From NCBI GenBank assembly GCA_944325215.1, contig CALUZC010000010.1, positions 1 through 64,000 of the forward strand: 64,000 nt of DNA, written 5' to 3'. Position 1 is the stretch's first letter, and the number at the start of each line of letters is the position of its first letter. The translations under genes were made by a program, and so were the position numbers. Under the pieces are notes generated by a model, which saw nothing but the letters and a program-made list of their open reading frames with translations, was not told the origin of the DNA and did no database searches. Shown piece by piece: positions 1-64,000 of this stretch. The stretch comes from an uncultured Mucispirillum sp. Its GTDB lineage: Bacteria > Chrysiogenota > Deferribacteres > Deferribacterales > Mucispirillaceae.

Positions 1-723
1 TCCCCAGATGCAATATCTGGGGAGCTAAAGAAAGCAGGAATATATGCAATATGTACCCAAACGATTTATAATTATATATCATTAGGTATATTAAATAGTT
101 GTGATTATAAAAGACAGGTAAGGAAAGTAAAAAGCAATGCAAGGATAGCTTATAATAACACACGTGGCAGAAGTATAGAAGAACGCCCATTTGAGTTAAC
201 AGAGCGAATATATGGTAACTGGGAGATGGATACAGTAGTAGGTAAGCAAGGTAGTAAAGCAGCATTACTTGTGCTTACAGAGAGAGTATCCCGCTTTGAA
301 ATAATAATTAAACTAAGGAATAAAACCCAGAAAAGTATAATAGCTGCATTAGATAAGCTGGAAAAAGCATATAAAGATAAATTCAGTTTAATCTTTAAGA
401 GTATAACAGTAGATAACGGTGTAGAATTTTTAGATATGGAAAGTTTAGAAAAATCAGTGTATAATAAACAATCTAAACGAACTACAATATACTATGCTCA
501 CCCTTATTGTTCTTGGGAAAGGGGTAGTAATGAGAATAATAATAAGCTTATAAGAAAGTTTATTAAAAAGAAAACTGATATTAAAAATTTTTCTAGTAGT
601 TATATTAAAAAAATACAAGACTGGATTAATAATTATCCTAGAAAATTATTTAATTATAAATCGGCTAATGATATTTTTTATGAGAACTTTAATGACTGCT
701 TAATTTGTTGCAATCGTTTTTAG
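1..723 (+). CDS. IS30-family transposase, C-terminal part (5' end outside window)
   Basis: The reading frame is open from base 1 to the stop at 721-723, so this is the 3' portion of a gene that begins before the window. The visible part covers the DDE catalytic core of an IS30-type integrase. The first acidic residue lies in WEMDTVVG (around base 226), the second in VDNGVEF (around 412), and the glutamate in ERGSNENNNKLIR (around 520), which is the signature IS30 form. A DDE transposase cuts and joins element ends. The family is clear. Whether the copy is intact cannot be judged because the N-terminal helix-turn-helix and left end are not in view. The ATG at 226 is internal and is not the start. 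Confidence 0.9.
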   Translation, partial: SPDAISGELKKAGIYAICTQTIYNYISLGILNSCDYKRQVRKVKSNARIAYNNTRGRSIEERPFELTERIYGNWEMDTVVGKQGSKAALLVLTERVSRFEIIIKLRNKTQKSIIAALDKLEKAYKDKFSLIFKSITVDNGVEFLDMESLEKSVYNKQSKRTTIYYAHPYCSWERGSNENNNKLIRKFIKKKTDIKNFSSSYIKKIQDWINNYPRKLFNYKSANDIFYENFNDCLICCNRF

Positions 724-731
724 AATTTACC
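1..731 (+). mobile_element. IS30-family insertion sequence, right part
   Basis: The transposase frame occupies most of this stretch. In IS30 elements the transposase C-terminus often runs into the right terminal inverted repeat, and the bases around 706-731 (TTGCAATCGTTTTTAG...TTTACC) have the look of such an end. The left repeat is outside the window, so the boundary is an inference. No gene lies between this element and base 873. Confidence 0.5.
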
Positions 732-873
732 TTTAGATAATAATTTTATATTTTAGCTTGAATTAATTATAAATATATTTTAGATTAAGATTATAGCTGT
801 ATTTATGCGCGTAGAATATGGCTATAATTTTAGCTAAACAATAGCAAAATTACATTCATATATGGAGCGAGAT

Positions 874-1182
874 ATGAGTATCGAAACAATCGGGCTTAGA
901 GCAATCATTACAACTAACCCTCGTCCAAGAGATTATGTAAATAAGTGTATTAAAATATCTCAGGCAAGGCGTGATTATTTCCAAGAAAGTGTTAAACTTT
1001 CTCAAATGGCAGTTAATAAAAGAATTGCCACAGAATCTGAAAAAATAGCAGATATTAACAGGTTTAATAAAAATGGATACTGGTCACCATCGCCTAATCT
1101 TACATTTCATAAGTCATTGAAGATACAGACAGCGTATTCTGCAATGGCACAGGCTGAAAGAAGATTTGATGTAAAAGCATAA
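874..1182 (+). CDS. hypothetical protein, 102 aa
   Basis: I do not recognise this protein. It is basic, predicted soluble, with no signal peptide or membrane segment, and rich in Lys, Arg and Ser. The frame opens at 862, but a GGAG at 864-867 sits six bases before the ATG at 874, so 874 is the better start. The same ATGGAG-N6-ATG arrangement is seen at flhG. It stands alone between the IS30 remnant and a hairpin terminator at 1201-1223, so it is probably a single-gene transcript. Function unknown. Confidence 0.6.
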   Translation: MSIETIGLRAIITTNPRPRDYVNKCIKISQARRDYFQESVKLSQMAVNKRIATESEKIADINRFNKNGYWSPSPNLTFHKSLKIQTAYSAMAQAERRFDVKA

Positions 1183-1200
1183 AAATATACAAATAAAATA

Positions 1201-1223
1201 AAGGGGGTTACTGCCACCCCCTT
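1201..1223 (+). terminator. hairpin after the 874-1182 gene
   Basis: An 8-bp perfect stem AAGGGGGT/ACCCCCTT with a 7-base loop lies 19 bases after the stop. The stem is very GC-rich for this genome. The T-tract after it is poor (CGCTTAT), so termination may be incomplete. Confidence 0.6.
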
Positions 1224-1263
1224 CGCTTATGTAATATGAAAATAATGTATTAGTATTATTGTT

Positions 1264-2157
1264 TTATTTTGCCGTCATTTCAACTTTTAGATTTTTAATA
1301 GAATTTAAAAGTTTTCTATAACCTGACATATCTAGTGAATAAAGTGTATCCTTTAATGATATATTATCCTGTTCATTTAATTTTACTGATATGCTGTTGC
1401 TGCTTAATAGGAATTTTTCAAGCTGAGTATAGTTAGATTTAGTAGAATTATCAGTATTAAGTGCTCTTTTATATACTGCATTATTTACTTTTGATTTTAC
1501 TGCATCTACTTCTAGTTCAGAAATAGCTGCAAATTTTTCAAATACTTTATTTTTAAGCCCATTATCAGTAAATGTTATGTAAAATGATGCAGGATTATGG
1601 ACAATATTATTTATAATATTTTTCAAAGAGTCATCATAGGCATTTAATACTTTTAGGCTGCCTTTAATATGCCCTATATTATTTGATGTTATATCTATTG
1701 TAACAAAATTAAATTCTTTAGATTTTTTACCTAATGTATAACTAATTCTGCCTTTAAAATCTATTTTATCAAACCCTAAATCTCCAAAAGTTTTACCAAA
1801 TTCTTTAAATAACGGAGATTTGTTGTATAAAATACCGTCAGTAAAATCTGCCTGAACATTAGAAGGAACAGGTGTGCTTGAAACTATGTGGTTAAACTCT
1901 GCCTTTTTAATATCCATTATTTTTTCATTGCTGCATGTAACAGCAATATTGTTTACAGTTAAGTGTCTGTTAATAATATTGTATGATACACTGCCATACT
2001 CTATTAGGCATATATCCTTAATACTTTCTGTAAATTCAGCAACTTTATTTTTTGCATTATTATTTGCAAGGAAGTAGAAAGTAACTGGTAACACTATAAG
2101 CAGAAGTATAATAACAACAAGGATAAATATTACTACCTTCTTTTTTGATGAAGCCAT
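1264..2157 (-). CDS. membrane-anchored periplasmic protein of unknown function, 297 aa
   Basis: The product has a positively charged N-terminus (MASSKKK) followed by one strongly hydrophobic helix (about residues 8-31), then a long polar region. It is therefore probably anchored in the inner membrane with about 265 residues in the periplasm. The body contains phrases such as RHLTVNNIAV and FKGRISY, recalling the repetitive beta-rich style of AsmA/DUF945-like envelope proteins, but I cannot assign a family. The start is supported by AGGTGA on the minus strand just upstream of the ATG at 2157. It has no obvious operon partner; the next minus gene upstream starts at 2494. Confidence 0.7.
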   Translation of the reverse strand: MASSKKKVVIFILVVIILLLIVLPVTFYFLANNNAKNKVAEFTESIKDICLIEYGSVSYNIINRHLTVNNIAVTCSNEKIMDIKKAEFNHIVSSTPVPSNVQADFTDGILYNKSPLFKEFGKTFGDLGFDKIDFKGRISYTLGKKSKEFNFVTIDITSNNIGHIKGSLKVLNAYDDSLKNIINNIVHNPASFYITFTDNGLKNKVFEKFAAISELEVDAVKSKVNNAVYKRALNTDNSTKSNYTQLEKFLLSSNSISVKLNEQDNISLKDTLYSLDMSGYRKLLNSIKNLKVEMTAK

Positions 2158-2260
2158 TAATCACCTGAAAAATTAATACTTTACTGCACATACTATATTA
2201 GTGTAAGAAAAATGTAAAGAACTTTATAGTATATGCAGAAAACCAGTGACAATTAGATAA

Positions 2261-2494
2261 TTATTTAATTTCTAATTTACGGGCATTATCGCGCAGATTT
2301 TCTACTAATAATGAAAGCTCATCAATTGATTTATCCAAATCTGATAATGTTTTTTGTGCAGTATTTACTAAAGAGTATGATACTTTAATATCATTAGCTA
2401 TACTATACTCTTTATTCATAACCTCATTCATGATGTGCTCCATAATTTTTTCATTATGGATATTTGTATGCAAAAGTCGTGCCAAATTACTCAT
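2261..2494 (-). CDS. small helical hypothetical protein, 77 aa
   Basis: The frame is open back to 2680, but that would run into the divergent ModD gene. The ATG at 2494 is preceded by an excellent ribosome-binding site on the minus strand (GGAGGAA, six bases away), so I take that start. The 77-residue product is predicted to be mostly helical and probably coiled-coil at its C-terminus (residues 45-75, with LSDLDKSIDELSLLVENL). No signal peptide, no membrane segment, no recognised domain. It lies divergent to the ModD gene, with which it shares a short promoter region. Confidence 0.65.
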   Translation of the reverse strand: MSNLARLLHTNIHNEKIMEHIMNEVMNKEYSIANDIKVSYSLVNTAQKTLSDLDKSIDELSLLVENLRDNARKLEIK

Positions 2495-2541
2495 AGTTTT
2501 TTCCTCCACCATACTTATCGGCATAAAAAAATTTTTCTTAA

Positions 2542-2568
2542 TTGAATTATTTAAAAATAAGTTATAAT
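2542..2568 (+). promoter_or_regulatory. possible sigma-70 promoter for modD
   Basis: TTGAAT at 2542-2547 and TATAAT at 2563-2568 are separated by 15 bases. The -10 is perfect and the spacing is short. It lies 20 bases before the ModD start, so the leader would be very short. Confidence 0.4.
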
Positions 2569-2587
2569 ATACCGTAAAAGGTGATTT

Positions 2588-3439
2588 ATGATTTATATTT
2601 CTGATAATATAATAGACGCGATTATCAAAGAAGATATGCCATATTCCGATATTACAACGGAGATGCTGGGAATAGAACATAAAAAGGGAAAAATTTTCTT
2701 TTATGCAAGAAATAAAGGCGTAGTATCAGGTGTTTTTGTTGCAGTAAAAATATTTGAAAAGCTGGGTGGTAAAGTAGATTTTTACCTGCATGATGGTGAA
2801 AAAGTCAAAGAAGGTGATTTAATATTAGCATCATCAGCAACAGCAGGAATTTTGCACGCTGGCTGGAAAGCTGCATTAAATTCACTGGAATATCTTTCAG
2901 GTATATCATCATTATGTAATGAAATGGTAGAAAAAAGTAGAAAAATAAATCCTAATATCATGCTTGCTGCTACAAGAAAATCAATGCCTTTGTCAAGACA
3001 GCTTGTAACAATGGCATTTCAGGCAGGTGGTGTAGTTCCCCACAGGCTTGGGCTTTCTGAAACTATATTAATATTTCAGCAGCACCTTGAATTTATTGGT
3101 GGGCTGGATAACCTTGAAAATGCAATAAAAAATTCTAAACATAAAGCATATGAAAAAAAGATAATATTAGAAACAGAAAATTATGATGATAGTATTAAGG
3201 CTCTTAAATATGATTTCATATCAGGTTTGCAGCTTGATAAATTAAGTCATGAGGAAGTATCAGAAATTGTGGCAGAAAAAAATAAAGTTAATAAAAGCTT
3301 AATAATTATTGCTGCAGGTGGTATTAATTTATCAAATGTAGAATATTATGCAGCATCTATGGCAGATGTTATTGTATCTTCATGTTTTTTCCATGCGCCG
3401 CCAATGGATATAAAGGCAGTTATTAAAGAAAATAATTAA
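2588..3439 (+). CDS. modD: ModD-like quinolinate phosphoribosyltransferase-family protein
   Basis: The 283-aa product belongs to the NadC fold family. NadC makes nicotinate mononucleotide from quinolinate and PRPP. The opening (MIYISDNIIDAIIKEDMPYSD then TTEMLGI) and the motif VVPHRLGLSETILIF are, as I remember them, typical of the ModD branch found with molybdate transport genes, whose reaction is not settled. TRKSMPLSRQL around residue 139 matches the NadC TRKT phosphate-binding position with Ser in place of Thr. No molybdate transporter is next to it; the following gene is a RarD-like permease 15 bases downstream. A true NadC is the alternative; no nadA or nadB is nearby, which weakly favours ModD. 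Confidence 0.7.
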   Translation: MIYISDNIIDAIIKEDMPYSDITTEMLGIEHKKGKIFFYARNKGVVSGVFVAVKIFEKLGGKVDFYLHDGEKVKEGDLILASSATAGILHAGWKAALNSLEYLSGISSLCNEMVEKSRKINPNIMLAATRKSMPLSRQLVTMAFQAGGVVPHRLGLSETILIFQQHLEFIGGLDNLENAIKNSKHKAYEKKIILETENYDDSIKALKYDFISGLQLDKLSHEEVSEIVAEKNKVNKSLIIIAAGGINLSNVEYYAASMADVIVSSCFFHAPPMDIKAVIKENN

Positions 3440-3454
3440 TTACAGGTGTTGTGT

Positions 3455-4351
3455 ATGGATAAAAAAACTTTTGCATTTATTATAGCTTTCTTTTCTTTTT
3501 TTATATGGGGAGCTTTAGTTATATACTGGCATCAGCTTTCAAGTGTTAATCCATTGGAAGTTGTAGCACACAGGGCAATATGGAGCTTAATATTTACCAC
3601 ATTTATTATAATATTTATGAGAAAAGCTGGAGAAGTGGTTAGAGTTGTAAAAAACCCAAAAAATGTTGTGCCGTTAATTTTATCAAGTATTATTATTGCA
3701 AGTAACTGGGGGCTTTTTATATGGGCTGTTGCCAATGATAAAATAATAGAAAGCAGCATGGGTAATTATATTACTCCACTTTTAAATGTGGCAGCCTCTG
3801 CTATTATATTTAAAGTTATTTTAAATAAGTATCAAAAACTATCAGTATTTTTAGCCCTGAGTGGTGTTATATATATGATTGCAGTGTATGGTCAAATTCC
3901 TTATATTGCCATATTTTTTGCTGTAACATTTTGTACTTATGGTATAATCAAAAAACTTGTTAGAGCAAGTGCTGTTACTGGTTTATTTATCGAAACGTTT
4001 ATTATATCTATTCCTTCAGCGATTTATGTGCTTTATCTTATACATACTGGTGAAAGTGCAGTATTAAGCGGGGATAGTTTTATTATAACACTGCTTGTAT
4101 GTGGTGGTATAGTTACCACACTGCCTTTATTAGGATTTTCATACAGTGCCCAAGTGCTGCATTTAAGCACCCTTGGTATATTACAGTATATTACTCCAAC
4201 CATAGCATTTTTATTAGGCGTATTTGTATATAATGAATATTTTAGTGCTAATATGCTTATAACATTTATACTTATATGGACTGGGCTTGTAATATATTCA
4301 GTAGATGGTATTTATCAACTTAAAAAAAATATTAAGGGCATAAATAAATAA
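3455..4351 (+). CDS. rarD: RarD-type EamA/DMT-superfamily permease
   Basis: An integral inner-membrane protein of 298 aa with about ten hydrophobic helices, matching drug/metabolite transporters of the RarD group. The N-terminus FFIWGALVIYWHQLSSVNPLEVVAHRAIWS is split over the first helix and loop and contains the RarD-typical pattern of Trp-Gly, then Pro-x-Glu, then HR-x-x-WS. The C-terminus has LQYITPTIAFLLGVFVYNE, also typical. Substrate unknown; RarD is named after chloramphenicol sensitivity. The frame opens at a GTG (3446), but ATG 3455 has AGGTG six bases upstream and starts at the conserved position. Probably co-transcribed with the ModD-like gene. Confidence 0.85.
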   Translation: MDKKTFAFIIAFFSFFIWGALVIYWHQLSSVNPLEVVAHRAIWSLIFTTFIIIFMRKAGEVVRVVKNPKNVVPLILSSIIIASNWGLFIWAVANDKIIESSMGNYITPLLNVAASAIIFKVILNKYQKLSVFLALSGVIYMIAVYGQIPYIAIFFAVTFCTYGIIKKLVRASAVTGLFIETFIISIPSAIYVLYLIHTGESAVLSGDSFIITLLVCGGIVTTLPLLGFSYSAQVLHLSTLGILQYITPTIAFLLGVFVYNEYFSANMLITFILIWTGLVIYSVDGIYQLKKNIKGINK

Positions 4352-4407
4352 GAAAGTTGAATTATAAGCAAAAAAATAATAAATTTAAAAAAATTTATTT
4401 CTAATTG

Positions 4408-4436
4408 TTGCATTTATTGATTTATTAATCTATACT
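4408..4436 (+). promoter_or_regulatory. sigma-70-like promoter of the flhF operon
   Basis: TTGCAT (4408-4413), a 17-base spacer and TATACT (4431-4436) lie upstream of flhF in an otherwise empty 146-bp gap. This is among the better promoter matches in the window. It would start the flhF-flhG-orf-fliA-cheB transcript about 55 bases before the flhF start. Confidence 0.55.
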
Positions 4437-4497
4437 ATATACTGAAGTAGTGTTCTAAATGCTATTATGAAGAAGTGGCAAGGAGTTTTATCTTTAT

Positions 4498-6096
4498 ATG
4501 AAGATAAAAAAATATGAAGTAACAGACATGAAGGAAGCCCTGCGTATGATAAAAGAGGATTTAGGTCCTGATGCTGTAATTTTATCTACCCGTAAGGTTA
4601 TGAAAAGCAATAACTTTGGTCTTTTTGCTCGTCCTGTTTTAGAAGTTACTGCAGCTGTTGAATATGATGGTATGCCAGCAGCTAGAAAAAAAACATCTTT
4701 TCAAACAGCCACACGCAGAGAGCCAGTTCAAAGTGATTTTGGTTATGAAGCATACCCTTCTGCTTATGCTACTGTTACGAAAAAACAAACTCCAAGAAAG
4801 CCTGCTGTGCCTGTAGAAAAACAGAGCATACCGCAGACAGCCCGTAAACCTAAAACAGTAGTTGAGCATACAGGTTATGGTCCTTATGCTCATCAAAATA
4901 CTTATAATATGCAAGATGATTATTTATCAGAAGCTATGGCAGAAGCAGGTATTACTGATGATGAGCCATTTTACGCACCACCTGTTAGAAAACGAAAAGT
5001 GCAGGAAGATGATGTAATACCAGCCTATATGCCTGAAGCAGAGGAAGAATATTATGAGCCTGTTAGGAAACCACAGAAAAAAGAAAAATATGAAGAGCCT
5101 GTGGTTGAAAAAAGTATTTCAAGAGAAGAAGAAATAAGAAAACAGGCAGAAATAAATGCAGAAAGAATGGCTGCTGTAATAAAGGCTGTTGGGCTTGATA
5201 AATTTACAAACCTGTTAAATGATATTGGAGATATAAAAAAACAGCTTACTTCAATGCAGAATAATATTAGTGACAATATAGCTGTTGATTTGCCTGCAAA
5301 ATTAAAAGATTATCATGCATTATTTATAAAAAATGGTGTAGATGATATAATATCTTACAGGTTGTTAAAAGAAATAGAGATGAAAATAGATGGTAAGGAA
5401 GCCACTCCAGTTCAGATAAAAAGTATTGCAGTGGATAAACTGGCAGAACTTATACCACTTGAAAAAAATTATGCTGAAGTAATGACTAGTAGAATAATAG
5501 CTTTAGCAGGTCCTACTGGTGTTGGCAAAACTACTACTATTGCAAAAATAGCTGCATCACTTACACTAAAATACGGTAAAAAAGTATGCCTTATTACTGT
5601 TGATAATTTTAGGATAGGTGCTGTGGAGCAGTTAAAAACATATGCGGAGATTGTTAACCTTCCATTATACGTTGCAACAAGTCCTGAAGAGCTGGCAAGA
5701 ATTATTGCAAAAGTAAAAGGAAAGTATGACAGTATTCTTATAGACTCTATGGGGAGAGGCCAGTTTGATTCTGAGCAGATTGCAGGTATAAGGTCTTTTT
5801 TCCAAGTGGATTCTAGGATTACAACGGTATTAGTGCTTTCTATGGCATCAAACCATATAGAGCTTTATGATACATTTGACAGGTATGAAATATTAAAACC
5901 TGATTATTTGATTTTTACAAAGCTGGACGAAACGAAGTATTTTGGTCCATTAATAAATATTCCTGTTAAAAAGAAACTTCCATTATTGCTTGTTACAACA
6001 GGGCAAAATGTTCCAGATGATATGGAAGTGCCAGATGGCAAGAAAATTGCTAGAAGAATGTTACAGGAAATACCTACATTATGGAGCGACAAATGA
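4498..6096 (+). CDS. flhF: flagellar biosynthesis GTPase FlhF
   Basis: A 532-aa SRP-type GTPase that marks the site of polar flagellar assembly and recruits the first flagellar components. The N-terminus (KIKKYEVTDMKEALRMIKEDLGPDAVILSTRKV, residues 2-34) is the conserved FlhF B-domain start. Residues 45-215 are a low-complexity, Pro/Lys/Glu-rich linker, and the C-terminal NG domain has GPTGVGKTT near residue 338, DNFRIGAVEQL, and a FTKLDE guanine-specificity motif. Length is at the upper end for FlhF because of the long linker. AAGGAG lies 12 bases before ATG 4498, somewhat far. First gene of the operon; it overlaps flhG by four bases. Confidence 0.95.
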   Translation: MKIKKYEVTDMKEALRMIKEDLGPDAVILSTRKVMKSNNFGLFARPVLEVTAAVEYDGMPAARKKTSFQTATRREPVQSDFGYEAYPSAYATVTKKQTPRKPAVPVEKQSIPQTARKPKTVVEHTGYGPYAHQNTYNMQDDYLSEAMAEAGITDDEPFYAPPVRKRKVQEDDVIPAYMPEAEEEYYEPVRKPQKKEKYEEPVVEKSISREEEIRKQAEINAERMAAVIKAVGLDKFTNLLNDIGDIKKQLTSMQNNISDNIAVDLPAKLKDYHALFIKNGVDDIISYRLLKEIEMKIDGKEATPVQIKSIAVDKLAELIPLEKNYAEVMTSRIIALAGPTGVGKTTTIAKIAASLTLKYGKKVCLITVDNFRIGAVEQLKTYAEIVNLPLYVATSPEELARIIAKVKGKYDSILIDSMGRGQFDSEQIAGIRSFFQVDSRITTVLVLSMASNHIELYDTFDRYEILKPDYLIFTKLDETKYFGPLINIPVKKKLPLLLVTTGQNVPDDMEVPDGKKIARRMLQEIPTLWSDK

Positions 6097-6938
6097 CAGA
6101 TCAGGCATTTACATTAAGAAGAAGAGCGTGGGAAGCTAACAGGAATAGCCATTATATTGCAGTTTCCAGTGGAAAGGGCGGTGTAGGTAAAACTAATTTT
6201 ACTGTTAACTTTGCATGTCAACTGGCAAATCTTGGCAAGAAAGTTCTTGTATTTGATGCAGACTTAGGGCTTGCCAATGTGGATATTATGTTATCACTTT
6301 CTGTTACTGCAACAATTAAGAAATATCTTGAAGGTAGAGCAAGTATTGATGATATATTGAAGAAAGATATTTATGGGTTTGATGTTTTTCCAGCTTCTAG
6401 TGGTTTTATGGAGCTTGCTCATTTATCTGATGAAGATTTTGATAAAATATTCAATATATTTATAACTTTAGATGATAGATATGATTTTATAATTTTTGAT
6501 ACTGGAGCAGGTATATCAGATGCTGTAGTTAGGTTTAGTTCAATATCTGATACTGTTATTGTAGTAACTCAGCCTGAGCCTACTGCTATTACAGATGCAT
6601 ATGCATTTATGAAAGTTGTAAGGCAGGCATACGATATTAAATTAATCAATGTTGTATTTAACAGGGTAGATGATATACAAAATTCAGATAATGTATTTTC
6701 AAGTCTTAAAAATGTAGCATCGAAATTTTTAAATATGGAATTACGATTATTAGGTCACCTGCGAGATGATAAAAATGTTCGTAAGGCAATAAGGGCACAA
6801 AAACCAGTTAGTATTCTTGACCCGAAAACTGCATTTTCAAAAGATATTCAAGACTGTGCAAGGCGTTTTATTGGTGCACCATTAGAAAAGCAAAAAAGTG
6901 CAAATGTTTATAATCTATTTAAGGGGGTGTTTAAATGA
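6093..6938 (+). CDS. flhG: flagellar number regulator, MinD-like ATPase FlhG (FleN/YlxH)
   Basis: A 281-aa ParA/MinD-family ATPase that normally limits flagellar number by antagonising FlhF at the pole. The deviant Walker A motif GKGGVGKT is at residues 27-34, followed by DADLGLANVD (switch region) and DTGAGI. The stretch before the P-loop (TLRRRAWEANR) is short and basic, resembling the FlhF-activating DQA-type N-terminus (MTDQAFTLR is close to the DQAxxLR motif). ATG 6093 overlaps the flhF stop as ATGA and has GGAG six bases upstream, better than the in-frame ATG at 6081. Translationally coupled to flhF. Confidence 0.93.
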   Translation: MTDQAFTLRRRAWEANRNSHYIAVSSGKGGVGKTNFTVNFACQLANLGKKVLVFDADLGLANVDIMLSLSVTATIKKYLEGRASIDDILKKDIYGFDVFPASSGFMELAHLSDEDFDKIFNIFITLDDRYDFIIFDTGAGISDAVVRFSSISDTVIVVTQPEPTAITDAYAFMKVVRQAYDIKLINVVFNRVDDIQNSDNVFSSLKNVASKFLNMELRLLGHLRDDKNVRKAIRAQKPVSILDPKTAFSKDIQDCARRFIGAPLEKQKSANVYNLFKGVFK

Positions 6939-7141
6939 TTACTTCTCTTAAATATTATCCCATATTAGTTGCATCAATTGTTATGATGGCATCATTTTTA
7001 TTTAAAATTCTTTTGGTGCCTGATTTAAAGGTAACATATTTTGCAAGGGATATAATATTATTTTTTATAGTTTACTATGTTGTAAAAGTTTTAACAAATA
7101 GTCTTGCCAGAATATTAAAAAACTACTGGAAAATACTGTAG
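6935..7141 (+). CDS. small two-helix membrane protein between flhG and fliA
   Basis: A 68-aa protein with two predicted transmembrane helices (about residues 8-27 and 38-56) and a short basic C-terminus. It starts in an ATGA overlap with the flhG stop and has AAGGGGGTG upstream, so it is almost certainly translated with flhG. I do not recognise a family. Its place between the flagellar-number regulator and the flagellar sigma factor suggests a role in motility, but nothing in the sequence shows what. Confidence 0.7.
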   Translation: MITSLKYYPILVASIVMMASFLFKILLVPDLKVTYFARDIILFFIVYYVVKVLTNSLARILKNYWKIL

Positions 7142-7160
7142 TTAGGCTTAGGAGAGTTTG

Positions 7161-7874
7161 GTGGAAAAGTTCACTGAAGAGGAAAAGCAGAATATAGTGG
7201 CAGAATTTCTGCCTAAAATAAAGTCATGGACAATTAGGTTAAAAGGCACACTACCTGATAGTGTTGATGTTGATGACTTATTTTCTGCTGCATCTATTGG
7301 GCTTATAGAATCAATGGATAGGTTTGATAAAAGCCGAAATGTAAGTTTTAGTACCTATGCTGAAAGGCGTATCAAAGGTGCTATTCTTGACTCCCTGCGT
7401 AATCTTGATTTTTTGCCAAGAAATGTTAGAACAAGATTAAAAGCACTTGATGCTGCTGTTAATGAATTAGCAGGAAAACTTGGTAGAAAGCCAACTATTC
7501 AAGAGATTATTGACAATACAGAATATAATGAAGAAGATATTTATCGTCTTATGGGTTTACAAGAAAATGAAAAAATGCTATCATTAGATGAAACCGTTGG
7601 AGACAGTGATGATGCAAGTCTTGTAGATTTTGTAAAAAGCACAGGTTTAACCCCAGAAGACGAGGTTATGAAAAATAATTTAACGGAAAAAATGGCAGAG
7701 GAAATAGATAAGCTGTCTGATAAAGAGCGTCAAGTAGTTACTCTTTATTATTATGAAGAATTGACTATGAAAGAGGTTGCAGAAGTTTTAGATATTACTG
7801 AATCTAGGGTATCGCAAATTCATACATCTGCTATGCAGAAGCTTAAGAGGAGGCTAAAGGATATCTATGAATAA
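7161..7874 (+). CDS. fliA: flagellar sigma factor FliA (sigma-28)
   Basis: A 237-aa sigma-70-family factor of the FliA/WhiG group that directs RNA polymerase to late flagellar and chemotaxis promoters. Region 2 includes VDVDDLFSAASIGLIESMDRFD and FSTYAERRIKGAILDSLR, region 3 has GRKPTIQEI, and region 4 ends with LSDKERQVVTLYYYEELTM followed by a helix-turn-helix (EVAEVLDITESRVSQIH). The frame opens with TTG at 7158, but GTG 7161 is six bases from GGAG and is preferred. It overlaps cheB by eight bases. No anti-sigma factor FlgM is seen in the window. Confidence 0.94.
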   Translation: MEKFTEEEKQNIVAEFLPKIKSWTIRLKGTLPDSVDVDDLFSAASIGLIESMDRFDKSRNVSFSTYAERRIKGAILDSLRNLDFLPRNVRTRLKALDAAVNELAGKLGRKPTIQEIIDNTEYNEEDIYRLMGLQENEKMLSLDETVGDSDDASLVDFVKSTGLTPEDEVMKNNLTEKMAEEIDKLSDKERQVVTLYYYEELTMKEVAEVLDITESRVSQIHTSAMQKLKRRLKDIYE

Positions 7875-8997
7875 AATTAAAGTCTTAATTGTAGATGACT
7901 CTATATTTATGAGAAAAGCATTGGAAACTCTATTATCAGGCGAACCTGATATGGAGATTGTGGGTATGGCTAAAAATGGTCAGGAAGCTATTGAAATGGC
8001 AGAACAGTTTAAGCCTGATGTAATTACTATGGATATAGAAATGCCTACTATGGACGGTATTACTGCCCTTGAAAGGATAATGAAATCAAACCCTACTCCA
8101 GTTATTATGGTAAGTTCTCTTACTAAAGAAGGTGCAGATGCTACATTAAAAGCATTAGACTTAGGTGCTGTAGATTTTATGACGAAAGATTCTCAATCAT
8201 TTGGTGGAGCTGATATTGAGAAAGGACTTAAGGATAAAATTAGAAAATTTGCCAAAAATAAAAGTCTTGTAAGACTTTTAACACATTCTACTCCAAGTGC
8301 TGCAACTTCAAGCCAGCCTTTTAAAACCCCAGCAGCACCGCAGATTCATACGACAAACATATCAACTCCGTTTGCTCATGCAACACATGCTGATGGCACA
8401 ACTAGAGTTGTTGTAAATAAATCAGGTATAAAAAGAGTGGTGGCATTAGGAACATCAACTGGTGGTCCACAGTCACTACAAAAAGTAATACCATTATTAC
8501 CTGCTGATTTAGGTGTACCTATTGTTGTTACACAACATATGCCGCCTAATTTTACACAGTCTTTAGCTACAAGGCTTAATACATTATCAAAAGTTGAGGT
8601 TGTTGAAGCTCAAGGAAAAGAAAAGCTTGAACCAAATGTTGTATATATTGCAAAAGGTGGTTTTCACTTAAAATTCCAAAAAGTGGGAGCATCAGTATAT
8701 ACAGAGCTTTCTACAGAACCAAGTGATGTTTTTAATATACCTGGTGTTGATGTTATGGTTGATTCTATAGCAGAAATATATGGTAAAGAATGTCTTGGCG
8801 TTATAATGACAGGTATGGGAAGTGATGGCTGTAAAGGTCTTAAAAATTTAAAAAATATGGGTGGCACAATTATTGCACAAAATGAGCCATCATGTATTGT
8901 ATATGGTATGCCGCGAGCTGTTGTTGATGCAGGTATTGCAGATGAGATAGTTCCACTTGATGAGATAGCTGCAAGAATAACATACCATGTTAAATAA
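7867..8997 (+). CDS. cheB: chemotaxis methylesterase/deamidase CheB
   Basis: CheB removes methyl groups from chemoreceptor glutamates and is activated when CheA phosphorylates its receiver domain. Residues 1-125 are the receiver, with Asp10-Asp11, the phospho-acceptor Asp56 in TMDIEMP, and Lys107. A Pro/Thr-rich linker (about 140-180) joins the methylesterase domain, which keeps the catalytic triad Ser197 (GTSTGG), His224 (TQHMPP) and Asp320 (GMGSDG). Length 376 aa is normal. Overlap with fliA suggests coupled translation. The methyltransferase partner CheR is encoded 11 kb away at 19829. Confidence 0.95.
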   Translation: MNKIKVLIVDDSIFMRKALETLLSGEPDMEIVGMAKNGQEAIEMAEQFKPDVITMDIEMPTMDGITALERIMKSNPTPVIMVSSLTKEGADATLKALDLGAVDFMTKDSQSFGGADIEKGLKDKIRKFAKNKSLVRLLTHSTPSAATSSQPFKTPAAPQIHTTNISTPFAHATHADGTTRVVVNKSGIKRVVALGTSTGGPQSLQKVIPLLPADLGVPIVVTQHMPPNFTQSLATRLNTLSKVEVVEAQGKEKLEPNVVYIAKGGFHLKFQKVGASVYTELSTEPSDVFNIPGVDVMVDSIAEIYGKECLGVIMTGMGSDGCKGLKNLKNMGGTIIAQNEPSCIVYGMPRAVVDAGIADEIVPLDEIAARITYHVK

Positions 8998-9006
8998 ATA
9001 AATTAA

Positions 9007-9036
9007 TTGACTAATTGGTAAAAATAATTGTATTAT
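9007..9036 (+). promoter_or_regulatory. possible promoter of the fliM operon
   Basis: TTGACT (9007-9012), an 18-base spacer and TATTAT (9031-9036) lie in the 84-bp gap between cheB and fliM. The gap suggests that fliM and the genes after it can be transcribed separately from the flhF operon. Confidence 0.4.
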
Positions 9037-9081
9037 AAGATGGTGCCAAAGAAATAAGGTGCTAAGTATTAAAGGTGAGTA

Positions 9082-10116
9082 ATGGCTGATATATTAAGTC
9101 AGGACGAAATTGATGCACTGTTATCTACCGTATCAGATGATTCTGGTGGTGGTGATGGTGATACAGGCGGTGGTGGAGATGATTTTGATGATTTCGGCCC
9201 CGATTTTGTCCCGAAAAAAATATCTGTTTATGATTTTAGAAGGCCGGACAGGGTTTCAAAAGAGCAGTTAAGGTCTATTAGAAACCTGCATGATAAGTTT
9301 GCTAGGAACTTTAGTTCTAACTTATCAAGTTTTTTAAGAACTATTACAGATATTTCTCTTGTTGGTGTTGACCAGATGACTTATGGTGAGTTTTTAATGT
9401 CGCTGCCTGACCCTACAAGTTTTAATATTATATCAATGATACCATTACAGGGTAATGCTGTATTAGAAATTAACCCGTCATTAATCTTCCCAATTGTAGA
9501 TAAACTTTTGGGTGGGCAGGGGCAGCCGCTTTTTCATGTAAGGGAGCTTACCCCACTGGAAATGACTATAATTGATAGTATTATTACTTTAATACTTAAA
9601 GATTTAGAAGATGTTTGGAAACAGATTATACCGAATGTTAGGCTGAAAAAGGAATTAAGTGAAAACAGTCCACACGTAATACAAATTGTTGCTCAAAATG
9701 AGGTTGTTGTTCTGGTAGTATTTGAAGTTAAATTTGGCGATGCTACTGGTATGATGAATATATGCCTTCCTGCATTAATTTTGGAGCCAATACTTAATAA
9801 AATCAGTTCACAAGACTGGTTAATAGGTGCAAAAAAAGGCAGGTCTGGTGAGTATGAATCTCGTATTTTGGAACTTTTAGAAAATATCAATGTGCCGCTT
9901 ATTGTGGAGCTTGGAAGAACAAGATTAAAAGTGGGTGAGATTTTAAACTTAAGAGAAAATGATACTGTTATATTAAGTAAAAAAGCTAAACGACCACTTA
10001 ATGTATATATTAGTAATAAACATAAATTTTTTGGAGCTTTAGGTATTCTTGGTATAAAAAAAGCTATCAAGATAACAAGAGCAACTACGGAGCAAGATGA
10101 TGAAAGAAGCAGTTAA
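9082..10116 (+). CDS. fliM: flagellar motor switch protein FliM
   Basis: FliM forms the middle of the C-ring and binds phosphorylated CheY to switch rotation. The N-terminal CheY-binding peptide is present (LSQDEIDALL, residues 5-14), followed by an unusual Gly/Asp-rich linker (about residues 20-40), the CheC-like middle domain (from SVYDFRRPDRVSKEQLR, about residue 49) and a C-terminal SpoA domain. Length 344 aa is typical. AAGGTGAGTA precedes the ATG. It overlaps the next gene, another switch component, by about 17-20 bases. Confidence 0.95.
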   Translation: MADILSQDEIDALLSTVSDDSGGGDGDTGGGGDDFDDFGPDFVPKKISVYDFRRPDRVSKEQLRSIRNLHDKFARNFSSNLSSFLRTITDISLVGVDQMTYGEFLMSLPDPTSFNIISMIPLQGNAVLEINPSLIFPIVDKLLGGQGQPLFHVRELTPLEMTIIDSIITLILKDLEDVWKQIIPNVRLKKELSENSPHVIQIVAQNEVVVLVVFEVKFGDATGMMNICLPALILEPILNKISSQDWLIGAKKGRSGEYESRILELLENINVPLIVELGRTRLKVGEILNLRENDTVILSKKAKRPLNVYISNKHKFFGALGILGIKKAIKITRATTEQDDERSS

Positions 10117-11008
10117 TTTTATATCAAGCCCTCATTTAGAAAAGTTTGCATCGCTTATTTCTTCTACTTTTGCTTCATCTCTTTCTGCTATTAGCTCAAG
10201 GTCAGTAGATTTATCATTAGATGAAGTAAATAAATGTGATGGAGAAACACTTTTTGCAGATTATGAAAATGAAACTTATGTAGTGGCTAAAGAAGATGTT
10301 GGTGGCTATGATGTAGGTTTGTTTTTTAGAACTAGAGATATTACAAAATTAGCTGATTTTATGCTCGCTGGAGACGGTGAAAGTAAAGATGAAATAGATG
10401 ACGACACAAAAGATGCAGTGCAGGAAATGACCTCGCAACTTTTAAGTGGGTTAAATGTGCCATTTGAAGAAGCTTTTGGAAAGAAATTTTCTTTTAAATG
10501 TGATGATGTAATAAAAAATATTTCATCAAATGCATTTCAATGTGTAGAATATTTTTCTATAGATTTAACTGGAAGCCTTGATGGTGCAGAGCTTAAATTT
10601 AGATTTTTTTGTGACAGCAATTTAGAGTCAAAACTTGGAGCAGAAGAAGATGATAACCTGCTTACAGACGGTGGTATAGAAGCACTTTTAGGAAGTGCAG
10701 GTATTTCCTTTGATGCAGAACCAGCACAAAGCGGTGGGCCGACACCAAAAAACCTTGACTTATTGCTAGATATTGATATACCTATAAGTGTAAGAATGGG
10801 TAGTGCAAAATTATTTTTGAAAGATATTTTGGGGCTTGGGCCTGGTAATATAGTAGAACTTGAACAAAATGCTGATGATCCAATCGAGCTTGCCATTAAT
10901 GATAAAGTAATTGCAAGGGGGGAAGTAGTTATAGTTGATGGCTATTTTGGATTTAGAATTAAAGAGATTGTGAGTAAAGCAGAAAGAATTAAAAAATTAA
11001 AAGATTGA
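10100..11008 (+). CDS. fliN: flagellar motor switch protein FliN/FliY type
   Basis: The C-terminal 80 residues are a clear SpoA (FliN) domain: DIDIPISVRMGSAKLFLKDILGLGPGN and the VIARGEVVIVDGYFGFRI end that builds the C-ring base. The 200-residue N-terminal part looks like a diverged CheC-like domain, giving FliY rather than simple FliN architecture. The position of the CheC phosphatase motif (usually Glu-x-x-Asn) reads AVQEMTSQLLSGLN, so phosphatase activity is doubtful. ATG 10097 and ATG 10100 are adjacent; GGAG at 10089-10092 is seven bases from 10100, so I chose the latter. Translation is probably coupled to fliM. Confidence 0.88.
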   Translation: MKEAVNFISSPHLEKFASLISSTFASSLSAISSRSVDLSLDEVNKCDGETLFADYENETYVVAKEDVGGYDVGLFFRTRDITKLADFMLAGDGESKDEIDDDTKDAVQEMTSQLLSGLNVPFEEAFGKKFSFKCDDVIKNISSNAFQCVEYFSIDLTGSLDGAELKFRFFCDSNLESKLGAEEDDNLLTDGGIEALLGSAGISFDAEPAQSGGPTPKNLDLLLDIDIPISVRMGSAKLFLKDILGLGPGNIVELEQNADDPIELAINDKVIARGEVVIVDGYFGFRIKEIVSKAERIKKLKD

Positions 11009-11068
11009 CATATTTAAATTTTATGAATAAAAATATAAAGGATACTAACCTATATAATGGAGGATTAA

Positions 11069-11446
11069 ATGGGTTACGAACACTCAATTATAACTGTTGA
11101 TGATTCTTCTACAATGAGAAGGATTATTAAAAACACACTTCAGAAGCTTGGCTTTGAAACAATATTGGAAGCGGGTAATGGAGTAGAAGCTCTTGAAGTA
11201 ATGTCAAAAAATAAGGTAGACATGATTGTAACGGACTGGAACATGCCTGAAATGGACGGGCTTACTTTTGTAAAAGCAGTTCGTGCAAAAGATGAATACA
11301 AAGATTTACCTATTTTAATGATTACAACAGAGGCAGCAAAGGAAGATATTCTTACAGCACTGCGTAGTGGTGTAAACAACTATGTTGTTAAACCTTTTAC
11401 CCCTGAAACATTGCAAGAAAAGGTATTTAAATTATTGGACTTATAA
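11069..11446 (+). CDS. cheY: chemotaxis response regulator CheY
   Basis: A single-domain receiver of 125 aa. Acidic pocket residues Asp11-Asp12, phospho-acceptor Asp56 (VTDWNMPEMDG) and the conserved Lys in VVKPFTP are present, and the TDWNMP motif is the classic motor-binding CheY form. Phosphorylated by CheA, it would bind FliM to change flagellar rotation. TGGAGG lies six bases before the ATG. The next gene, for the CheZ-like phosphatase, begins two bases after the stop. Confidence 0.95.
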   Translation: MGYEHSIITVDDSSTMRRIIKNTLQKLGFETILEAGNGVEALEVMSKNKVDMIVTDWNMPEMDGLTFVKAVRAKDEYKDLPILMITTEAAKEDILTALRSGVNNYVVKPFTPETLQEKVFKLLDL

Positions 11447-11447
11447 A

Positions 11448-12080
11448 ATGAGCGAATTCAAGGACCTGAATGAATTATTAAGTATTGCACGCAACATTAA
11501 TGAAGGCAAATATGATGTTGTGGACGTTACTGTTGAGCCTGAAAGTGAGCTGTATGAAATAGCCCAGTATTTTAATGATTCATTAAAAAAATTACAGACT
11601 GTATCATCAGCTATGGAGGGAGCATACAACGACCTGCCGACATTTGAAAAAGTGCTTAATGGTGTGATTAATGATTCTAAAAGTGCTTCAGAAGATGTTT
11701 TAGCGTTTGTAGATAAGATAAACTTTAATATTGACGATATTAAAGAAAATCTTGAGCTTGTTAGGCAGTTTATGACATCAGGGGATTATGCTCGTGCCGG
11801 TGGTATGCTTGACAGACTGTCTGAGTGTGCTGTTCAAGGTCAGGATATTTGTTGTGATATTGTATCTTCTTTAGAATTTAAGGAAGTTACAAAATCAAAA
11901 ATAAACGAAAGTATAAAAGTTGTAAATTCTTTAGAAGAACGCCTTGCTTCTGTTTTAATTAAGCTTGGTATTAAGCAAAATGTAATAGATGTTGATGTAT
12001 TGGATAAATTTAAAGATACAAAAGAAATATTACAAGACCAAGATTTGGTTGATAAACTTCTTAAAGAATTTGGTGTATAA
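11448..12080 (+). CDS. cheZ: CheZ-like chemotaxis protein (CheY-P phosphatase candidate)
   Basis: A 210-aa, largely helical protein directly after cheY. The C-terminus, QDQDLVDKLLKEFGV, closely resembles the CheY-binding tail of CheZ (E. coli ends QDQVDDLLDSLGF), and the central helix (about residues 130-165) aligns by pattern with the CheZ catalytic helix. At the positions of the CheZ active-site pair (E. coli Asp143 and Gln147 in DLTGQ) this protein has Glu146 and Ser150 (EVTKS), so catalysis may be altered or lost. The frame opens at 11382 inside cheY, but ATG 11448 directly after the cheY stop is the natural start. Role in signal termination is inferred from place and tail. Confidence 0.75.
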   Translation: MSEFKDLNELLSIARNINEGKYDVVDVTVEPESELYEIAQYFNDSLKKLQTVSSAMEGAYNDLPTFEKVLNGVINDSKSASEDVLAFVDKINFNIDDIKENLELVRQFMTSGDYARAGGMLDRLSECAVQGQDICCDIVSSLEFKEVTKSKINESIKVVNSLEERLASVLIKLGIKQNVIDVDVLDKFKDTKEILQDQDLVDKLLKEFGV

Positions 12081-12097
12081 GGAAAGCAGGTGAATAT

Positions 12098-14230
12098 ATG
12101 AATAATGATGATATGCAGGAATTAGTTCAAGATTTTCTTGTTGAAACTAATGAAATAATTGAGAACTTAGACCATGACCTTGTGGAGCTTGAAAGTAATC
12201 AAAACGATTTAGAGCTTTTAAATAAGATTTTCCGTGGTGCTCACACAATGAAGGGTTCCTCCTCATTTTTAGGTTTTAATAAATTAGCTGACCTTACACA
12301 CCATGCAGAAGATATCCTTAATAAACTCCGTAAAGGTGAGATGGTTGTTACAAGAGAGATAATGGATACTCTCTTAGAATTTGTTGATAAAACAAAGCAA
12401 ATAATTAGTGATATTGAAAACGGAACAGATACAGCAGATGCAACTTCTGTTATAAATGATTTAAAATTAGCTAGTGAAGGTAAGCTTGTTGGTAAAAAAC
12501 CAGCTGCTGCCCAAGGTCAGGCGTCATCTGCAGCCCCTGCTGCACCAAAAGCAGCTCCAAAACAAGATAATAAAGTAACGCATCAAGCAACACAAGTAGA
12601 ACAGACTATCCGTGTTGATGTTAGCAGACTTGACTCTTTAGTTAACTTAGTTGGTGAGCTTGTTTTAAGTAGAAACAGACTTTCACAAATAGCAGGTGAA
12701 TTAGAAAATAAATTTGATAATGAATACCTTGTAGAACAGCTTTTAGATGTAACAAGTGCAATAGGTATGAATACTACAGAATTACAGCTTGCTATCATGA
12801 AAACAAGAATGATTGCAATTGGTAAAGTGTTCAATAAATTCCCAAGAGTTGTTCGTGACATTGCAAGAGATACAGGTAAAGAGATAGATTTAATTATTCA
12901 AGGTGAAGAAACAGAACTTGATAAACAAGTTATCGAATCAATTGGTGACCCACTTTTACATATGATTAGAAACTCATGTGACCATGGTGTAGAAACACCA
13001 GATGTTCGCCTTGCTAAAGGAAAACCTAGAATGGGTACAGTTTTATTATCAGCATATCATGAAGGTAACCACGTTGTTATTGAGATAAAAGATGATGGTG
13101 CTGGTATGGACCCAGACAAATTAAAACGTAAAGCTATGGAAAAAGGTGTTATTACACTAGATGAAGCCAATAACATGGACGATAAGCAGGCTTATGGTTT
13201 AATTTTTAAACCAGGTTTTTCAACAGCAGAGAAAATTACAAACATATCTGGTCGTGGCGTTGGTATGGACGTTGTGCGAACTAATATTGAAAAATTAAAT
13301 GGTATTATTACTATTGATTCAAAAATAAATGAAGGTTCAACATTTTATTTAAAACTTCCATTAACACTTGCAATTATACAAGCATTATTAGTTGAAGTTG
13401 CAGGGGAAACATTTGCAATACCACTTGCTTCTGTTGTGGAAACAGTTCGTATTACAAATGAAGAAATCCACTCTTTTGAAGGAAGGGAAGTTTTAAAATT
13501 AAGGGATAGAGTATTATCACTTGTTAGGCTTGATGAAGCATTTGCACTAGATGAACTAGAGCAAGATGAAATATATGTAGTTGTTGTTGCATTAGCAGAA
13601 AAGCAGCTTGGTTTCATAGTTGATAAATTAATAGGTCAGGAAGAGATAGTTATTAAATCACTTGGTGAATATCTAGGTGGAAACCCTGGTATTGCAGGTG
13701 CTACGATTACAGGTGATGGACGTGTTAGACTTATTCTTGATGTTTCTGGTGTTATAGAAGTGGCTCAGAATATGCCAAGAAGAATAAGAAACGTTAAAAA
13801 ACTTAGCAATAATAAAAGAGCTGTTCAAGTTCAGCCTAAGAAAACTAATGCTATAAAGGTTCTAATATGCGATGATTCATCAACAGATAGAAAGATATGT
13901 AAGAAAGTATTAGAATCTCAAGACTGGATAGAAACTGTTGAAGCACCATCTGCAAAAGATGCACTAAATTTACTTGATAGAGATAAAGGTATTGATTTAG
14001 TAATTAGTGATATTATGATGCCTGATATGGACGGCTTTAGGTTTTCGAGAAGCATAAGAGAAAAAGGCTATGAAGTGCCTATCATAGCAGTATCTGCTAG
14101 AATGGAACCGTCTGATAGGAAAAAAATGAGTGCTTCTGGTATTAATGCGTTTGTACAAAAACCAATTAACCAGCAGCTTTTAGTGGATAAGATTGATGAA
14201 CTTATCTCTCAACAAAATAATAACGGTTAG
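12098..14230 (+). CDS. cheA: chemotaxis histidine kinase CheA with C-terminal receiver domain
   Basis: A 710-aa hybrid CheA. Domains in order: Hpt with His49 in GAHTMKGSSSFLGF; an Ala/Pro/Gln linker (about 130-165); dimerisation domain from RVDVSRLDSLVNLVGELVLSR split over about 172-195; HATPase with MIRNSCDHGVE (N box), DDGAGMD and GRGVGMDVV; a CheW-like domain (about 440-570); and a receiver (about 585-705) with phospho-acceptor Asp in VISDIMMPDMDG. No separate P2 CheY-binding domain is evident. The fused receiver may act as a phosphate sink. Start 12098 has AGCAGGTGA upstream. No cheW gene occurs in this window. Confidence 0.95.
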   Translation: MNNDDMQELVQDFLVETNEIIENLDHDLVELESNQNDLELLNKIFRGAHTMKGSSSFLGFNKLADLTHHAEDILNKLRKGEMVVTREIMDTLLEFVDKTKQIISDIENGTDTADATSVINDLKLASEGKLVGKKPAAAQGQASSAAPAAPKAAPKQDNKVTHQATQVEQTIRVDVSRLDSLVNLVGELVLSRNRLSQIAGELENKFDNEYLVEQLLDVTSAIGMNTTELQLAIMKTRMIAIGKVFNKFPRVVRDIARDTGKEIDLIIQGEETELDKQVIESIGDPLLHMIRNSCDHGVETPDVRLAKGKPRMGTVLLSAYHEGNHVVIEIKDDGAGMDPDKLKRKAMEKGVITLDEANNMDDKQAYGLIFKPGFSTAEKITNISGRGVGMDVVRTNIEKLNGIITIDSKINEGSTFYLKLPLTLAIIQALLVEVAGETFAIPLASVVETVRITNEEIHSFEGREVLKLRDRVLSLVRLDEAFALDELEQDEIYVVVVALAEKQLGFIVDKLIGQEEIVIKSLGEYLGGNPGIAGATITGDGRVRLILDVSGVIEVAQNMPRRIRNVKKLSNNKRAVQVQPKKTNAIKVLICDDSSTDRKICKKVLESQDWIETVEAPSAKDALNLLDRDKGIDLVISDIMMPDMDGFRFSRSIREKGYEVPIIAVSARMEPSDRKKMSASGINAFVQKPINQQLLVDKIDELISQQNNNG

Positions 14231-14534
14231 TTTAATAACTTGTATATTTTTAGTGATATTAGTTCAGGTTGCTGCAGCAAGGGTATATGTTTATGAAGTA
14301 ACCACTGCAGCAACACGTTTTCAAACAGCATCTAAATTACCACCTGATGCTTTTTTATACTACAATGGTGGTTATGATGTTGTTTATGACCTTAAAGTAT
14401 TAGCTACATATCCTGATGAAAAAATGGCACAAGCCTTAAAGGATTATAATCTTGAGAAAAATAATAGTAACTCTCTTAATCACAACCCTGTTCCTCGCAA
14501 TATCCCCAAAAAACCATATTATTGGTGGAGATAG
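14196..14534 (+). CDS. small exported protein of unknown function after cheA
   Basis: A 112-aa protein with an N-terminal hydrophobic stretch (IITVSLITCIFLVILVQVAA, about residues 7-26) ending in AAA-R, a likely signal peptidase I site. The mature part is about 85 residues, Tyr- and Asn-rich, with a basic Pro-rich end. The gene overlaps the last 35 bases of cheA in another frame (ATG 14196; an in-frame TTG precedes it) and the first part of the next exported gene. Two successive out-of-frame overlaps that each begin with a signal peptide suggest a real coupled pair, but the family is unknown to me. Confidence 0.6.
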   Translation: MNLSLNKIITVSLITCIFLVILVQVAAARVYVYEVTTAATRFQTASKLPPDAFLYYNGGYDVVYDLKVLATYPDEKMAQALKDYNLEKNNSNSLNHNPVPRNIPKKPYYWWR

Positions 14535-15243
14535 TCTTTTTGCAAGTACATATGAAGAATTAAATATGTATGAGGTTCGTATCGAAAATAATTTATCAAA
14601 AGTTATTACAACAATGACTGTAATGGCTCAAGATGAGCAGCAGGCAAGAGAAAATGTATCATTAAATGGCTGGAGTGTTATTGGTGTAAAACTTTTAAAA
14701 GAACGTGTGAAAGAAACTTATAGTCTTTCTGCAGATTCTGTTGCAACTACAATACCTAATAAGATAGAATTAGAAGGTGCAATAAATATTCCTGCAGCAG
14801 AAAAGGAACCACAAAAGAAAAATGAAAATATAATATCTAAAGAATCAGGTAATAAAAATGTGGCAGATAATTTAGAGTTACTGCCAACATCAGATAATTT
14901 GGAGTTAATATTAACTATACATTTTAATTTAGGTAATGTATCTCCAGTTTTTAATGATAATGTATCACGTATTTTTGAAAAGCTTCCAAAAGACAGGGAT
15001 TATGTATTATTTGGTAATGCAGATGATGTTCGTGTAGGCAAAAATGCAACCTATGGAAGTAATTATGAACTTTCCTATCTAAGAGCAGAACACATAAAAA
15101 AACTTCTAATTGAAAAAGGATATAATGCCGATAAAATAAGAACAGTAGGATTAGGGACACGTTATCCGCTGGAAAAAAACGGTAAGAAAGGCAGTTTCAA
15201 AAATAGAAGAGTAGAGATATATGGATTCAGAACGCAAAGCTAG
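14452..15243 (+). CDS. OmpA-domain periplasmic/outer-membrane protein
   Basis: A 263-aa protein whose C-terminal 110 residues form an OmpA/MotB-type peptidoglycan-binding domain (LTIHFNLGNVSP, then SYLRAEHIKKLLIEKGY, VGLGTRYPL and a final NRRVEIYGF). The N-terminus is a signal peptide starting at TTG 14452 (MRKIIVTLLITTLFLAIS), supported by AAAGGA upstream. The middle (residues 39-75, with AQDEQQARENVSLNGWSVIGVKL) is an unassigned domain. It would tether a complex to the cell wall. Its place in a flagellar operon suggests a motor or envelope link, but it lacks the N-terminal membrane anchor of MotB. Confidence 0.7.
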   Translation: MRKIIVTLLITTLFLAISPKNHIIGGDSLFASTYEELNMYEVRIENNLSKVITTMTVMAQDEQQARENVSLNGWSVIGVKLLKERVKETYSLSADSVATTIPNKIELEGAINIPAAEKEPQKKNENIISKESGNKNVADNLELLPTSDNLELILTIHFNLGNVSPVFNDNVSRIFEKLPKDRDYVLFGNADDVRVGKNATYGSNYELSYLRAEHIKKLLIEKGYNADKIRTVGLGTRYPLEKNGKKGSFKNRRVEIYGFRTQS

Positions 15244-16195
15244 ATACGAACAGCTGTATAATATTAAACTTACAGAATTTTATAATTTTGTAAGTGAAGT
15301 TATGGGTGATTTTAATTATTCAATTCATAAAACAGTAAAAGACATTGAAAATAAAAGGCGTATTGAGATTTGGGCATATCAAAGCAGGGAAGACCAGTCT
15401 GCAGTTGTTTGGATAGAAGTTGTTAAACCGGGGGAAGTATTAGACCCATATATTACTACAGACGTTTTGCGAACAATGAATGATGAAAATGTAACACGTC
15501 TTTTCTTTTTTACTAACGGGCAAATGGGGGCTGAAGAAAAAGAAGTATTAGAGGGTTCAAATCACTTTGTTTTTGGAACAGATGAAATAGTAGAAACTTT
15601 AATCGCCATAGATATGAAACGTTCTATTAAAGTAGTTCGTAAACGTAAAAAAGTACAAGTTCCATCTGCTATGGTTTTAATAAAAAATTTCTTAAAAGCA
15701 AATAGAGTAACAAGAAGAGAAATAAAATTAAAAACAAGTGCAGTGCCAGAACTTGCTGGTCAATATTATAAATTAATAAGACGTGTTTTAAATGAAATAG
15801 ATAAAATACCTGATATAAATGATATTCCAACACAATCTAGAGAAAGGCTCAAAAAAATTCAGTATGATTTACTGCCAGAGCTTTTAAAAACTCCATACTA
15901 TACTTTTACATATCAATTTGCATACCTTAGAAATGCATTATTTTCATTGATTGAATATACAATAGTATATATTGGTAATGTAATCGAGTATGAGTCAGAA
16001 GATGATTTAAAAAAGAACAGAGAAGTAATTGAAGAAATAATGAGTAAGCTTGACAGTGTAGATGACCAGATAGCAAATTACAAATCAGATTTAATGTTTT
16101 CTTCAGAAAAGATAGCTTTAAAACTTATAATGTATGCTGGATTATTTAGTGTTATTGCTTTATTTATATTAATAGTGTTGAAATTTACAAGATAG
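15221..16195 (+). CDS. hypothetical protein with nuclease-like N-terminus and C-terminal membrane anchor
   Basis: A 324-aa protein overlapping the previous gene by 23 bases. Residues 20-135 (KDIENKRRIEIWAYQS, AVVWIEVVKPGEVLD, LFFFTNGQM) have the alternating pattern of restriction-endonuclease-like or Mrr-type domains. That resemblance is weak, and no full PD-(D/E)XK motif is clear. The middle is helical, and a single C-terminal membrane helix (about 298-320, LIMYAGLFSVIALFILIVL) with a short tail suggests tail anchoring facing the cytoplasm. Last gene of the cheA run. Function unknown. Confidence 0.65.
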   Translation: MDSERKARYEQLYNIKLTEFYNFVSEVMGDFNYSIHKTVKDIENKRRIEIWAYQSREDQSAVVWIEVVKPGEVLDPYITTDVLRTMNDENVTRLFFFTNGQMGAEEKEVLEGSNHFVFGTDEIVETLIAIDMKRSIKVVRKRKKVQVPSAMVLIKNFLKANRVTRREIKLKTSAVPELAGQYYKLIRRVLNEIDKIPDINDIPTQSRERLKKIQYDLLPELLKTPYYTFTYQFAYLRNALFSLIEYTIVYIGNVIEYESEDDLKKNREVIEEIMSKLDSVDDQIANYKSDLMFSSEKIALKLIMYAGLFSVIALFILIVLKFTR

Positions 16196-16367
16196 AATAA
16201 GTTATAAAAAGATAAATAACATTTAATATTGTATGTAGTGGATAAGAAATCATAGTAATAAAACATAAAATATAATGCAATTATATTATTTTAAAAAAAC
16301 TTATTCTATGTATTAATAATAATACTGAAAAATAAAAAGAGAAATGTAAAAAAAAATAATCTTACTA

Positions 16368-16396
16368 TTGTAAAATATTAATCTTTTTAGTATAAT
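16368..16396 (+). promoter_or_regulatory. promoter of the SpoIIE-STAS-HEAT-cheR operon
   Basis: TTGTAA (16368-16373), 17-base spacer and perfect TATAAT (16391-16396). It lies in the 247-bp AT-rich gap after the preceding gene and 47 bases before the phosphatase start. The RNA would begin near 16403, just before a GGAG at 16411. Confidence 0.6.
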
Positions 16397-16442
16397 CATT
16401 ATAGCTTATTGGAGTAAAACATTATAATGGATAAAATGAAAT

Positions 16443-18035
16443 ATGGATTCTAATACACTAAACAGGCTTTTTGATGGCATTGATTCATATATAATCACAG
16501 TAGATAGTGACTTTAATATCAAGTTTGCCAATGGAAGAATATCCTTAATATCTGGAACTCACCCAGATGAAATGCTTAATAAGAAATGTTATAATGTAAT
16601 ACACGGTTACACAAAACCATGCAAAGGTTGTCCAATAGCAGAGAAGAAGGATTTTAAAGGAACAGAAATATTAATAAAAGATGTAGTAACATACAAAGGA
16701 AACAGGCTTTTTGTAAAGGCTTCATTTACACGTATTGCAGAAGATTTATATGTATCATCATTCATTGATATTACAGAGATTGAACAAGCACGGATTGACC
16801 TTACACACCATCATAAAGAATTAAAAGCAAATAATTTTAGGTTAATACATGAGCGTAACACTAAAGATGCAGATGTCCATTTCCTTGCCCGTGCAATTGA
16901 TACTATGGCACAAGGTATTATGATAGTAGATGAAGATTATAACATTAAAACTATTAATAAAATGCTTAGAGAAACATCTAAAATAGGCAAGCAGGATATT
17001 AGTAAATTAAAATGTTACAATGTATATGGCAATGAAGAGCCATGTAAGGACTGTCCTTTTAAAACAGATGCAAAAAAATCACTTCGTCAAATGCATGATA
17101 AACATGTAACTATAATGTTTTCTAAATTTGATAGATATATGGTTGAAAGCCTTAGGGATACTACAAGGGAAATAAAATTAATTGATGATATAAGAGAATC
17201 TCAGGAAGAAATAAAAGAAAAGCAAAGGCAGATGTCTATATTAAATGCAGACCTTTTGCGTATGAATGAAAAATTAAAAGCTGTTCAAGCTGTTATAGAG
17301 GAAGAATTAAGGCAGGTTGGTCATATACAAGAAAGTTTACTTCCAGAGCATTTGCCAGAGGTAAAAGGCTATGGGTTTGCAGCAACATATATTCCTGCAG
17401 AGCAGGCAGGTGGTGATTATTACGATACTATACAAATGAGTAATAATTACTGGGGTTTTGTTGTGGCAGATGTTTCCGGTCATGGAACACCTGCTGCAGT
17501 TATTATGGCTATTACAAGAGCAATCATGCGAAGTTATACATTTGATGTAATTTCAGCATCAGATGCATTAACTATGGTTAATGATATTTTGTGTGATAAT
17601 ATACATACAAAAGACTTTGTAACAATGTTTTATGCAGTGTTAAATACTCATAACGGAACATTTAACTTAGCTTCAGCCGGTCATAACCCTGTGCTGTTTT
17701 TTGATTCTTCAGAATTTATAGTAAAAAAAATTACAGCTTCAGGAATGTTTTTAGGAACATTTGAGGGGTTAAGTTTTGAGGAAAAGAAATGGTCTATTGA
17801 CCATGGAGATATATTTTTTATGTATACAGATGGATTAGTTGAAGCTATGAATTCATCACGCGAGCAGTATGGTTATGACAGGCTTGTGTCAAAATTAATG
17901 ATGTTTAGTGATTACCCAGCTGACAGGCTTATAAAAGAGATAATGGAAGATGTAAAAGATTTTACAGCAGGGGCACCATTTGAAGATGATATTACAATAT
18001 TAGTAATCAAACGAGACAAAGAAGAAAAAAAATAA
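16443..18035 (+). CDS. PAS-PAS-SpoIIE (PP2C) serine phosphatase
   Basis: A 530-aa cytoplasmic signalling protein: two PAS domains (about 5-115 and 150-255), a coiled coil (about 250-300) and a C-terminal SpoIIE/RsbU-type PP2C phosphatase (about 305-528, with AGGDYYD, VADVSGHGTPAA and FEDDITILV metal-binding motifs). Each PAS domain carries a matching cysteine set: Cys49, Cys60, Cys63 and Cys191, Cys201, Cys204, in the pattern CYNV...PCKxCP, suggesting a redox or metal sensor. It probably dephosphorylates the STAS protein encoded next. No strong ribosome-binding site is next to ATG 16443. A nine-codon leader frame (16427-16453) with GGAG at 16411 overlaps the start and may couple translation. 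Confidence 0.85.
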   Translation: MDSNTLNRLFDGIDSYIITVDSDFNIKFANGRISLISGTHPDEMLNKKCYNVIHGYTKPCKGCPIAEKKDFKGTEILIKDVVTYKGNRLFVKASFTRIAEDLYVSSFIDITEIEQARIDLTHHHKELKANNFRLIHERNTKDADVHFLARAIDTMAQGIMIVDEDYNIKTINKMLRETSKIGKQDISKLKCYNVYGNEEPCKDCPFKTDAKKSLRQMHDKHVTIMFSKFDRYMVESLRDTTREIKLIDDIRESQEEIKEKQRQMSILNADLLRMNEKLKAVQAVIEEELRQVGHIQESLLPEHLPEVKGYGFAATYIPAEQAGGDYYDTIQMSNNYWGFVVADVSGHGTPAAVIMAITRAIMRSYTFDVISASDALTMVNDILCDNIHTKDFVTMFYAVLNTHNGTFNLASAGHNPVLFFDSSEFIVKKITASGMFLGTFEGLSFEEKKWSIDHGDIFFMYTDGLVEAMNSSREQYGYDRLVSKLMMFSDYPADRLIKEIMEDVKDFTAGAPFEDDITILVIKRDKEEKK

Positions 18036-18085
18036 AATAAAATAATATAATATAATATATTATTAAAACTCAATGGAGGCAAAAT

Positions 18086-18403
18086 ATGAACATTAAATCA
18101 GTAAATGGAAAAAATGTAGTTTATCTTGAAGGTGAGATAAACGCAGAAACAGGAGCTGCTGTTAAAACAGACATTAACGCATTACTTGATAAAGGCAGTG
18201 CAGTAGTTTTATCATTTAAAAGCGTTGTATATATGAACTCATCAGGTTTAAGGGAAATTATTGATCTTTTTAAAACAGCTAATAAAAACAAAAAAGAAAT
18301 CAGTCTTTGCGATATGAATGCTGATATTAGAGAAATGTTTTCTTTTACAGGGCTTGATAAAGTTTTTAAAATATTTGATACAGAAGCACAAGCTTTAGGA
18401 TAA
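18086..18403 (+). CDS. STAS-domain anti-sigma-factor antagonist-like protein
   Basis: A 105-aa single STAS domain like SpoIIAA/RsbV. The switch loop reads YMNSSGLREI with Ser52-Ser53 at the phosphorylation site; the usual Asp before the Ser pair is Asn51. In partner-switching systems the unphosphorylated form binds an anti-sigma kinase, and a SpoIIE phosphatase regenerates it. The upstream gene encodes just such a phosphatase. No RsbW-type kinase is in this operon. AATGGAGG gives a strong ribosome-binding site, and the next gene starts five bases after the stop. Confidence 0.88.
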   Translation: MNIKSVNGKNVVYLEGEINAETGAAVKTDINALLDKGSAVVLSFKSVVYMNSSGLREIIDLFKTANKNKKEISLCDMNADIREMFSFTGLDKVFKIFDTEAQALG

Positions 18404-18407
18404 GGAT

Positions 18408-19823
18408 ATGGGTGTAAAATACGAAATTAAAAATGGTGTATTAACAGCACATATTAACCCAGAACATGATTTAGAGGATATACAAGAAGTTGCAAAAATA
18501 GTTGAAAATCATGGTGAAGTTATACTAATCAGGGTTGATATGCATAGATGCTCATATATTCAAAGTAGATTTTTAGCAGGTCTTGTGTCTGTAAAAAAAC
18601 TTGCAATGGTAAGGAAAATAACAATAGAGTTATTAAATGTTAACGACCATATTACCCAAGTATTACAGTCAACAAACCTGCAAAAGCTTTTTGTATTAAA
18701 AGATGACTATTCATCATATCCTTTAGAAGCACTATGTGAAAAATTCTATGATACAGAGAAAGCTGCTATAGTATCGGAATATTTATCAGCAAATTATGAT
18801 GATGATATTAAAAATAAATTAATAGAGATTATACACGCTGGTAATCCGTTACTTGTGGAATATGCACTTTTAACAATGGGGCGTGCTCAGGATTATGATA
18901 ATATAGAAATCTATAGAAAAGAATTAGAAGCTAATGAAGCAAGTGTTAAGGCAGCAGCGATATTAGTTCTTGGCTGGGTAGGTGATACACAATCAAAAGA
19001 AAGATTATACAGTTATCTAACCAGTAAAGAGATTAATGTGCCAGAGGCAGCTGCTGCATCAATTGCATTACTTTCAGATGATACTGATTCTGAAAAATTA
19101 GCAAAATATTTGCGTGATGAAGATGCAAGAATACGTGTAGTAGCAATTTATGCATTATCACTTATTAACGACACAAAAGCATTTGAATATCTAGCTGAAG
19201 CAATAAAAGAAGAGAAAGAAGAACAGGTTAGAATCCAGCTTGCAAAAAAAATAGCTTTATTTAAAGATGAACGAGCAGGAAGAATACTTTTAGAGCTTTT
19301 AGATGATGGTTCTATACCTTTAAGGGAGGCTGCAGCATCTGGTTTAGCACGTAAGAATAATGGAGAGTTTACTGATATTCTTGTTGATAAAGTTGCTGAT
19401 AATGATAACTGGGTGGGCTTTTTTGCAGCAAAATCGCTGGCAGGTATAGAAGATGAGCGTGTTATAAAGAAACTTGAAGGTTTTTATGACAGTGTAGAAC
19501 AGAATGTTAAACTTGCAATTATTGAAGTGCTTGGTAAATGTAAGGGAGTTGATGCTGCTTTTTTATTATCTAAAATTGAAGATGAAAATGAAGATATAAG
19601 AAAGGAAGCTTTAAATTCATTAAGCTTAATGCATGCACCAGTTGCACTGACAGCTGCTATGAAGTTATATAACACTGATAACAGTTGGCTTGTAAGATAT
19701 AAAGCTGTTAATATAATTCTTGAACAAAAGCCTTTAGGCTATGATACTCTGCTTAGAGCAAGACTTAAAGATGAAACTAATAAGTATATCCTTGAGCATA
19801 TCATAGGCGAAATTGGAGAATAG
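18408..19823 (+). CDS. STAS-like domain fused to HEAT repeats
   Basis: A 471-aa protein. Residues 1-105 have STAS-like beta-alpha alternation (VILIRVDMHRCSYIQSRFLAGLVSVKK, then TIELLNVNDHITQVLQSTNLQKLF), but the phospho-serine loop is replaced by YIQSRF. From about residue 120 to the end there are about ten HEAT-type helical repeats (such as VKAAAILVLGWVGD, IRVVAIYALSLIND, LREAAASGLARKN, IRKEALNSLSLM). HEAT repeats form curved scaffolds for protein binding. Lying between a STAS protein and cheR, it may scaffold the signalling module or link it to receptors. That role is inference. Confidence 0.75.
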   Translation: MGVKYEIKNGVLTAHINPEHDLEDIQEVAKIVENHGEVILIRVDMHRCSYIQSRFLAGLVSVKKLAMVRKITIELLNVNDHITQVLQSTNLQKLFVLKDDYSSYPLEALCEKFYDTEKAAIVSEYLSANYDDDIKNKLIEIIHAGNPLLVEYALLTMGRAQDYDNIEIYRKELEANEASVKAAAILVLGWVGDTQSKERLYSYLTSKEINVPEAAAASIALLSDDTDSEKLAKYLRDEDARIRVVAIYALSLINDTKAFEYLAEAIKEEKEEQVRIQLAKKIALFKDERAGRILLELLDDGSIPLREAAASGLARKNNGEFTDILVDKVADNDNWVGFFAAKSLAGIEDERVIKKLEGFYDSVEQNVKLAIIEVLGKCKGVDAAFLLSKIEDENEDIRKEALNSLSLMHAPVALTAAMKLYNTDNSWLVRYKAVNIILEQKPLGYDTLLRARLKDETNKYILEHIIGEIGE

Positions 19824-19828
19824 ATGTT

Positions 19829-20659
19829 ATGCTTATAAATTCAATAAAAATTAATGATCAGGAATTTGTGGAGTTAAAGGATATTATTTATCAGAATTCA
19901 GGGATAATGTTTGCAGAAAATAAAAAATATCTTCTTGAAAACAGACTATCAAAAAGGCTGTCTGATTTAAACTTTACCACATTTAAAGATTACATATATT
20001 ATTTAAAATACGACATAAAGAAGAGACAGGAATTAGATACTTTAATCAACCTTGTAACTATTAACGAAACATATTTTTTAAGGGAGCGCGGTCAGCTTGA
20101 TTATTTAATATCTCATATAGTTCCTGAGTTAATAAAGGCAGGTAAAAGAAGCATTAAGATATGGTCAGCCCCATGTTCAACAGGTGAGGAGCCATATTCA
20201 ATTTCTATATTATTAAAAAATGCAGGATTATTTGATAAAGCAAATATAGAGATTATCGCTACAGATATTAACTCAGAAGTAGTGGCACTTGCAAAAAAAG
20301 GTGAATACAGGCAGGCTTCATTTAGAGGTGTGCCAGCTGATTTTATGAAAAATTTTGATGTGCAGGGGCAAAGCTACTTTATTAAAGAAGAATTAAAAAG
20401 GCATGTTCGATTTAATACAGGTAATATTACAACACCATCTATTGTAAGTATGATAGGTAAGGTTGATGTTATTTTTTGTAGAAATGTGCTTATTTATTTT
20501 GATATGGACGGTAAGCAAAGAACAATAAAGAATTTCCATAATATGCTTACAGATCCCGGCTACCTTTGTCTTGGACACTCTGAAACATTAAATAAAATTT
20601 CAGATGAGTTTGTTATGAAAAATGCAGGAACCTGCATTATTTACTTAAAAAAACAATAA
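19829..20659 (+). CDS. cheR: chemoreceptor methyltransferase CheR
   Basis: A 276-aa SAM-dependent O-methyltransferase that methylates chemoreceptor glutamates. The N-terminal helical domain (about 1-85) precedes the catalytic domain, with NETYFLRE, IWSAPCSTGEEPYSISILL (SAM-binding motif I), IATDINSEV, and FCRNVLIYFD, all typical of CheR. Length is normal. It closes the operon begun by the SpoIIE phosphatase, separated from its CheB partner, and is followed by a strong terminator. Start ATG 19829 lies five bases after the previous stop. Confidence 0.95.
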   Translation: MLINSIKINDQEFVELKDIIYQNSGIMFAENKKYLLENRLSKRLSDLNFTTFKDYIYYLKYDIKKRQELDTLINLVTINETYFLRERGQLDYLISHIVPELIKAGKRSIKIWSAPCSTGEEPYSISILLKNAGLFDKANIEIIATDINSEVVALAKKGEYRQASFRGVPADFMKNFDVQGQSYFIKEELKRHVRFNTGNITTPSIVSMIGKVDVIFCRNVLIYFDMDGKQRTIKNFHNMLTDPGYLCLGHSETLNKISDEFVMKNAGTCIIYLKKQ

Positions 20660-20665
20660 AAAAAT

Positions 20666-20696
20666 AACCCAGTCATTTAAAATGGCTGGGTTTTTT
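20666..20696 (+). terminator. rho-independent terminator after cheR
   Basis: A 12-bp stem (20666-20677 with 20681-20692, one G:U pair) around a three-base loop, with a run of T at 20691-20696. It ends the operon seven bases after the cheR stop. Confidence 0.88.
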
Positions 20697-20727
20697 ATAA
20701 TAATAGTGTATAAAATAAGTAAAAGTC

Positions 20728-20756
20728 TTGATATTTCAATAAAAATTAATTATATT
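20728..20756 (+). promoter_or_regulatory. promoter of the 20821-23532 operon
   Basis: TTGATA (20728-20733), 17-base spacer, TATATT (20751-20756), located between the cheR terminator and the next gene. The leader would be about 58 bases. Confidence 0.5.
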
Positions 20757-20820
20757 TAACATATATATAACTTTTGTTATAAGCAGTTAAACTATATATT
20801 TTAACAGCAGGAGGTGTTAT

Positions 20821-21123
20821 ATGGCTACTCCTTATGATGTATCAACTGTAGTTTCTAGAAGTTATATTCCTGAGCAGATGCAGGAAAGCATGCAGAAAGG
20901 GCAGGAACAAAAGAATGCAATGTTTTTAGCAGAGTTTCAAAAGGAATATGAAAAAAAACATCAAGAAATTGGAAAGACTTTAAAGGCTGAAAGTGCTGGT
21001 GTTGCTGATAGAGCTGTTAAAATGGAAGAAGAACGTAAAAAAAAGGAAAAAAGAAAACATAAAAATAAAGAGATGTTAAAAAAAGATAAAAATAATAGTC
21101 ATAAAATAGATATTCAGGCATAG
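20821..21123 (+). CDS. small highly charged protein, first gene of a flagellar-type operon
   Basis: A 100-aa protein with a Gln/Glu-rich helical middle (about 20-60) and an extremely Lys/Glu-rich C-terminus (about 68-92), probably coiled-coil then disordered. It has no signal peptide and no recognised domain. GCAGGAGGTG gives one of the strongest ribosome-binding sites in the window, suggesting high expression. It is co-directional and tightly packed with three genes ending in a FliK-like protein, so a motility-related role is likely but unproven. Confidence 0.65.
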   Translation: MATPYDVSTVVSRSYIPEQMQESMQKGQEQKNAMFLAEFQKEYEKKHQEIGKTLKAESAGVADRAVKMEEERKKKEKRKHKNKEMLKKDKNNSHKIDIQA

Positions 21124-21125
21124 AA

Positions 21126-21899
21126 ATGGGCAAGCGGGTAAAATTATCATTAATTAATAACGGTATTATTAGTGCAGTTTTTGGAAATGTTTTGGAATAT
21201 GAGCCATTAACAATAGAGTTTGAAAATGTTGATATTTTTAAACATTATAACATGATAATTTTCCCGTATATAACCCAAGATGGTAGAAAAATATTTTTTT
21301 TAGACATCTTATCAATAGAAGATAATATAGTTAAATTTAAGTTTAGTAGAGATATAAGTGATATATTTTTTAAATATAATTTTATTGAATTTAACCATAA
21401 TATAAAGATTGTTACTTTTTCAGATAATGAAAGGGAAAAATATATTCAGCTTTCAAACCAGTTAAACATACAAGAATTAAATTCAACTGCAAGCAGGCTT
21501 AAAGAAGTATATTCAAGAGATGATATTGAAAATAGAGAATTAATTTCTTTTTTGATTGACATTAATTCAAAAATAGATGAAATATTATATTTATTAAAAC
21601 CCAAAATAAATATAGATGGTTCAAAAGAATATACATCTATCATACTAGGTGAAGAGGGTATATTTTTTATAAGCAAGGATAATATAGAATCAGAGAATAT
21701 AATGATACATACAACCATAAGAGATAGTGATGGTTTTTTTTCATTTGCTAGTGTATGTAAAGTAGAAAAATTTTACAGCTGTGGAGATTTTATAATATAT
21801 AAAGCAGTTTTTGAAAATATTAATAATGATACAGAAGATAAAATTATCAAATATATATTTAGATTTGAAAGAGAAATGTTAAAAGAGGCAAATAAATAA
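21126..21899 (+). CDS. hypothetical protein, possibly PilZ-like
   Basis: A 257-aa protein beginning two bases after the previous stop. The first 100 residues are beta-rich; the middle (about 130-158) contains NRELISFLIDINSKIDEILYLL, a pattern seen in PilZ-type proteins that bind cyclic di-GMP, followed by another beta-rich part (about 165-250). I cannot find the RxxxR and DxSxxG signature that would prove PilZ, so the family remains a guess. Its base composition is even more AT-rich than neighbouring flagellar genes. Confidence 0.55.
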   Translation: MGKRVKLSLINNGIISAVFGNVLEYEPLTIEFENVDIFKHYNMIIFPYITQDGRKIFFLDILSIEDNIVKFKFSRDISDIFFKYNFIEFNHNIKIVTFSDNEREKYIQLSNQLNIQELNSTASRLKEVYSRDDIENRELISFLIDINSKIDEILYLLKPKINIDGSKEYTSIILGEEGIFFISKDNIESENIMIHTTIRDSDGFFSFASVCKVEKFYSCGDFIIYKAVFENINNDTEDKIIKYIFRFEREMLKEANK

Positions 21900-22501
21900 T
21901 GGGCAATACTCTTATAATACTAATGGGTTATATTCTTACATTTATACTAATACTTGTTATTATAAGTTTACTATTAAGAATACGAAAATTAGAAAGAAAG
22001 CTTATAAATTTTTCACCTACTGAAGCTTATGCTATAATGGAAAATATGCATGAAATGGTAATGGAAAGCAGCAGAATTGCAGATAGTTTGGAAGCTGCCA
22101 TAAAACAAAAAGAGGCTGTGCTGGAAGATTTATCAGATTTAGTTGATGAAAAATTAAAATTATACGAACGTATAAATAATAATAATCGGTATGCAGATAT
22201 AAAACCAAGAGAAGAAAAAGTTTATGAGCCAAAGAGAGAAACTAATAATACATTTATAAGCAGTGAATCATTAATAAATGAAAAAATAAACAAACAGCCT
22301 GTAAATATTCAGACTATGAATATTCCATCTGCAGCGAAAGTAACAGAAACAGAGAATAAAGTAGATGGTAATAAGGTGGATAAAAAAACAAGGATTATTA
22401 TGCTTCATAAAAGTGGAAAAACAGAAGTAGATATTGCAAAAGAGCTTGGTATTTCCGTAACAGAAGTGCAGCTAGCATTAAGGTTACTCCCTAAGGTATA
22501 G
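21899..22501 (+). CDS. membrane-anchored protein with C-terminal helix-turn-helix-like domain (DUF6115/SwrB-like)
   Basis: A 200-aa protein with one N-terminal membrane helix (about 4-27), a coiled coil (about 28-98), a poorly conserved linker and a C-terminal region, IIMLHKSGKTEVDIAKELGISVTEVQLALRL (split at about residues 165-196), that looks like a small helix-turn-helix. This layout matches membrane proteins found in flagellar operons such as DUF6115/SwrB. It starts in a TAATG overlap with the previous stop. Probably an accessory flagellar assembly factor; the exact function is unknown. Confidence 0.65.
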   Translation: MGNTLIILMGYILTFILILVIISLLLRIRKLERKLINFSPTEAYAIMENMHEMVMESSRIADSLEAAIKQKEAVLEDLSDLVDEKLKLYERINNNNRYADIKPREEKVYEPKRETNNTFISSESLINEKINKQPVNIQTMNIPSAAKVTETENKVDGNKVDKKTRIIMLHKSGKTEVDIAKELGISVTEVQLALRLLPKV

Positions 22502-22503
22502 TT

Positions 22504-23532
22504 ATGGATATGAAAATCTCTGCTTATAGACAGAGTGTTCAAAATGCACCTTTAAAAGAAGGTGATGTTGTATATGCATCAAATATAAAAGAAGACAAAG
22601 ACGGCAAATATATATTGAATATAAATGGCAAAAATGTAGAAGCCCTTTCAAAAGATATATTATCAAACCCACCTGTAAAACTTCAGATAATAAAAACAGC
22701 ACCTTTAGAAGTGGAAATTGCAAAACAAAACAGCCCTCTATCATTTAATGTGGGCGATAAAGTAAATGTAAAATTATTATCATCATTAAATAATGGTTAT
22801 ATGGTAGAAATTGGTGGAAAATCATATAATGCATCACTTTTAAGCACGCCCCAAAGCAGCAGGTTTATTGCAGAAGTAATAAAGACAGATGGCTTATTAT
22901 TATTAAAAGAAACAAATATATCACCAAAACTTTCAGCACTATCATTAATGGCAAAAGAAATAACAGCTTTTAACCAAAGAGAAATAGTAAATATTTTAAA
23001 AGAAAACGGTGTAATACAGTTACAATCATTGGCAGCAGATGATATAAAGAAATTTTTAAGGAATTCTGGGCAGTTTTTTGAAAACAGGCTTTCAAAAGGG
23101 TTAGATATAGATGGCGACGCAAAACTTGCAGCTTATGTTACAGGAAATAATATGGCAGAAAATGCAATATCAAAACTGCAAATTGCAAATGTATTAATGG
23201 GAAGTGATTTTTTTGCTTTTTTTGAAAATGAAGAGCTTGATTTTGATGATGGTATTATGCGTTTTTCAAGAAATAATAAGGGTGGTTACAGCTTATTTAT
23301 TAAAATAAATTTTTCAAAAATAGGCGAAACTATTATTAGTTTTATAAAGCATTACGAAAATACATATAATATAACTGTTAGAACAAAAGTAAATATATCA
23401 GCAGAACTTTCAAGGCTGCATATAAAAAACTGTAATATATACTGGAAAGAAATGAAAGAAAGAGACAAAGAGTTTTTTATAATAAAAAAAGATGACTTAA
23501 AAGAAATGCAGGGGTTTGAAACAATAGGATAA
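22504..23532 (+). CDS. FliK-like flagellar hook-length control protein
   Basis: A 342-aa protein with a polar N-terminal half and a C-terminal domain. The segment NSGQFFENRLSKGLDIDGDAKL (about 189-210, quoted in part) resembles the SGxFxExRL...DLKAxL region of FliK proteins, and the C-terminal third (about 245-330) has FliK-like alternating beta pattern. FliK is a secreted ruler that sets hook length. Assignment rests on that motif and on the operon context and is moderate. ATG 22504 lies three bases after the previous stop; ATG 22510 is an alternative. It ends the flagellar island. Confidence 0.6.
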   Translation: MDMKISAYRQSVQNAPLKEGDVVYASNIKEDKDGKYILNINGKNVEALSKDILSNPPVKLQIIKTAPLEVEIAKQNSPLSFNVGDKVNVKLLSSLNNGYMVEIGGKSYNASLLSTPQSSRFIAEVIKTDGLLLLKETNISPKLSALSLMAKEITAFNQREIVNILKENGVIQLQSLAADDIKKFLRNSGQFFENRLSKGLDIDGDAKLAAYVTGNNMAENAISKLQIANVLMGSDFFAFFENEELDFDDGIMRFSRNNKGGYSLFIKINFSKIGETIISFIKHYENTYNITVRTKVNISAELSRLHIKNCNIYWKEMKERDKEFFIIKKDDLKEMQGFETIG

Positions 23533-23742
23533 AAAAATTATTATAAATATAAAATAATTTGTTATATAATTTCTTAAATAGGAAAACCCATTATTTAATC
23601 TTAATTAGCAATATAAACAATTTATTCCTAAACTACGCTTCTTTAATATAAAATTTTATAAATATTAGTTTATTATAAACATAAAATCATCACAAAAAGT
23701 ATTTAATATAAACTTATTTCTGTCATATGCCAAAAATAAATA

Positions 23743-23770
23743 TTGCAAAAATCATAGAAAGTGGTAATAT
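23743..23770 (+). promoter_or_regulatory. promoter of the DUF134-mrp-nifX-like cluster
   Basis: TTGCAA (23743-23748), a 16-base spacer and TAATAT (23765-23770), 29 bases before the DUF134 start. The rest of the 266-bp gap (23533-23742) is AT-rich and shows no gene. Confidence 0.45.
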
Positions 23771-23798
23771 GGTGTAAGCAAAAAATAATGGGTAGAGT

Positions 23799-24140
23799 AT
23801 GTCACGTCCTAAAAAATGTAGAAAAGTTTGCTGTATGCCTTTAGTGGATAAGTTTGTTCCTTTTGGTAATAATGGCAGGTCTAATTCTGTTGTTATGACC
23901 ATAGATGAATACGAGACTATAAGGCTTATAGATAAGGAAGGTTTTTCTCAGGAAGAGTGTTCAAAATACATGAATGTGGCAAGAACTACCATACAAAATG
24001 TATATAATAGTGCCAGAAAAAAAATTGCAGAAGCATTAGTTTTAGGTGTTACATTATACATTAATGGTGGCGATTACACTCTTTGTAATAAAAAAGAATA
24101 CCACAGTTTATGTGGTAAATGCAAAGAGCATAATATATAA
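23799..24140 (+). CDS. DUF134-family putative DNA-binding protein
   Basis: A 113-aa protein with the DUF134 opening MSRPKKCRKVCCMP, the conserved IDEYETIRLIDKEGFSQEEC stretch (about 39-58) and a sigma-factor-like helix-turn-helix (YMNVARTTIQNVYNSARKK). Several Cys residues (7, 11, 12 and CxxCxxC-like positions at the C-terminus) may bind metal. DUF134 genes often stand next to Mrp and NifX-like genes, as here, and probably regulate them. The next gene starts 21 bases downstream. Confidence 0.88.
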   Translation: MSRPKKCRKVCCMPLVDKFVPFGNNGRSNSVVMTIDEYETIRLIDKEGFSQEECSKYMNVARTTIQNVYNSARKKIAEALVLGVTLYINGGDYTLCNKKEYHSLCGKCKEHNI

Positions 24141-24161
24141 GTAAGAATTAAGGAGAGTTAC

Positions 24162-24989
24162 ATGTCAAGTGATAGTTGTTCACATAACTGTGGTGGCTGT
24201 AATGTAGATTGCAGCGACAGGCAGGAAGAAAGTTTATTTGCAAAATTAAATGAGCATAGTAAAGTAAAAAAAGTAATAGGTATTGTTAGTGGCAAGGGCG
24301 GTGTTGGTAAAAGCCTTGTTACATCACTTTTAGCAGTTGCTGCTCAAAGAAAAGGTTTAAGGGCAGCTATAATGGACGCAGATATTACAGGCCCTTCCAT
24401 ACCAAAATCTTTTGGTGTCCATGAAAAAGCAAGGGCAAGCCAAATGGGTATGATGCCATCATTATCGAGTAACGGTATACAGATTATGTCATTAAATTTA
24501 ATATCTGAAAATGAAACAGATCCTGTTATATGGCGTGGACCAGTTATTGCAGGTGTTGTTAAGCAGTTTTGGACAGATGTTGTTTGGAAAGATGTAGATA
24601 TTATGTTTATAGATATGCCACCGGGAACTGGTGATGTGCCATTGACAGTATTTCAGTCTATTCCTGTTGATGGAATAGTAATAGTATCTTCCCCTCAAGA
24701 GCTTGTGGGTATGATAGTTGAAAAAGCAGTTAATATGGCTTCTATGATGGATAAGGAAGTTATAGCATTAGTTGAAAATATGAGTTATTTAAAATGCCCA
24801 GACTGTGGCAAAGAAATAAAAATATTTGGCGAAAGTAATATTGAAAAAATTGCTAAAAAGCACAACATAAAATTAACTGCAAAACTTCCTATTGACCCTA
24901 GTATTGCTTCTCTTGTAGACAGTGGTAAAATAGAAGAAAGCAATGTATCTGCCCTTGATGAAATATTAGAAAAAATACTTTCAAGATAA
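24162..24989 (+). CDS. mrp: Mrp/NBP35-family iron-sulfur cluster carrier ATPase
   Basis: A 275-aa P-loop ATPase that binds and delivers iron-sulfur clusters. Deviant Walker A SGKGGVGKS is near residues 44-52, with DADITGPSIPK and IDMPPGTGD motifs, and the cluster-binding CxxC is in LKCPDCGKEI (about 210-219). It also has an N-terminal cysteine set, Cys6, Cys10, Cys13 and Cys17, as in NBP35-type proteins that carry a second cluster. AAGGAGAG precedes the start. Part of a three-gene cluster with DUF134 and a NifX-like gene. Confidence 0.92.
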   Translation: MSSDSCSHNCGGCNVDCSDRQEESLFAKLNEHSKVKKVIGIVSGKGGVGKSLVTSLLAVAAQRKGLRAAIMDADITGPSIPKSFGVHEKARASQMGMMPSLSSNGIQIMSLNLISENETDPVIWRGPVIAGVVKQFWTDVVWKDVDIMFIDMPPGTGDVPLTVFQSIPVDGIVIVSSPQELVGMIVEKAVNMASMMDKEVIALVENMSYLKCPDCGKEIKIFGESNIEKIAKKHNIKLTAKLPIDPSIASLVDSGKIEESNVSALDEILEKILSR

Positions 24990-25004
24990 CTTAGGAGTTT
25001 AAGC

Positions 25005-25394
25005 ATGATAGTAGCAGTTGCAGTAGAAAATGGAAAAGTATGCCCACATTTTGGGCACAGCCCGTCATTTTCTTTTTATGAGATTAATGATGGAAAAATA
25101 ATTTCAGAAAAAAATATTGAAAGCCCAGGTCATGGTCATGGAATATTGCCTGAATTTATAGCATCAAATGGTGCAAAAGTTGTAATAGCAGGTGGTATGG
25201 GGCAGGGTGCTGTCCATGGCTGTGCTTCATATGGTATACAGGTGGTTACAGGTGTTGAAGGTGATGCTGATATGGCAGTAGAACTTTATGCAAAGGGAGA
25301 GCTTTCACCAAAAATAGAAACGTGTTCATGTCATGGTCATAGTAATAGCCATAATGAAGGTCATTCCTGCAGCAGTGGAAAATGTAATCATTAA
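25005..25394 (+). CDS. NifX/NafY-like dinitrogenase iron-molybdenum cofactor domain protein with His/Cys-rich tail
   Basis: A 129-aa protein of the Nif11/NifX-like fold (residues 1-105: VAVENGKVCPHFGHSPSFSFYEI, GGMGQGAVHGC motifs, quoted in part). This family binds metal clusters or cofactors and occurs widely outside nitrogen fixation. The last 23 residues hold five Cys and seven His (from CSCHGHSNSHNEGH on), an evident metal-binding tail. It starts 15 bases after mrp with AGGAG upstream and is followed by a hairpin. No nitrogenase gene is in view, so a role in general metal or Fe-S handling is more likely. Confidence 0.85.
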   Translation: MIVAVAVENGKVCPHFGHSPSFSFYEINDGKIISEKNIESPGHGHGILPEFIASNGAKVVIAGGMGQGAVHGCASYGIQVVTGVEGDADMAVELYAKGELSPKIETCSCHGHSNSHNEGHSCSSGKCNH

Positions 25395-25402
25395 TAATAT
25401 AT

Positions 25403-25428
25403 AAAGTGCAGTTTTATAGCTGCACTTT
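25403..25428 (+). terminator. hairpin terminator after the NifX-like gene
   Basis: A perfect 9-bp stem AAAGTGCAG/CTGCACTTT with an 8-base loop, eight bases after the stop. It abuts the inverted-repeat element that starts at 25429. The T-run is only three bases. Confidence 0.65.
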
Positions 25429-25685
25429 CAGATTGTCGAAAAAATATATTTTTTCGCCAGTCTTTTAATGAGCCGAATAATGCTTACCAGCCACTTTTTC
25501 TTATTCCTTCTTATTCAGTTGGAAAAAAGTGTCCTTGCAAAATTCGCTCGCCGCATTTTATTAGGCTGTAATGGTAACCAAACTTGGATACATACTCCAG
25601 GTTTAGTTAGACAGTTCAATTTTTAATATAGCTAATCCTGATTATTTTAAATTTAAAAATAATCACCGACTTTTTTGACAGTCTG
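25429..25685 (+). repeat. MITE-like element with 16-bp terminal inverted repeats
   Basis: The ends CAGATTGTCGAAAAAA (25429-25444) and its imperfect reverse complement at 25670-25685 (CAGACTGTCAAAAAAG when inverted) match at 13 of 16 positions. Each end is bordered by CTTT (25425-25428 and 25686-25689), a possible 4-bp target duplication. A further inner palindrome at 25430-25463 (20 central bases perfect) repeats the same motif. No gene lies inside. The 313-bp stretch 25395-25707 holds only the terminator above, this element and the start signals of the next gene. Whether it is mobile is unproven. Confidence 0.5.
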
Positions 25686-25707
25686 CTTTTTATTATGGAG
25701 AGAAATT

Positions 25708-26454
25708 TTGAGTAAAATAGATTATTCTAAAACATATAACAAAAGCTATTATGATGACTATTCCAACGGAGCAGGTTATGAAAATAACAAGCTTTGGGAA
25801 TATATGTTTAGCAATATTGCAGATATTATAATCCAAAAATATAACCCTAAAACTGTTCTTGATATTGGCTGTGCATTTGGTTATTTAGTGCATGCATTTC
25901 GCAAAAAAGGGGTGGAATCTTACGGTATTGATGTATCAGAATATGCCATTAATCATGCTGATGAAAGTGTAAAGCCCTATTTAAAAAATATGTCTGCATT
26001 AGATGAGCTGCCTGAAAATTTTCCAAAACATTATGATTTAGTAGTAAGTATAGAAATGATAGAACATTTATATGAAGAAGATGGGCTTAAAGTAATAGAT
26101 AAAATGGTATCATATGCAGATAAAGTGCTGATTTCTTCCACAGATGATGATTATGATGATGTAACACATTTCAATGTTCAAAAAAAAGAATACTGGGTAG
26201 ATAAGTTTGCAAGAAAGGGCTTTCTCCGTAACTTAGAAGATGATGTTACCTTTATATCATATAACACATACTTATTTGAAAAGGCAGAAAGCATGGATTT
26301 GTATGATGTAATAAACCATTATGAAAAATCCATAAAAATACAAAAAAAGATATACAGTAAACCAAGGCAGTTTATAAATAATTTATTTAATACAAAACTT
26401 ATTCGCTTTAAACCATTGGTAAAGAAAATATTAAAAACTATACATATAAAATAG
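25708..26454 (+). CDS. class I SAM-dependent methyltransferase
   Basis: A 248-aa methyltransferase with motif I VLDIGCAFGYL (about 43-53), motif II acidic YGIDVSEYA and a post-I region SIEMIEHLYEEDG (about 115-127), as in small-molecule or glycan methyltransferases. The C-terminal 50 residues are basic and helical. The frame opens at 25675 inside the inverted-repeat element, but TTG 25708 lies seven bases after GGAG and begins the conserved-looking SKIDYSKTYNKSYYDDY segment, so I take it. Substrate unknown; similar proteins modify surface sugars. Confidence 0.8.
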   Translation: MSKIDYSKTYNKSYYDDYSNGAGYENNKLWEYMFSNIADIIIQKYNPKTVLDIGCAFGYLVHAFRKKGVESYGIDVSEYAINHADESVKPYLKNMSALDELPENFPKHYDLVVSIEMIEHLYEEDGLKVIDKMVSYADKVLISSTDDDYDDVTHFNVQKKEYWVDKFARKGFLRNLEDDVTFISYNTYLFEKAESMDLYDVINHYEKSIKIQKKIYSKPRQFINNLFNTKLIRFKPLVKKILKTIHIK

Positions 26455-26476
26455 TGGAAAAAATAATTTATTATAC

Positions 26477-26505
26477 TTGAACTATTTAAAATATTATTCT
26501 ATGAT
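26477..26505 (+). promoter_or_regulatory. promoter of the phosphohexomutase gene
   Basis: TTGAAC (26477-26482), 17-base spacer, TATGAT (26500-26505), 37 bases before the ATG at 26543. Confidence 0.55.
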
Positions 26506-26542
26506 GTATTAATAAACAATTCTTTCAAGGGGGTTTTTACCT

Positions 26543-28336
26543 ATGTCTTTTGAATTTCCTAAAAAAGTTAAAGATAATAATAACAAGTTATTCAAAAAAA
26601 CTTCTTATGATATAAGAGCTTATGTTGGTGAGCCTGGCAGGTTTTTTGGTGATGATGCTATTCTTACCCCAGAAACAGCAGAAGCTGCCGGCATGCTTAT
26701 GGCAGGTCTTAATTTTAAAGCAGAAAATGGTGATAATGTAGCATTAAAACCGGGGGATACAATAGTCATAGGTTATGATAACGGCCCAACATCTAAAGCA
26801 CTGGCAGAAGCTTTTGCAAAGGGTGTAGCAACTCAGGGAGTAAATGTTTATGATATAGGTGTATCTTCTTCTGGTCAGGTTTACCAAAATCAGGAGCAGT
26901 TAGAAACTAATGGCCACTGCCAGATAACAAGAAGCCATGTGGAAGTTACTACAAACGGAGCAAAGTTTGGTATAGGCACACAAGGTATCCACACATATCT
27001 TTTAGGGCAGATGAATGATGCTGTTGCAAATGACACTTTTAATTACAGAGATGGTTCAAAAGGCAAAATTACAGATAAAGCAGCAGAAGGTAAAACAGTA
27101 TATTTTGCAAAAATGAAAAAAATATATAAAGATTATTTTTCTATACGTGATAATTCAATGGTAGCAGTTAACGTGTTTGGTGGCACAGGCTTGCAGTATA
27201 TTGATTTATTTAAAGATATTTTTGGAGCAGATGTTACTATACTTGGTGATGGTGTAAACGTTAATGCTGGGGATTTACTTGCAGACCCTACAAGAAAAGA
27301 AATGCTTGAAAGAGTTCCGTCATTACAAGATGTTTTAGATAAAGGTATGAGAGTTCATTCCTTTGATTTAGATGCAGACAGAGGCTCTATTACAGAAGGA
27401 AAAGAAGCTTTAACATTAAATGGAGAAGGTCATTATTTAGGTGACGGGCTGGCTTTTATTTTAGCAGGTCATAAATTAACTATTGCAGTTCCTGCATTAA
27501 AGAAAAAATTAGAAGAAATGCAGGTGGCACAAGATAAAATAGATGAGATAATAAAAATTGCAAGTGTTATATATGTAGACCCACGCTATACATCAAGTGT
27601 TAAAAGCTACGTGGAAAAAGAGTTAAAAGGAAAAACAGAATTCCATAGAAAAGGTCATTCTTTATGGAAAGAAACTATTACTGCAAATATGAAAAAAATG
27701 GCAGCTTTAGCAGGCTGTGCTTCCATTAAAGAATTTGTTGCAAAAACAGGTTATAGAGATATCCAAATAGAAGCATCGCTTCATTTATTTGCAACTGATA
27801 CAAAAGACGGTATACCAAGAGATGATGCTGTTGAAAATATTTTTCTTCTTGAAAAACTACTTGATGAAATGGGAATAAAAACTTTAAAACCATTTTTTGA
27901 TAAAATGCCTAAACGCTTTATTACAAAAGAAATACGCACTACTTCTGTATCAAATGAAGCAAAAGATGCGATTACAGCTTCTATTTTAGATAAATTAAGA
28001 AGCACATTCAGCAATAAGGCTGGCTTTTCAATTGTGGAATTTGATGGGCAGATTAGGGTAGACTGGGCAACAGGATTTTTAATGTATGGTATGAGCAACA
28101 CTTCACCAAAACTTACATTTATGGCAGAAGGTGAAACAATAAAAGAAAGGAATATGGTGCTTGCATACATTATGGCATTACATAATGAAGCTAAGAGACA
28201 AGAAAACGATGATTTACTAATGGACGTATCAGAAAACCCATTTTATATAAAAGATGCAAGTTATGAAATGGATAAACCTGATTTGGTAGATTTTAATGAT
28301 GAGCGAGTTAAAGAATTTATTAAATTCATTGGCTAA
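26543..28336 (+). CDS. phosphoglucomutase/phosphomannomutase-family enzyme
   Basis: A 597-aa alpha-D-phosphohexomutase, the superfamily that moves phosphate between C1 and C6 of sugars. The phosphoserine loop is ITRSHVEVTTNGAK with Ser131 (most relatives have TASHNP), and the metal site is DLDADRGS with Asp275, Asp277 and Asp279. The C-terminal domain (about 480-560) carries DGQIRVDWATGFLMYGMSNTSP, matching the phosphate-binding RxSGTEP position in a changed form. It is longer than the usual 450-550 aa. Substrate cannot be set from sequence. AAGGGGG precedes the start. Confidence 0.85.
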   Translation: MSFEFPKKVKDNNNKLFKKTSYDIRAYVGEPGRFFGDDAILTPETAEAAGMLMAGLNFKAENGDNVALKPGDTIVIGYDNGPTSKALAEAFAKGVATQGVNVYDIGVSSSGQVYQNQEQLETNGHCQITRSHVEVTTNGAKFGIGTQGIHTYLLGQMNDAVANDTFNYRDGSKGKITDKAAEGKTVYFAKMKKIYKDYFSIRDNSMVAVNVFGGTGLQYIDLFKDIFGADVTILGDGVNVNAGDLLADPTRKEMLERVPSLQDVLDKGMRVHSFDLDADRGSITEGKEALTLNGEGHYLGDGLAFILAGHKLTIAVPALKKKLEEMQVAQDKIDEIIKIASVIYVDPRYTSSVKSYVEKELKGKTEFHRKGHSLWKETITANMKKMAALAGCASIKEFVAKTGYRDIQIEASLHLFATDTKDGIPRDDAVENIFLLEKLLDEMGIKTLKPFFDKMPKRFITKEIRTTSVSNEAKDAITASILDKLRSTFSNKAGFSIVEFDGQIRVDWATGFLMYGMSNTSPKLTFMAEGETIKERNMVLAYIMALHNEAKRQENDDLLMDVSENPFYIKDASYEMDKPDLVDFNDERVKEFIKFIG

Positions 28337-28374
28337 AAATAATGTATAGTATCTAGTTATATGGGGAGGCTGCT

Positions 28375-28572
28375 ATGCATAACATTATTCATTACAAAGA
28401 GCATTATGGTCGTATTGGTTTTTCTCACACTGAAAATAATTATTCAAGCAGTGTGAAAGGTGTAAAGGCAGAAAATAATGTATCTGTTAAAGGCACATCA
28501 GAAGATGAAGTTAAAAAAGCCTTTAGAGATTACATTGATGAGCTTACATCAAAGGACAGTAAAAAGATTTAG
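28375..28572 (+). CDS. HicB-like domain protein, orphan
   Basis: A 65-aa protein whose pattern, HYKEHYGRIGFSHTENNYSSSV then GTSEDEVKKAFRDYIDEL, matches the RNase H-like HicB fold without its DNA-binding tail. HicB is the antitoxin of HicA mRNA-cleaving toxins, but no HicA-sized frame adjoins it. It has a GGGGAGG ribosome-binding site and starts 39 bases after the mutase gene. Its stop overlaps the end of the convergent acetyltransferase gene by four bases. It may be an orphan antitoxin or a domesticated regulator. Confidence 0.65.
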   Translation: MHNIIHYKEHYGRIGFSHTENNYSSSVKGVKAENNVSVKGTSEDEVKKAFRDYIDELTSKDSKKI

Positions 28573-29114
28573 GGTTTTATATTATTAAAATTTATAAATG
28601 GTTTTGGTGTGCTGCTGTGGTCTGATATGATTTTTTCAAACCACATCACATCATGCCATTTATTATGTTTGAACCCACATTTATGAAAATGGGCTGTTTT
28701 TTGAAAGCCAAATTTTTCATGAAATATAATACTCTCTTTATTTGACTCTGTAATACATGCATAAAGGTTTACTATATTCTGTTTTTTCAAATATTCAAAA
28801 AGTCTTGTATATAAGGCTTTTCCAATGGATTTTTCTTTATAGTTATAATCAAGATATATTGTAGTTTCACATGAATATTCATAGGCTTTACGTGTTTTTA
28901 AAGGAGCAGCATAAGCATAGCCTACCACTTTATTATCAATTAATGCTGAAAGAAAGGGATATTTTTCCTGTATAGTATCTACTCTGTTTTTAAATTCATT
29001 ATATTCTGGAATTTCCACTTCAAATGTAATAGATGTATTTAAAACATAATATCCGTATATATCAATAATTTGCTGGATATGGCTTTCATTTGTTGTGATA
29101 ATATTTAAATCCAA
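28569..29114 (-). CDS. GNAT acetyltransferase, phosphinothricin/methionine sulfone acetyltransferase-like
   Basis: A 181-aa GNAT enzyme. The opening ESHIQQIIDIYGYYVLNTSITFE resembles the Pat/YncA branch (IxxIYNxxVxxTxxTFE). The acetyl-CoA loop is YKEKSIGKALYTRLFEYL (about 90-107), with Lys-Ser in place of the usual Arg/Gly at the first positions. The end has FHKCGFKHNKWHDVMWFEK, also typical (GxKxGxWxDVxxW). It N-acetylates amino-acid-like substrates such as methionine sulfoximine in relatives. It follows the Sel1 gene 12 bases downstream, likely in one transcript. Confidence 0.85.
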   Translation of the reverse strand: MDLNIITTNESHIQQIIDIYGYYVLNTSITFEVEIPEYNEFKNRVDTIQEKYPFLSALIDNKVVGYAYAAPLKTRKAYEYSCETTIYLDYNYKEKSIGKALYTRLFEYLKKQNIVNLYACITESNKESIIFHEKFGFQKTAHFHKCGFKHNKWHDVMWFEKIISDHSSTPKPFINFNNIKP

Positions 29115-29125
29115 TTTATTAAACC

Positions 29126-29701
29126 CTACTTTAATTTATCATACTGACTGCATGCTTTTTCATATTTTAAATCACATGATTTTTTTAAATATTCTAAAGC
29201 AGTATCTTTATTTTTTTTCACTTTATAGCCATTTTTATAAATATTGCCAAGCTGAAAACAGCCTAATCCGTCTTGCAGATTACATGCTTTTTCAAAAAGT
29301 TTTCTTGCTTTCCTGTAGTTTTTACGGACTGGTTTGCCATTATAATAAGCATCTCCAAGGGCAGAGCAGCCACGAGCAATATTATTATCACATGCTTTAT
29401 TATATAGTGATATAGATTTTTTTTGAATAGATTTATTATAGTCTTTTATATATACATTACCCAGGTTAACACATGATTCAAAGATATCATTTTTACATGC
29501 TTTTTCATAAGCATTTATAGCAAGCAGTGCAAACCCTTTATCTTCAAACACCTGCCCTGCATAATAGCATGATAAATAATCATTATTATAACACTTATCT
29601 TCTAGTAATTTAATATGTTCAGAAAAATCACTATTTTCAGCATAGGTATTAAAATAAACAAGTAAAAAAGAAAATATAAATGCACTAATATATTTTTTCA
29701 T
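29126..29701 (-). CDS. exported Sel1-repeat cysteine-rich protein (Hcp-like)
   Basis: A 191-aa protein with a signal peptide (MKKYISAFIFSFLLVYFNTYA, cleavage after about residue 21) and four to five Sel1/TPR-like repeats of about 36 residues. Each repeat has a paired Cys spaced about eight residues apart (ACKNDIFESC, ACDNNIARGC, ACNLQDGLGC, SCDLKYEKAC). This disulfide-linked helix-pair pattern is that of Helicobacter cysteine-rich proteins. Periplasmic or secreted; function probably protein binding. Start ATG 29701; a 204-bp AT-rich gap separates it from the divergent SfrB-like gene. Confidence 0.85.
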   Translation of the reverse strand: MKKYISAFIFSFLLVYFNTYAENSDFSEHIKLLEDKCYNNDYLSCYYAGQVFEDKGFALLAINAYEKACKNDIFESCVNLGNVYIKDYNKSIQKKSISLYNKACDNNIARGCSALGDAYYNGKPVRKNYRKARKLFEKACNLQDGLGCFQLGNIYKNGYKVKKNKDTALEYLKKSCDLKYEKACSQYDKLK

Positions 29702-29905
29702 AACATTAGTATAACTTGAAAAAAATAATTATGGAAGAAAAATATAACAAATTTGTATATTAATTAATTATTTTATTAAAAAATAAAATATAAGCATAAT
29801 TTATATGCTTTATAAAATATACTTAATAATTTTAAAACAAATCTAGCATTTTTTATAAAATTGTGTAATAATGAAAAATAAGAGTATGAGATTAGGAGTA
29901 GGTAT

Positions 29906-31846
29906 ATGCCAAAAGTTGTATATGGATTTAGGAAAGGTGGCCGCCTTGATTTTAGAAATGTAAATGAACAGGATAGACCTGAAACTCCCTTTTTATTTGA
30001 TGATTACGTTAATGGCAAGCCTGTTAAGCTTGTTATAAGCTGGCATGGGTTTTTAGTTTACGATGAAGGTATTGATATTGCTTCTGCCATGTGTACATTT
30101 ATGCGTTATGTTAGTGAGCATGGCTGCTGCGGCAGGTGTATCCCTGGTAAAAACGGCACAACTAAGCTTGCTGATATTATGGAGGAATTACGAACTGACC
30201 CAAATCTTACTAAAATGCCAGAAGCATTAGAACTGGCTGATAGTATACAAGCTACTTCTAAATGTTCATTTGCTCCGTCATCTGTTAGTATTGTTAAATC
30301 ATTTTTACTAGAGTATCCTGAAAAATTACATAAATATATAGACGCACCAAAACTAGATTATCACTTTCATATGTCTGCTCCATGCACATCTGCATGTCCT
30401 GCTCATATTCAAATACCTGAATTTATAGATGAGCTTAGAACGAAACGTTTTTTACCAGCCTTATCAATTATTAGAGAGCATATGCCACTTGCAGGTCTTT
30501 GTGGCAGAGTATGTCCTCACCCATGTGAAGCAGTGTGCAGACGTGGGGAAGTTGATGAACCTATTAATATTATGAATTTAAAACAGTCTGCCTGGAACTA
30601 TGAATTTTTTAGAAACCAGACACCAATACTACCTGAAAAGAAAGAATCAACAGGTAAAACTTGTGCTATTATTGGGGCAGGTCCTGCTGGTCTTACAGCT
30701 GCATATTATTTAGCATTAATGGGGCATCAGGTAGAGATATTTGATAAAATGCATGAGCCTGGTGGTATGACTGCTGCAGGTATTCCAGATTATAGAGAGC
30801 CTAGGGAACATTTAGCATATGAAGCAAATATTGTTCGCAGTTTAGGGGTAAATATCCACTATGGTAAAACATTAGGTAAAGAAATTACACTAGAATATTT
30901 AAAAAATATATATGATGCTACACTGCTTGCAATAGGTGCATGGCAGCCGCAGGACCCGCGTATTGCAGATATGGATAAAGCTAATAATATATTTAACGGT
31001 ATTGATTATTTAGAGCAGGTATCACGTCATGAAAAACCAATTGAGAAAAGCAAAGTAATAGTTGTAGGTGGTGGTAATACTGCCATAGACTGTGCAAGAA
31101 CTGCCATTAGATTTGGTAATGATGTTACAATTTTATATAGAAGAACAAGAGAAGAGATGCCTGCTGAAGATTATGAAGTTAGAGACGCAGAGGAAGAAGG
31201 TGTTAAGTTTATATTTTTAGCAGCACCTGTTAGGGCTGTTAATGATAATGGTAAACTTGTTGGAATAGAATGCCATAAAATGAGGCTTGGAAGCCCTGAT
31301 GCATCAGGCAGAAGAAGCCCGGAAGTTGTGCCCGGTGAAGATTTTATTGTTGAGTGTGATTATTTAATACCAGCTATTGGACAAAAAACTGATATAAGCT
31401 TTAATACTGGTGATATAAAATTAGAAGTTACAAAATGGAATACAATAGTATGTGATAAGCTTTATTTTACAACATCAGTAGATAGTATTTTTGCAGCAGG
31501 CGACTGTATTGATGGCGATAGTTTTACAGTAGTCCGTGCTGTTGGTAATGGAAAAAGGGCTGCTCAAATGATGGATAGATACATGATGAGTGGAAAGCCT
31601 TACCTTGAACCATCAGAAGTTATGGAAAGATACTTATATGAAAATAAAATATTTAGTTATGGTGAAGCACCTGAGCCACCAAGACCAATTATAAAAAGGT
31701 ATGAAACAGAAAAAATACCTATGGAAGAACGAATAAGCAGCTTTAATGAGGTTGAAAAACCTTATGAAGAACAGACAGCAGCTTTAGAAGCAAGAAGATG
31801 TTTAAGATGCATGCGTGTGGGAATGTTTGCAACAGGGGAAGAATAA
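29906..31846 (+). CDS. SfrB-like NAD(P)H oxidoreductase subunit (NuoF-type domain fused to GltD-type flavoprotein)
   Basis: A 646-aa protein. Residues 1-140 resemble the C-terminal iron-sulfur part of NuoF (CGRCIPGKNGTTKL around 73). The rest is a GltD-type flavoprotein: Cys ligands in CTSACPAHIQIPEF and CGRVCPHPCEAVC (about 160-205), an FAD motif GAGPAGLTAAYYLA (about 250), an NAD(P) motif GGGNTAIDCARTA (about 390) and a final GDCIDGDSF. This fusion beside a NuoG-like gene matches, from memory, the SfrB/SfrA NADPH oxidoreductase of Geobacter. It would pass electrons from NADPH to the partner subunit. It overlaps the next start by one base. Confidence 0.8.
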   Translation: MPKVVYGFRKGGRLDFRNVNEQDRPETPFLFDDYVNGKPVKLVISWHGFLVYDEGIDIASAMCTFMRYVSEHGCCGRCIPGKNGTTKLADIMEELRTDPNLTKMPEALELADSIQATSKCSFAPSSVSIVKSFLLEYPEKLHKYIDAPKLDYHFHMSAPCTSACPAHIQIPEFIDELRTKRFLPALSIIREHMPLAGLCGRVCPHPCEAVCRRGEVDEPINIMNLKQSAWNYEFFRNQTPILPEKKESTGKTCAIIGAGPAGLTAAYYLALMGHQVEIFDKMHEPGGMTAAGIPDYREPREHLAYEANIVRSLGVNIHYGKTLGKEITLEYLKNIYDATLLAIGAWQPQDPRIADMDKANNIFNGIDYLEQVSRHEKPIEKSKVIVVGGGNTAIDCARTAIRFGNDVTILYRRTREEMPAEDYEVRDAEEEGVKFIFLAAPVRAVNDNGKLVGIECHKMRLGSPDASGRRSPEVVPGEDFIVECDYLIPAIGQKTDISFNTGDIKLEVTKWNTIVCDKLYFTTSVDSIFAAGDCIDGDSFTVVRAVGNGKRAAQMMDRYMMSGKPYLEPSEVMERYLYENKIFSYGEAPEPPRPIIKRYETEKIPMEERISSFNEVEKPYEEQTAALEARRCLRCMRVGMFATGEE

Positions 31847-33990
31847 TGGATAGAATGATTACTATTAATGGGGAAAAGTTTCCATTTAAAGAAGGGGATA
31901 CAATACTTGCAGTAGCAGAAAGAAATGATATACATATACCAGTTTTATGTTATTTAAAAGATATTGCAGAAACTGGCAGCTGTAGAATGTGCCTTGTGGA
32001 AGTGGAAGGCGTTCCACAGCCTGTTGCTTCCTGTTCTGCATTTGCAACTGATGGTATGGTTGTTCATACTGATACGGAAGAAGTTAAGCAGCACAGGTTA
32101 AAGGCTTTAGAATTTATTTTATTAAAGCACCCGTTAAAATGCGGCATATGTGAAAATGCTGAAGACTGTATATTAAGAGATTTAGCACGTGATATGGGCA
32201 TTAGTGAAGTAAGTGATATTGTAGAGGAAGAACCTACACCACTTCATGACTGGAATATGTTATTATATGATAAAGATGCATGTGTATTATGTATGCGTTG
32301 TATAAATGTGTGTAGAGATGTGGCAGGTTGTGATGCAATAGATGTTGTTGCAAGGGGAAATAACGCTCATATTGAGCCTGTTAATAACCCATTAAATTGT
32401 GATTTTTGTGGTATTTGTGTTGATGCCTGTCCAGTTGGTGCTATAAAAGATAAACCATTTATGGATTCATTAAAGGTTTGGGAACTAGAATACATGAATA
32501 CAATATGCAGTTTTTGTCCTGTTGGCTGTAATATTAACTATGGCGTGGCACAAAATCAAATACACAGGGCAAGGCTTTCCAGTGAAAATTATATTTGTTC
32601 CAAAGGCAGATACGGTTTTAAATTTTTAGAAAGCAGCAAGCGTATTAAAACACCTTTAATAAAAAAAGATGGTGAATTTATAAAGGCAGACTGGCATGAA
32701 GCAATGGATAAAATACACCATGCCATAGATAAGGCAGGTGTAGAAAATACATTGATAGTTGCTGGTGGCTGGCTTTCAAATGAAGAATTACACAGCTATA
32801 AATTATTAGCAGAAAAAACAGGCATGATGTTTTTAACAGAAGCTGAAATTTATTTTGGTAATTTTGCCCGTAAATTTAAGGAAAAATTTGGGCATTATGA
32901 AAGTGTTGGCACATTAAAAGAAGTGGAATCTTCTGATGTTATATTTGTAATAGGTGCTGATTTTGCAAGAGAAAATGTGGGCATAAAATGGAGTGTAATG
33001 AAAGCCATTAGGAATAACGATGCAAAAGTTATTACTATTGGTCTGCAAAGATATGATTATGATGAAAGGACATTTTTAAGTCTTTTAGCAGATTATGCAG
33101 ATTTTGCTGGTGAATTTCATAATATAGAGCATTCAGAAAAAAGTATATATATAGCCCTTAGAAAGCAAATAGCAAATAACAAGAAAATATCCATTATTGT
33201 AGGTAATGAATATTTTTGCGGTGAAAAAGACCAGGAATCAGTTTTAGCATTTGCTGATTTTATAGGAAAAGATAAGTTATCTGCTTTTATAGCAGCTCAT
33301 GATAAGTTAAACTATATTGGCAGTCTTTATGCAGGTGGAGCTTCCATTAATGAAGTTATGAAAGCATCACCAAAGGTTGTATTTGCACTAGCTGTAAACC
33401 CATCTAAAGGAAAAGATGAGGCACTTTTAAATATTATCGAAAAGGCAGAATTTTATGCAACGCCAGATATGTTTTTAACAGGCAGTGTAAATAATGCAGA
33501 TGTTGTCCTTCCTGTTCGAGCAGTTTTAGAAACAGATGGAACAACTATTAGTTTAGATGGCAGGCTTATGCATATGAATAAGGTTGTCCAAGCTCCAATT
33601 AGCAGTAAATCAAACCTTGAAATAGCTGGTATGCTTGGCGATTATTTTAGAAAAAAAATAGAAACAGATATTCATAAAGTATTTGATGAACTTGCTTCCC
33701 GCATTGGATTTAGTAAAGAAGATTATAATAAAGAAGATGTGGTTTACGGTAAAAAGGAAAAAACATTTAACAAAACAAATTATACGTATAAAGAGCATGA
33801 ACATAAAGAATGCACAGTATATGTAAACCCACGTCATCATGAGGGTGTTTTAACAAAAATAATATATGCTTATCCTGAAGATAAATATCCTGTTTTTCCT
33901 GAAATAGAAAAGGATATTGAGCCAGGTTATAAGAGATTTAGTAATATGGAAGATAATATTGCAAAGGGAGTTAAGCTTATACCAAGATAA
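31846..33990 (+). CDS. SfrA-like iron-sulfur/molybdopterin-family oxidoreductase subunit (NuoG-like)
   Basis: A 714-aa protein: a [2Fe-2S] domain (residues 1-80, with CYLKDIAETGSCRMCLVEV), a His/Cys NuoG-type region (KHPLKCGICENAEDC, about 93-107), two [4Fe-4S] motifs (CVLCMRCINVCRD and CDFCGICVDACPVGA), a further CSFCPVGCNINYG cluster and a molybdopterin-oxidoreductase-like domain to about 600. No other Nuo genes are near, so it is not complex I. With the SfrB-like flavoprotein it should form a soluble NADPH-dependent oxidoreductase. The frame extends upstream to 31798, but ATG 31846 in TAATG overlap with GGGGA upstream is the right start. Whether Mo is bound is unknown. Confidence 0.8.
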   Translation: MDRMITINGEKFPFKEGDTILAVAERNDIHIPVLCYLKDIAETGSCRMCLVEVEGVPQPVASCSAFATDGMVVHTDTEEVKQHRLKALEFILLKHPLKCGICENAEDCILRDLARDMGISEVSDIVEEEPTPLHDWNMLLYDKDACVLCMRCINVCRDVAGCDAIDVVARGNNAHIEPVNNPLNCDFCGICVDACPVGAIKDKPFMDSLKVWELEYMNTICSFCPVGCNINYGVAQNQIHRARLSSENYICSKGRYGFKFLESSKRIKTPLIKKDGEFIKADWHEAMDKIHHAIDKAGVENTLIVAGGWLSNEELHSYKLLAEKTGMMFLTEAEIYFGNFARKFKEKFGHYESVGTLKEVESSDVIFVIGADFARENVGIKWSVMKAIRNNDAKVITIGLQRYDYDERTFLSLLADYADFAGEFHNIEHSEKSIYIALRKQIANNKKISIIVGNEYFCGEKDQESVLAFADFIGKDKLSAFIAAHDKLNYIGSLYAGGASINEVMKASPKVVFALAVNPSKGKDEALLNIIEKAEFYATPDMFLTGSVNNADVVLPVRAVLETDGTTISLDGRLMHMNKVVQAPISSKSNLEIAGMLGDYFRKKIETDIHKVFDELASRIGFSKEDYNKEDVVYGKKEKTFNKTNYTYKEHEHKECTVYVNPRHHEGVLTKIIYAYPEDKYPVFPEIEKDIEPGYKRFSNMEDNIAKGVKLIPR

Positions 33991-34019
33991 GTTAAAGATA
34001 AAATGTAGGAGAGTAGTGT

Positions 34020-34535
34020 ATGAAAATTAAATTATTTCTTACTATTTTACTAACTTTTGCATCAGTAAGTATTTATGCACAAGAATCAAAAGAAATAGTA
34101 GCAAAAATGATTGACGGTTTGCGTGTTGATAACTCTAAAAGTATTACTATACCAGGCAGAAAAGGTGCTATAAGAATATATTTTGAGTCATTAAAAACGA
34201 CTCCATATTCGTCTGAATTAATTAATATAAAATATAATGATAAAATATCACCATTTCAGGCAGGCAGTAATTTCTTAATTACTAAAGATGGTAAACTGAT
34301 TTTTGGCAGGTATAATGATAAAATTTATGCACGTGGTTATACAGATAGATATAATGAATATATATCTATAAAACATAATAATTTCATATATGATTATAAT
34401 AATAGTATTATTAAAATATATGAGAATAAAGAAGAAGTTTTATCAGGAAAAGAAATAATTTATGATAAAACTAAGTCATCTTTTACAATATATGATAAAA
34501 ATAAGTTAATAAAAACCATGTCTGTTAGCAACTAA
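34020..34535 (+). CDS. small exported protein, possible member of a local secreted family
   Basis: A 171-aa protein with a clear signal peptide (MKIKLFLTILLTFASVSIYAQ). The mature part is Tyr/Ile/Lys-rich and probably beta-rich. Its end (FIYDYNNSIIKIY, then EIIYDK...FTIYDKNKLIK) resembles the end of the exported protein at 62816-63337 (VEFNNDTVIVKR, then RIIYDF...VIKYLKNDKLEQ). That likeness is by eye and moderate. It follows the SfrA-like gene by 29 bases with AGGAGAG upstream, and could be co-transcribed. Function unknown. Confidence 0.65.
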   Translation: MKIKLFLTILLTFASVSIYAQESKEIVAKMIDGLRVDNSKSITIPGRKGAIRIYFESLKTTPYSSELINIKYNDKISPFQAGSNFLITKDGKLIFGRYNDKIYARGYTDRYNEYISIKHNNFIYDYNNSIIKIYENKEEVLSGKEIIYDKTKSSFTIYDKNKLIKTMSVSN

Positions 34536-34538
34536 TAA

Positions 34539-35654
34539 ATGGAGTATATGTTGGAACATGCAAAACATCTTTCAAAAAAAGAAAAAGTTAATTATGGGAG
34601 TTATTATACGCCACAAAACTTAATTGGATATATAGAAAAACTTATACACAATAATATTGATATTGAGATTTTAAATAAATATATATTACTTGATACATCA
34701 TGTGGTAGTGGTAATTTATTAGATTTAACATATGAATTTAAGCAAATTATTGGTGCAGATATCGATAATGAAGCTGTTAAATATGCAAGAAATAGATTTA
34801 GCAATAAAAATGTTGACTTATTAGTATTAAATTCTTTAGAAAAAATAACTAGGCATGAATATAATATAAGCGATAGTGATATGCTTTTTATTATTGGAAA
34901 TCCACCTTATAATGACAGAACTTCTATTGTGCAAAATTATTTAAAAACATATAATATATACAATATTAATGAAAAAGTAGAACACAGGGATTTAGGAATT
35001 AGTTTTCTATTATCATATAATGAGTTGAAAGCTGATTATATATGTGTTTTACACCCACTATCTTATTTAATTAAAAAGACAAATTTTAATAGTTTAGGTA
35101 GATTTAAAGATAATTATGTATTAGAAGATTCACTTATAGTAAGCTCTCAACTATTTTGTGCAACATCATTGTCATTTTTTCCAATAATTATTGGCTTATA
35201 TAAACGAAGTGAAAAAGGTATGGATTATGAATATATAAAAAATTATAAATTTAAAACCATTGAAAATCACAAGTTTTCTCTTAATGACTTTGATTTTATA
35301 AGTAAGTATGTAGATAAGTATCCGAATAAAAATAAAATAAATCAATCAAATATAGTGGCAAGATTTTACACTATGCGTGATATTAATGCATTAAAAAGGT
35401 CTAGAACTTTTATTCAAGAAGATTGTGCTAATACAGTATATATTACTGATAATAAATACTCTTTATATTGTTATATAGACGTATTTAAAAAATACATAAA
35501 TAAACTGCCATATTATTTTGGAAATCTTGATGTTTTTATAAACTACCAAAAATTTAAATTAATAGAAAATGAATTCGTGGAACTTTCAGAAAACAATATA
35601 AAAAGCGATAATATAGATAAATATTTTTTAGAATTATTTGGTGAAACATCATGA
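34539..35654 (+). CDS. type II N6-adenine DNA methyltransferase
   Basis: A 371-aa methyltransferase with SAM motif I DTSCGSGN at residues 52-59, a motif II acidic GADIDNEAVKYA, and catalytic motif IV NPPY at 121-124, the form typical of N6-adenine (gamma-type order) enzymes. A tyrosine-rich opening (YGSYYTPQNLIGYI) is also common in this group. The gene overlaps the next frame by four bases (ATGA), making a compact restriction-modification pair. It protects host DNA at the site cut by its partner. Base composition is more AT-rich than flanking genes, suggesting transfer. Start: ATG 34539 is used; GGAG at 34541-34544 could serve ATG 34548 or TTG 34551 instead. Confidence 0.88.
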   Translation: MEYMLEHAKHLSKKEKVNYGSYYTPQNLIGYIEKLIHNNIDIEILNKYILLDTSCGSGNLLDLTYEFKQIIGADIDNEAVKYARNRFSNKNVDLLVLNSLEKITRHEYNISDSDMLFIIGNPPYNDRTSIVQNYLKTYNIYNINEKVEHRDLGISFLLSYNELKADYICVLHPLSYLIKKTNFNSLGRFKDNYVLEDSLIVSSQLFCATSLSFFPIIIGLYKRSEKGMDYEYIKNYKFKTIENHKFSLNDFDFISKYVDKYPNKNKINQSNIVARFYTMRDINALKRSRTFIQEDCANTVYITDNKYSLYCYIDVFKKYINKLPYYFGNLDVFINYQKFKLIENEFVELSENNIKSDNIDKYFLELFGETS

Positions 35655-36418
35655 AAATTAATAAAGTAGATAAAAATAAAAAAAATATTGAAATTACAAT
35701 ACCATTAACAAGTACACAGGGAAAAATAAGAGTAAAAAGAAGAGATGTTTGGTATGGATATGGAAATCCTGTTGCAACAAGACAGCAGGAATTTAATAAT
35801 AAGTGCTATATAGAATGGCAAATAGGGTATGATGTAGTAATTAATAATAAAAGTAAACTGGAATTATCTACACTGCCAAAGAAAAAATTTACAGGTTCAA
35901 ATGGTAAAGAAAAAGCATTATATGAATTAAGCGAATATCTATATTATTTTTATAAAATGGATATTATAAGTAACAAAGAATTAAGGAAACTACTAGAATA
36001 TATCAATAATATAGATAACAAAAATCTTATTGAACAAAACATAGATTTATCTGTTACAAGGTGCAGCCCTGTAGAGTATATACTTGAAGTAATAAACTTT
36101 GGAAAAAGTATAGTTCAATATCCTTTACTTTTTTATAAATTTTCTTCTTTTGAGGTGTTGGTTGAAATTGTAATTAAAGAAAAACAAAAAGCAGTAGGTT
36201 TGCAGCCAATGCTTTATGTATGTTTTCCTGTAACAAAATTAAAAGGAGAAAAAAGGGAACTAATTGGACGCTGTGCAGAACAAAACGAAAAAGCAGTGCT
36301 ACTATTAGATAAAACTCATAAAGATTTCATACTAGGAACTTTCAAGATATTTGCTTTGTTAAGCAAAGCACATAAAAGTGATGTTATTAGCATAATAAAT
36401 TTAGTATTAAAATCATAG
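35651..36418 (+). CDS. restriction enzyme partner, possible R.PabI-family DNA glycosylase
   Basis: A 255-aa protein translated in ATGA overlap with the methyltransferase, so the cognate nuclease by context. No PD-(D/E)XK, HNH or GIY-YIG motif is visible. Instead it has Lys25-x-Arg27, then Glu55-x4-Tyr60, and near the C-terminus His241-x2-Asp244. From memory, R.PabI has Lys30/Arg32, Glu63/Tyr68 and His211/Asp214 with its end about 12 residues after. Spacing and order agree closely. R.PabI and HpyAXII excise adenine from GTAC and leave abasic sites. The family call is inference from these residues; site specificity is unknown. A GC-poor, probably acquired gene. Confidence 0.55.
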   Translation: MKINKVDKNKKNIEITIPLTSTQGKIRVKRRDVWYGYGNPVATRQQEFNNKCYIEWQIGYDVVINNKSKLELSTLPKKKFTGSNGKEKALYELSEYLYYFYKMDIISNKELRKLLEYINNIDNKNLIEQNIDLSVTRCSPVEYILEVINFGKSIVQYPLLFYKFSSFEVLVEIVIKEKQKAVGLQPMLYVCFPVTKLKGEKRELIGRCAEQNEKAVLLLDKTHKDFILGTFKIFALLSKAHKSDVISIINLVLKS

Positions 36419-36422
36419 GCTG

Positions 36423-37124
36423 CTATTTTTCCATAATTACAATAGTTACAGCACCAAATACTAAAGTTTTAAAATAAATATTCTTAAATCCTGCTTCTTC
36501 AATCATCTGTTTATATTCTTTTCTTTTTGGAAAATGATAAACTGAATCAGGTAAATATTTATACGCTTTACGGGAGGAAAAAATCCCGCCAATGAATGGG
36601 AGCATATACATAAAATAGATTTTATAAAAAAAACTTGTAATTTTATTTTCTGGTCTTGTTAGTTCTAAAATACATACTTTACCACCTGGTTTTATAACCC
36701 TGTATAGCTCTGTGAGCCCTCTTGCTTTATCTGTAACATTTCTAAAGCCAAAAGCCATAGTAAGCCTGTCAAATGAACAATCTTTAAATGGTAAATTATG
36801 GGCATCTGCAGCAGCATATGGGATATTATTAAGTTTCTTTTGGCTAATATGCAGCATATTTACACTAAAATCTGCACCATAAATAAATGCATCTGGGTGC
36901 TGCTTATGGATTTCTGCAATCATATCTCCAGTTCCGCATGCTAAATCAAGGACTTTATGACCATTTTTAATATCTGACAATCTAATTGCAACTTTACGCC
37001 AGTTAGAATCAAGGTCAAAGCTTAGAATACCATTTAAAAAATCATATTTATCAGCAATATTATTAAACATTTCCTGTATTTTTTTGGATTGTTCTTGTTC
37101 TTTTAAATTTTCATTATAAGACAT
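36423..37124 (-). CDS. ubiE: demethylmenaquinone/ubiquinone C-methyltransferase UbiE (MenG)
   Basis: A 233-aa methyltransferase for the last step of menaquinone synthesis. SAM motif I DLACGTGD is at residues 60-67. The UbiE signatures YDFLNGILSFDLDSNWR (about 27-43) and the FGFRNVTDKARGLTELYRVIKPGG region (quoted in part, about 125-150) are clear. In an anaerobe the product would be menaquinone, in line with a UbiD homologue at 50253. It is the last gene of a minus-strand signalling operon and overlaps the phosphatase gene upstream by 22 bases, an odd partner set. It converges on the restriction gene with a four-base gap. Confidence 0.93.
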   Translation of the reverse strand: MSYNENLKEQEQSKKIQEMFNNIADKYDFLNGILSFDLDSNWRKVAIRLSDIKNGHKVLDLACGTGDMIAEIHKQHPDAFIYGADFSVNMLHISQKKLNNIPYAAADAHNLPFKDCSFDRLTMAFGFRNVTDKARGLTELYRVIKPGGKVCILELTRPENKITSFFYKIYFMYMLPFIGGIFSSRKAYKYLPDSVYHFPKRKEYKQMIEEAGFKNIYFKTLVFGAVTIVIMEK

Positions 37125-38671
37125 GTGAAATCATCCCTTTGAAGTGTAGTATCTGTTACAAGTTCTGTATATAAATTTTCAGCTATTTCTTTTGGTTGTT
37201 TATAAGATAAAGCTTTTACAAGGCATAACAGGTCATCTAATGATGAATACTCTATTAAACCATCAGTATATATAAATATAAGACTGTTTTTATCAATTTT
37301 TAATTTTTTTGATTTGTAATCTTCTGGCATAATACCCATAGGCATATATTCTGATGTTAAATATTCGATTTTATTATCACTTAATACAGCTACTGGATCA
37401 TGGCCGCATGAAATATATTCGAGTTCTGAAATATTACTTCTATAAATTCCAAAAAAACTTGTAATAAACCTGTCACTAAAATTTTTAGATATCAAAAAGT
37501 CATTAATATCTGTAACCTGCTTTGTAAGGTTATCAGATGAATTAAATTTAGACATAAAAACACTTAAAACAACTGTTAGCACAGCAGCAGAGTAACCTTT
37601 ACCACAAACATCTGCTACACAAAAAATATAATCATTACCTATTTTTAGAAGATGAACAAAATCACCACCTGCATTTCTTGCAGGATAGCTTATGCCGTAT
37701 ATATTAGGGTTATCATCTAAAAATACATTTTTTTTCACAAATTTGTTTAAAATTTCAGCAGTATATGCAATTTCAGTTTCTTCTATTTTAAATTTAGTAA
37801 GTGCTTCGTGGTTTAAAGCATTTTCTGTTGCAATGGATACAATACTTGATACAAGTGAAGAAAAATCTTTATCAGGCACAATATCTACAATAATATTAAA
37901 TAGTGCAAAATGAAGATTTGCCACCTTGTCATATATAAAAAACGTATTTTTTACATTAAATTTTGGAGATACAACATCATTTTCTATAAAGATAGTTTCA
38001 TCAGTATTTTTTAAATATATAGAAAGTGGGATTTGGTTTATGATAATATTTTCTTCTAAATCATTTTCTTCAAGTCCTATTCCGTAAAACTCATCGTTAT
38101 AATAAGCACATACAGCATCTGCAGAAAATACTTCCATAAAAAAAGATAATGACATGGATATAACTTCCTGCAACTCTATTGCCATGAATATTGTGCTGGC
38201 ACGCTTAACAAAATCTACTTTCTTTTGATAATCTATATATAAATCCATTTGGCGTTCTTTTGAAAAAAGCTCAACAGAGCGTCTGCCAAAATATGGAGCA
38301 TAAAGCCTGATTTTTTCTTCCACATCTTTTGAAAGTGGCCTTTCAAATGTAATAACGTGTGTCACTCTGTTATTATGCTTAAAAAATAAGGCAGCATCAA
38401 TATGATATGTAACATCAAAATATGATATATCTATATTAATATTACTGGAGAAATCTTCATTTTTAAATCCAAGTTCATAAATATCAAATGTTGCATATAA
38501 ATCTGATGGTATATAGGAACACGGCTCACAAACATTACCGCGAACGTCCCATATACGAAAAGCGTATATATCATGTTTATGAAGAATATGCTCAATTTGT
38601 TTGATAAATTCTTCTGTTGTTTCTGAAGATATGATTTTTACTAAATCAAAAGTAATATTATTCTTTTCCAT
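37103..38671 (-). CDS. SpoIIE-family (PP2C) serine phosphatase with N-terminal sensor region
   Basis: A 522-aa protein. Residues 1-150 are an unassigned sensor-like region, 155-300 resemble a GAF-type domain, and 310-520 are a SpoIIE/RsbU phosphatase with ARNAGGDFV, VADVCGKGYSAAVL and a final QRDDFTCLIMKI supplying metal ligands. It resembles the phosphatase at 16443 only in the catalytic part. It should act on a phosphorylated STAS protein, but none is encoded in this operon. It overlaps the HDOD gene upstream by 14 bases and ubiE downstream by 22. Confidence 0.85.
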   Translation of the reverse strand: MEKNNITFDLVKIISSETTEEFIKQIEHILHKHDIYAFRIWDVRGNVCEPCSYIPSDLYATFDIYELGFKNEDFSSNINIDISYFDVTYHIDAALFFKHNNRVTHVITFERPLSKDVEEKIRLYAPYFGRRSVELFSKERQMDLYIDYQKKVDFVKRASTIFMAIELQEVISMSLSFFMEVFSADAVCAYYNDEFYGIGLEENDLEENIIINQIPLSIYLKNTDETIFIENDVVSPKFNVKNTFFIYDKVANLHFALFNIIVDIVPDKDFSSLVSSIVSIATENALNHEALTKFKIEETEIAYTAEILNKFVKKNVFLDDNPNIYGISYPARNAGGDFVHLLKIGNDYIFCVADVCGKGYSAAVLTVVLSVFMSKFNSSDNLTKQVTDINDFLISKNFSDRFITSFFGIYRSNISELEYISCGHDPVAVLSDNKIEYLTSEYMPMGIMPEDYKSKKLKIDKNSLIFIYTDGLIEYSSLDDLLCLVKALSYKQPKEIAENLYTELVTDTTLQRDDFTCLIMKI

Positions 38672-39755
38672 CTATACATTCACTCAAACATGTTTGGATA
38701 GACTCTATTAGTATATCCATATCTTTTATAGGAAAATCTTTATTAAGCTGGTATATATAATCTTTTGCATTATTTTTATCATGGTCAATTTTATTAGCAT
38801 ATGAAACTATTTTACCATATAAATCAGTATCAGCATCATGGTGGGTTTTAACAGCATCTACAATGGCAGGAGCAACAGACCATTTATTTAAAATAACAGA
38901 TGCAATTTCAGCATGGTCACAGCCTAACTGTTCCCTTTCATCTTGCACGCAGTCAACTTCCCTAACTAAAAAATCAGCCATTACAACTTTACCAATATCA
39001 TGCATTAACCCTGCCATATACAATGCATCGCTATCCTGGTCAAGATATTTCGCTATTTCAGAAGAAATTAGTGCTACATTATAAGCATGCTGCCACATAG
39101 CTTGGCCCGTTGTTTTATACATATTAAATGGTTTTTGGAAGTATTGGTCTAGTGATATTGCAAGAGCAATATTTTTAACAGAACTAAAACCTAAAAGCAT
39201 AGTAGCTCTATCAATGGAAGCTATTTCTTTTCTAACACCATAAAAAGGCGAGTTAACAAGTTTTATAACTTTTGAAGAAATACCCTGATCCATTTTTATT
39301 TTTGCTGTAACCTGCCCAATAGCAGTTTGAGAGTGGTTACGTGTAAGCCTTATTAAATCTTGAGCAATAGTAGGCAGTGTAGGAATATTTTCTGCCTTTG
39401 CAATTATTTTAATTCGCAGTGTTTCATAATCTTTTGCATTAACTGTTGCAATAGTATGCTCTTTTGAACGTGTCATTTTGTTCATAATAGAATCGGGATT
39501 TAATGGTGGAAAAAGTATCCCTGTTATTTGGTAATCTTTAATGTTAGAAAGCACTGTTTTATTAGGTGTAGTTAAGTAAAAAAACACTGGAATACCAAAA
39601 GAGCGTTTTGGTATTTTATAAAGAACTTCTAGAGAAGATATCTCAAATATTAATGCATCTTTAGCATCATCACCATTAGATACATATGCTCTGCCATCTA
39701 AAAGTTTCTTAAAAGTATTAAGTCCAGTTTCTGAGCCAATAAAACGTATATTCAT
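38658..39755 (-). CDS. HDOD-domain signalling protein
   Basis: A 365-aa protein with a poorly defined N-terminal domain (1-110, receiver-like alternation but lacking the Asp pocket) and an HDOD domain (about 120-320: AENIPTLPTIAQDLIRL, INSPFYG-like VNSPFYGVR, then HDIGK). HDOD domains are relatives of HD phosphohydrolases and often act in signalling. Here the HD...HDIGK residues are partly present, so weak catalysis is possible. Located between a receiver gene and a phosphatase gene in one operon. Confidence 0.85.
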   Translation of the reverse strand: MNIRFIGSETGLNTFKKLLDGRAYVSNGDDAKDALIFEISSLEVLYKIPKRSFGIPVFFYLTTPNKTVLSNIKDYQITGILFPPLNPDSIMNKMTRSKEHTIATVNAKDYETLRIKIIAKAENIPTLPTIAQDLIRLTRNHSQTAIGQVTAKIKMDQGISSKVIKLVNSPFYGVRKEIASIDRATMLLGFSSVKNIALAISLDQYFQKPFNMYKTTGQAMWQHAYNVALISSEIAKYLDQDSDALYMAGLMHDIGKVVMADFLVREVDCVQDEREQLGCDHAEIASVILNKWSVAPAIVDAVKTHHDADTDLYGKIVSYANKIDHDKNNAKDYIYQLNKDFPIKDMDILIESIQTCLSECIDGKE

Positions 39756-39769
39756 TTAATTACCAAATC

Positions 39770-40129
39770 TTATTTAATAAGAGAATCAATAGTTTCTACA
39801 AGTTCTTTAGGTGAAAATGGTTTTGTAATATATTTATTGGCACCTGTTGCAAGCCCTTTTTTAACATCATTTTCACTAGCATTAGCAGTAAGTAATATAA
39901 TAGGTGTTTTTGCAAATTCTGGCATTTTTCTAATAGTTTCAGCAGCTTCTATACCATTTAACCCTGGCATCATAACATCAAGCACTATTGCATCAGGCTT
40001 ATGTTCTTTTGCAAGTTCTACTGCTGCTTCACCATTTCCTGCTTCTATTATTTCATAGCCACATTTTGTCATATAAAGAGCTATTACTTTACGAAGTCTT
40101 AATTCGTCGTCAGCTATTAAAATTTTCAT
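39770..40129 (-). CDS. single-domain response regulator
   Basis: A 119-aa receiver with Asp7-Asp8, phospho-acceptor Asp51 (VLDVMMPG) and Lys in ITKPFSP. It has no output domain. The start overlaps the degenerate kinase gene upstream by four bases (ATGA type). It belongs to the DivK/CheY-like general class rather than motor CheY. The likely partner is the kinase-like protein just upstream or an unlinked kinase. Confidence 0.92.
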   Translation of the reverse strand: MKILIADDELRLRKVIALYMTKCGYEIIEAGNGEAAVELAKEHKPDAIVLDVMMPGLNGIEAAETIRKMPEFAKTPIILLTANASENDVKKGLATGANKYITKPFSPKELVETIDSLIK

Positions 40130-40707
40130 GACTTAAACCTCAAAGAAACAGAGTCAGAAGTATATATAAAATCTATTTCAACTTCTGCTAATATATTCTT
40201 AAATATCTGATAAATGTCTGGTATATCAGTGTTATATGATTTTTTTATAGTAAGAACATCACCACGTGAATGAATTGATAATTCACTGCTGCATTTTCTA
40301 ATTTCTTCACATAGTATAAGTTCAAGTAGTGTTTTTGCTATATAGCTGTTTGTTTTAACAGGGTTCATTTCATCATAAATACAAGATACTTTAATATTTT
40401 GTTCCTGTATAGAACAGCGTAAATCTTCAATAACTTTTCCAGTAATTTTTACAGGGTCAAATTTTTCTTTTTCATTTTTTATAGGTTTATTTAAGACGTA
40501 GTTAAAAAGCACTTCCATGCCTTTATCATATACGTCAAGAAAATAAGATGACTCTATTATCATATCTGTCATATTATCAGTATCATCACTAAGTCCAAAT
40601 TTAAAAATACTAACGGTAGCCACAACCATAGCAGTAGAAGTTCTCATATTATGAGAAAAATATTCTCTTACAATGCTAAGGTTATGTATTAGGTTTTCAG
40701 AATCCAT
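40126..40707 (-). CDS. degenerate histidine-kinase-like protein (dimerisation/phosphotransfer)
   Basis: A 193-aa protein. The N-terminal half has an H-box-like SHNMRT with His19 in a helical context (compare SHELRTPL), while the C-terminal part has only a trace of a HATPase fold (NIKVSCIYDE, then TLLELILCEEI) with no N, G1 or G2 box. It probably cannot bind ATP and may act as a phosphotransfer or receiver-docking protein. The frame opens at 40719, but ATG 40707 follows a GGTGG and begins better. First gene of the operon running to ubiE. Confidence 0.65.
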   Translation of the reverse strand: MDSENLIHNLSIVREYFSHNMRTSTAMVVATVSIFKFGLSDDTDNMTDMIIESSYFLDVYDKGMEVLFNYVLNKPIKNEKEKFDPVKITGKVIEDLRCSIQEQNIKVSCIYDEMNPVKTNSYIAKTLLELILCEEIRKCSSELSIHSRGDVLTIKKSYNTDIPDIYQIFKNILAEVEIDFIYTSDSVSLRFKS

Positions 40708-40736
40708 AAAACCACCCATAAAATATACTTTAATAT

Positions 40737-40765
40737 AGCATATAAAAATAATAAAATAAAATCAA
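40737..40765 (-). promoter_or_regulatory. promoter of the kinase-like/REC/HDOD/PP2C/ubiE operon
   Basis: On the minus strand TTGATT (40765-40760), a 17-base spacer and TATGCT (40742-40737), 30 bases before the start at 40707. Confidence 0.42.
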
Positions 40766-40867
40766 CTAAATATTTTTATTATACATTTATTTATAGACTA
40801 TAATAAAACATATGTTGTATTTAATTAACTAAATATTTATACATAATATATATTATTGTAATTTTTA

Positions 40868-40896
40868 TTTACAATATAGCATTTATAAAGCATACT
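40868..40896 (+). promoter_or_regulatory. promoter of the HIT gene
   Basis: TTTACA (40868-40873), 17-base spacer, CATACT (40891-40896), 29 bases before the ATG at 40925. Confidence 0.45.
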
Positions 40897-40924
40897 ATTG
40901 GTGGATAAATAAGCGAGGTGATAT

Positions 40925-41341
40925 ATGGATAAAGATTGTATATTTTGCAAAATTATTAATGGAGAAATACCATCAACGAAAGTATATGAAGATGATGAGT
41001 TTTTAGCATTTATGGATATTAATCCAGCAGTTAGGGGGCATACCCTTGTTATTCCTAAATATCATTGCAGAAATATATTAGATACACCAGAAAATGTTGG
41101 TAAAAATTTCTACAATGTTATTAGTAAAGTATCAAATGCTGTAAAAAAAGCATTTAATGCTGAAGGAATATACGTTTTTCAGCAAAATGAAAATGCAGCA
41201 GGGCAGGAAGTATTTCATTCCCATGTTCATATTATTCCACGATATAAAGGTGATGAATTTGGTAAATACAGCCCACCTAGGTTAAAAGTTGAAATACCAG
41301 AAATAGCAAAAGATGGCGAAAAAATTAGGCAGTCATTTTAA
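40925..41341 (+). CDS. HIT-family nucleotide hydrolase
   Basis: A 138-aa histidine-triad protein. The catalytic motif HSHVHIIP gives His98, His100 and His102, with an upstream zinc-type Cys5-x2-Cys8 (CIFC) and the conserved FMDINPAVRGHTLVIPK stretch. HIT proteins of this kind hydrolyse adenosine phosphoramidates or dinucleotide polyphosphates. Single gene with its own promoter and a terminator downstream. GCGAGGTGAT precedes the start. Confidence 0.93.
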   Translation: MDKDCIFCKIINGEIPSTKVYEDDEFLAFMDINPAVRGHTLVIPKYHCRNILDTPENVGKNFYNVISKVSNAVKKAFNAEGIYVFQQNENAAGQEVFHSHVHIIPRYKGDEFGKYSPPRLKVEIPEIAKDGEKIRQSF

Positions 41342-41388
41342 TGTAACAAATATTGCCTAACTTTTAAGCACAGTAAAAATGAGTTATT

Positions 41389-41417
41389 AAGGCAGATAAA
41401 TATTCTGCCTTTTTTTT
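41389..41417 (+). terminator. rho-independent terminator after the HIT gene
   Basis: An 8-bp stem AAGGCAGA/TCTGCCTT, 7-base loop and eight T residues (41410-41417). Confidence 0.88.
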
Positions 41418-41610
41418 AAGCACATGTGTTAATAGTTAGCAATTTTAATACTGTTTTTATCTTAAAATAATGCAAAAAACACCCGTTTTAAAGGTAAAAA
41501 TCTATAAAAATATAATTTTTTTAAACTATTGATATATATAAATAAAATAATTTTAATTGCTTAAAAAATAATCAAAATCAAAAGAATTTGAAAAAATATA
41601 AAATATTTAG

Positions 41611-41639
41611 TTGACAAATGAAAATAATATGATTATATT
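41611..41639 (+). promoter_or_regulatory. strong sigma-70-like promoter in noncoding region
   Basis: Perfect TTGACA (41611-41616), 17-base spacer and TATATT (41634-41639). There is no gene start until 41921, and a hairpin and a second promoter intervene, so it may drive a small RNA beginning near 41646. Confidence 0.6.
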
Positions 41640-41672
41640 ACAGTCATAGAGAAGGTTGCATATGTAAGTTAA

Positions 41673-41774
41673 AGTATATAAATAAAGTATAGATTAAGTA
41701 TTTAAAGTATGTGAGTATATTTAGTAGATTAGTATAACTTTAGTATTGTAGTAGTATATTTAGTATTCAAGTAT
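41673..41774 (+). repeat. array of ten AGTAT pentamers with a repeated spacing
   Basis: AGTAT starts at 41673, 41686, 41697, 41706, 41714, 41731, 41742, 41753, 41762 and 41770. The last four of each half (41686, 41697, 41706, 41714 and 41742, 41753, 41762, 41770) have identical spacing of 11, 9 and 8 bases, offset by 56. The bases between differ, so the pentamers and their phase are more alike than the rest. Confidence 0.6.
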
Positions 41775-41789
41775 CATAAAAGAAGTAGA

Positions 41790-41825
41790 CGGAACAGGCC
41801 ACCTAATTTTAGGTGGTCTGTTCCG
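41790..41825 (+). terminator. 15-bp hairpin, possible terminator
   Basis: CGGAACAGGCCACCT (41790-41804) pairs with AGGTGGTCTGTTCCG (41811-41825) with one G:U pair and a six-base loop. It is the most stable hairpin noticed in the window. Only three T follow, so termination is uncertain; an RNA-protein or processing signal is possible. Confidence 0.5.
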
Positions 41826-41849
41826 TTTAGGGCTAACTTTAAAATTAAA

Positions 41850-41876
41850 TTGACATAAATTACCATTTATTATAAA
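41850..41876 (+). promoter_or_regulatory. promoter of the Big-domain lipoprotein gene
   Basis: TTGACA (41850-41855) and TATAAA (41871-41876) with a 15-base spacer, 44 bases before the ATG at 41921. The spacing is short. Confidence 0.45.
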
Positions 41877-41920
41877 TTTTTAAAAATATTAGCTGCATCT
41901 TATAAATCTAGGAGGATGTT

Positions 41921-44452
41921 ATGGTCCATTATTCTAAAATATCACTACTAATTACATTATGCATATTTTTTGTATTATGTATGTCAGGTTGCTCCAGCTC
42001 AGGTTCTAGTTCCAGTGGTGGTGCTCAAACAGATGTAAAGAGTATAAATATTATCAATGCACCAGAATACTTAAATTATGGTGAAGAATATCAGCTTATG
42101 ACAGATAGGCCTGAATTAAATATTATGTGGGATACAAGTAATCAAGATTTGCTTGAAATTGATAATAATGGTTTAATTCGTGCCAAAGATGTTGCTGAAG
42201 GTATGGTAGAAATTACAGCAAGTTATGGCAATATAAAAGATGTTGTATCTATTTATGTAAAAGCACCAGATGAACCATTTATTCCTGTCAGCTCAATTAA
42301 TATTGGCGTAGAGGAATTAAAGTTTGATATGTTAGCAGGGGAGCAGCTTCATTTAACATCAGAAGTTTTGCCAGAGAATGCTACAAATAAAACTGTTATG
42401 TGGTGGGTAAGTGATACTTCTCTTGCAACTATTGATGAAAATGGCGTTTTAACAGCAAATGGTGAAAATAAAAGCGGAAAAGTTACTGTTACAGCAAAAG
42501 CAGGAAAACATACTGCAACTAAAAACATTACAATTTTATCTCATGCTAATGTTATACCAGTTCAGGAAGTAAAAATTACAGGCGTGAAAGAAATAGCTAT
42601 TGGAAACTCTGCTTTATTTAAAGCTGAAGTTGTGCCAAGTGATGCTACATTTAACAGAGTAACATGGAAATCAAGTGATGAATGGGTAGCAGAAGTTGAC
42701 AGCACTGGCAGAGTTTCTGCAAGCAGTAAACCTGGTGCTTATCCAGGCACAGCTGTAATTACTGCAACAGCAGGTGGGGTGTCATCATCTTATGAAGTGA
42801 CAGTAGTATATATACCTGTAAAATCAGTTACTATTAAAGGTTATGAAGATGTTAATGTAGGTGGAAAAACAACGCTTGGAATTAATGATGTATTACAGTT
42901 GCAGGCAACCATTACTCCAGAAAATGCATCTTGCAAAGATATACTGTGGATATCTAGCAATATGGAAATTGCACTAACAGATGCTAATGGCAGAGTAGTA
43001 CATGGAAATCAAACTGGGCCTGTAACTATTACAGCAACGGCCGTTGATAAATCAAATCAACCTTGTGGGGAAACAGCAAGTGCAAGTATTGATGTAGAGT
43101 TTGTACCATACGGCACAGAAATCCCTGTATCTGATATAAAAATTAAAGGATATGATGAAATGGGTGTTGAAGGGCAGGTTACTTTTAAAGCAGAGTTTTT
43201 CCCAGCTAATGCTACAGATAATAAAGTAACATGGTCATCAAATAACGATAAAGCAGTTTCAATAGAGCAGGATGATATAACAGGAGATGCAGTTATTACA
43301 GCTTTGGCAGAAGCAGAAAATGTTGTTATTACTGCAGCAGCAGGTGGTAAAACTGCAGAATACACTATTAAAACAATAAGAAAAGTGCTGCATGGATATG
43401 AGCAGGATGAAAATGGTGTATATTTAATATATAACAAGACAGGGTTTACACTCTGCTTTTATGATATACAAAATAAATCATTTAAATTAATGACAGATTT
43501 AGATTTCAGAGGTGATGAAACAAAACATGCTGGTGAAATTTTTGATGGCACTTTTGACGGAAATGGTCATATAATAAGGGAATATAAAGTAGATGACCGT
43601 GCAAGTGTCCATTATGGTTTTGTAAGTGTGCTTGGCGGTACTATTATGAATGTTACATTTGATACTCCTGTTATAAGGTCACTGGGGATAACACACAGAG
43701 AGACTTATACTGGTGTTGTTGCTGGTGAAAATAATGGTACTATTAAAAATGTATCTATTAATAATGCTGCAGTTGAGTTGCAACAAGTATTTCCAGATTT
43801 GTTTGCTAATGCTGGTCTGATTACTGGGCAGTCTACTGGTTTAATTGATAACTGCACTGTTGATACAGGAAGCCTTGTTATAAAGTTTGCTACTTCAAGA
43901 CCTGTGCTTGGCGGTATAGCAGGTATTAACAAAGGTAAAATAATCTCATCTGCAGCAAATAATATTAATCTTACAAACCTTCCTAAATCAGTAGATTACA
44001 CAACAGCAACTGGCGGTATAGGCGGTATAGCTGGAGTGTTTTCATCTGGTTCTTATGTGAAAGGCTCTTATGCTGCTGGGCAGATTACAGCTGATGACTA
44101 TGCAGGTGGAATTGCTGGTGTTGTGGAGCAGGGTACGGCTGATGTTTCTGCATCTATTTTTATAGGCGTAGTAAATTCTACTGGTTCAAATAAAGGATTA
44201 GATTACGGCAGTTATACATCTATAACAAATGAAGAAGAAGTATATGTAAAAAGTGTGCCAGCAGAAAGCAACTCAAAAATAAAAAGCCCTGTTACAAAAA
44301 TAATAAGAAATAATGGGCAAGCTGAAGACTCTTTAGCTGAGGCATTACAAAATATGAATAACTTGCTTAAAAAAGATGCAGATATTCAGTATATTTTTAA
44401 AGCCGGTGATAATGCATATGAAGATATTGAATTGATGCCAAAATTAAATTAA
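41921..44452 (+). CDS. surface lipoprotein with Big-type immunoglobulin-like repeats and a GLUG-like C-terminus
   Basis: An 843-aa protein with a lipoprotein signal peptide (Cys24 in LCMSGC) and a Ser/Gly spacer. About five Big_2-type domains follow (roughly 38-485), each with phrases such as VTWSSSD/N, NATxxKVTW, GxVTVTA and PV(K/S)xxxIKG. The remaining 350 residues contain a right-handed-helix-like region with GLUG motifs (GGIAGVFSSGSYVKGSYAAG, GGIAGVVEQG). Such proteins sit on the outer surface and bind host or matrix. AGGAGG precedes the start and a terminator follows, so it is monocistronic. Confidence 0.85.
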   Translation: MVHYSKISLLITLCIFFVLCMSGCSSSGSSSSGGAQTDVKSINIINAPEYLNYGEEYQLMTDRPELNIMWDTSNQDLLEIDNNGLIRAKDVAEGMVEITASYGNIKDVVSIYVKAPDEPFIPVSSINIGVEELKFDMLAGEQLHLTSEVLPENATNKTVMWWVSDTSLATIDENGVLTANGENKSGKVTVTAKAGKHTATKNITILSHANVIPVQEVKITGVKEIAIGNSALFKAEVVPSDATFNRVTWKSSDEWVAEVDSTGRVSASSKPGAYPGTAVITATAGGVSSSYEVTVVYIPVKSVTIKGYEDVNVGGKTTLGINDVLQLQATITPENASCKDILWISSNMEIALTDANGRVVHGNQTGPVTITATAVDKSNQPCGETASASIDVEFVPYGTEIPVSDIKIKGYDEMGVEGQVTFKAEFFPANATDNKVTWSSNNDKAVSIEQDDITGDAVITALAEAENVVITAAAGGKTAEYTIKTIRKVLHGYEQDENGVYLIYNKTGFTLCFYDIQNKSFKLMTDLDFRGDETKHAGEIFDGTFDGNGHIIREYKVDDRASVHYGFVSVLGGTIMNVTFDTPVIRSLGITHRETYTGVVAGENNGTIKNVSINNAAVELQQVFPDLFANAGLITGQSTGLIDNCTVDTGSLVIKFATSRPVLGGIAGINKGKIISSAANNINLTNLPKSVDYTTATGGIGGIAGVFSSGSYVKGSYAAGQITADDYAGGIAGVVEQGTADVSASIFIGVVNSTGSNKGLDYGSYTSITNEEEVYVKSVPAESNSKIKSPVTKIIRNNGQAEDSLAEALQNMNNLLKKDADIQYIFKAGDNAYEDIELMPKLN

Positions 44453-44460
44453 TTAAATAA

Positions 44461-44492
44461 AAGCAGGTATATATATTATACCTGCTTTTTTT
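44461..44492 (+). terminator. rho-independent terminator after the Big lipoprotein
   Basis: An 11-bp perfect stem AAGCAGGTATA/TATACCTGCTT (44461-44471 with 44477-44487), five-base loop and T-run to 44492. Confidence 0.9.
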
Positions 44493-44678
44493 ATAAACCA
44501 AAAACCTTGCTTTTTTATATGACTTTTTAAGTTATTAATACAAAAGTATAATTTTTTAATTCAAAATAAAATTTCATAAAAAATAAAAAAATCGCTACCA
44601 AAAAATTATTTATTCATATATATTACTATGATTTTAATATCCTAAAATGGATAAAATACATTATACTAGAAGGTAAAA

Positions 44679-46250
44679 ATGTCTATACTTGAGAGAATAA
44701 AACAAATAATCAAAAAAAATAATTCAGCTCAAAACAAAATTATTATCAAAGAAATTTCAAAACAAATAAGCAGTAAAGAACAGAAAGCAAAATCAGAAAA
44801 AGATAATAAATCTCATGAACATAATATTGCTGCTGCTTCTGTAAAAAAACGTGAAAATAGTAAGAAAGCAGGAAGAAAACAAGAGTTAAAACATATTAAT
44901 ATGGAAGATGAATATGTTGATTTTGGCTCATGGAAAGTTGAAGAGTTTCAAGTTGAATCACGTGATGGGGAGTTGCGTTTTCATGATTTAGGTTTGTCAG
45001 ACAGGCTTATGCGTGGTATTTGTGAGTGTGATTATAAATACTGCACCCCTATTCAGAAAATGATTTTGCCAGAATCTTTAAATGGTAAAGATGTATCAGG
45101 TAAGGCTCAAACAGGAACTGGTAAAACTGCTGCTTTTTTAATCACTTTATTTAAAAGGCTTGCAGACAGTAAAAGCGATGACAAGATAAAAGCTTCACCA
45201 CGTGCATTAATTATGGCACCAACCAGAGAACTTGTTATTCAAATAGAAAAAGATGCCAGAAGTATAGGCAGATACTGCAATATGAGTATTCAGTCTGTTT
45301 TTGGTGGCATTAATTACGAAAAGCAAAAAAGACAAATTGAAAGTAAGGTAATAGATGTTTTAGTGGCAACACCAGGCAGGCTGCTTGACTATAAAGAACA
45401 GGAAATATTAGACTTATCAAAGGTTGAAATTTTAGTTATTGACGAAGCCGATAGAATGCTTGATATGGGCTTTATTCCTGATATGAAAAAAATAATATCA
45501 TCACTTCCTTCTAAAAATCAAAGGCAGACAATGCTTTTTAGTGCCACATTAAATGATGATATTTTAAGGCTTGCTTCAAAATGGACAAAAGAGCCTGTTA
45601 GTATTGAAGTTGAATCAAAAGAAATAACTTCTGAGAATATAGAACAAATTGCTTATATTGCATCGATTAAAGAAAAGTTTGCCATAATGTATAATATGAT
45701 TACAAATGATAATTTAAGTAGAGTAATTGTTTTTGGCAATAGAAGAAATGAAGTTGCCCGCCTTACAGATATGTTTAAAGCCTGCGGTATATCTGCTGGG
45801 CTTTTATCTGGTGATGTAACTCAGTCTAGAAGAATTAAAACATTAGAAGAATTAAGAAATGGCACAATTAGAGTTCTTTGTGCTACAGATGTGGCAGCAA
45901 GGGGCATACATGTTGATAGTATAAGCCATGTATTTAACTATACACTGCCAGATGATCCAGAAGATTATGTGCATAGAATAGGCAGAACTGGCAGAGCAGG
46001 GGAAAAGGGTGTATCTGTTATATTTGCCACAGAAGAAGATGCATATCTTATTCCTAAAATAGAAAGCTATACAAAACATAAGTTAAATTATATTAATCCT
46101 GATGAAGATTATGTAATCCTTCCAAAAGATTTAAGTAAAATTTTAAGTAAATTTAAAAATATTAAAGGAAGAAAAAGATTTCAAGATAATGCAGGCAATG
46201 CTGACAGCAGCAAAAATTCTGTAAGAAGGCGTTCTAAAAGAAAAAGATAA
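44679..46250 (+). CDS. DEAD-box RNA helicase
   Basis: A 523-aa helicase. The first 85 residues are a Lys-rich low-complexity tail. Then the Q motif with TPIQK, Walker A AQTGTGKT, PTRELVIQ, DEAD in VIDEADRML, LFSATL and HRIGRTGR follow in order. The C-terminus is again basic (KRFQDN...RRRSKRKR), fitting RNA binding. It most resembles RhlB/RhlE-type enzymes that unwind RNA in decay or ribosome assembly, though subtype cannot be fixed. The 186-bp gap before it shows no clear promoter. Confidence 0.93.
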   Translation: MSILERIKQIIKKNNSAQNKIIIKEISKQISSKEQKAKSEKDNKSHEHNIAAASVKKRENSKKAGRKQELKHINMEDEYVDFGSWKVEEFQVESRDGELRFHDLGLSDRLMRGICECDYKYCTPIQKMILPESLNGKDVSGKAQTGTGKTAAFLITLFKRLADSKSDDKIKASPRALIMAPTRELVIQIEKDARSIGRYCNMSIQSVFGGINYEKQKRQIESKVIDVLVATPGRLLDYKEQEILDLSKVEILVIDEADRMLDMGFIPDMKKIISSLPSKNQRQTMLFSATLNDDILRLASKWTKEPVSIEVESKEITSENIEQIAYIASIKEKFAIMYNMITNDNLSRVIVFGNRRNEVARLTDMFKACGISAGLLSGDVTQSRRIKTLEELRNGTIRVLCATDVAARGIHVDSISHVFNYTLPDDPEDYVHRIGRTGRAGEKGVSVIFATEEDAYLIPKIESYTKHKLNYINPDEDYVILPKDLSKILSKFKNIKGRKRFQDNAGNADSSKNSVRRRSKRKR

Positions 46251-46266
46251 TTTTTTTATATAATAC

Positions 46267-46293
46267 TTGAAAACTATATAAATTAAGTATAAT
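46267..46293 (+). promoter_or_regulatory. promoter of the mmd operon
   Basis: TTGAAA (46267-46272) and perfect TATAAT (46288-46293), 15-base spacer, 41 bases before the mmdA start. Confidence 0.45.
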
Positions 46294-46334
46294 ATAGCTT
46301 TGGATAAAATCTATTCTAATAAGGTGAGGTTTAA

Positions 46335-47885
46335 ATGAGCAAAGACAAAGTAAAAGAGCTTATTGAGCTTCGTGCCCGATTATATAAGGGCGGTGGAGAT
46401 GCTCAGATTGAAAAAATGCACTCTCAAGGTAAATATACAGCCAGAGAGCGTATAGGCATGCTTTTGGATGAAGATACCTTCCAAGAGAATTTTTTAATGG
46501 TACAACACCGTTGTACAGACTTTGGTATGGATAAGAAAGATTTGCCAGCAGACGGTATGGTTACAGGCATGGGGCTTGTAGATGGCAGGTCTGTATTTGT
46601 AGCAAGTCAGGATTTTACTGTTAATGCAGGTACTATGGGTGAAGCAGGTGCTAGAAAAGCCCAAGAACTTATGGATGCAGCTTTAAAAACTGGTTCACCT
46701 TTTATATTTATAAATGACTCAGGCGGTGCCAGAGTTCAAGAAGGTGTTAGTGCCTTATCTGGTTACGGCGGTATTTTCTATCGTAACGTATTATTATCTG
46801 GTGTTGTACCACAAATCAGTATTATTGCTGGTCCTTGTGCAGGTGGTGCAGCTTATTCTCCTGCTTTAACTGACTTTATTATTCAAGTTCAGCGTGAAGG
46901 GCAAATGTATATTACTGGCCCTAAAATCATTAAAGAAGTTACAGGTGAGGAAGTTTCTCTTGAACAGCTTGGTGGTGTTGACGCCCAAGCTCACTATTCT
47001 GGTGTTGTACATTTTGTTGCAAAATCAGGCCCTGAAGCTTTAGGGCTTGCAAGAAGGCTTTTATCATTCCTTCCATCAAATAATTCTGAAGAAGCACCAA
47101 TTATAGAATCATCAAGAAACAGCGTTATTGGTCCTGATGAATCATTTAATTTTATAGTTCCAGAAGACCCAAAAATTCCTTATGATATGCATGAAATCAT
47201 TTGGAGAATTGTAGATAATGCAGATTTTTTAGAAGTTCAAGAAGGCTTTGCTAAAAATATTATAGTTGGTTTTGGTAGATTAAACGGTAGAACTATTGGT
47301 GTGATAGCTAACCAGCCAGCATTTAAAGCAGGTGTATTAGATATTGACTCATCAGATAAAGCTGCTCGTTTTATCCGTTTCTGTAACGCATTTAATATAC
47401 CTTTAATTACTTTAGTTGACGTTCCGGGGTTTATGCCTGGTGTTGACCAAGAGTACGGCGGTATTATCAGGCACGGTGCAAAATTATTATTTGCTTATGC
47501 TTCAGCTACTGTTCCAAAATTTACAGTAATTATCCGTAAAGCATATGGCGGTGCATACATTGGTATGTGTTCTAAAGAAATGGGTGCAGATAGAGTGGCA
47601 GCATGGCCAACAGCTGAAATCGCAGTTATGGGTGCAGAAGGTGCTGTTAGTCTGCTTTATGGTAAAGAAATTAAAAATGCAGAAGATAAAGCTGCTGAAA
47701 CTAAAAAAAGACTTGACGAATACAGAGAGCTTTTTGCAAACCCTTATGTGGCAGCAAAAAGAGGCTATATTCACAATGTTATACTTCCAGCAGATACAAG
47801 AAGCTATTTAGCAGCATCTTTAGAAATGTTTGCTTCTAAACGCGAAACTAGACCTTATAAAAAACACGGACTTATTCCGTTATAG
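46335..47885 (+). CDS. mmdA: methylmalonyl-CoA decarboxylase alpha subunit (carboxyltransferase)
   Basis: A 516-aa carboxyltransferase of the acyl-CoA carboxylase beta family (KYTARERIGMLLDE opening, SGGARVQEGVSAL, AGPCAGGAAYSPA oxyanion region, then GFMPGVDQEYGG and a second GGAYIGM half). It moves CO2 from methylmalonyl-CoA to the biotin carrier encoded downstream. The gene order alpha, OadG-like, biotin carrier, OadB-like identifies a sodium-pumping decarboxylase rather than a soluble propionyl-CoA carboxylase. AAGGTGAGGT precedes the start. Likely used for propionate formation or energy from succinate. Confidence 0.92.
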   Translation: MSKDKVKELIELRARLYKGGGDAQIEKMHSQGKYTARERIGMLLDEDTFQENFLMVQHRCTDFGMDKKDLPADGMVTGMGLVDGRSVFVASQDFTVNAGTMGEAGARKAQELMDAALKTGSPFIFINDSGGARVQEGVSALSGYGGIFYRNVLLSGVVPQISIIAGPCAGGAAYSPALTDFIIQVQREGQMYITGPKIIKEVTGEEVSLEQLGGVDAQAHYSGVVHFVAKSGPEALGLARRLLSFLPSNNSEEAPIIESSRNSVIGPDESFNFIVPEDPKIPYDMHEIIWRIVDNADFLEVQEGFAKNIIVGFGRLNGRTIGVIANQPAFKAGVLDIDSSDKAARFIRFCNAFNIPLITLVDVPGFMPGVDQEYGGIIRHGAKLLFAYASATVPKFTVIIRKAYGGAYIGMCSKEMGADRVAAWPTAEIAVMGAEGAVSLLYGKEIKNAEDKAAETKKRLDEYRELFANPYVAAKRGYIHNVILPADTRSYLAASLEMFASKRETRPYKKHGLIPL

Positions 47886-47894
47886 GAGTTTGCA

Positions 47895-48359
47895 ATGGCT
47901 GAAAATATGTATATACAGCTGGCTCAAAACAATGCTGAAAATACACAGACTTATGCTACTACTCACACTGTTAATAACAGTAGAGATTGGCATGATACCA
48001 TAGGTGAAGGCTTAAAAGTTACTGCCACTGGTACTGGTGTTGTATTTGCAGTACTTGCTATTATGATAATATTTATTAATATTATCAAAGCAGCAGAACC
48101 AGCTATTGAAAAGCTTTTAAAATCAGTGAGGAATACATTAGGTACAAAAGGTGCTGATGATATTTCTCATGATTCATTAAACGACCAAAATATTGATAAT
48201 ACTACTTTAGTTCTTATTAGTGCAGCTGTTGCAGCTTATACTCATAATAAGGCAAAGGTTAGGCGTGTAAGAGTACTTCCAGCAAAAGCAAAACAGGGTG
48301 GTAACTGGGCTATGCAGGCAAGAAGTGCATTACAATCATCACACAATAAAAAATATTAA
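47895..48359 (+). CDS. OadG/MmdD-like small membrane subunit of sodium-pumping decarboxylase
   Basis: A 154-aa protein with one membrane helix (about 45-68, TGTGVVFAVLAIMIIFINII) typical of OadG, which holds the complex together. The 85-residue polar tail includes a short hydrophobic stretch (TTLVLISAAVAAYTH, about 105-119) of the kind seen in OadG/MmdD C-terminal peptides, then a basic end (KVRRVRVLP). It is longer at both ends than many OadG proteins. It begins nine bases after mmdA and is part of the same operon. Confidence 0.8.
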   Translation: MAENMYIQLAQNNAENTQTYATTHTVNNSRDWHDTIGEGLKVTATGTGVVFAVLAIMIIFINIIKAAEPAIEKLLKSVRNTLGTKGADDISHDSLNDQNIDNTTLVLISAAVAAYTHNKAKVRRVRVLPAKAKQGGNWAMQARSALQSSHNKKY

Positions 48360-48380
48360 AAAGATTTAGGAGCATATATT

Positions 48381-48809
48381 ATGAAAATGAAAATTACTTT
48401 ACATGGCGTTGCATATGAAGTAGAAGTTGAATTATTAGACAGTGAAGAAGGTTATGGCACTTTAAGCGGCATACCACCTGTATCAAAATTTGTACAATCT
48501 CAACCTATGCCTACAAACCAAAGTAATGACGGCATACTTCCACCACCAAGCAGAGCAGCAGCTGCTGCAGCAGCCGCAGCAGCTGCTAATGCAGGCGGTA
48601 AAACAATTATTTCCCCAGTTGGTGGTACAATTGTAGAAGTAAAATTAAAAGCAGGCGATGCTGTAAAAGTTGGTCAGGAAATATTAATATTAGAAGCTAT
48701 GAAAATGCAAACATCTATTAATTCTCCAGTAGATGGCACTATTAAATCTATAAATGTTGCAGCAGGTGATACAGTAAGAGAAAGCCAAGTGCTTGTAGAA
48801 TTCCAGTAA
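48381..48809 (+). CDS. mmdC: biotin carrier (gamma) subunit of the decarboxylase
   Basis: A 142-aa protein with a C-terminal biotinyl domain: biotinylated Lys108 in EAMKMQ, and the matching half QEILILEAMK...PVDGTIKSINVAAGD. An Ala-rich linker (about residues 59-70, eleven Ala in a row) separates it from an N-terminal segment. It carries CO2 from the alpha subunit to the membrane beta subunit. GGAG lies 13 bases before the ATG. Confidence 0.92.
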   Translation: MKMKITLHGVAYEVEVELLDSEEGYGTLSGIPPVSKFVQSQPMPTNQSNDGILPPPSRAAAAAAAAAAANAGGKTIISPVGGTIVEVKLKAGDAVKVGQEILILEAMKMQTSINSPVDGTIKSINVAAGDTVRESQVLVEFQ

Positions 48810-48834
48810 ACCATTTTTTTGCGGAGGCATTATA

Positions 48835-49965
48835 ATGGATATATTAATAAATTTTATGGATACAGGTGCTCTAGGCGGTTTGCTTACGTATAAGCATGTT
48901 ATTATGCTTATTGTTGGCGGTATTTTCCTGTATCTTGCTATTGCAAAACAGTATGAACCACTTTTACTTGTACCAATTGGTTTTGGTATAATAGTTGGTA
49001 ATATTCCAGCAGACCCAATGCTTGAAATGGGCATACATGACCATAACAGTGTATTAGGTTATTTATATAAAGGTGTTGAGCTTGGAATTTATCCACCACT
49101 TGTATTTTTAGGTATTGGTGCTATGACAGACTTTTCTGCCATGCTTTCTCAACCACGCCTTATGCTTTTAGGAGCAGCTGCTCAAATTGGTGTATTCCTT
49201 ACTTTCTTAGGAAGTTTATTTTTAGGCTTCACTTTAAAAGAGGCAGCAGCTATTGGTATTATTGGTGGTGCTGATGGTCCTACATCTATATTTGTGGCAT
49301 CAAAGCTTGCAAAAGATTATTTGCCAGTTATTACATTAGCAGGTTATTCTTACATGGCTTTAGTACCAGTATTACAGCCACCAGTTATCAGGCTTTTAAC
49401 TACTAAAAAAGAACGTATGATAAAAATGGCACCTTCCAAACCAGTATCAAAAAGAATGAGGGTGTTATTCCCTATATTTACATTTATTATCGTTTCAATG
49501 CTTGACCCAGGTGCATTAATATTAATAGGTATGCTTGCATTAGGTAACTTATTAAGAGAATCTGGTGTAACAGAACGTCTTGCAAAAACAGCAAGAACTG
49601 TTATTATTGATACAGTAGTTATTATACTTGGTTTAACAGTTGGTGCTTCCACTCAGGCAGAAAAATTCTTAACACCAGAATCACTTAAAATATTTGGTTT
49701 AGGTGCTTTGGCTTTCTGTGTGGCAACTGCATCAGGCGTTCTTTTTGCAAAACTTATGAATTTATTTACTAAAAATAAAATCAACCCTATTATTGGTGCA
49801 GCAGGTGTATCTGCGGTGCCACTGTCAGCCAGAGTTTGTCAAATAGAGGGTGCAAAAGAAGACCCATCAAACTTTTTAATTATGCACGCTATGGCACCAA
49901 ACGTAGCAGGGGTTATTGGTTCTGCCGTTGCAGCAGGTGTGTTCATTTCAAAATATGCAGGTTAA
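48835..49965 (+). CDS. mmdB: sodium-pumping decarboxylase beta subunit (MmdB/OadB)
   Basis: A 376-aa integral membrane protein of about ten helices. Key motifs are GADGPTSIFVASKLA (about 142-156, including the Asp that handles sodium) and VSAVPLSARVCQIEG near 325, both diagnostic of the family. It decarboxylates carboxybiotin and pumps sodium ions out. TGCGGAGGCA gives a strong ribosome-binding site. Last gene of the operon, followed by a terminator. Confidence 0.95.
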   Translation: MDILINFMDTGALGGLLTYKHVIMLIVGGIFLYLAIAKQYEPLLLVPIGFGIIVGNIPADPMLEMGIHDHNSVLGYLYKGVELGIYPPLVFLGIGAMTDFSAMLSQPRLMLLGAAAQIGVFLTFLGSLFLGFTLKEAAAIGIIGGADGPTSIFVASKLAKDYLPVITLAGYSYMALVPVLQPPVIRLLTTKKERMIKMAPSKPVSKRMRVLFPIFTFIIVSMLDPGALILIGMLALGNLLRESGVTERLAKTARTVIIDTVVIILGLTVGASTQAEKFLTPESLKIFGLGALAFCVATASGVLFAKLMNLFTKNKINPIIGAAGVSAVPLSARVCQIEGAKEDPSNFLIMHAMAPNVAGVIGSAVAAGVFISKYAG

Positions 49966-49993
49966 TTTATAAAGATAAAATTAATCATAATAT

Positions 49994-50024
49994 AAAAGGA
50001 CTGGTAAAAACCAGTCCTTTTTTT
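49994..50024 (+). terminator. rho-independent terminator after mmdB
   Basis: Stem AAAGGACTGG/CCAGTCCTTT, six-base loop, seven T residues. Ends the mmd operon 29 bases after the stop. Confidence 0.92.
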
Positions 50025-50252
50025 GTGGATAGAATGTAATAAAGTCTAATATGTAGTAATAATATAATGTAAATATTTTACACAATGCCATTATGAACAA
50101 AGCAAATAATCTGGGATTTTAAAATAAAAATGATTTATAATATTTTAACTTAATGAACTAAAATCAAAATAAAAGTATAAATTATATATAAAACTCTTGT
50201 ATATTTTTTTAAAATTATTTATCCTGTTATGAAATAAATTAGATGGTGATAT

Positions 50253-51701
50253 ATGGCTTATAATGATTTACGTGAATTTATTAAAGCTTTAGAAAAAGCT
50301 GGTGAAATTAAAAAAATTAATGCTTTAGTAGATCCAGTTTTGGAAGTGGCAGAAATTACAGACAGAATATCAAAAGATTATGGTCCTGCTTTAATGTTTG
50401 AAAACCTTAATGGTTCAGACCATAACCTTGTAATAAATATATTTGGCTCTATAAAAAGAATGTGTATGGCCTTAGAAGTTGATGATTTAGATGAGCTAGG
50501 TAATAGAATTATTAATTTAATGGATAAAAATACACCACAGAATTTTATGGATAAATTAAAAAGCTTGCCTATGCTTGTGGAATTAAGCAATATTTTACCA
50601 AAAACAGTGAAAAAAGGACCTTGTAAAGAAGTTATATTAAAAGGTGATGATGTAGATTTATTTAAGTTCCCAGTTATTAAATGCTGGCCGCAGGATGCAG
50701 GAAGATTTATTACTATGCCTTGTGTTTTTACTAAAGACCCAGAAACTGGTGCTAGAAACTGCGGAATGTATAGAATGCAGGTGTATGATAAAAATACAAC
50801 AGGTATGCACTGGCATATTCACCATGGTGGAGCAGACCATTACAGAAAAGCAAAAAGAATGGGTATGGAAAAATTAGAAGTAGCTGTAGCACTTGGACCT
50901 GACCCTGTTGTTACATTTGCAGCTACTGCTCCAGTGCCTGATGGCATTGATGAAATGCTTTTTGCAGGGTTTGTAAGAAAACAGGCAGTAGAAATGATAA
51001 AATGCGAAACTGTTGATTTAGAAGTGCCTGCAAACAGCGAAATAGTATTAGAAGGTTATGTATTAACTGATGAATTAAGAAGGGAAGGTCCATTTGGTGA
51101 CCATACAGGTTATTATTCTTTAGCTGATGATTTTCCAGTATTTCATATTACATGTATAACGCACAGAAAAGATGCGATATATCCTACTACAATAGTTGGT
51201 AAACCACCTATGGAGGACTGCTACATGGGGGTTGCAACTGGTAGAATATTCCTGCCAATACTTAAAAAACAGGTTCCAGAAATTGTTGATATGTATATGC
51301 CACTTGAAGGTGTTTTCCATAACATTATGTTTTTATCTATTGATAAAAAATATCCTATGCAGGCACATAAGATAATGCACTATGTGTGGGGCACAGGGCA
51401 GATGATGTTTACAAAAATGATAGTTATTGTAGATAAAGATGTAGACGTTAAAAATACAAATGAAGTGCTATGGAGAATGGGTAATAATGTGGACTGGGAG
51501 AGAGATATATGTGTTGTAAAAGGTCCTGTTGATACTTTAGATCATTCTTCCCCTTATGCTTTCTGGGGTAATAAAATAGGTATTGATGCTACTAAAAAAC
51601 TTCCAAGTGAAGGGCATATGAGAGAGTGGCCTGAAGATATTGTTATGAGTGATGATATAAAAGAGAAAGTAACAAAACGCTGGAAAGAGTACGGTTTATA
51701 A
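50253..51701 (+). CDS. ubiD: UbiD-family decarboxylase (menaquinone biosynthesis type)
   Basis: A 482-aa UbiD-type decarboxylase that uses prenylated FMN. The family features are present: FPVIKCWPQDAGRFIT (about 138-153), MYRMQVYDKNTTGMHWHIHHGGA, LRREGPFGDHTGYYS with the catalytic Glu-Arg pair, and PTTIVGKPPMED. Length is typical. With UbiE at 36423 it fits menaquinone synthesis, possibly the futalosine route. The UbiX partner that makes the cofactor is not in the window. The 228-bp gap before it is AT-rich with no clear promoter. It is followed by nth three bases later. Confidence 0.9.
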   Translation: MAYNDLREFIKALEKAGEIKKINALVDPVLEVAEITDRISKDYGPALMFENLNGSDHNLVINIFGSIKRMCMALEVDDLDELGNRIINLMDKNTPQNFMDKLKSLPMLVELSNILPKTVKKGPCKEVILKGDDVDLFKFPVIKCWPQDAGRFITMPCVFTKDPETGARNCGMYRMQVYDKNTTGMHWHIHHGGADHYRKAKRMGMEKLEVAVALGPDPVVTFAATAPVPDGIDEMLFAGFVRKQAVEMIKCETVDLEVPANSEIVLEGYVLTDELRREGPFGDHTGYYSLADDFPVFHITCITHRKDAIYPTTIVGKPPMEDCYMGVATGRIFLPILKKQVPEIVDMYMPLEGVFHNIMFLSIDKKYPMQAHKIMHYVWGTGQMMFTKMIVIVDKDVDVKNTNEVLWRMGNNVDWERDICVVKGPVDTLDHSSPYAFWGNKIGIDATKKLPSEGHMREWPEDIVMSDDIKEKVTKRWKEYGL

Positions 51702-51704
51702 TAT

Positions 51705-52346
51705 ATGGGTGGTAAAAAAGACTTAGTTCCTTTTATGGACTATTTAAAGGAGCTTTTTCCTGAAGCAAGATGTGAGCTTATATATAATAACCCTTTTCAG
51801 TTATTAGTTGCTACTATACTTTCAGCACAGTGTACAGATAAGCAGGTGAATAAAGTAACACCTGCTTTATTTACAGAATATCCTGATGCAAAAAGTATGA
51901 GTGAAGCTCCAATAGAAAAAATAGAAGAATTAATCCATTCTACAGGGTTTTATAAAAATAAAGCAAAAAATATAAAAAGTATGGCATATGCTTTAGTTAA
52001 GGACCATAATGGGCAGGTGCCAGATAATATGGAAGAACTTGTAAAACTACCCGGAGTGGGCAGAAAAACAGCAAATGTGGTGCTTGGAAATGCATTTAAT
52101 GTTCCTGGTATGGTTGTAGATACCCATGTAAAAAGGATTACAAACAGATATGGGCTTACAAAAAATTCTGATCCTGAAAAAATAGAGCAGGATTTAATGA
52201 AGATTTTTCCAAAAGAACGCTGGACAGAGCTTTCCCATCAGCTTGTGCTTTTTGGCAGATATTTTTGTGAAGCAAAAAAACCAAAATGCAGTGAATGTAA
52301 AATTATATCATACTGCCCAGCTTATAAAAAAATGGTTAAAAAATAA
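51705..52346 (+). CDS. nth: endonuclease III
   Basis: A 213-aa DNA glycosylase/AP lyase. It has the helix-hairpin-helix LPGVGRKTANVV with catalytic Lys, the catalytic Asp in VVDTHVKR, and the C-terminal [4Fe-4S] motif C-x6-C-x2-C-x5-C (CEAKKPKCSECKIISYC). It removes oxidised pyrimidines. It starts three bases after ubiD and shares a base with the larC start, so the three genes form one unit. Confidence 0.96.
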   Translation: MGGKKDLVPFMDYLKELFPEARCELIYNNPFQLLVATILSAQCTDKQVNKVTPALFTEYPDAKSMSEAPIEKIEELIHSTGFYKNKAKNIKSMAYALVKDHNGQVPDNMEELVKLPGVGRKTANVVLGNAFNVPGMVVDTHVKRITNRYGLTKNSDPEKIEQDLMKIFPKERWTELSHQLVLFGRYFCEAKKPKCSECKIISYCPAYKKMVKK

Positions 52347-53488
52347 TGAGAGAATTATATTTAAATATGACTAGTGGCATATCGGGGGATATGACACTGG
52401 CTCTGCTTATATCACTTGGTGCAGATAAAGATAAAATATCAAACATACTGTCCAAAATATTAAACCAAAAGGTAGAATTATGCCTTGAAACTGTATGGCG
52501 TCAATCTGTTGCATGTAATAAGTTGAATATAAAATGTAATATAGAGGGCGAACCTTTCAGGCATTTTTCAGATATTAAAAAGATGATAGAAAGTTCAGAC
52601 TGTAAAGACAGTGTAAAAGCAAATGCCATAAAATCATTTGAAATAATAGCAGAAGCAGAAAGCAAAGTGCATGGTATCGATATTGAAGAAGTGCATTTTC
52701 ATGAAATAGGTGCAGTAGATACTATTATTGATTTACTAGGTGTAAGTATAGCATTAGATGATTTAGAAATAGAAAAAATTACATCAAATATAGTGCCACT
52801 AGGAACTGGTTTTATAAATGCAGCACATGGGCTTATGCCACTTCCTGCCCCTGCAACACTAAAAATATTACACAACATACCAGTAAATAAATTAGATGTA
52901 GAAGGAGAGCTTGTTACTCCAACAGGAGCTGCCATACTTAAAACATATGTATCAGATTTTACAAACTTATATACTGGTAAAATAATAAAAGACAGCTATG
53001 CAACAGGTGAAAAAGAATTTAATGGTGTTGTAAATATGCTGCAGGGCATAATTTTAGAAAACGGATACAGTGATGAAATAATCCAAATATCTACTAATAT
53101 AGATGATATGACAGGGGAGCAGTTAGGTTATTTATATGAAAAGTTAATGGAAAAAGGTGCGTTAGATGTGGCTTTTATACCTGCTTTTATGAAAAAAAAC
53201 AGACCTGCTTATATAGTAAATATTATATTATCAGAAAAAGATAAAGAAAATATAATATATACTCTTTTTAAATATTCATCTACTATTGGTATGCGTATAG
53301 AAAAAATGAATAGAATCACAATGACAAGAAAAATAGTAGAAAAAGAAGTGCTTGGTGAAAAAATAAGAATAAAAGAGATAACTTACCAAGATATAAAAAG
53401 ATGCAGTCCAGAATATGAAGATATAAAACGAATTGCAGATATAAAAAATATATCAATAGAGGAAGTGTTAAAATATTTTAGGGCTTAA
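52346..53488 (+). CDS. larC: nickel-pincer cofactor protein LarC
   Basis: A 380-aa LarC-type protein that inserts nickel into the pincer cofactor of lactate racemase-like enzymes. The opening LYLNMTSGISGDMTLALLISLG, the metal-rich VHFHEIGAVDTIIDLLG (about 115-131) and the TNIDDMTGEQLGYL C-terminal domain start (about 251) are all present. It is encoded as one continuous frame, whereas some LarC genes are read by frameshifting. No larA, larB or larE is in the window. The client enzyme must be elsewhere. Confidence 0.9.
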   Translation: MRELYLNMTSGISGDMTLALLISLGADKDKISNILSKILNQKVELCLETVWRQSVACNKLNIKCNIEGEPFRHFSDIKKMIESSDCKDSVKANAIKSFEIIAEAESKVHGIDIEEVHFHEIGAVDTIIDLLGVSIALDDLEIEKITSNIVPLGTGFINAAHGLMPLPAPATLKILHNIPVNKLDVEGELVTPTGAAILKTYVSDFTNLYTGKIIKDSYATGEKEFNGVVNMLQGIILENGYSDEIIQISTNIDDMTGEQLGYLYEKLMEKGALDVAFIPAFMKKNRPAYIVNIILSEKDKENIIYTLFKYSSTIGMRIEKMNRITMTRKIVEKEVLGEKIRIKEITYQDIKRCSPEYEDIKRIADIKNISIEEVLKYFRA

Positions 53489-53507
53489 ATAAGTAACCCC
53501 TGAAATA

Positions 53508-55178
53508 TTATTTTACTGGTTTTGCCTTATAATTTTCAAATTCATTTGGAACAGAAACTAATTCTTTTGAACATACATTTAATGAATTATCTAATAAATT
53601 AGTCTTAATATCAGCACAACCTATTAAAGAATGAAATATTGCATCATGAGTAATAATTTTGTTTAGATTATTTTGTATAATACCAAAATTATTATCTTCT
53701 TTTGCTTTATCAGAAAACCATACAGCAAATGGAACAACACCAACTTCTTTTATATGCAGTCTTTCATGGCCGTGTAATCGTAAACCACCTTCACCAAGGC
53801 TTTGCCCATGGTCAGCAGAAAAGAAAATAATGGCTTCCTTATCTTTTAATTTTTCCACTAAAGTATTAAGCAGTTTATCTGTTTCTACAATAGTATTATC
53901 ATATGAGTTTACAAGATGAGATACTGGGCAGTCCAATGCAAAGCTTCCACATAAGGGCTTCCATAAAGCTTCATCATGATTAAATCTTGTATTATAATCC
54001 CAATGGCTTCCATTTAACTGCATTACAATAAGTTTGTTTTTATTATCATTTGCCATAACTTCATCAAAATGTTTTAACAACTCTTTATCATAACCAATAG
54101 AGTAGTCATTATTAAAAAAGATATAATCAGCATCATTAGCAACGATTAGCTGCCCATAATCTGCTGTTGAAATAGCTGTTTGTGCAGAAATAAATGAAGT
54201 ATAATACCCAGCAGCTTTAAATACATTAAAAATAGAATATTCATTTAAGAATTGATATCGTTCCTCTCTACGACGCATATCTGTTAGTAAACATGGAACA
54301 GAACGAGTAGTAGATGTTTCACAGGCATACATTTCTTTAAAGGATAAAAAATTATTTTTTTCCATATAAGGAGTGGTTTGTCTTTCGTATCCATTAATAT
54401 GAAGATGGTCTGCACGTAAAGCATCACTTAATATAAATACAATAATTTTATCACTATCACTGTTATTTACAGCATCAGGCAGTTGTATTGTTTGCCTTTG
54501 ATGAAACATATACCTTAGCATAATATTATTACGTATAAGCTGATAGAAATTTTCATACATTTTTTCTGGCAGTATTTCTAAATCACTACCATATGCCGCA
54601 AGATTCTCTATACGCTGCATTTTTTTTTCATGTCTTAAGTAAGTATCAGGTATTAATCCAAATATAAGCATAACTATACTGATAAAAAAGATTAATAACT
54701 GGTTTGAGTATGGTTTTACTTGAATATACTTAAACCTGATAAATGTGAATATAATACCAATTAAAGCACTAATAGCAAATAAAAAAATTAATGTAGGGTT
54801 AATAACACCTGATGCTTCAATCATATTTGTGGAAAAAACTATTTCAAAAGTGCCTATATTTAAACCCATATGAACATAATCATACAAATATTTTAATCCA
54901 CCTGAAGCAGTAAATGTAAATATAGTGAAAAATGCGAAAATCCATCTGTTTAAAAATGCTATATACCATATTATAAAGTCCCTTAAAACAGATACTATAA
55001 AAAATAATACAAAGACAGGACCTGAGTAGTTAAAATTATTTAAATATGGTATATTAAACATTAAAGAATATAATATAGTTAATATTAATAAAAATATAAA
55101 ATTTTTAAAGACAATTCTTTTATCAATATTACTAAAATATTTATTAATTTTCATTTTAATTGAATTAATTGCCATCAT
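53508..55178 (-). CDS. sulfatase-family phosphoethanolamine transferase-like protein
   Basis: A 556-aa protein with five N-terminal membrane helices (about 20-195) and a periplasmic alkaline-phosphatase-fold domain (about 230-535). The metal and nucleophile motifs are VFILSDALRADHL, ACETSTTRSVPC (Thr nucleophile), and FSADHGQSLGE with HGHE. This is the layout of EptA-type enzymes that add phosphoethanolamine to lipid A, which can alter resistance to cationic peptides. ATG 55178 and 55175 are adjacent and overlap the end of lolA. Confidence 0.85.
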   Translation of the reverse strand: MMAINSIKMKINKYFSNIDKRIVFKNFIFLLILTILYSLMFNIPYLNNFNYSGPVFVLFFIVSVLRDFIIWYIAFLNRWIFAFFTIFTFTASGGLKYLYDYVHMGLNIGTFEIVFSTNMIEASGVINPTLIFLFAISALIGIIFTFIRFKYIQVKPYSNQLLIFFISIVMLIFGLIPDTYLRHEKKMQRIENLAAYGSDLEILPEKMYENFYQLIRNNIMLRYMFHQRQTIQLPDAVNNSDSDKIIVFILSDALRADHLHINGYERQTTPYMEKNNFLSFKEMYACETSTTRSVPCLLTDMRRREERYQFLNEYSIFNVFKAAGYYTSFISAQTAISTADYGQLIVANDADYIFFNNDYSIGYDKELLKHFDEVMANDNKNKLIVMQLNGSHWDYNTRFNHDEALWKPLCGSFALDCPVSHLVNSYDNTIVETDKLLNTLVEKLKDKEAIIFFSADHGQSLGEGGLRLHGHERLHIKEVGVVPFAVWFSDKAKEDNNFGIIQNNLNKIITHDAIFHSLIGCADIKTNLLDNSLNVCSKELVSVPNEFENYKAKPVK

Positions 55179-55761
55179 TAATTACCGTAACATCTTTAGG
55201 CACTTTCTTTTTAAAAGTGCTATCACTTATATTTTTATCTATTTTTACTTTAGAAAAAGTAATAGATGTAGTATTACCTGTGTTATCCTTACTTTGTAAT
55301 TCACTAATAATACCATCTTTAAAAATAATATTAATATAAATAATTCCTGTATTAGTTTTTGGTTTTAATACAAGCATATCTTTTTTTTCTGTTACATTAA
55401 AAGTAGATTTCAGCTTTTGAAAATCCATCAAAACTTGTAAAAGAGCATGTTCTTTTAATTCTTTAGCATCCATTTTAACAAGCTGGTTATTTATTTCATC
55501 ATAATAATCCACCACATCTTTAGTAACAAGATACCATGATTTATAAGGTTCTTTATAATCCCATAATGCTTTTTCTTTCATTTTAATATATACAGAACCA
55601 GCATATACATCATCGCCAAAGTCTTTTAAATTATTTATTTGGTCAAAATCAGCTGAAAATGTATTAACAGCAGCCAAAGTATTAAGCAGTGATGTTTTTT
55701 TGTCAGCTGCAAAAACTGTAAATGATGTAAAAATCATAATTATAATTAAAAGTTTTTTCAT
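55165..55761 (-). CDS. lolA: outer-membrane lipoprotein carrier LolA
   Basis: A 198-aa periplasmic chaperone that takes lipoproteins from the LolCDE complex to the outer membrane. It has a signal peptide (MKKLLIIIMIFTSFTVFA), the LolA-typical FSADFDQ (about 36-42), YAGSVYIKMKEKALWDY region and PYKSWYLVTKDVVDYYDE. It proves a diderm envelope. It lies 15 bases downstream of secA and overlaps the EptA-like gene, so the three are an operon. Confidence 0.9.
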   Translation of the reverse strand: MKKLLIIIMIFTSFTVFAADKKTSLLNTLAAVNTFSADFDQINNLKDFGDDVYAGSVYIKMKEKALWDYKEPYKSWYLVTKDVVDYYDEINNQLVKMDAKELKEHALLQVLMDFQKLKSTFNVTEKKDMLVLKPKTNTGIIYINIIFKDGIISELQSKDNTGNTTSITFSKVKIDKNISDSTFKKKVPKDVTVINDGN

Positions 55762-55776
55762 ATAATTACCTGCCTT

Positions 55777-58371
55777 TTATTGATTAGCTGCACCATGGCA
55801 GTTTTTATATTTTTTTCCACTGCCACATGGGCATGGGTCGTTTCTGCTAATTTTTGGAGCATTCCTTTTTACTGGTGTTTTTTGTTTTGCTTCTTTTTCT
55901 AAACTTCTTTTTTCTTTCATTTGTTTTTCGTTTTCAGCCTGCAGCTGTCTTAATTTACGTGCATTATCAGCTGCTGCCTCTTCAGGACTTTTTTCCTGAA
56001 TTTTTACTCTCATAATAAGCTCAACAGTTTCTCTATTAATTCTATCCATCATATCAATAAAAAGGTTATATGCTTCTCTTTTATACTCTATTAATGGATC
56101 TTTTTGTCCATAACCCCTTAAGCCAACACTGTCACGGAGATGGTCCATTTGAAGTAAATGTTGTTTCCATCTGTTATCAAGGGTATTGATTAATATGTAT
56201 TTTGAAAAATCCTCAAAATGACCTTTAAATTCTTGTTTTCTTTCTTCAAATTTTGTTTCAAAATCAGCATAAAGTTCGTTTTTAGTAACATCTAATATTC
56301 TTGATTCAGCTTTTGATAAATCAACAGTATAACCAAATATCCTTTCAAATATTTTTTCAGCTTCATCTGGGTTTGGGTTATTAGGTGTAATAAAATCTTC
56401 TAAAAGAGCAGATATTACATCATGAGCATATTCTTTAATAAGTTTATCAATATCAATCCCTTTTAAAATTTGAGCACGTAAGCCATAAATTACTTTTCTT
56501 TGAGCATTTGCCACATTATCATACTCAAGTAAGTGTTTACGCATTTCAAAATGGAATGCCTCTACTTTCTTTTGAGCACCTTCAATTGTTTTTGAAATAA
56601 GAGAAGATTCTATTTCTTCCCCACGTTTTAAGCCTAAAGTAGCCATAATACGCGAAAGTTTTTCAGCACCAAATTTACGAAGTAAATCATCTTCTGTGCT
56701 TAAGTAAAATCTACTTTCCCCATTATCACCCTGCCTGCCTGAACGACCTCTTAACTGGTTATCAATACGGCGTGATTCATGGCGTTCTGTCCCTAATATA
56801 AATAAGCCACCAAGCTCCTGCACGCCCTGCCCAAGTTTAATATCTGTTCCACGCCCTGCCATATTAGTAGCAATAGTAACAGCACCAACTTTACCAGCAA
56901 GAGCAACAATTTCTGCCTCTCTCTCATGGTTTTTAGCATTTAATACTTCATGCTTAATTTTTGCTTTTTGCAGCATATGTGAAAGCAGTTCACTTTTTTC
57001 AATAGATATTGTTCCCACAAGTACAGGTTGACCTTTTTTATGAAGCTCATCTATTACTTTAACAATTGCTTCATATTTTTCTTCAGCTGTTCTATATATA
57101 ACATCAGGTCTATCAATTCTGTTTACTTTTCTATGGGTTGGCACAGGAACAACTTCCAAATTATATATACTTTTAAATTCATTTGCTTCTGTAAGGGCAG
57201 TACCAGTCATACCAGCAAGTTTTTCATACATTCTAAAATAGTTCTGGAATGTAATAGAAGCATACGTTTGGTTTTCATTTTGCACATTAACCCCTTCTTT
57301 TGCTTCTAAAGCTTGATGAAGACCATCAGAATATCGTCTTCCTGGCATAAGCCTTCCAGTAAATTCATCAACAATAATAACTTCGCCATTTTGCACAACA
57401 TAGTCAACATCAAGTTTGAAAACTGCATGGGCTTTTAATGCATTATTAACATAATGAAGGTTATCTACATTTTGGATATCATAAAGATTGCCAACTTTTA
57501 ACCCTGTCTCTACAAAGTTTATACCTTCATCAGTTAAATCAGCAGAGCGGCGTTTTTCATCAACTTTATAATGAACTTCTGGCTTTAAAAGTTTTACCAC
57601 ATTATTAACAGCATAATAGCTGTCTGTAGTGCTTTCTGCAGGACCAGAAATAATAAGTGGAGTTCTAGCTTCATCAATTAAAATAGAGTCCACCTCGTCC
57701 ACTATTGCAAAATGTAAATCTCTTTGCACATATTCATCTATATCATATTTCATATTATCTCTAAGATAATCAAACCCAAATTCGTTATTTGTGCCATATG
57801 TAATATCACATGCATAGGCCTGCTTTCTTGAAATATCTATAACTTTTACTGTAAATTCATCTTTATTATCCCACACAACCTGCCTTGAGCCAGTGCTCTG
57901 AATAATACCAACAGATAAACCAAGTGCAAGGTAAATTGGAGCCATCCAGGAAGCATCACGGCGTGCCAGATAATCGTTAACAGTAACAAGGTGAGCCCCT
58001 TTACCTTCAATGGCATTTAAATACATAGGAAGGGTAGCAACTAAAGTTTTACCTTCCCCAGTTTTCATTTCAGAGATTTTGCCAGAATGAAGCACATATC
58101 CACCCATAAGCTGAACATCAAAATGACGCATTTTTAAAATTCTATTACTTACTTCTCTAACTGTTGCAAAAGCTTCAGGTAAAATATCATTTAGACTTTC
58201 ACCTTCTGCTAATCGTTTTCTAAAAATAACTGTTTGATTAAAAAGCGTTTCATTATCGTATGATTTTAATGTTTCTTCAAACGAGTTGATATTGTTTATT
58301 AGAGGGGATAATTTTTTAAATATTTTATCAGGACTAGGTGTAAATAATTTTTCTATTAAATCTTTAAACAT
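55777..58371 (-). CDS. secA: preprotein translocase ATPase SecA
   Basis: An 864-aa motor that drives proteins through SecYEG. It contains the DEAD-type motor with MKTGEGKT (Walker A), [32 protein letters not shown], and [13 protein letters not shown], and ends with the zinc-binding [14 protein letters not shown] that binds SecB or lipids. The frame opens at 58440, but ATG 58371 has AGGAG upstream and starts at the conserved [10 protein letters not shown]. Length is normal for SecA. Confidence 0.97.
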
Positions 58372-58411
58372 TTCTGCTCCTAAATATGTGTAATTTATAC
58401 TTAAGGTGGAT

Positions 58412-58440
58412 ATAGTATATTTTTTGTTACATAAAATCAA
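58412..58440 (-). promoter_or_regulatory. promoter of the secA operon
   Basis: On the minus strand TTGATT (58440-58435), 17-base spacer, TACTAT (58417-58412), about 40 bases before the secA start. Confidence 0.5.
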
Positions 58441-58512
58441 GATATTAAATAAATATTCTCAATTTTTTTTAATATTTATTATTATATATTGCAGAATATG
58501 TTGATGGTATGG

Positions 58513-58540
58513 TTAAAAACTATTGCATTTATAGTATAAT
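58513..58540 (+). promoter_or_regulatory. possible promoter of the first hemerythrin receptor
   Basis: TTAAAA (58513-58518), 16-base spacer, perfect TATAAT (58535-58540). The -35 is weak. It lies 47 bases before the receptor start. No sigma-28 motif was seen here. Confidence 0.35.
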
Positions 58541-58587
58541 ATGATAAATTATAAAGATAGGTAAATAACATTAGGGAGTTAAGTATT

Positions 58588-60147
58588 ATGCGCAAAATCA
58601 CTTTATTATTTCTAATTATATCTCTTATTGTTTCAGTTATATTTTTTATTATATTTGGAATTCCATCTGGTATATCAGCACTTATAATAACGATTTTTGG
58701 TTTTGTATTACTTATTCTTTCTGATATTAAGTCGAACTTTTCTATTAAAAGTATATCTATGTATATGGATAATGCATTAAATGGCAGCCAAGAAGTTCCA
58801 GCAAAGGCAAATGGTGTATATATTCCTATGGCAGAAAAACTTCATGCTATCAGTGAAAAAATAACTAATTTATATATAGGTTTTAATTCTGCCCATATAC
58901 ATATTTCAACAATAGCACAGGATATGTCAAAGGTGCAGCTGTCATTAAACAGTAATGTTCAAAATGTAAATGACAGCTTAAATGGTGTATCACACCAAAT
59001 GGTAGATTTGCAAAAGACAGCTGAAAGCGTTAATGGAATGTGTGATAATTCTAAAGTTGCAGCAGAAAAATGCCTTGAAAAAACAAATATGTGTAGTAAT
59101 GCAATGGATAATAATATTGGAAAAATGCGTGAAATGGAACAAACTGTTGATGATATGGTTGCAACTGTTAATGAGTTTGTGGGCTACTCTAATGAGATTA
59201 AAAATAGTATTCAAGGTATTGAGGATATTGCAGACCAAACAAACTTACTTGCATTAAATGCAGCCATAGAATCAGCTAGAGCAGGTGAGCTTGGCAGGGG
59301 TTTTGCAGTAGTTGCAGATGAGGTTAGGAAGTTAGCAGAAAAAACAACATCTTTTACAGCAGAAATTGCAAAGGTAGTATCTAAACTTCATGAAAAGACA
59401 GAAGGTATTTCAATGCAGGCGAATATAAATGCAGAACAGGTAAAAGATGCTATTAATATTACGATTGATACAAGTAAGATTGTGGACGAAATAAGGCAGG
59501 AAACCAGCAATATGCTGCAGGCTACAAATACAATAGTTGGTGCAATACATGGTCAGTATGAAAGTATTGGAACAATAAATAATTCTGTATCAGAAATTTA
59601 TTCTGAAAATAATGTTGCTTTAAAAAGAACCAGTGAAAGCTTAATATTAGGCAGCAACCTTGGAGATATTGCAAATGAATTAAGAAGCCTTACAGGCACA
59701 TATTCTTCTAAAGAGATTAGTTTAAATAACTATATGACATTTACATCAGAACTTTCAGTAGGTTATGATGCTCTTGATGCACAGCATAAAAGGTGGATAG
59801 AATTATTTAATAAAATTTATATGGCACATGTTAATAATGAAAGCGAATTTGAAGTGAAAAAAGTTATAAAAGATTTGGCAGACTATACAGTATGGCATTT
59901 CGGTTTTGAAAATAAGATGATGGAAACTTATAATTATAAAACATATGGGGAGCACAGAGCACAACACGATGATATTTTAGACCAGGTAAGTAAAATTTAT
60001 GAGCAGTTAGAAAATGGTGATGAAATATTAATTGTAAATATATTAGAATTTTTGAAAAAATGGCTAATCAATCACATACTTAAAACCGATTTAATACTAG
60101 GCAGATACCTGTCATCTATTAATGCTGCCCCTGTAAAATGGGATTAA
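58588..60147 (+). CDS. methyl-accepting chemotaxis protein with C-terminal hemerythrin domain
   Basis: A 519-aa receptor. Two N-terminal membrane helices (about 5-46) with almost no periplasmic loop are followed by a cytoplasmic coiled coil and the signalling tip [20 protein letters not shown]. The C-terminus (about 383-505) is a bacteriohemerythrin domain with a complete di-iron ligand set: His400, His437, Glu441, His456, His460, His496 and Asp501. Such a receptor binds oxygen (or NO) in the cytoplasm and signals to CheA. It shares domain plan with the receptor at 60678, with nikR lying between. Its gene is preceded by TTAGGGAGTT. Confidence 0.93.
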
Positions 60148-60191
60148 TGTTCTAAAATTACATATTTTTTTGTAAAAAGTGTAAAATTTAC

Positions 60192-60220
60192 TTGATTATC
60201 AAAAGAAAGTAGAGTAAATT
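60192..60220 (+). promoter_or_regulatory. possible promoter of nikR
   Basis: TTGATT (60192-60197), 17-base spacer, TAAATT (60215-60220), 30 bases before the nikR start. The sequence around 60170-60192 is AT-rich and could hold an operator, but no consensus is evident. Confidence 0.4.
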
Positions 60221-60250
60221 AATGGACATTTAGAGGTGGAGTAATAAAAT

Positions 60251-60661
60251 ATGTCTGAGCTTACAAGGTTTGGAGTATCTCTTGAAAAGGATTTATTAGA
60301 TAAGTTTGATGAACATATCAAAAAGCAGTCATATGAGACACGTTCTAAGGCTATTTCTGACCTTATAAAAGAACATGTAGAAGCCGATATTATACAAAAT
60401 GATGGAGTTCTTGCAGGTGCTGTTACATTCTTATACAGCCACCACAATAAAGATTTAGTTTCAAAGCTTTTAGAAGTGCAGCATGATACTCATAATTTAA
60501 TAATTTCTATGCAGCATATCCATTTAGACCATGATACATGTCTAGAAATACTAGCAGTTAGGGGAGAAAGTTCTCAAGTTAGAGATTTATATTATAAAAT
60601 TAAAGCATTAAAAGGTGTTAAATTGGCATCAATTAGTGCCACATCTATATCTGACTTGTAA
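60251..60661 (+). CDS. nikR: nickel-responsive regulator NikR
   Basis: A 136-aa ribbon-helix-helix repressor. The DNA-binding part (1-45, LTRFGVSLEKDLLDKFD) is followed by an ACT-like nickel domain with the square-planar ligands His78, His89, His91 and Cys97, exactly two residues later than E. coli His76, His87, His89 and Cys95. It should repress nickel uptake or nickel-enzyme genes when nickel is high. AGGTGGAG gives a good ribosome-binding site. The nearest nickel gene is larC, 7 kb away. Its place between two oxygen receptors is unusual. Confidence 0.95.
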   Translation: MSELTRFGVSLEKDLLDKFDEHIKKQSYETRSKAISDLIKEHVEADIIQNDGVLAGAVTFLYSHHNKDLVSKLLEVQHDTHNLIISMQHIHLDHDTCLEILAVRGESSQVRDLYYKIKALKGVKLASISATSISDL

Positions 60662-60677
60662 TGTTAAGGAGTTATAA

Positions 60678-62219
60678 ATGAGGATTTTAAGTTTAATTTA
60701 TACTGGTGTTGCGTTACTTGCTACAATCATCATTTGGATTGTAACAGATGTTCACACAATTTACGGTGCAATAGTAATTTTTATATTGTCTAGTGTTACT
60801 AATTTAGCAAAAGATGCGATATTCTATAAGCAGATGAAAATATTAAATGATTATATTGATATTGCGTTAGTTAGTTGCCCTACTCATCCACCACAAACAA
60901 CTGGCAGGTTTTCATATATAGGCAAGCATGTTCATGAACTTTCAGATAAATTATGCACATTAGGAGCACATTTTAGAAATGCACAAGTTCGTGTTGCTGC
61001 AGCTGCATCAGATTTAACATCTGTTCAGTCTAACTTGTATGACAATGTAATGACAGTAAATGAAAGTTTAAGTAATGTATCAAGAGAAGTTCATGATTTA
61101 AAAGATACATCAGAACATGTTAAATCTATATGTGATGATTCTCAGCGTGCTGCAGAGTTATGCCTTTCAAAAACAAGTCAGGCAGGCAGTGCTATGGAAA
61201 CAAATATTTTAAAAATGCAGCAGATACAAGAAACAGTTAATACGATAGTTGCCACTATGGGTGACTTTGTGATTTATTCTAATGATATCAAACAAAGTAT
61301 TGGAAATATTACAGATATTGCAGACCAAACAAACCTTCTTGCATTAAATGCAGCAATTGAAGCAGCAAGAGCTGGTGAATCTGGTAGAGGGTTTGCTGTA
61401 GTTGCTGATGAGGTTAGAAAGTTGGCAGAAAAAACTACATCATTTACTGGTGAAATAGAAAAAGTTGTTGATAAACTTCACTCAAGAACATCAGAAATAT
61501 CATCACAAGTAAATGTTAATGCAGACCAGGTGAAAGAAGCTATTGGCGTTACAATGGACGCAGGTGCAATTGTTATTGAAATCCGCGAAGAAACTAAAGG
61601 CATGCTTGATATTACAAAAAATATTGTTAATGCAATGGTAGACCAAAATGATGGTATTTCTACTATTACAAAATCTATTGAGCAGGTATATGAAGAAAAT
61701 GGTATAGCGTTAAATAGAACACTTGAAAGCCAAAAACTTGGTAACAACCTTGATAATATAGCCAGTGAGATGAAAGATAATTCAAAAGGCTATGCTGCAG
61801 GGGAAGACCAGTTTATGACATTTACTTCTGCATTATCTGTTGGGTATAATGCAATAGATGAGCAGCATATTAGGTGGATTGAGCTTATTAATGCAGTATA
61901 TAAATCTCTTGAATCAGGCTCATCAAAAGAAAAACTTGGTATGGTTTTAAAAGACCTAGTAGATTATACTGTATGGCATTTTGGATTTGAAAATAAAATG
62001 ATGACAGAGTATAATTACCCTGAAAAAGACAGCCACATGAAACTTCATAGAGATTTTATTGCAGAAATTAAAAAACTAGAAGAAAGATATAATTCTGGTG
62101 AAGATATTATGGGTGTAAACGTTCTTGAATTCTTAAAAAACTGGTTATCAGACCATATTATGAAAATAGATACAAAACTTGGTGCATACCTTGAATCACA
62201 AGGGGCAAAACCAGTATAA
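60678..62219 (+). CDS. second methyl-accepting chemotaxis protein with C-terminal hemerythrin domain
   Basis: A 513-aa paralogue of the receptor at 58588, with the same plan: two membrane helices (about 3-45), coiled coil, signalling tip [20 protein letters not shown], and a hemerythrin domain (about 380-502). Ligands are His397, His434, Glu438, His453, His457, His493 and Asp498. The two hemerythrin domains share long identical runs such as [14 protein letters not shown], while the linker parts differ more. The gene starts 16 bases after nikR (AAGGAG upstream), so it is probably co-transcribed with the regulator. Confidence 0.93.
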
Positions 62220-62252
62220 AATTAAATATTTTAAACATAATATTTATATGTG

Positions 62253-62283
62253 AAAAAGCAGGTTTTTATACCTGCTTTTTTTA
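62253..62283 (+). terminator. rho-independent terminator after the second receptor
   Basis: A 10-bp stem AAAAAGCAGG/CCTGCTTTTT with an 8-base loop and further T residues. Confidence 0.9.
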
Positions 62284-62815
62284 TATTATTCATCTTATAT
62301 AATCTTTAAAAGTATAATAAGTATATATTATAAAAAATAATTTATAATAAATTTAATATATATTCAAATTTAGATAAGTTATATAATTAATAAAACCATA
62401 TTTAATGGAAATAATTAAATATAGATGCCAAATTATACAAAAGTAATCAATTATCTTTAAATTTAAAACCACAAATATTATAAACATTAGAATTAATATG
62501 TTGATATAAATTTTAAGTATGTCTATAATTTGATGTCTTTTCTACTTAGTTTTTCTTTGTTTTACATACTATATAAATAAAATGGTAATAATATGCTTTC
62601 AGTAATATTTTATGAATTTATCATATAACTTGAAAGATTAAATAATACCCTAATTTATCACTAATATATAAATATAGCACCATGAAGTAGATTGAATATA
62701 AAAACAAATATGAAATTACAATAATTATTATAATAAATTTTAGGAACGACTAAAATAAATTTATTGACATTAAACAAAATATAGGATAATAATAAAATAA
62801 AAAAAGGAGAAAAAT
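62284..62815. other. 532-bp AT-rich noncoding stretch
   Basis: I see no coding frame, RNA gene, strong hairpin or repeat here. Base composition is over 75% A+T. Near its right end lies the promoter at 62764-62790 for the next gene. Such an empty stretch before exported genes may mark an insertion or decay boundary. Confidence 0.6.
62764..62790 (+). promoter_or_regulatory. promoter of the 62816 gene
   Basis: Perfect TTGACA (62764-62769) with GATAAT at 62785-62790 (15-base spacer) or TAATAA at 62787-62792 (17-base spacer). AAAGGAG precedes the ATG at 62816. Confidence 0.5.
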
Positions 62816-63337
62816 ATGAATAAAAGTAGAAGATTATTCATTAAAAAATCATTAGTATTAGCAGTAAGTATGTGTATTTTTAGTGGTAATGCAGTATATT
62901 GTGAAGAAGTAGTTACAAAAGATAATTACATTTATAAACATGAAATAATTGATAATAATTATCAATTAAAATTACTACATATACTTGTTCCAGAAAAAGC
63001 AAAAAGGAATATTTTACAAAATGATTATGAAATAACATATAACAATAAGAAATACATAGTAAAAAATGAACACAACTTTCTTCTTTTAGGAAAGAGTGGT
63101 AAGGTTGTGACAAAAGGACCAACATTTATACAGATTATCCCTGAAAAAATTAATAATTTAAAAGTTAAAGTAGATGATGTGGTTGTAGAATTTAATAATG
63201 ATACTGTTATTGTAAAAAGAAATAATTTAGAAAAAGTATATAAAAATGAAAGTTCTGCAAGAATAATATATGATTTTGAAAGAAGGGTAATAAAATATTT
63301 AAAAAATGATAAGTTAGAGCAGAAAGAAAGTTTTTAG
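62816..63337 (+). CDS. exported protein with Tat-like signal peptide, unknown family
   Basis: A 173-aa protein. The N-terminus NKSRRLFIKKSLVLAVSM fits a twin-arginine motif (S-R-R-x-F-x-K) followed by a weakly hydrophobic stretch and a likely cleavage site near residue 30. The mature part is Lys/Asn/Val-rich and beta-like. The segment IPEKINNLKVKVDDVVVEF matches PKNKIDNLRINIDNVYVEY in the exported protein at 63655, so the two are paralogues. An iron-sulfur protein gene lies between them. Function unknown. Confidence 0.7.
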   Translation: MNKSRRLFIKKSLVLAVSMCIFSGNAVYCEEVVTKDNYIYKHEIIDNNYQLKLLHILVPEKAKRNILQNDYEITYNNKKYIVKNEHNFLLLGKSGKVVTKGPTFIQIIPEKINNLKVKVDDVVVEFNNDTVIVKRNNLEKVYKNESSARIIYDFERRVIKYLKNDKLEQKESF

Positions 63338-63348
63338 GTGGTTAAATA

Positions 63349-63624
63349 ATGTTGAAAAATATTACACAGCCGACAGAACCTACACCACCAACAGAACCAA
63401 AACCACCGACAGAGCCAAAGCCACCAACAGAGCAGACACCACCTGTTTATGATTTTATAGTTAGGCAGGATTTATGTATAGGCTGTGGCAGTTGTGCAAA
63501 TGAATGTCCAACAGGTGCTGTAAAAATAGATGTAACAGCGTATATAGATTCCGATAAATGCATTTTCTGTGGAAGCTACATTTGGGTATGTCCAGTAGAA
63601 GCTGCATTTGGGTATGCCCTGTAG
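63349..63624 (+). CDS. ferredoxin-like protein with TEPxPP repeats, disrupted at the second cluster
   Basis: A 91-aa protein. Residues 9-32 are four hexapeptides of the TEPxPP type, then a ferredoxin domain. The first cluster motif is intact (CIGCGSCANECP). The second reads CIFCGSYIWVCP: the third Cys is Tyr, and the protein then runs out of frame to a stop at 63622-63624. A direct 26-bp duplication (63572-63597 and 63598-63623) explains this. Skipping one copy restores CIFCGSCIWVCPVEAIG with a stop at 63636-63638. The product is thus probably a damaged 2[4Fe-4S] ferredoxin. No signal peptide. Confidence 0.75.
   Translation: MLKNITQPTEPTPPTEPKPPTEPKPPTEQTPPVYDFIVRQDLCIGCGSCANECPTGAVKIDVTAYIDSDKCIFCGSYIWVCPVEAAFGYAL
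63373..63444 (+). repeat. four 18-bp repeats encoding TEPxPP hexapeptides
   Basis: Four in-frame copies of ACAGA(A/G)C(C/A)(T/A)... code for TEPTPP, TEPKPP, TEPKPP and TEQTPP. A proline-rich spacer of this kind may expand or contract by slippage. Confidence 0.8.
63572..63623 (+). repeat. 26-bp tandem duplication inside the ferredoxin gene
   Basis: Copy one (63572-63597) and copy two (63598-63623) are identical at 23 of 26 bases. Differences are at unit positions 7, 20 and 23. Because 26 is not a multiple of three, the duplication shifts the frame. Confidence 0.85.
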
Positions 63625-63654
63625 AAGCAATAGGATAAAATGGAGAGTATTATT

Positions 63655-64000
63655 ATGAAAAAAATTATTTTATTAACTACTACAATTATTTTATTATTTA
63701 GTATAAGTTATGCTTCAGAAAATAAATGGCAAATATTACGTGGTGTAGAAACTGGTATTATTGTATCTAAAAAAATAGATAGTAACAGCGTATATTCTAG
63801 TGAAGTAATATATGAAAAAGATACGGTAAATTTATATAATCATGATTTTTCTATTTTTTCAAGCAGTGATAGAATATTTGAAAAAAATGGAAACAGGCTT
63901 ACTATATATATACCAAAAAATAAGATAGATAATTTAAGAATTAATATAGATAATGTATATGTGGAATATAAAGATAATAAAATAACATTAAATGTAAGTG
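63655..64000 (+). CDS. exported protein, partial at window end, paralogue of the 62816 gene
   Basis: The frame is open from ATG 63655 to the end of the window (115 codons). TGGAGAG lies upstream. The N-terminus is an ordinary Sec signal peptide (MKKIILLTTTIILLFSISYAS), in contrast to the Tat-like one of the paralogue. The segment PKNKIDNLRINIDNVYVEY is clearly related to the matching region of the 62816 product. Function unknown. Confidence 0.7.
   Translation, partial: MKKIILLTTTIILLFSISYASENKWQILRGVETGIIVSKKIDSNSVYSSEVIYEKDTVNLYNHDFSIFSSSDRIFEKNGNRLTIYIPKNKIDNLRINIDNVYVEYKDNKITLNVS

Follow-up and report, generated by a model that had tools for sequence, protein, structure and literature searches.

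A two-gene restriction-modification locus of the R.PabI family in Mucispirillum, with a predicted restriction DNA glycosylase

Introduction

The closest described systems to the locus analyzed here belong to the R.PabI family. R.CcoLI from Campylobacter coli (PDB code 7cfa) contacts the bases of its site through K17, R19, E47, Q49, I50, Q158, Q164, M166, Y168 and F215, and contains the catalytic residues Y52, H222 and D225 and an AP-lyase residue, Lys71, that is supported by Asp53 and has Asn67 nearby (PMC7806768). R.PabI from Pyrococcus abyssi, the partner of M.PabI (PDB codes 2dvy and 3waz), is without the inserted β-sheet and displays weak AP-lyase activity (PMC7806768). In the bacterial lineage, the methyltransferase gene is located upstream of the restriction gene in the same orientation, whereas the archaeal PabI pairs are arranged tail-to-tail (PMC4615327). 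According to a 2023 review, few thermophiles and archaea contain members of the family, which abounds in Campylobacter and Helicobacter (PMC10273834).

Mucispirillum schaedleri was added to the known hosts of PabI homologs in 2015, when horizontal transfer from Epsilonproteobacteria was proposed for the R.PabI homologs of this organism (Kojima and Kobayashi 2015, PMC4615327). Section 5 of that paper prints Mollicutes for M. schaedleri, which belongs to Deferribacterota. Its text was found to contain no analysis of residues, structure, empty sites or GTAC in Mucispirillum.

The stretch of DNA studied here (the window) comprises 64,000 nucleotides from an uncultured Mucispirillum sp. (GenBank assembly GCA_944325215.1, contig CALUZC010000010.1, positions 1–64,000). 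Its pair of genes, hereafter M and R, shares genus, family and M–R arrangement with the M. schaedleri homolog, but originates from a different species.

Organization of the gene pair

M encodes 371 residues and R encodes 255, the latter with the same boundaries as in an earlier sequence-only reading, and the R start and M stop codons share a 4-nt ATGA overlap (Table 1). M may instead start at ATG 34548 or TTG 34551; the assigned start is in doubt because the TTG start of the ortholog in genome G006 aligns with 34551. M is matched by the Pfam N6_Mtase model (E = 2.6e-06) and by the type II methyltransferase profile of PADLOC (1.7e-82). Motif I (D52-TSCGSG) precedes motif IV (N121-PPY), which is followed by a long C-terminal region, the motif order of a gamma-type adenine methyltransferase. 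The gene order, with M upstream of R in the same orientation, is that of the R.CcoLI lineage (PMC4615327). Of the 80 family loci from the genome collection, 78 contain a homolog of M, almost always directly upstream of R and in the same orientation; at locus L073, M is downstream of R. Judged from their sequences, M and R are a complete two-gene type II restriction-modification pair.

Table 1. Coordinates of the gene pair, its neighbors and the codons of putative functional residues in the window
Feature	Coordinates	Strand	Evidence or conservation
Left neighbor, fast-evolving 171-residue protein, outside the R-M pair	34020..34535	+	At this place in 10/10 Mucispirillum genomes
M, predicted N6-adenine DNA methyltransferase of bacterial M.PabI/M.HpyAXII type	34539..35654	+	Pfam N6_Mtase, PADLOC, family-locus homologs
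R, predicted R.PabI-family restriction DNA glycosylase/AP lyase (HALFPIPE fold)	35651..36418	+	PF09522, phmmer, AF2, Foldseek
Codons K25-I-R27, putative guanine recognition (CcoLI K17/R19, PabI K30/R32)	35723..35731	+	Invariant in 75/75 family rows
Codons E55-W-Q57-I58-G-Y60-D61, putative base recognition, catalytic Tyr and D53 equivalent	35813..35833	+	
Codons N84-G-K-E-K88 (equivalents of CcoLI N67 and AP-lyase Lys71)	35900..35914	+	K88 is K in 74/75 rows
Codons H241-K-S-D244, putative catalytic His/Asp (PabI H211/D214, CcoLI H222/D225)	36371..36382	+	In 72/72 rows reaching there
Right neighbor, ubiE/menG-like methyltransferase, convergent	36423..37124	-	17–117 nt from the 171-residue gene, with no M/R between, in five genomes

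The left neighbor displays no family match in Pfam or NCBIfam. It has a likely signal peptide, and its orthologs across the genus share 28–77% sequence identity with the window copy. A role of this gene as a third component of the system (a control protein) was rejected, since all ten Mucispirillum genomes have it, whether or not they carry the R-M pair.

Family and predicted structure of R

The Pfam profile PF09522 (RE_R_Pab1) matches R with 125.2 bits (cut-off 25, E = 1.9e-36) over residues 134–251 only, as the model is limited to the C-terminal half of the family. A phmmer search of the PDB aligned residues 12–255 with R.CcoLI (7cfa, E = 3.8e-47), followed by the R.PabI entries (2dvy, E = 3.8e-16); no NCBIfam model scored above its cut-off. 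These Pfam and phmmer E-values place the family identity of R far beyond chance. Its closest named relative (94–95% identity) is found in a bin labeled Mucispirillum schaedleri (locus L007), whose genome, G001, is in the genus of the window.

The AlphaFold (AF2) model of R, built from a 63-row alignment, has a mean pLDDT of 94.3 and a pTM of 0.89. A Foldseek search of the PDB with this model identified 7cfa with an E-value of 3.3e-24, TM scores of 0.82 (query) and 0.89 (target) and 40% sequence identity. The remaining matches at E < 0.001 are without exception R.CcoLI and R.PabI chains, the weakest of them with an E-value of 1.2e-9, and the next, unrelated match appears at E = 0.075. R is thus predicted to adopt the HALFPIPE fold and, by sequence, profile, predicted fold and residues (see below), is a member of the R.PabI family. 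The proposal of the sequence-only reading, a restriction-modification pair with an R.PabI-type restriction half, is borne out by these searches.

Compared to R.CcoLI, R shares the fold, the catalytic residues, the AP-lyase Lys and Asp and the GTAC-contact residues, but is about 20 residues longer, has a larger spacing from Y60-D61 to the AP-lyase Lys, and falls into a different subgroup of the tree. Its likeness to R.PabI extends to the fold and all six residues named in the sequence-only reading, at a sequence identity of about 26% (Foldseek).

Active-site residues

Lys25, Arg27, Glu55, Tyr60, His241 and Asp244 of R all align with K30, R32, E63, Y68, H211 and D214 of R.PabI, so that both the six residues and the R.PabI numbering given in the sequence-only reading (30/32, 63/68, 211/214) were correct by the phmmer alignment. 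The same residues align with K17, R19, E47, Y52, H222 and D225 of R.CcoLI, the last of which is Asn in the crystallized mutant. The equivalences are based on sequence alignment and the fold match. In R, the His/Asp pair is 14 and 11 residues away from the C-terminus; the corresponding distances in R.PabI (226 residues in PDB 2dvy) are 15 and 12.

The ten base-contact residues common to R.CcoLI and R.PabI are all unchanged in R, as K25, R27, E55, Q57, I58, Q179, Q185, M187, Y189 and F234. The AP-lyase set of R.CcoLI (K71, D53 and N67) is retained as K88, D61 and N84, so the putative AP-lyase residues of the mesophilic bacterial subgroup (R.CcoLI/R.HpyAXII type) are present by alignment. The conservation seen at E55–D61 and Q185–Y189 in the 75 family rows is in part circular, as EWQIGYD- and LQPMLYVC-like peptides were used as search patterns, while that of K25, R27, K88, Q179, F234, H241 and D244 is not.

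Two substitutions were seen elsewhere in the family. The thymine-contact Gln (Q164 of R.CcoLI, Q185 of R) is replaced by Met in 12 members scattered over several branches of the R tree (L018, L020, L027, L029, L040, L041, L050, L075, L081, L084, L085 and L086), whose recognition specificity may differ, as judged from this substitution. The equivalent of Asn67 (N84 of R) is replaced by Lys in a well-supported clade (L060, L064, L066, L067, L069, L072, L073, L077, L079 and L080) with hosts from Bacillota, Fibrobacterota, Verrucomicrobiota, Spirochaetota and others.

Genomic site within Mucispirillum

The 171-residue gene and ubiE adjoin across the genus, the right side in G002 being lost to a contig end. 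The cassette occupies this one site in five Mucispirillum genomes, and the site is empty in five others. The M–R pair is located between the two genes in G000, G001, G005 and G006; in G002, the start of M is seen at the same site before the contig ends. The empty sites have a spacing of 17–19 nt in G003, G004, G008 and G009 and of about 116 nt in G007, and no match to M or R was found anywhere in these five genomes. Nor was a match to R found in the other five genomes of the family or in the 31 of the order. The simplest reading is one acquisition in a Mucispirillum ancestor, followed by several losses. The 116-nt spacer of G007 was considered as a deletion scar, but none was recognized, the best match to the cassette being 15 nt.

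The G005 pair is more divergent from the window than its neighbor (65% identity for M vs 83% for ubiE). A separate acquisition of this pair was not adopted, as an M tree grouping G005 with the window species was not rejected (AU p = 0.357). The GC content of the cassette is 24.2%, compared to 31.1% for the window; its AT-richness is weakened as a sign of foreign origin because the left neighbor is equally AT-rich (23.4% GC).

Phylogeny and origin

The Mucispirillum clade is sister to a gut Helicobacter/Campylobacter group, with members such as H. cinaedi, H. canis, H. japonicus and Campylobacter sp. MIT 97-5078, in separate R and M trees (SH-aLRT 94 and 95), and a joined M+R tree gives the same relation with support of 100/99. 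In the joined tree, both are nested in a larger set that consists almost only of Campylobacterota systems (100/97). The R proteins of the sister group share 50–52% identity with the window R, but are found in other hosts and loci, and Mucispirillum forms its own well-supported clade. Forcing Campylobacterota together without Mucispirillum costs 22 log-likelihood units, which is not a formal rejection (AU p = 0.074). An excess of epsilonproteobacterial genes has been described in M. schaedleri, which has many genes in common with Helicobacter and Campylobacter (PMC5285517).

The best reading of these data, short of proof, is that the cassette was transferred from gut Campylobacterota. The acquisition in a shared gut habitat suggested by the sequence-only reading fits the trees, the empty sites and the gene excess; its donor and direction are not proven at the above AU value.

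Carriage by a virus is unsupported, as no relative of R was found in phage records or viral contigs. Fourteen conjugative Campylobacter plasmids carry a PabI-family R, and such plasmids are a possible vehicle for the spread of the family. The plasmid hosts are Campylobacter jejuni and C. coli; the one plasmid locus that was read, L006 (NZ_CP092023.1), also contains M.

Proposed function and alternative interpretations

We consider it very likely that M and R constitute a complete type II restriction-modification system that acts on GTAC and is of the R.HpyAXII/R.CcoLI type within the bacterial PabI lineage. This proposal starts from the family, predicted fold, residues, gene pair and locus history observed above; base excision, AP lyase, GTAC specificity and phage protection would follow by analogy with the characterized relatives R.PabI, R.CcoLI and R.HpyAXII (PMC7806768, PMC10273834). 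M would methylate the adenine of GTAC in the DNA of the host itself. R, the product of the second of the two overlapping genes, would work as a dimer with a HALFPIPE groove that bends DNA with unmethylated GTAC, flips out the bases and excises the adenine, leaving abasic sites. These could be cut either by the AP lyase of R itself (β-elimination by Lys88, with Asp61 assisting) or by a host AP endonuclease (endonuclease IV, nfo); a gene for nfo is present above cut-off in the genome, where xth gave no match. The opposed breaks, with blocked ends that are hard to repair, would result in the destruction of incoming phage or plasmid DNA. The cassette would have entered the Mucispirillum ancestor at one intergenic site, most likely from gut Campylobacterota, and later been lost or have decayed in several species.

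One alternative is that the locus is a decaying remnant, in which M still methylates while R is inactive or unexpressed in this strain. In G001 (L122), a frameshift interrupts R near codon 11, and in G005 (L120) R contains two stops and a frameshift, with M intact in both, although these two genomes are assembled bins in which single-base errors are possible; R.PabI homologs are also often disrupted (Kojima et al. 2015, PMC4615327). Because R is broken in these sister genomes, its activity cannot be assumed everywhere. Against decay in the window itself, its R has the full length and lacks none of the active-site residues, and the R of G006 (70% identical) is also intact, which makes a remnant unlikely here.

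GTAC frequencies were compared in samples of about 320–465 kb per genome. The observed/expected ratios are 0.23 in the window genome, 0.28 in G001 and 0.06 in G006, all carriers, in each of which no more than one or two tetranucleotides are scarcer than GTAC. Non-carriers of the genus have ratios of 0.71 (G007, close to the window), 0.52 (G003) and 0.24 (G004), and a non-carrier from another genus of the family has 0.88. GTAC is thus rarer in carriers than in most non-carriers, and the contrast between the window and G007 fits GTAC restriction; the scarcity is not specific to carriers, because G004 is also low. Counted around family loci of other groups, carriers alone, the ratio is 0.14 in Bacillota, 0.42 in Patescibacteria, and 0.43 in Alphaproteobacteria pooled with one Spirochaetales locus.

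Other features of these samples were also observed. The low GTAC of G004 (samples L223–L242), which has neither M nor R, could possibly reflect a different system acting on GTAC or the recent loss of this one. All six sampled Mucispirillum genomes show strong avoidance of GATC (0.01–0.12), unlike the sample of the sister genus (0.68). For ACGT, avoidance is restricted to G006, G003 and G004 (0.04–0.24), with the window, G001 and G007 at 0.73–0.76.

It is also conceivable that the PabI fold was retained while recognition changed, such that the target is no longer GTAC. The 12 family members with Met at the thymine-contact position indicate that the contact set can evolve, and the poverty of the non-carrier G004 in GTAC is a further point in favor of this reading. 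The unchanged ten base contacts of R and the scarcity of GTAC in the three carriers and near family loci of several phyla argue against a changed site, which we regard as quite improbable. An ordinary phosphodiester nuclease (e.g. PD-(D/E)XK) merely resembling PabI is contradicted by both the sequence and the predicted fold and is hardly credible: nothing was found in its favor, R matched no PD-(D/E)XK or other nuclease by profile (Pfam, NCBIfam, PADLOC) or fold (Foldseek, PDB), and every Foldseek match at E < 0.001 is an R.CcoLI or R.PabI chain. The sequence-only reading had named two outcomes as contrary to the PabI assignment, a different nuclease fold or a mismatch of the six residues with the R.PabI active site. 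Neither was seen, by Foldseek or in the alignments.

Distribution of the family and significance

A genome scan identified 152 relatives of R, of which 80 were kept, and the rows of the R tree are assigned to 20 phylum-level NCBI groups, provisionally for the many loci that come from assembled bins. Patescibacteria contribute a clade of 13 rows with full support, mostly accompanied by M (L017, L019, L022, L023, L025, L026, L030, L031, L033, L034, L040, L042 and L071). Groups with M–R pairs include Patescibacteria, Rickettsiales, Bacillota, Fibrobacterota, Verrucomicrobiota and Poribacteria. The presence of relatives in about 20 phylum-level groups, including Patescibacteria, is new and wider than described in the literature cited here (e.g. 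PMC10273834).

The window pair is an ordinary member of a rare known kind, from a genus already reported in 2015 (PMC4615327). The new branch anticipated by the sequence-only reading does not hold, given that earlier report and the relatives in so many groups. The pair represents one of the few types of restriction predicted to attack the base and not the backbone, and was recognized from sequence alone in a culturable mouse-gut commensal. The identical empty site in its relatives makes the genus a convenient natural experiment on the cost and protection of a restriction glycosylase.

The spread of the family across bacterial phyla outweighs this single Mucispirillum member, because the cited literature has the family nearly confined to archaea, Helicobacter and Campylobacter. 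We think it probable that the restriction glycosylase, rather than being peculiar to archaea and Campylobacterales, is a widespread bacterial defense module, with intact M–R pairs, the same active site and some altered contacts that perhaps read other sequences, and that Mucispirillum is one instance of its repeated spread between gut and other communities.
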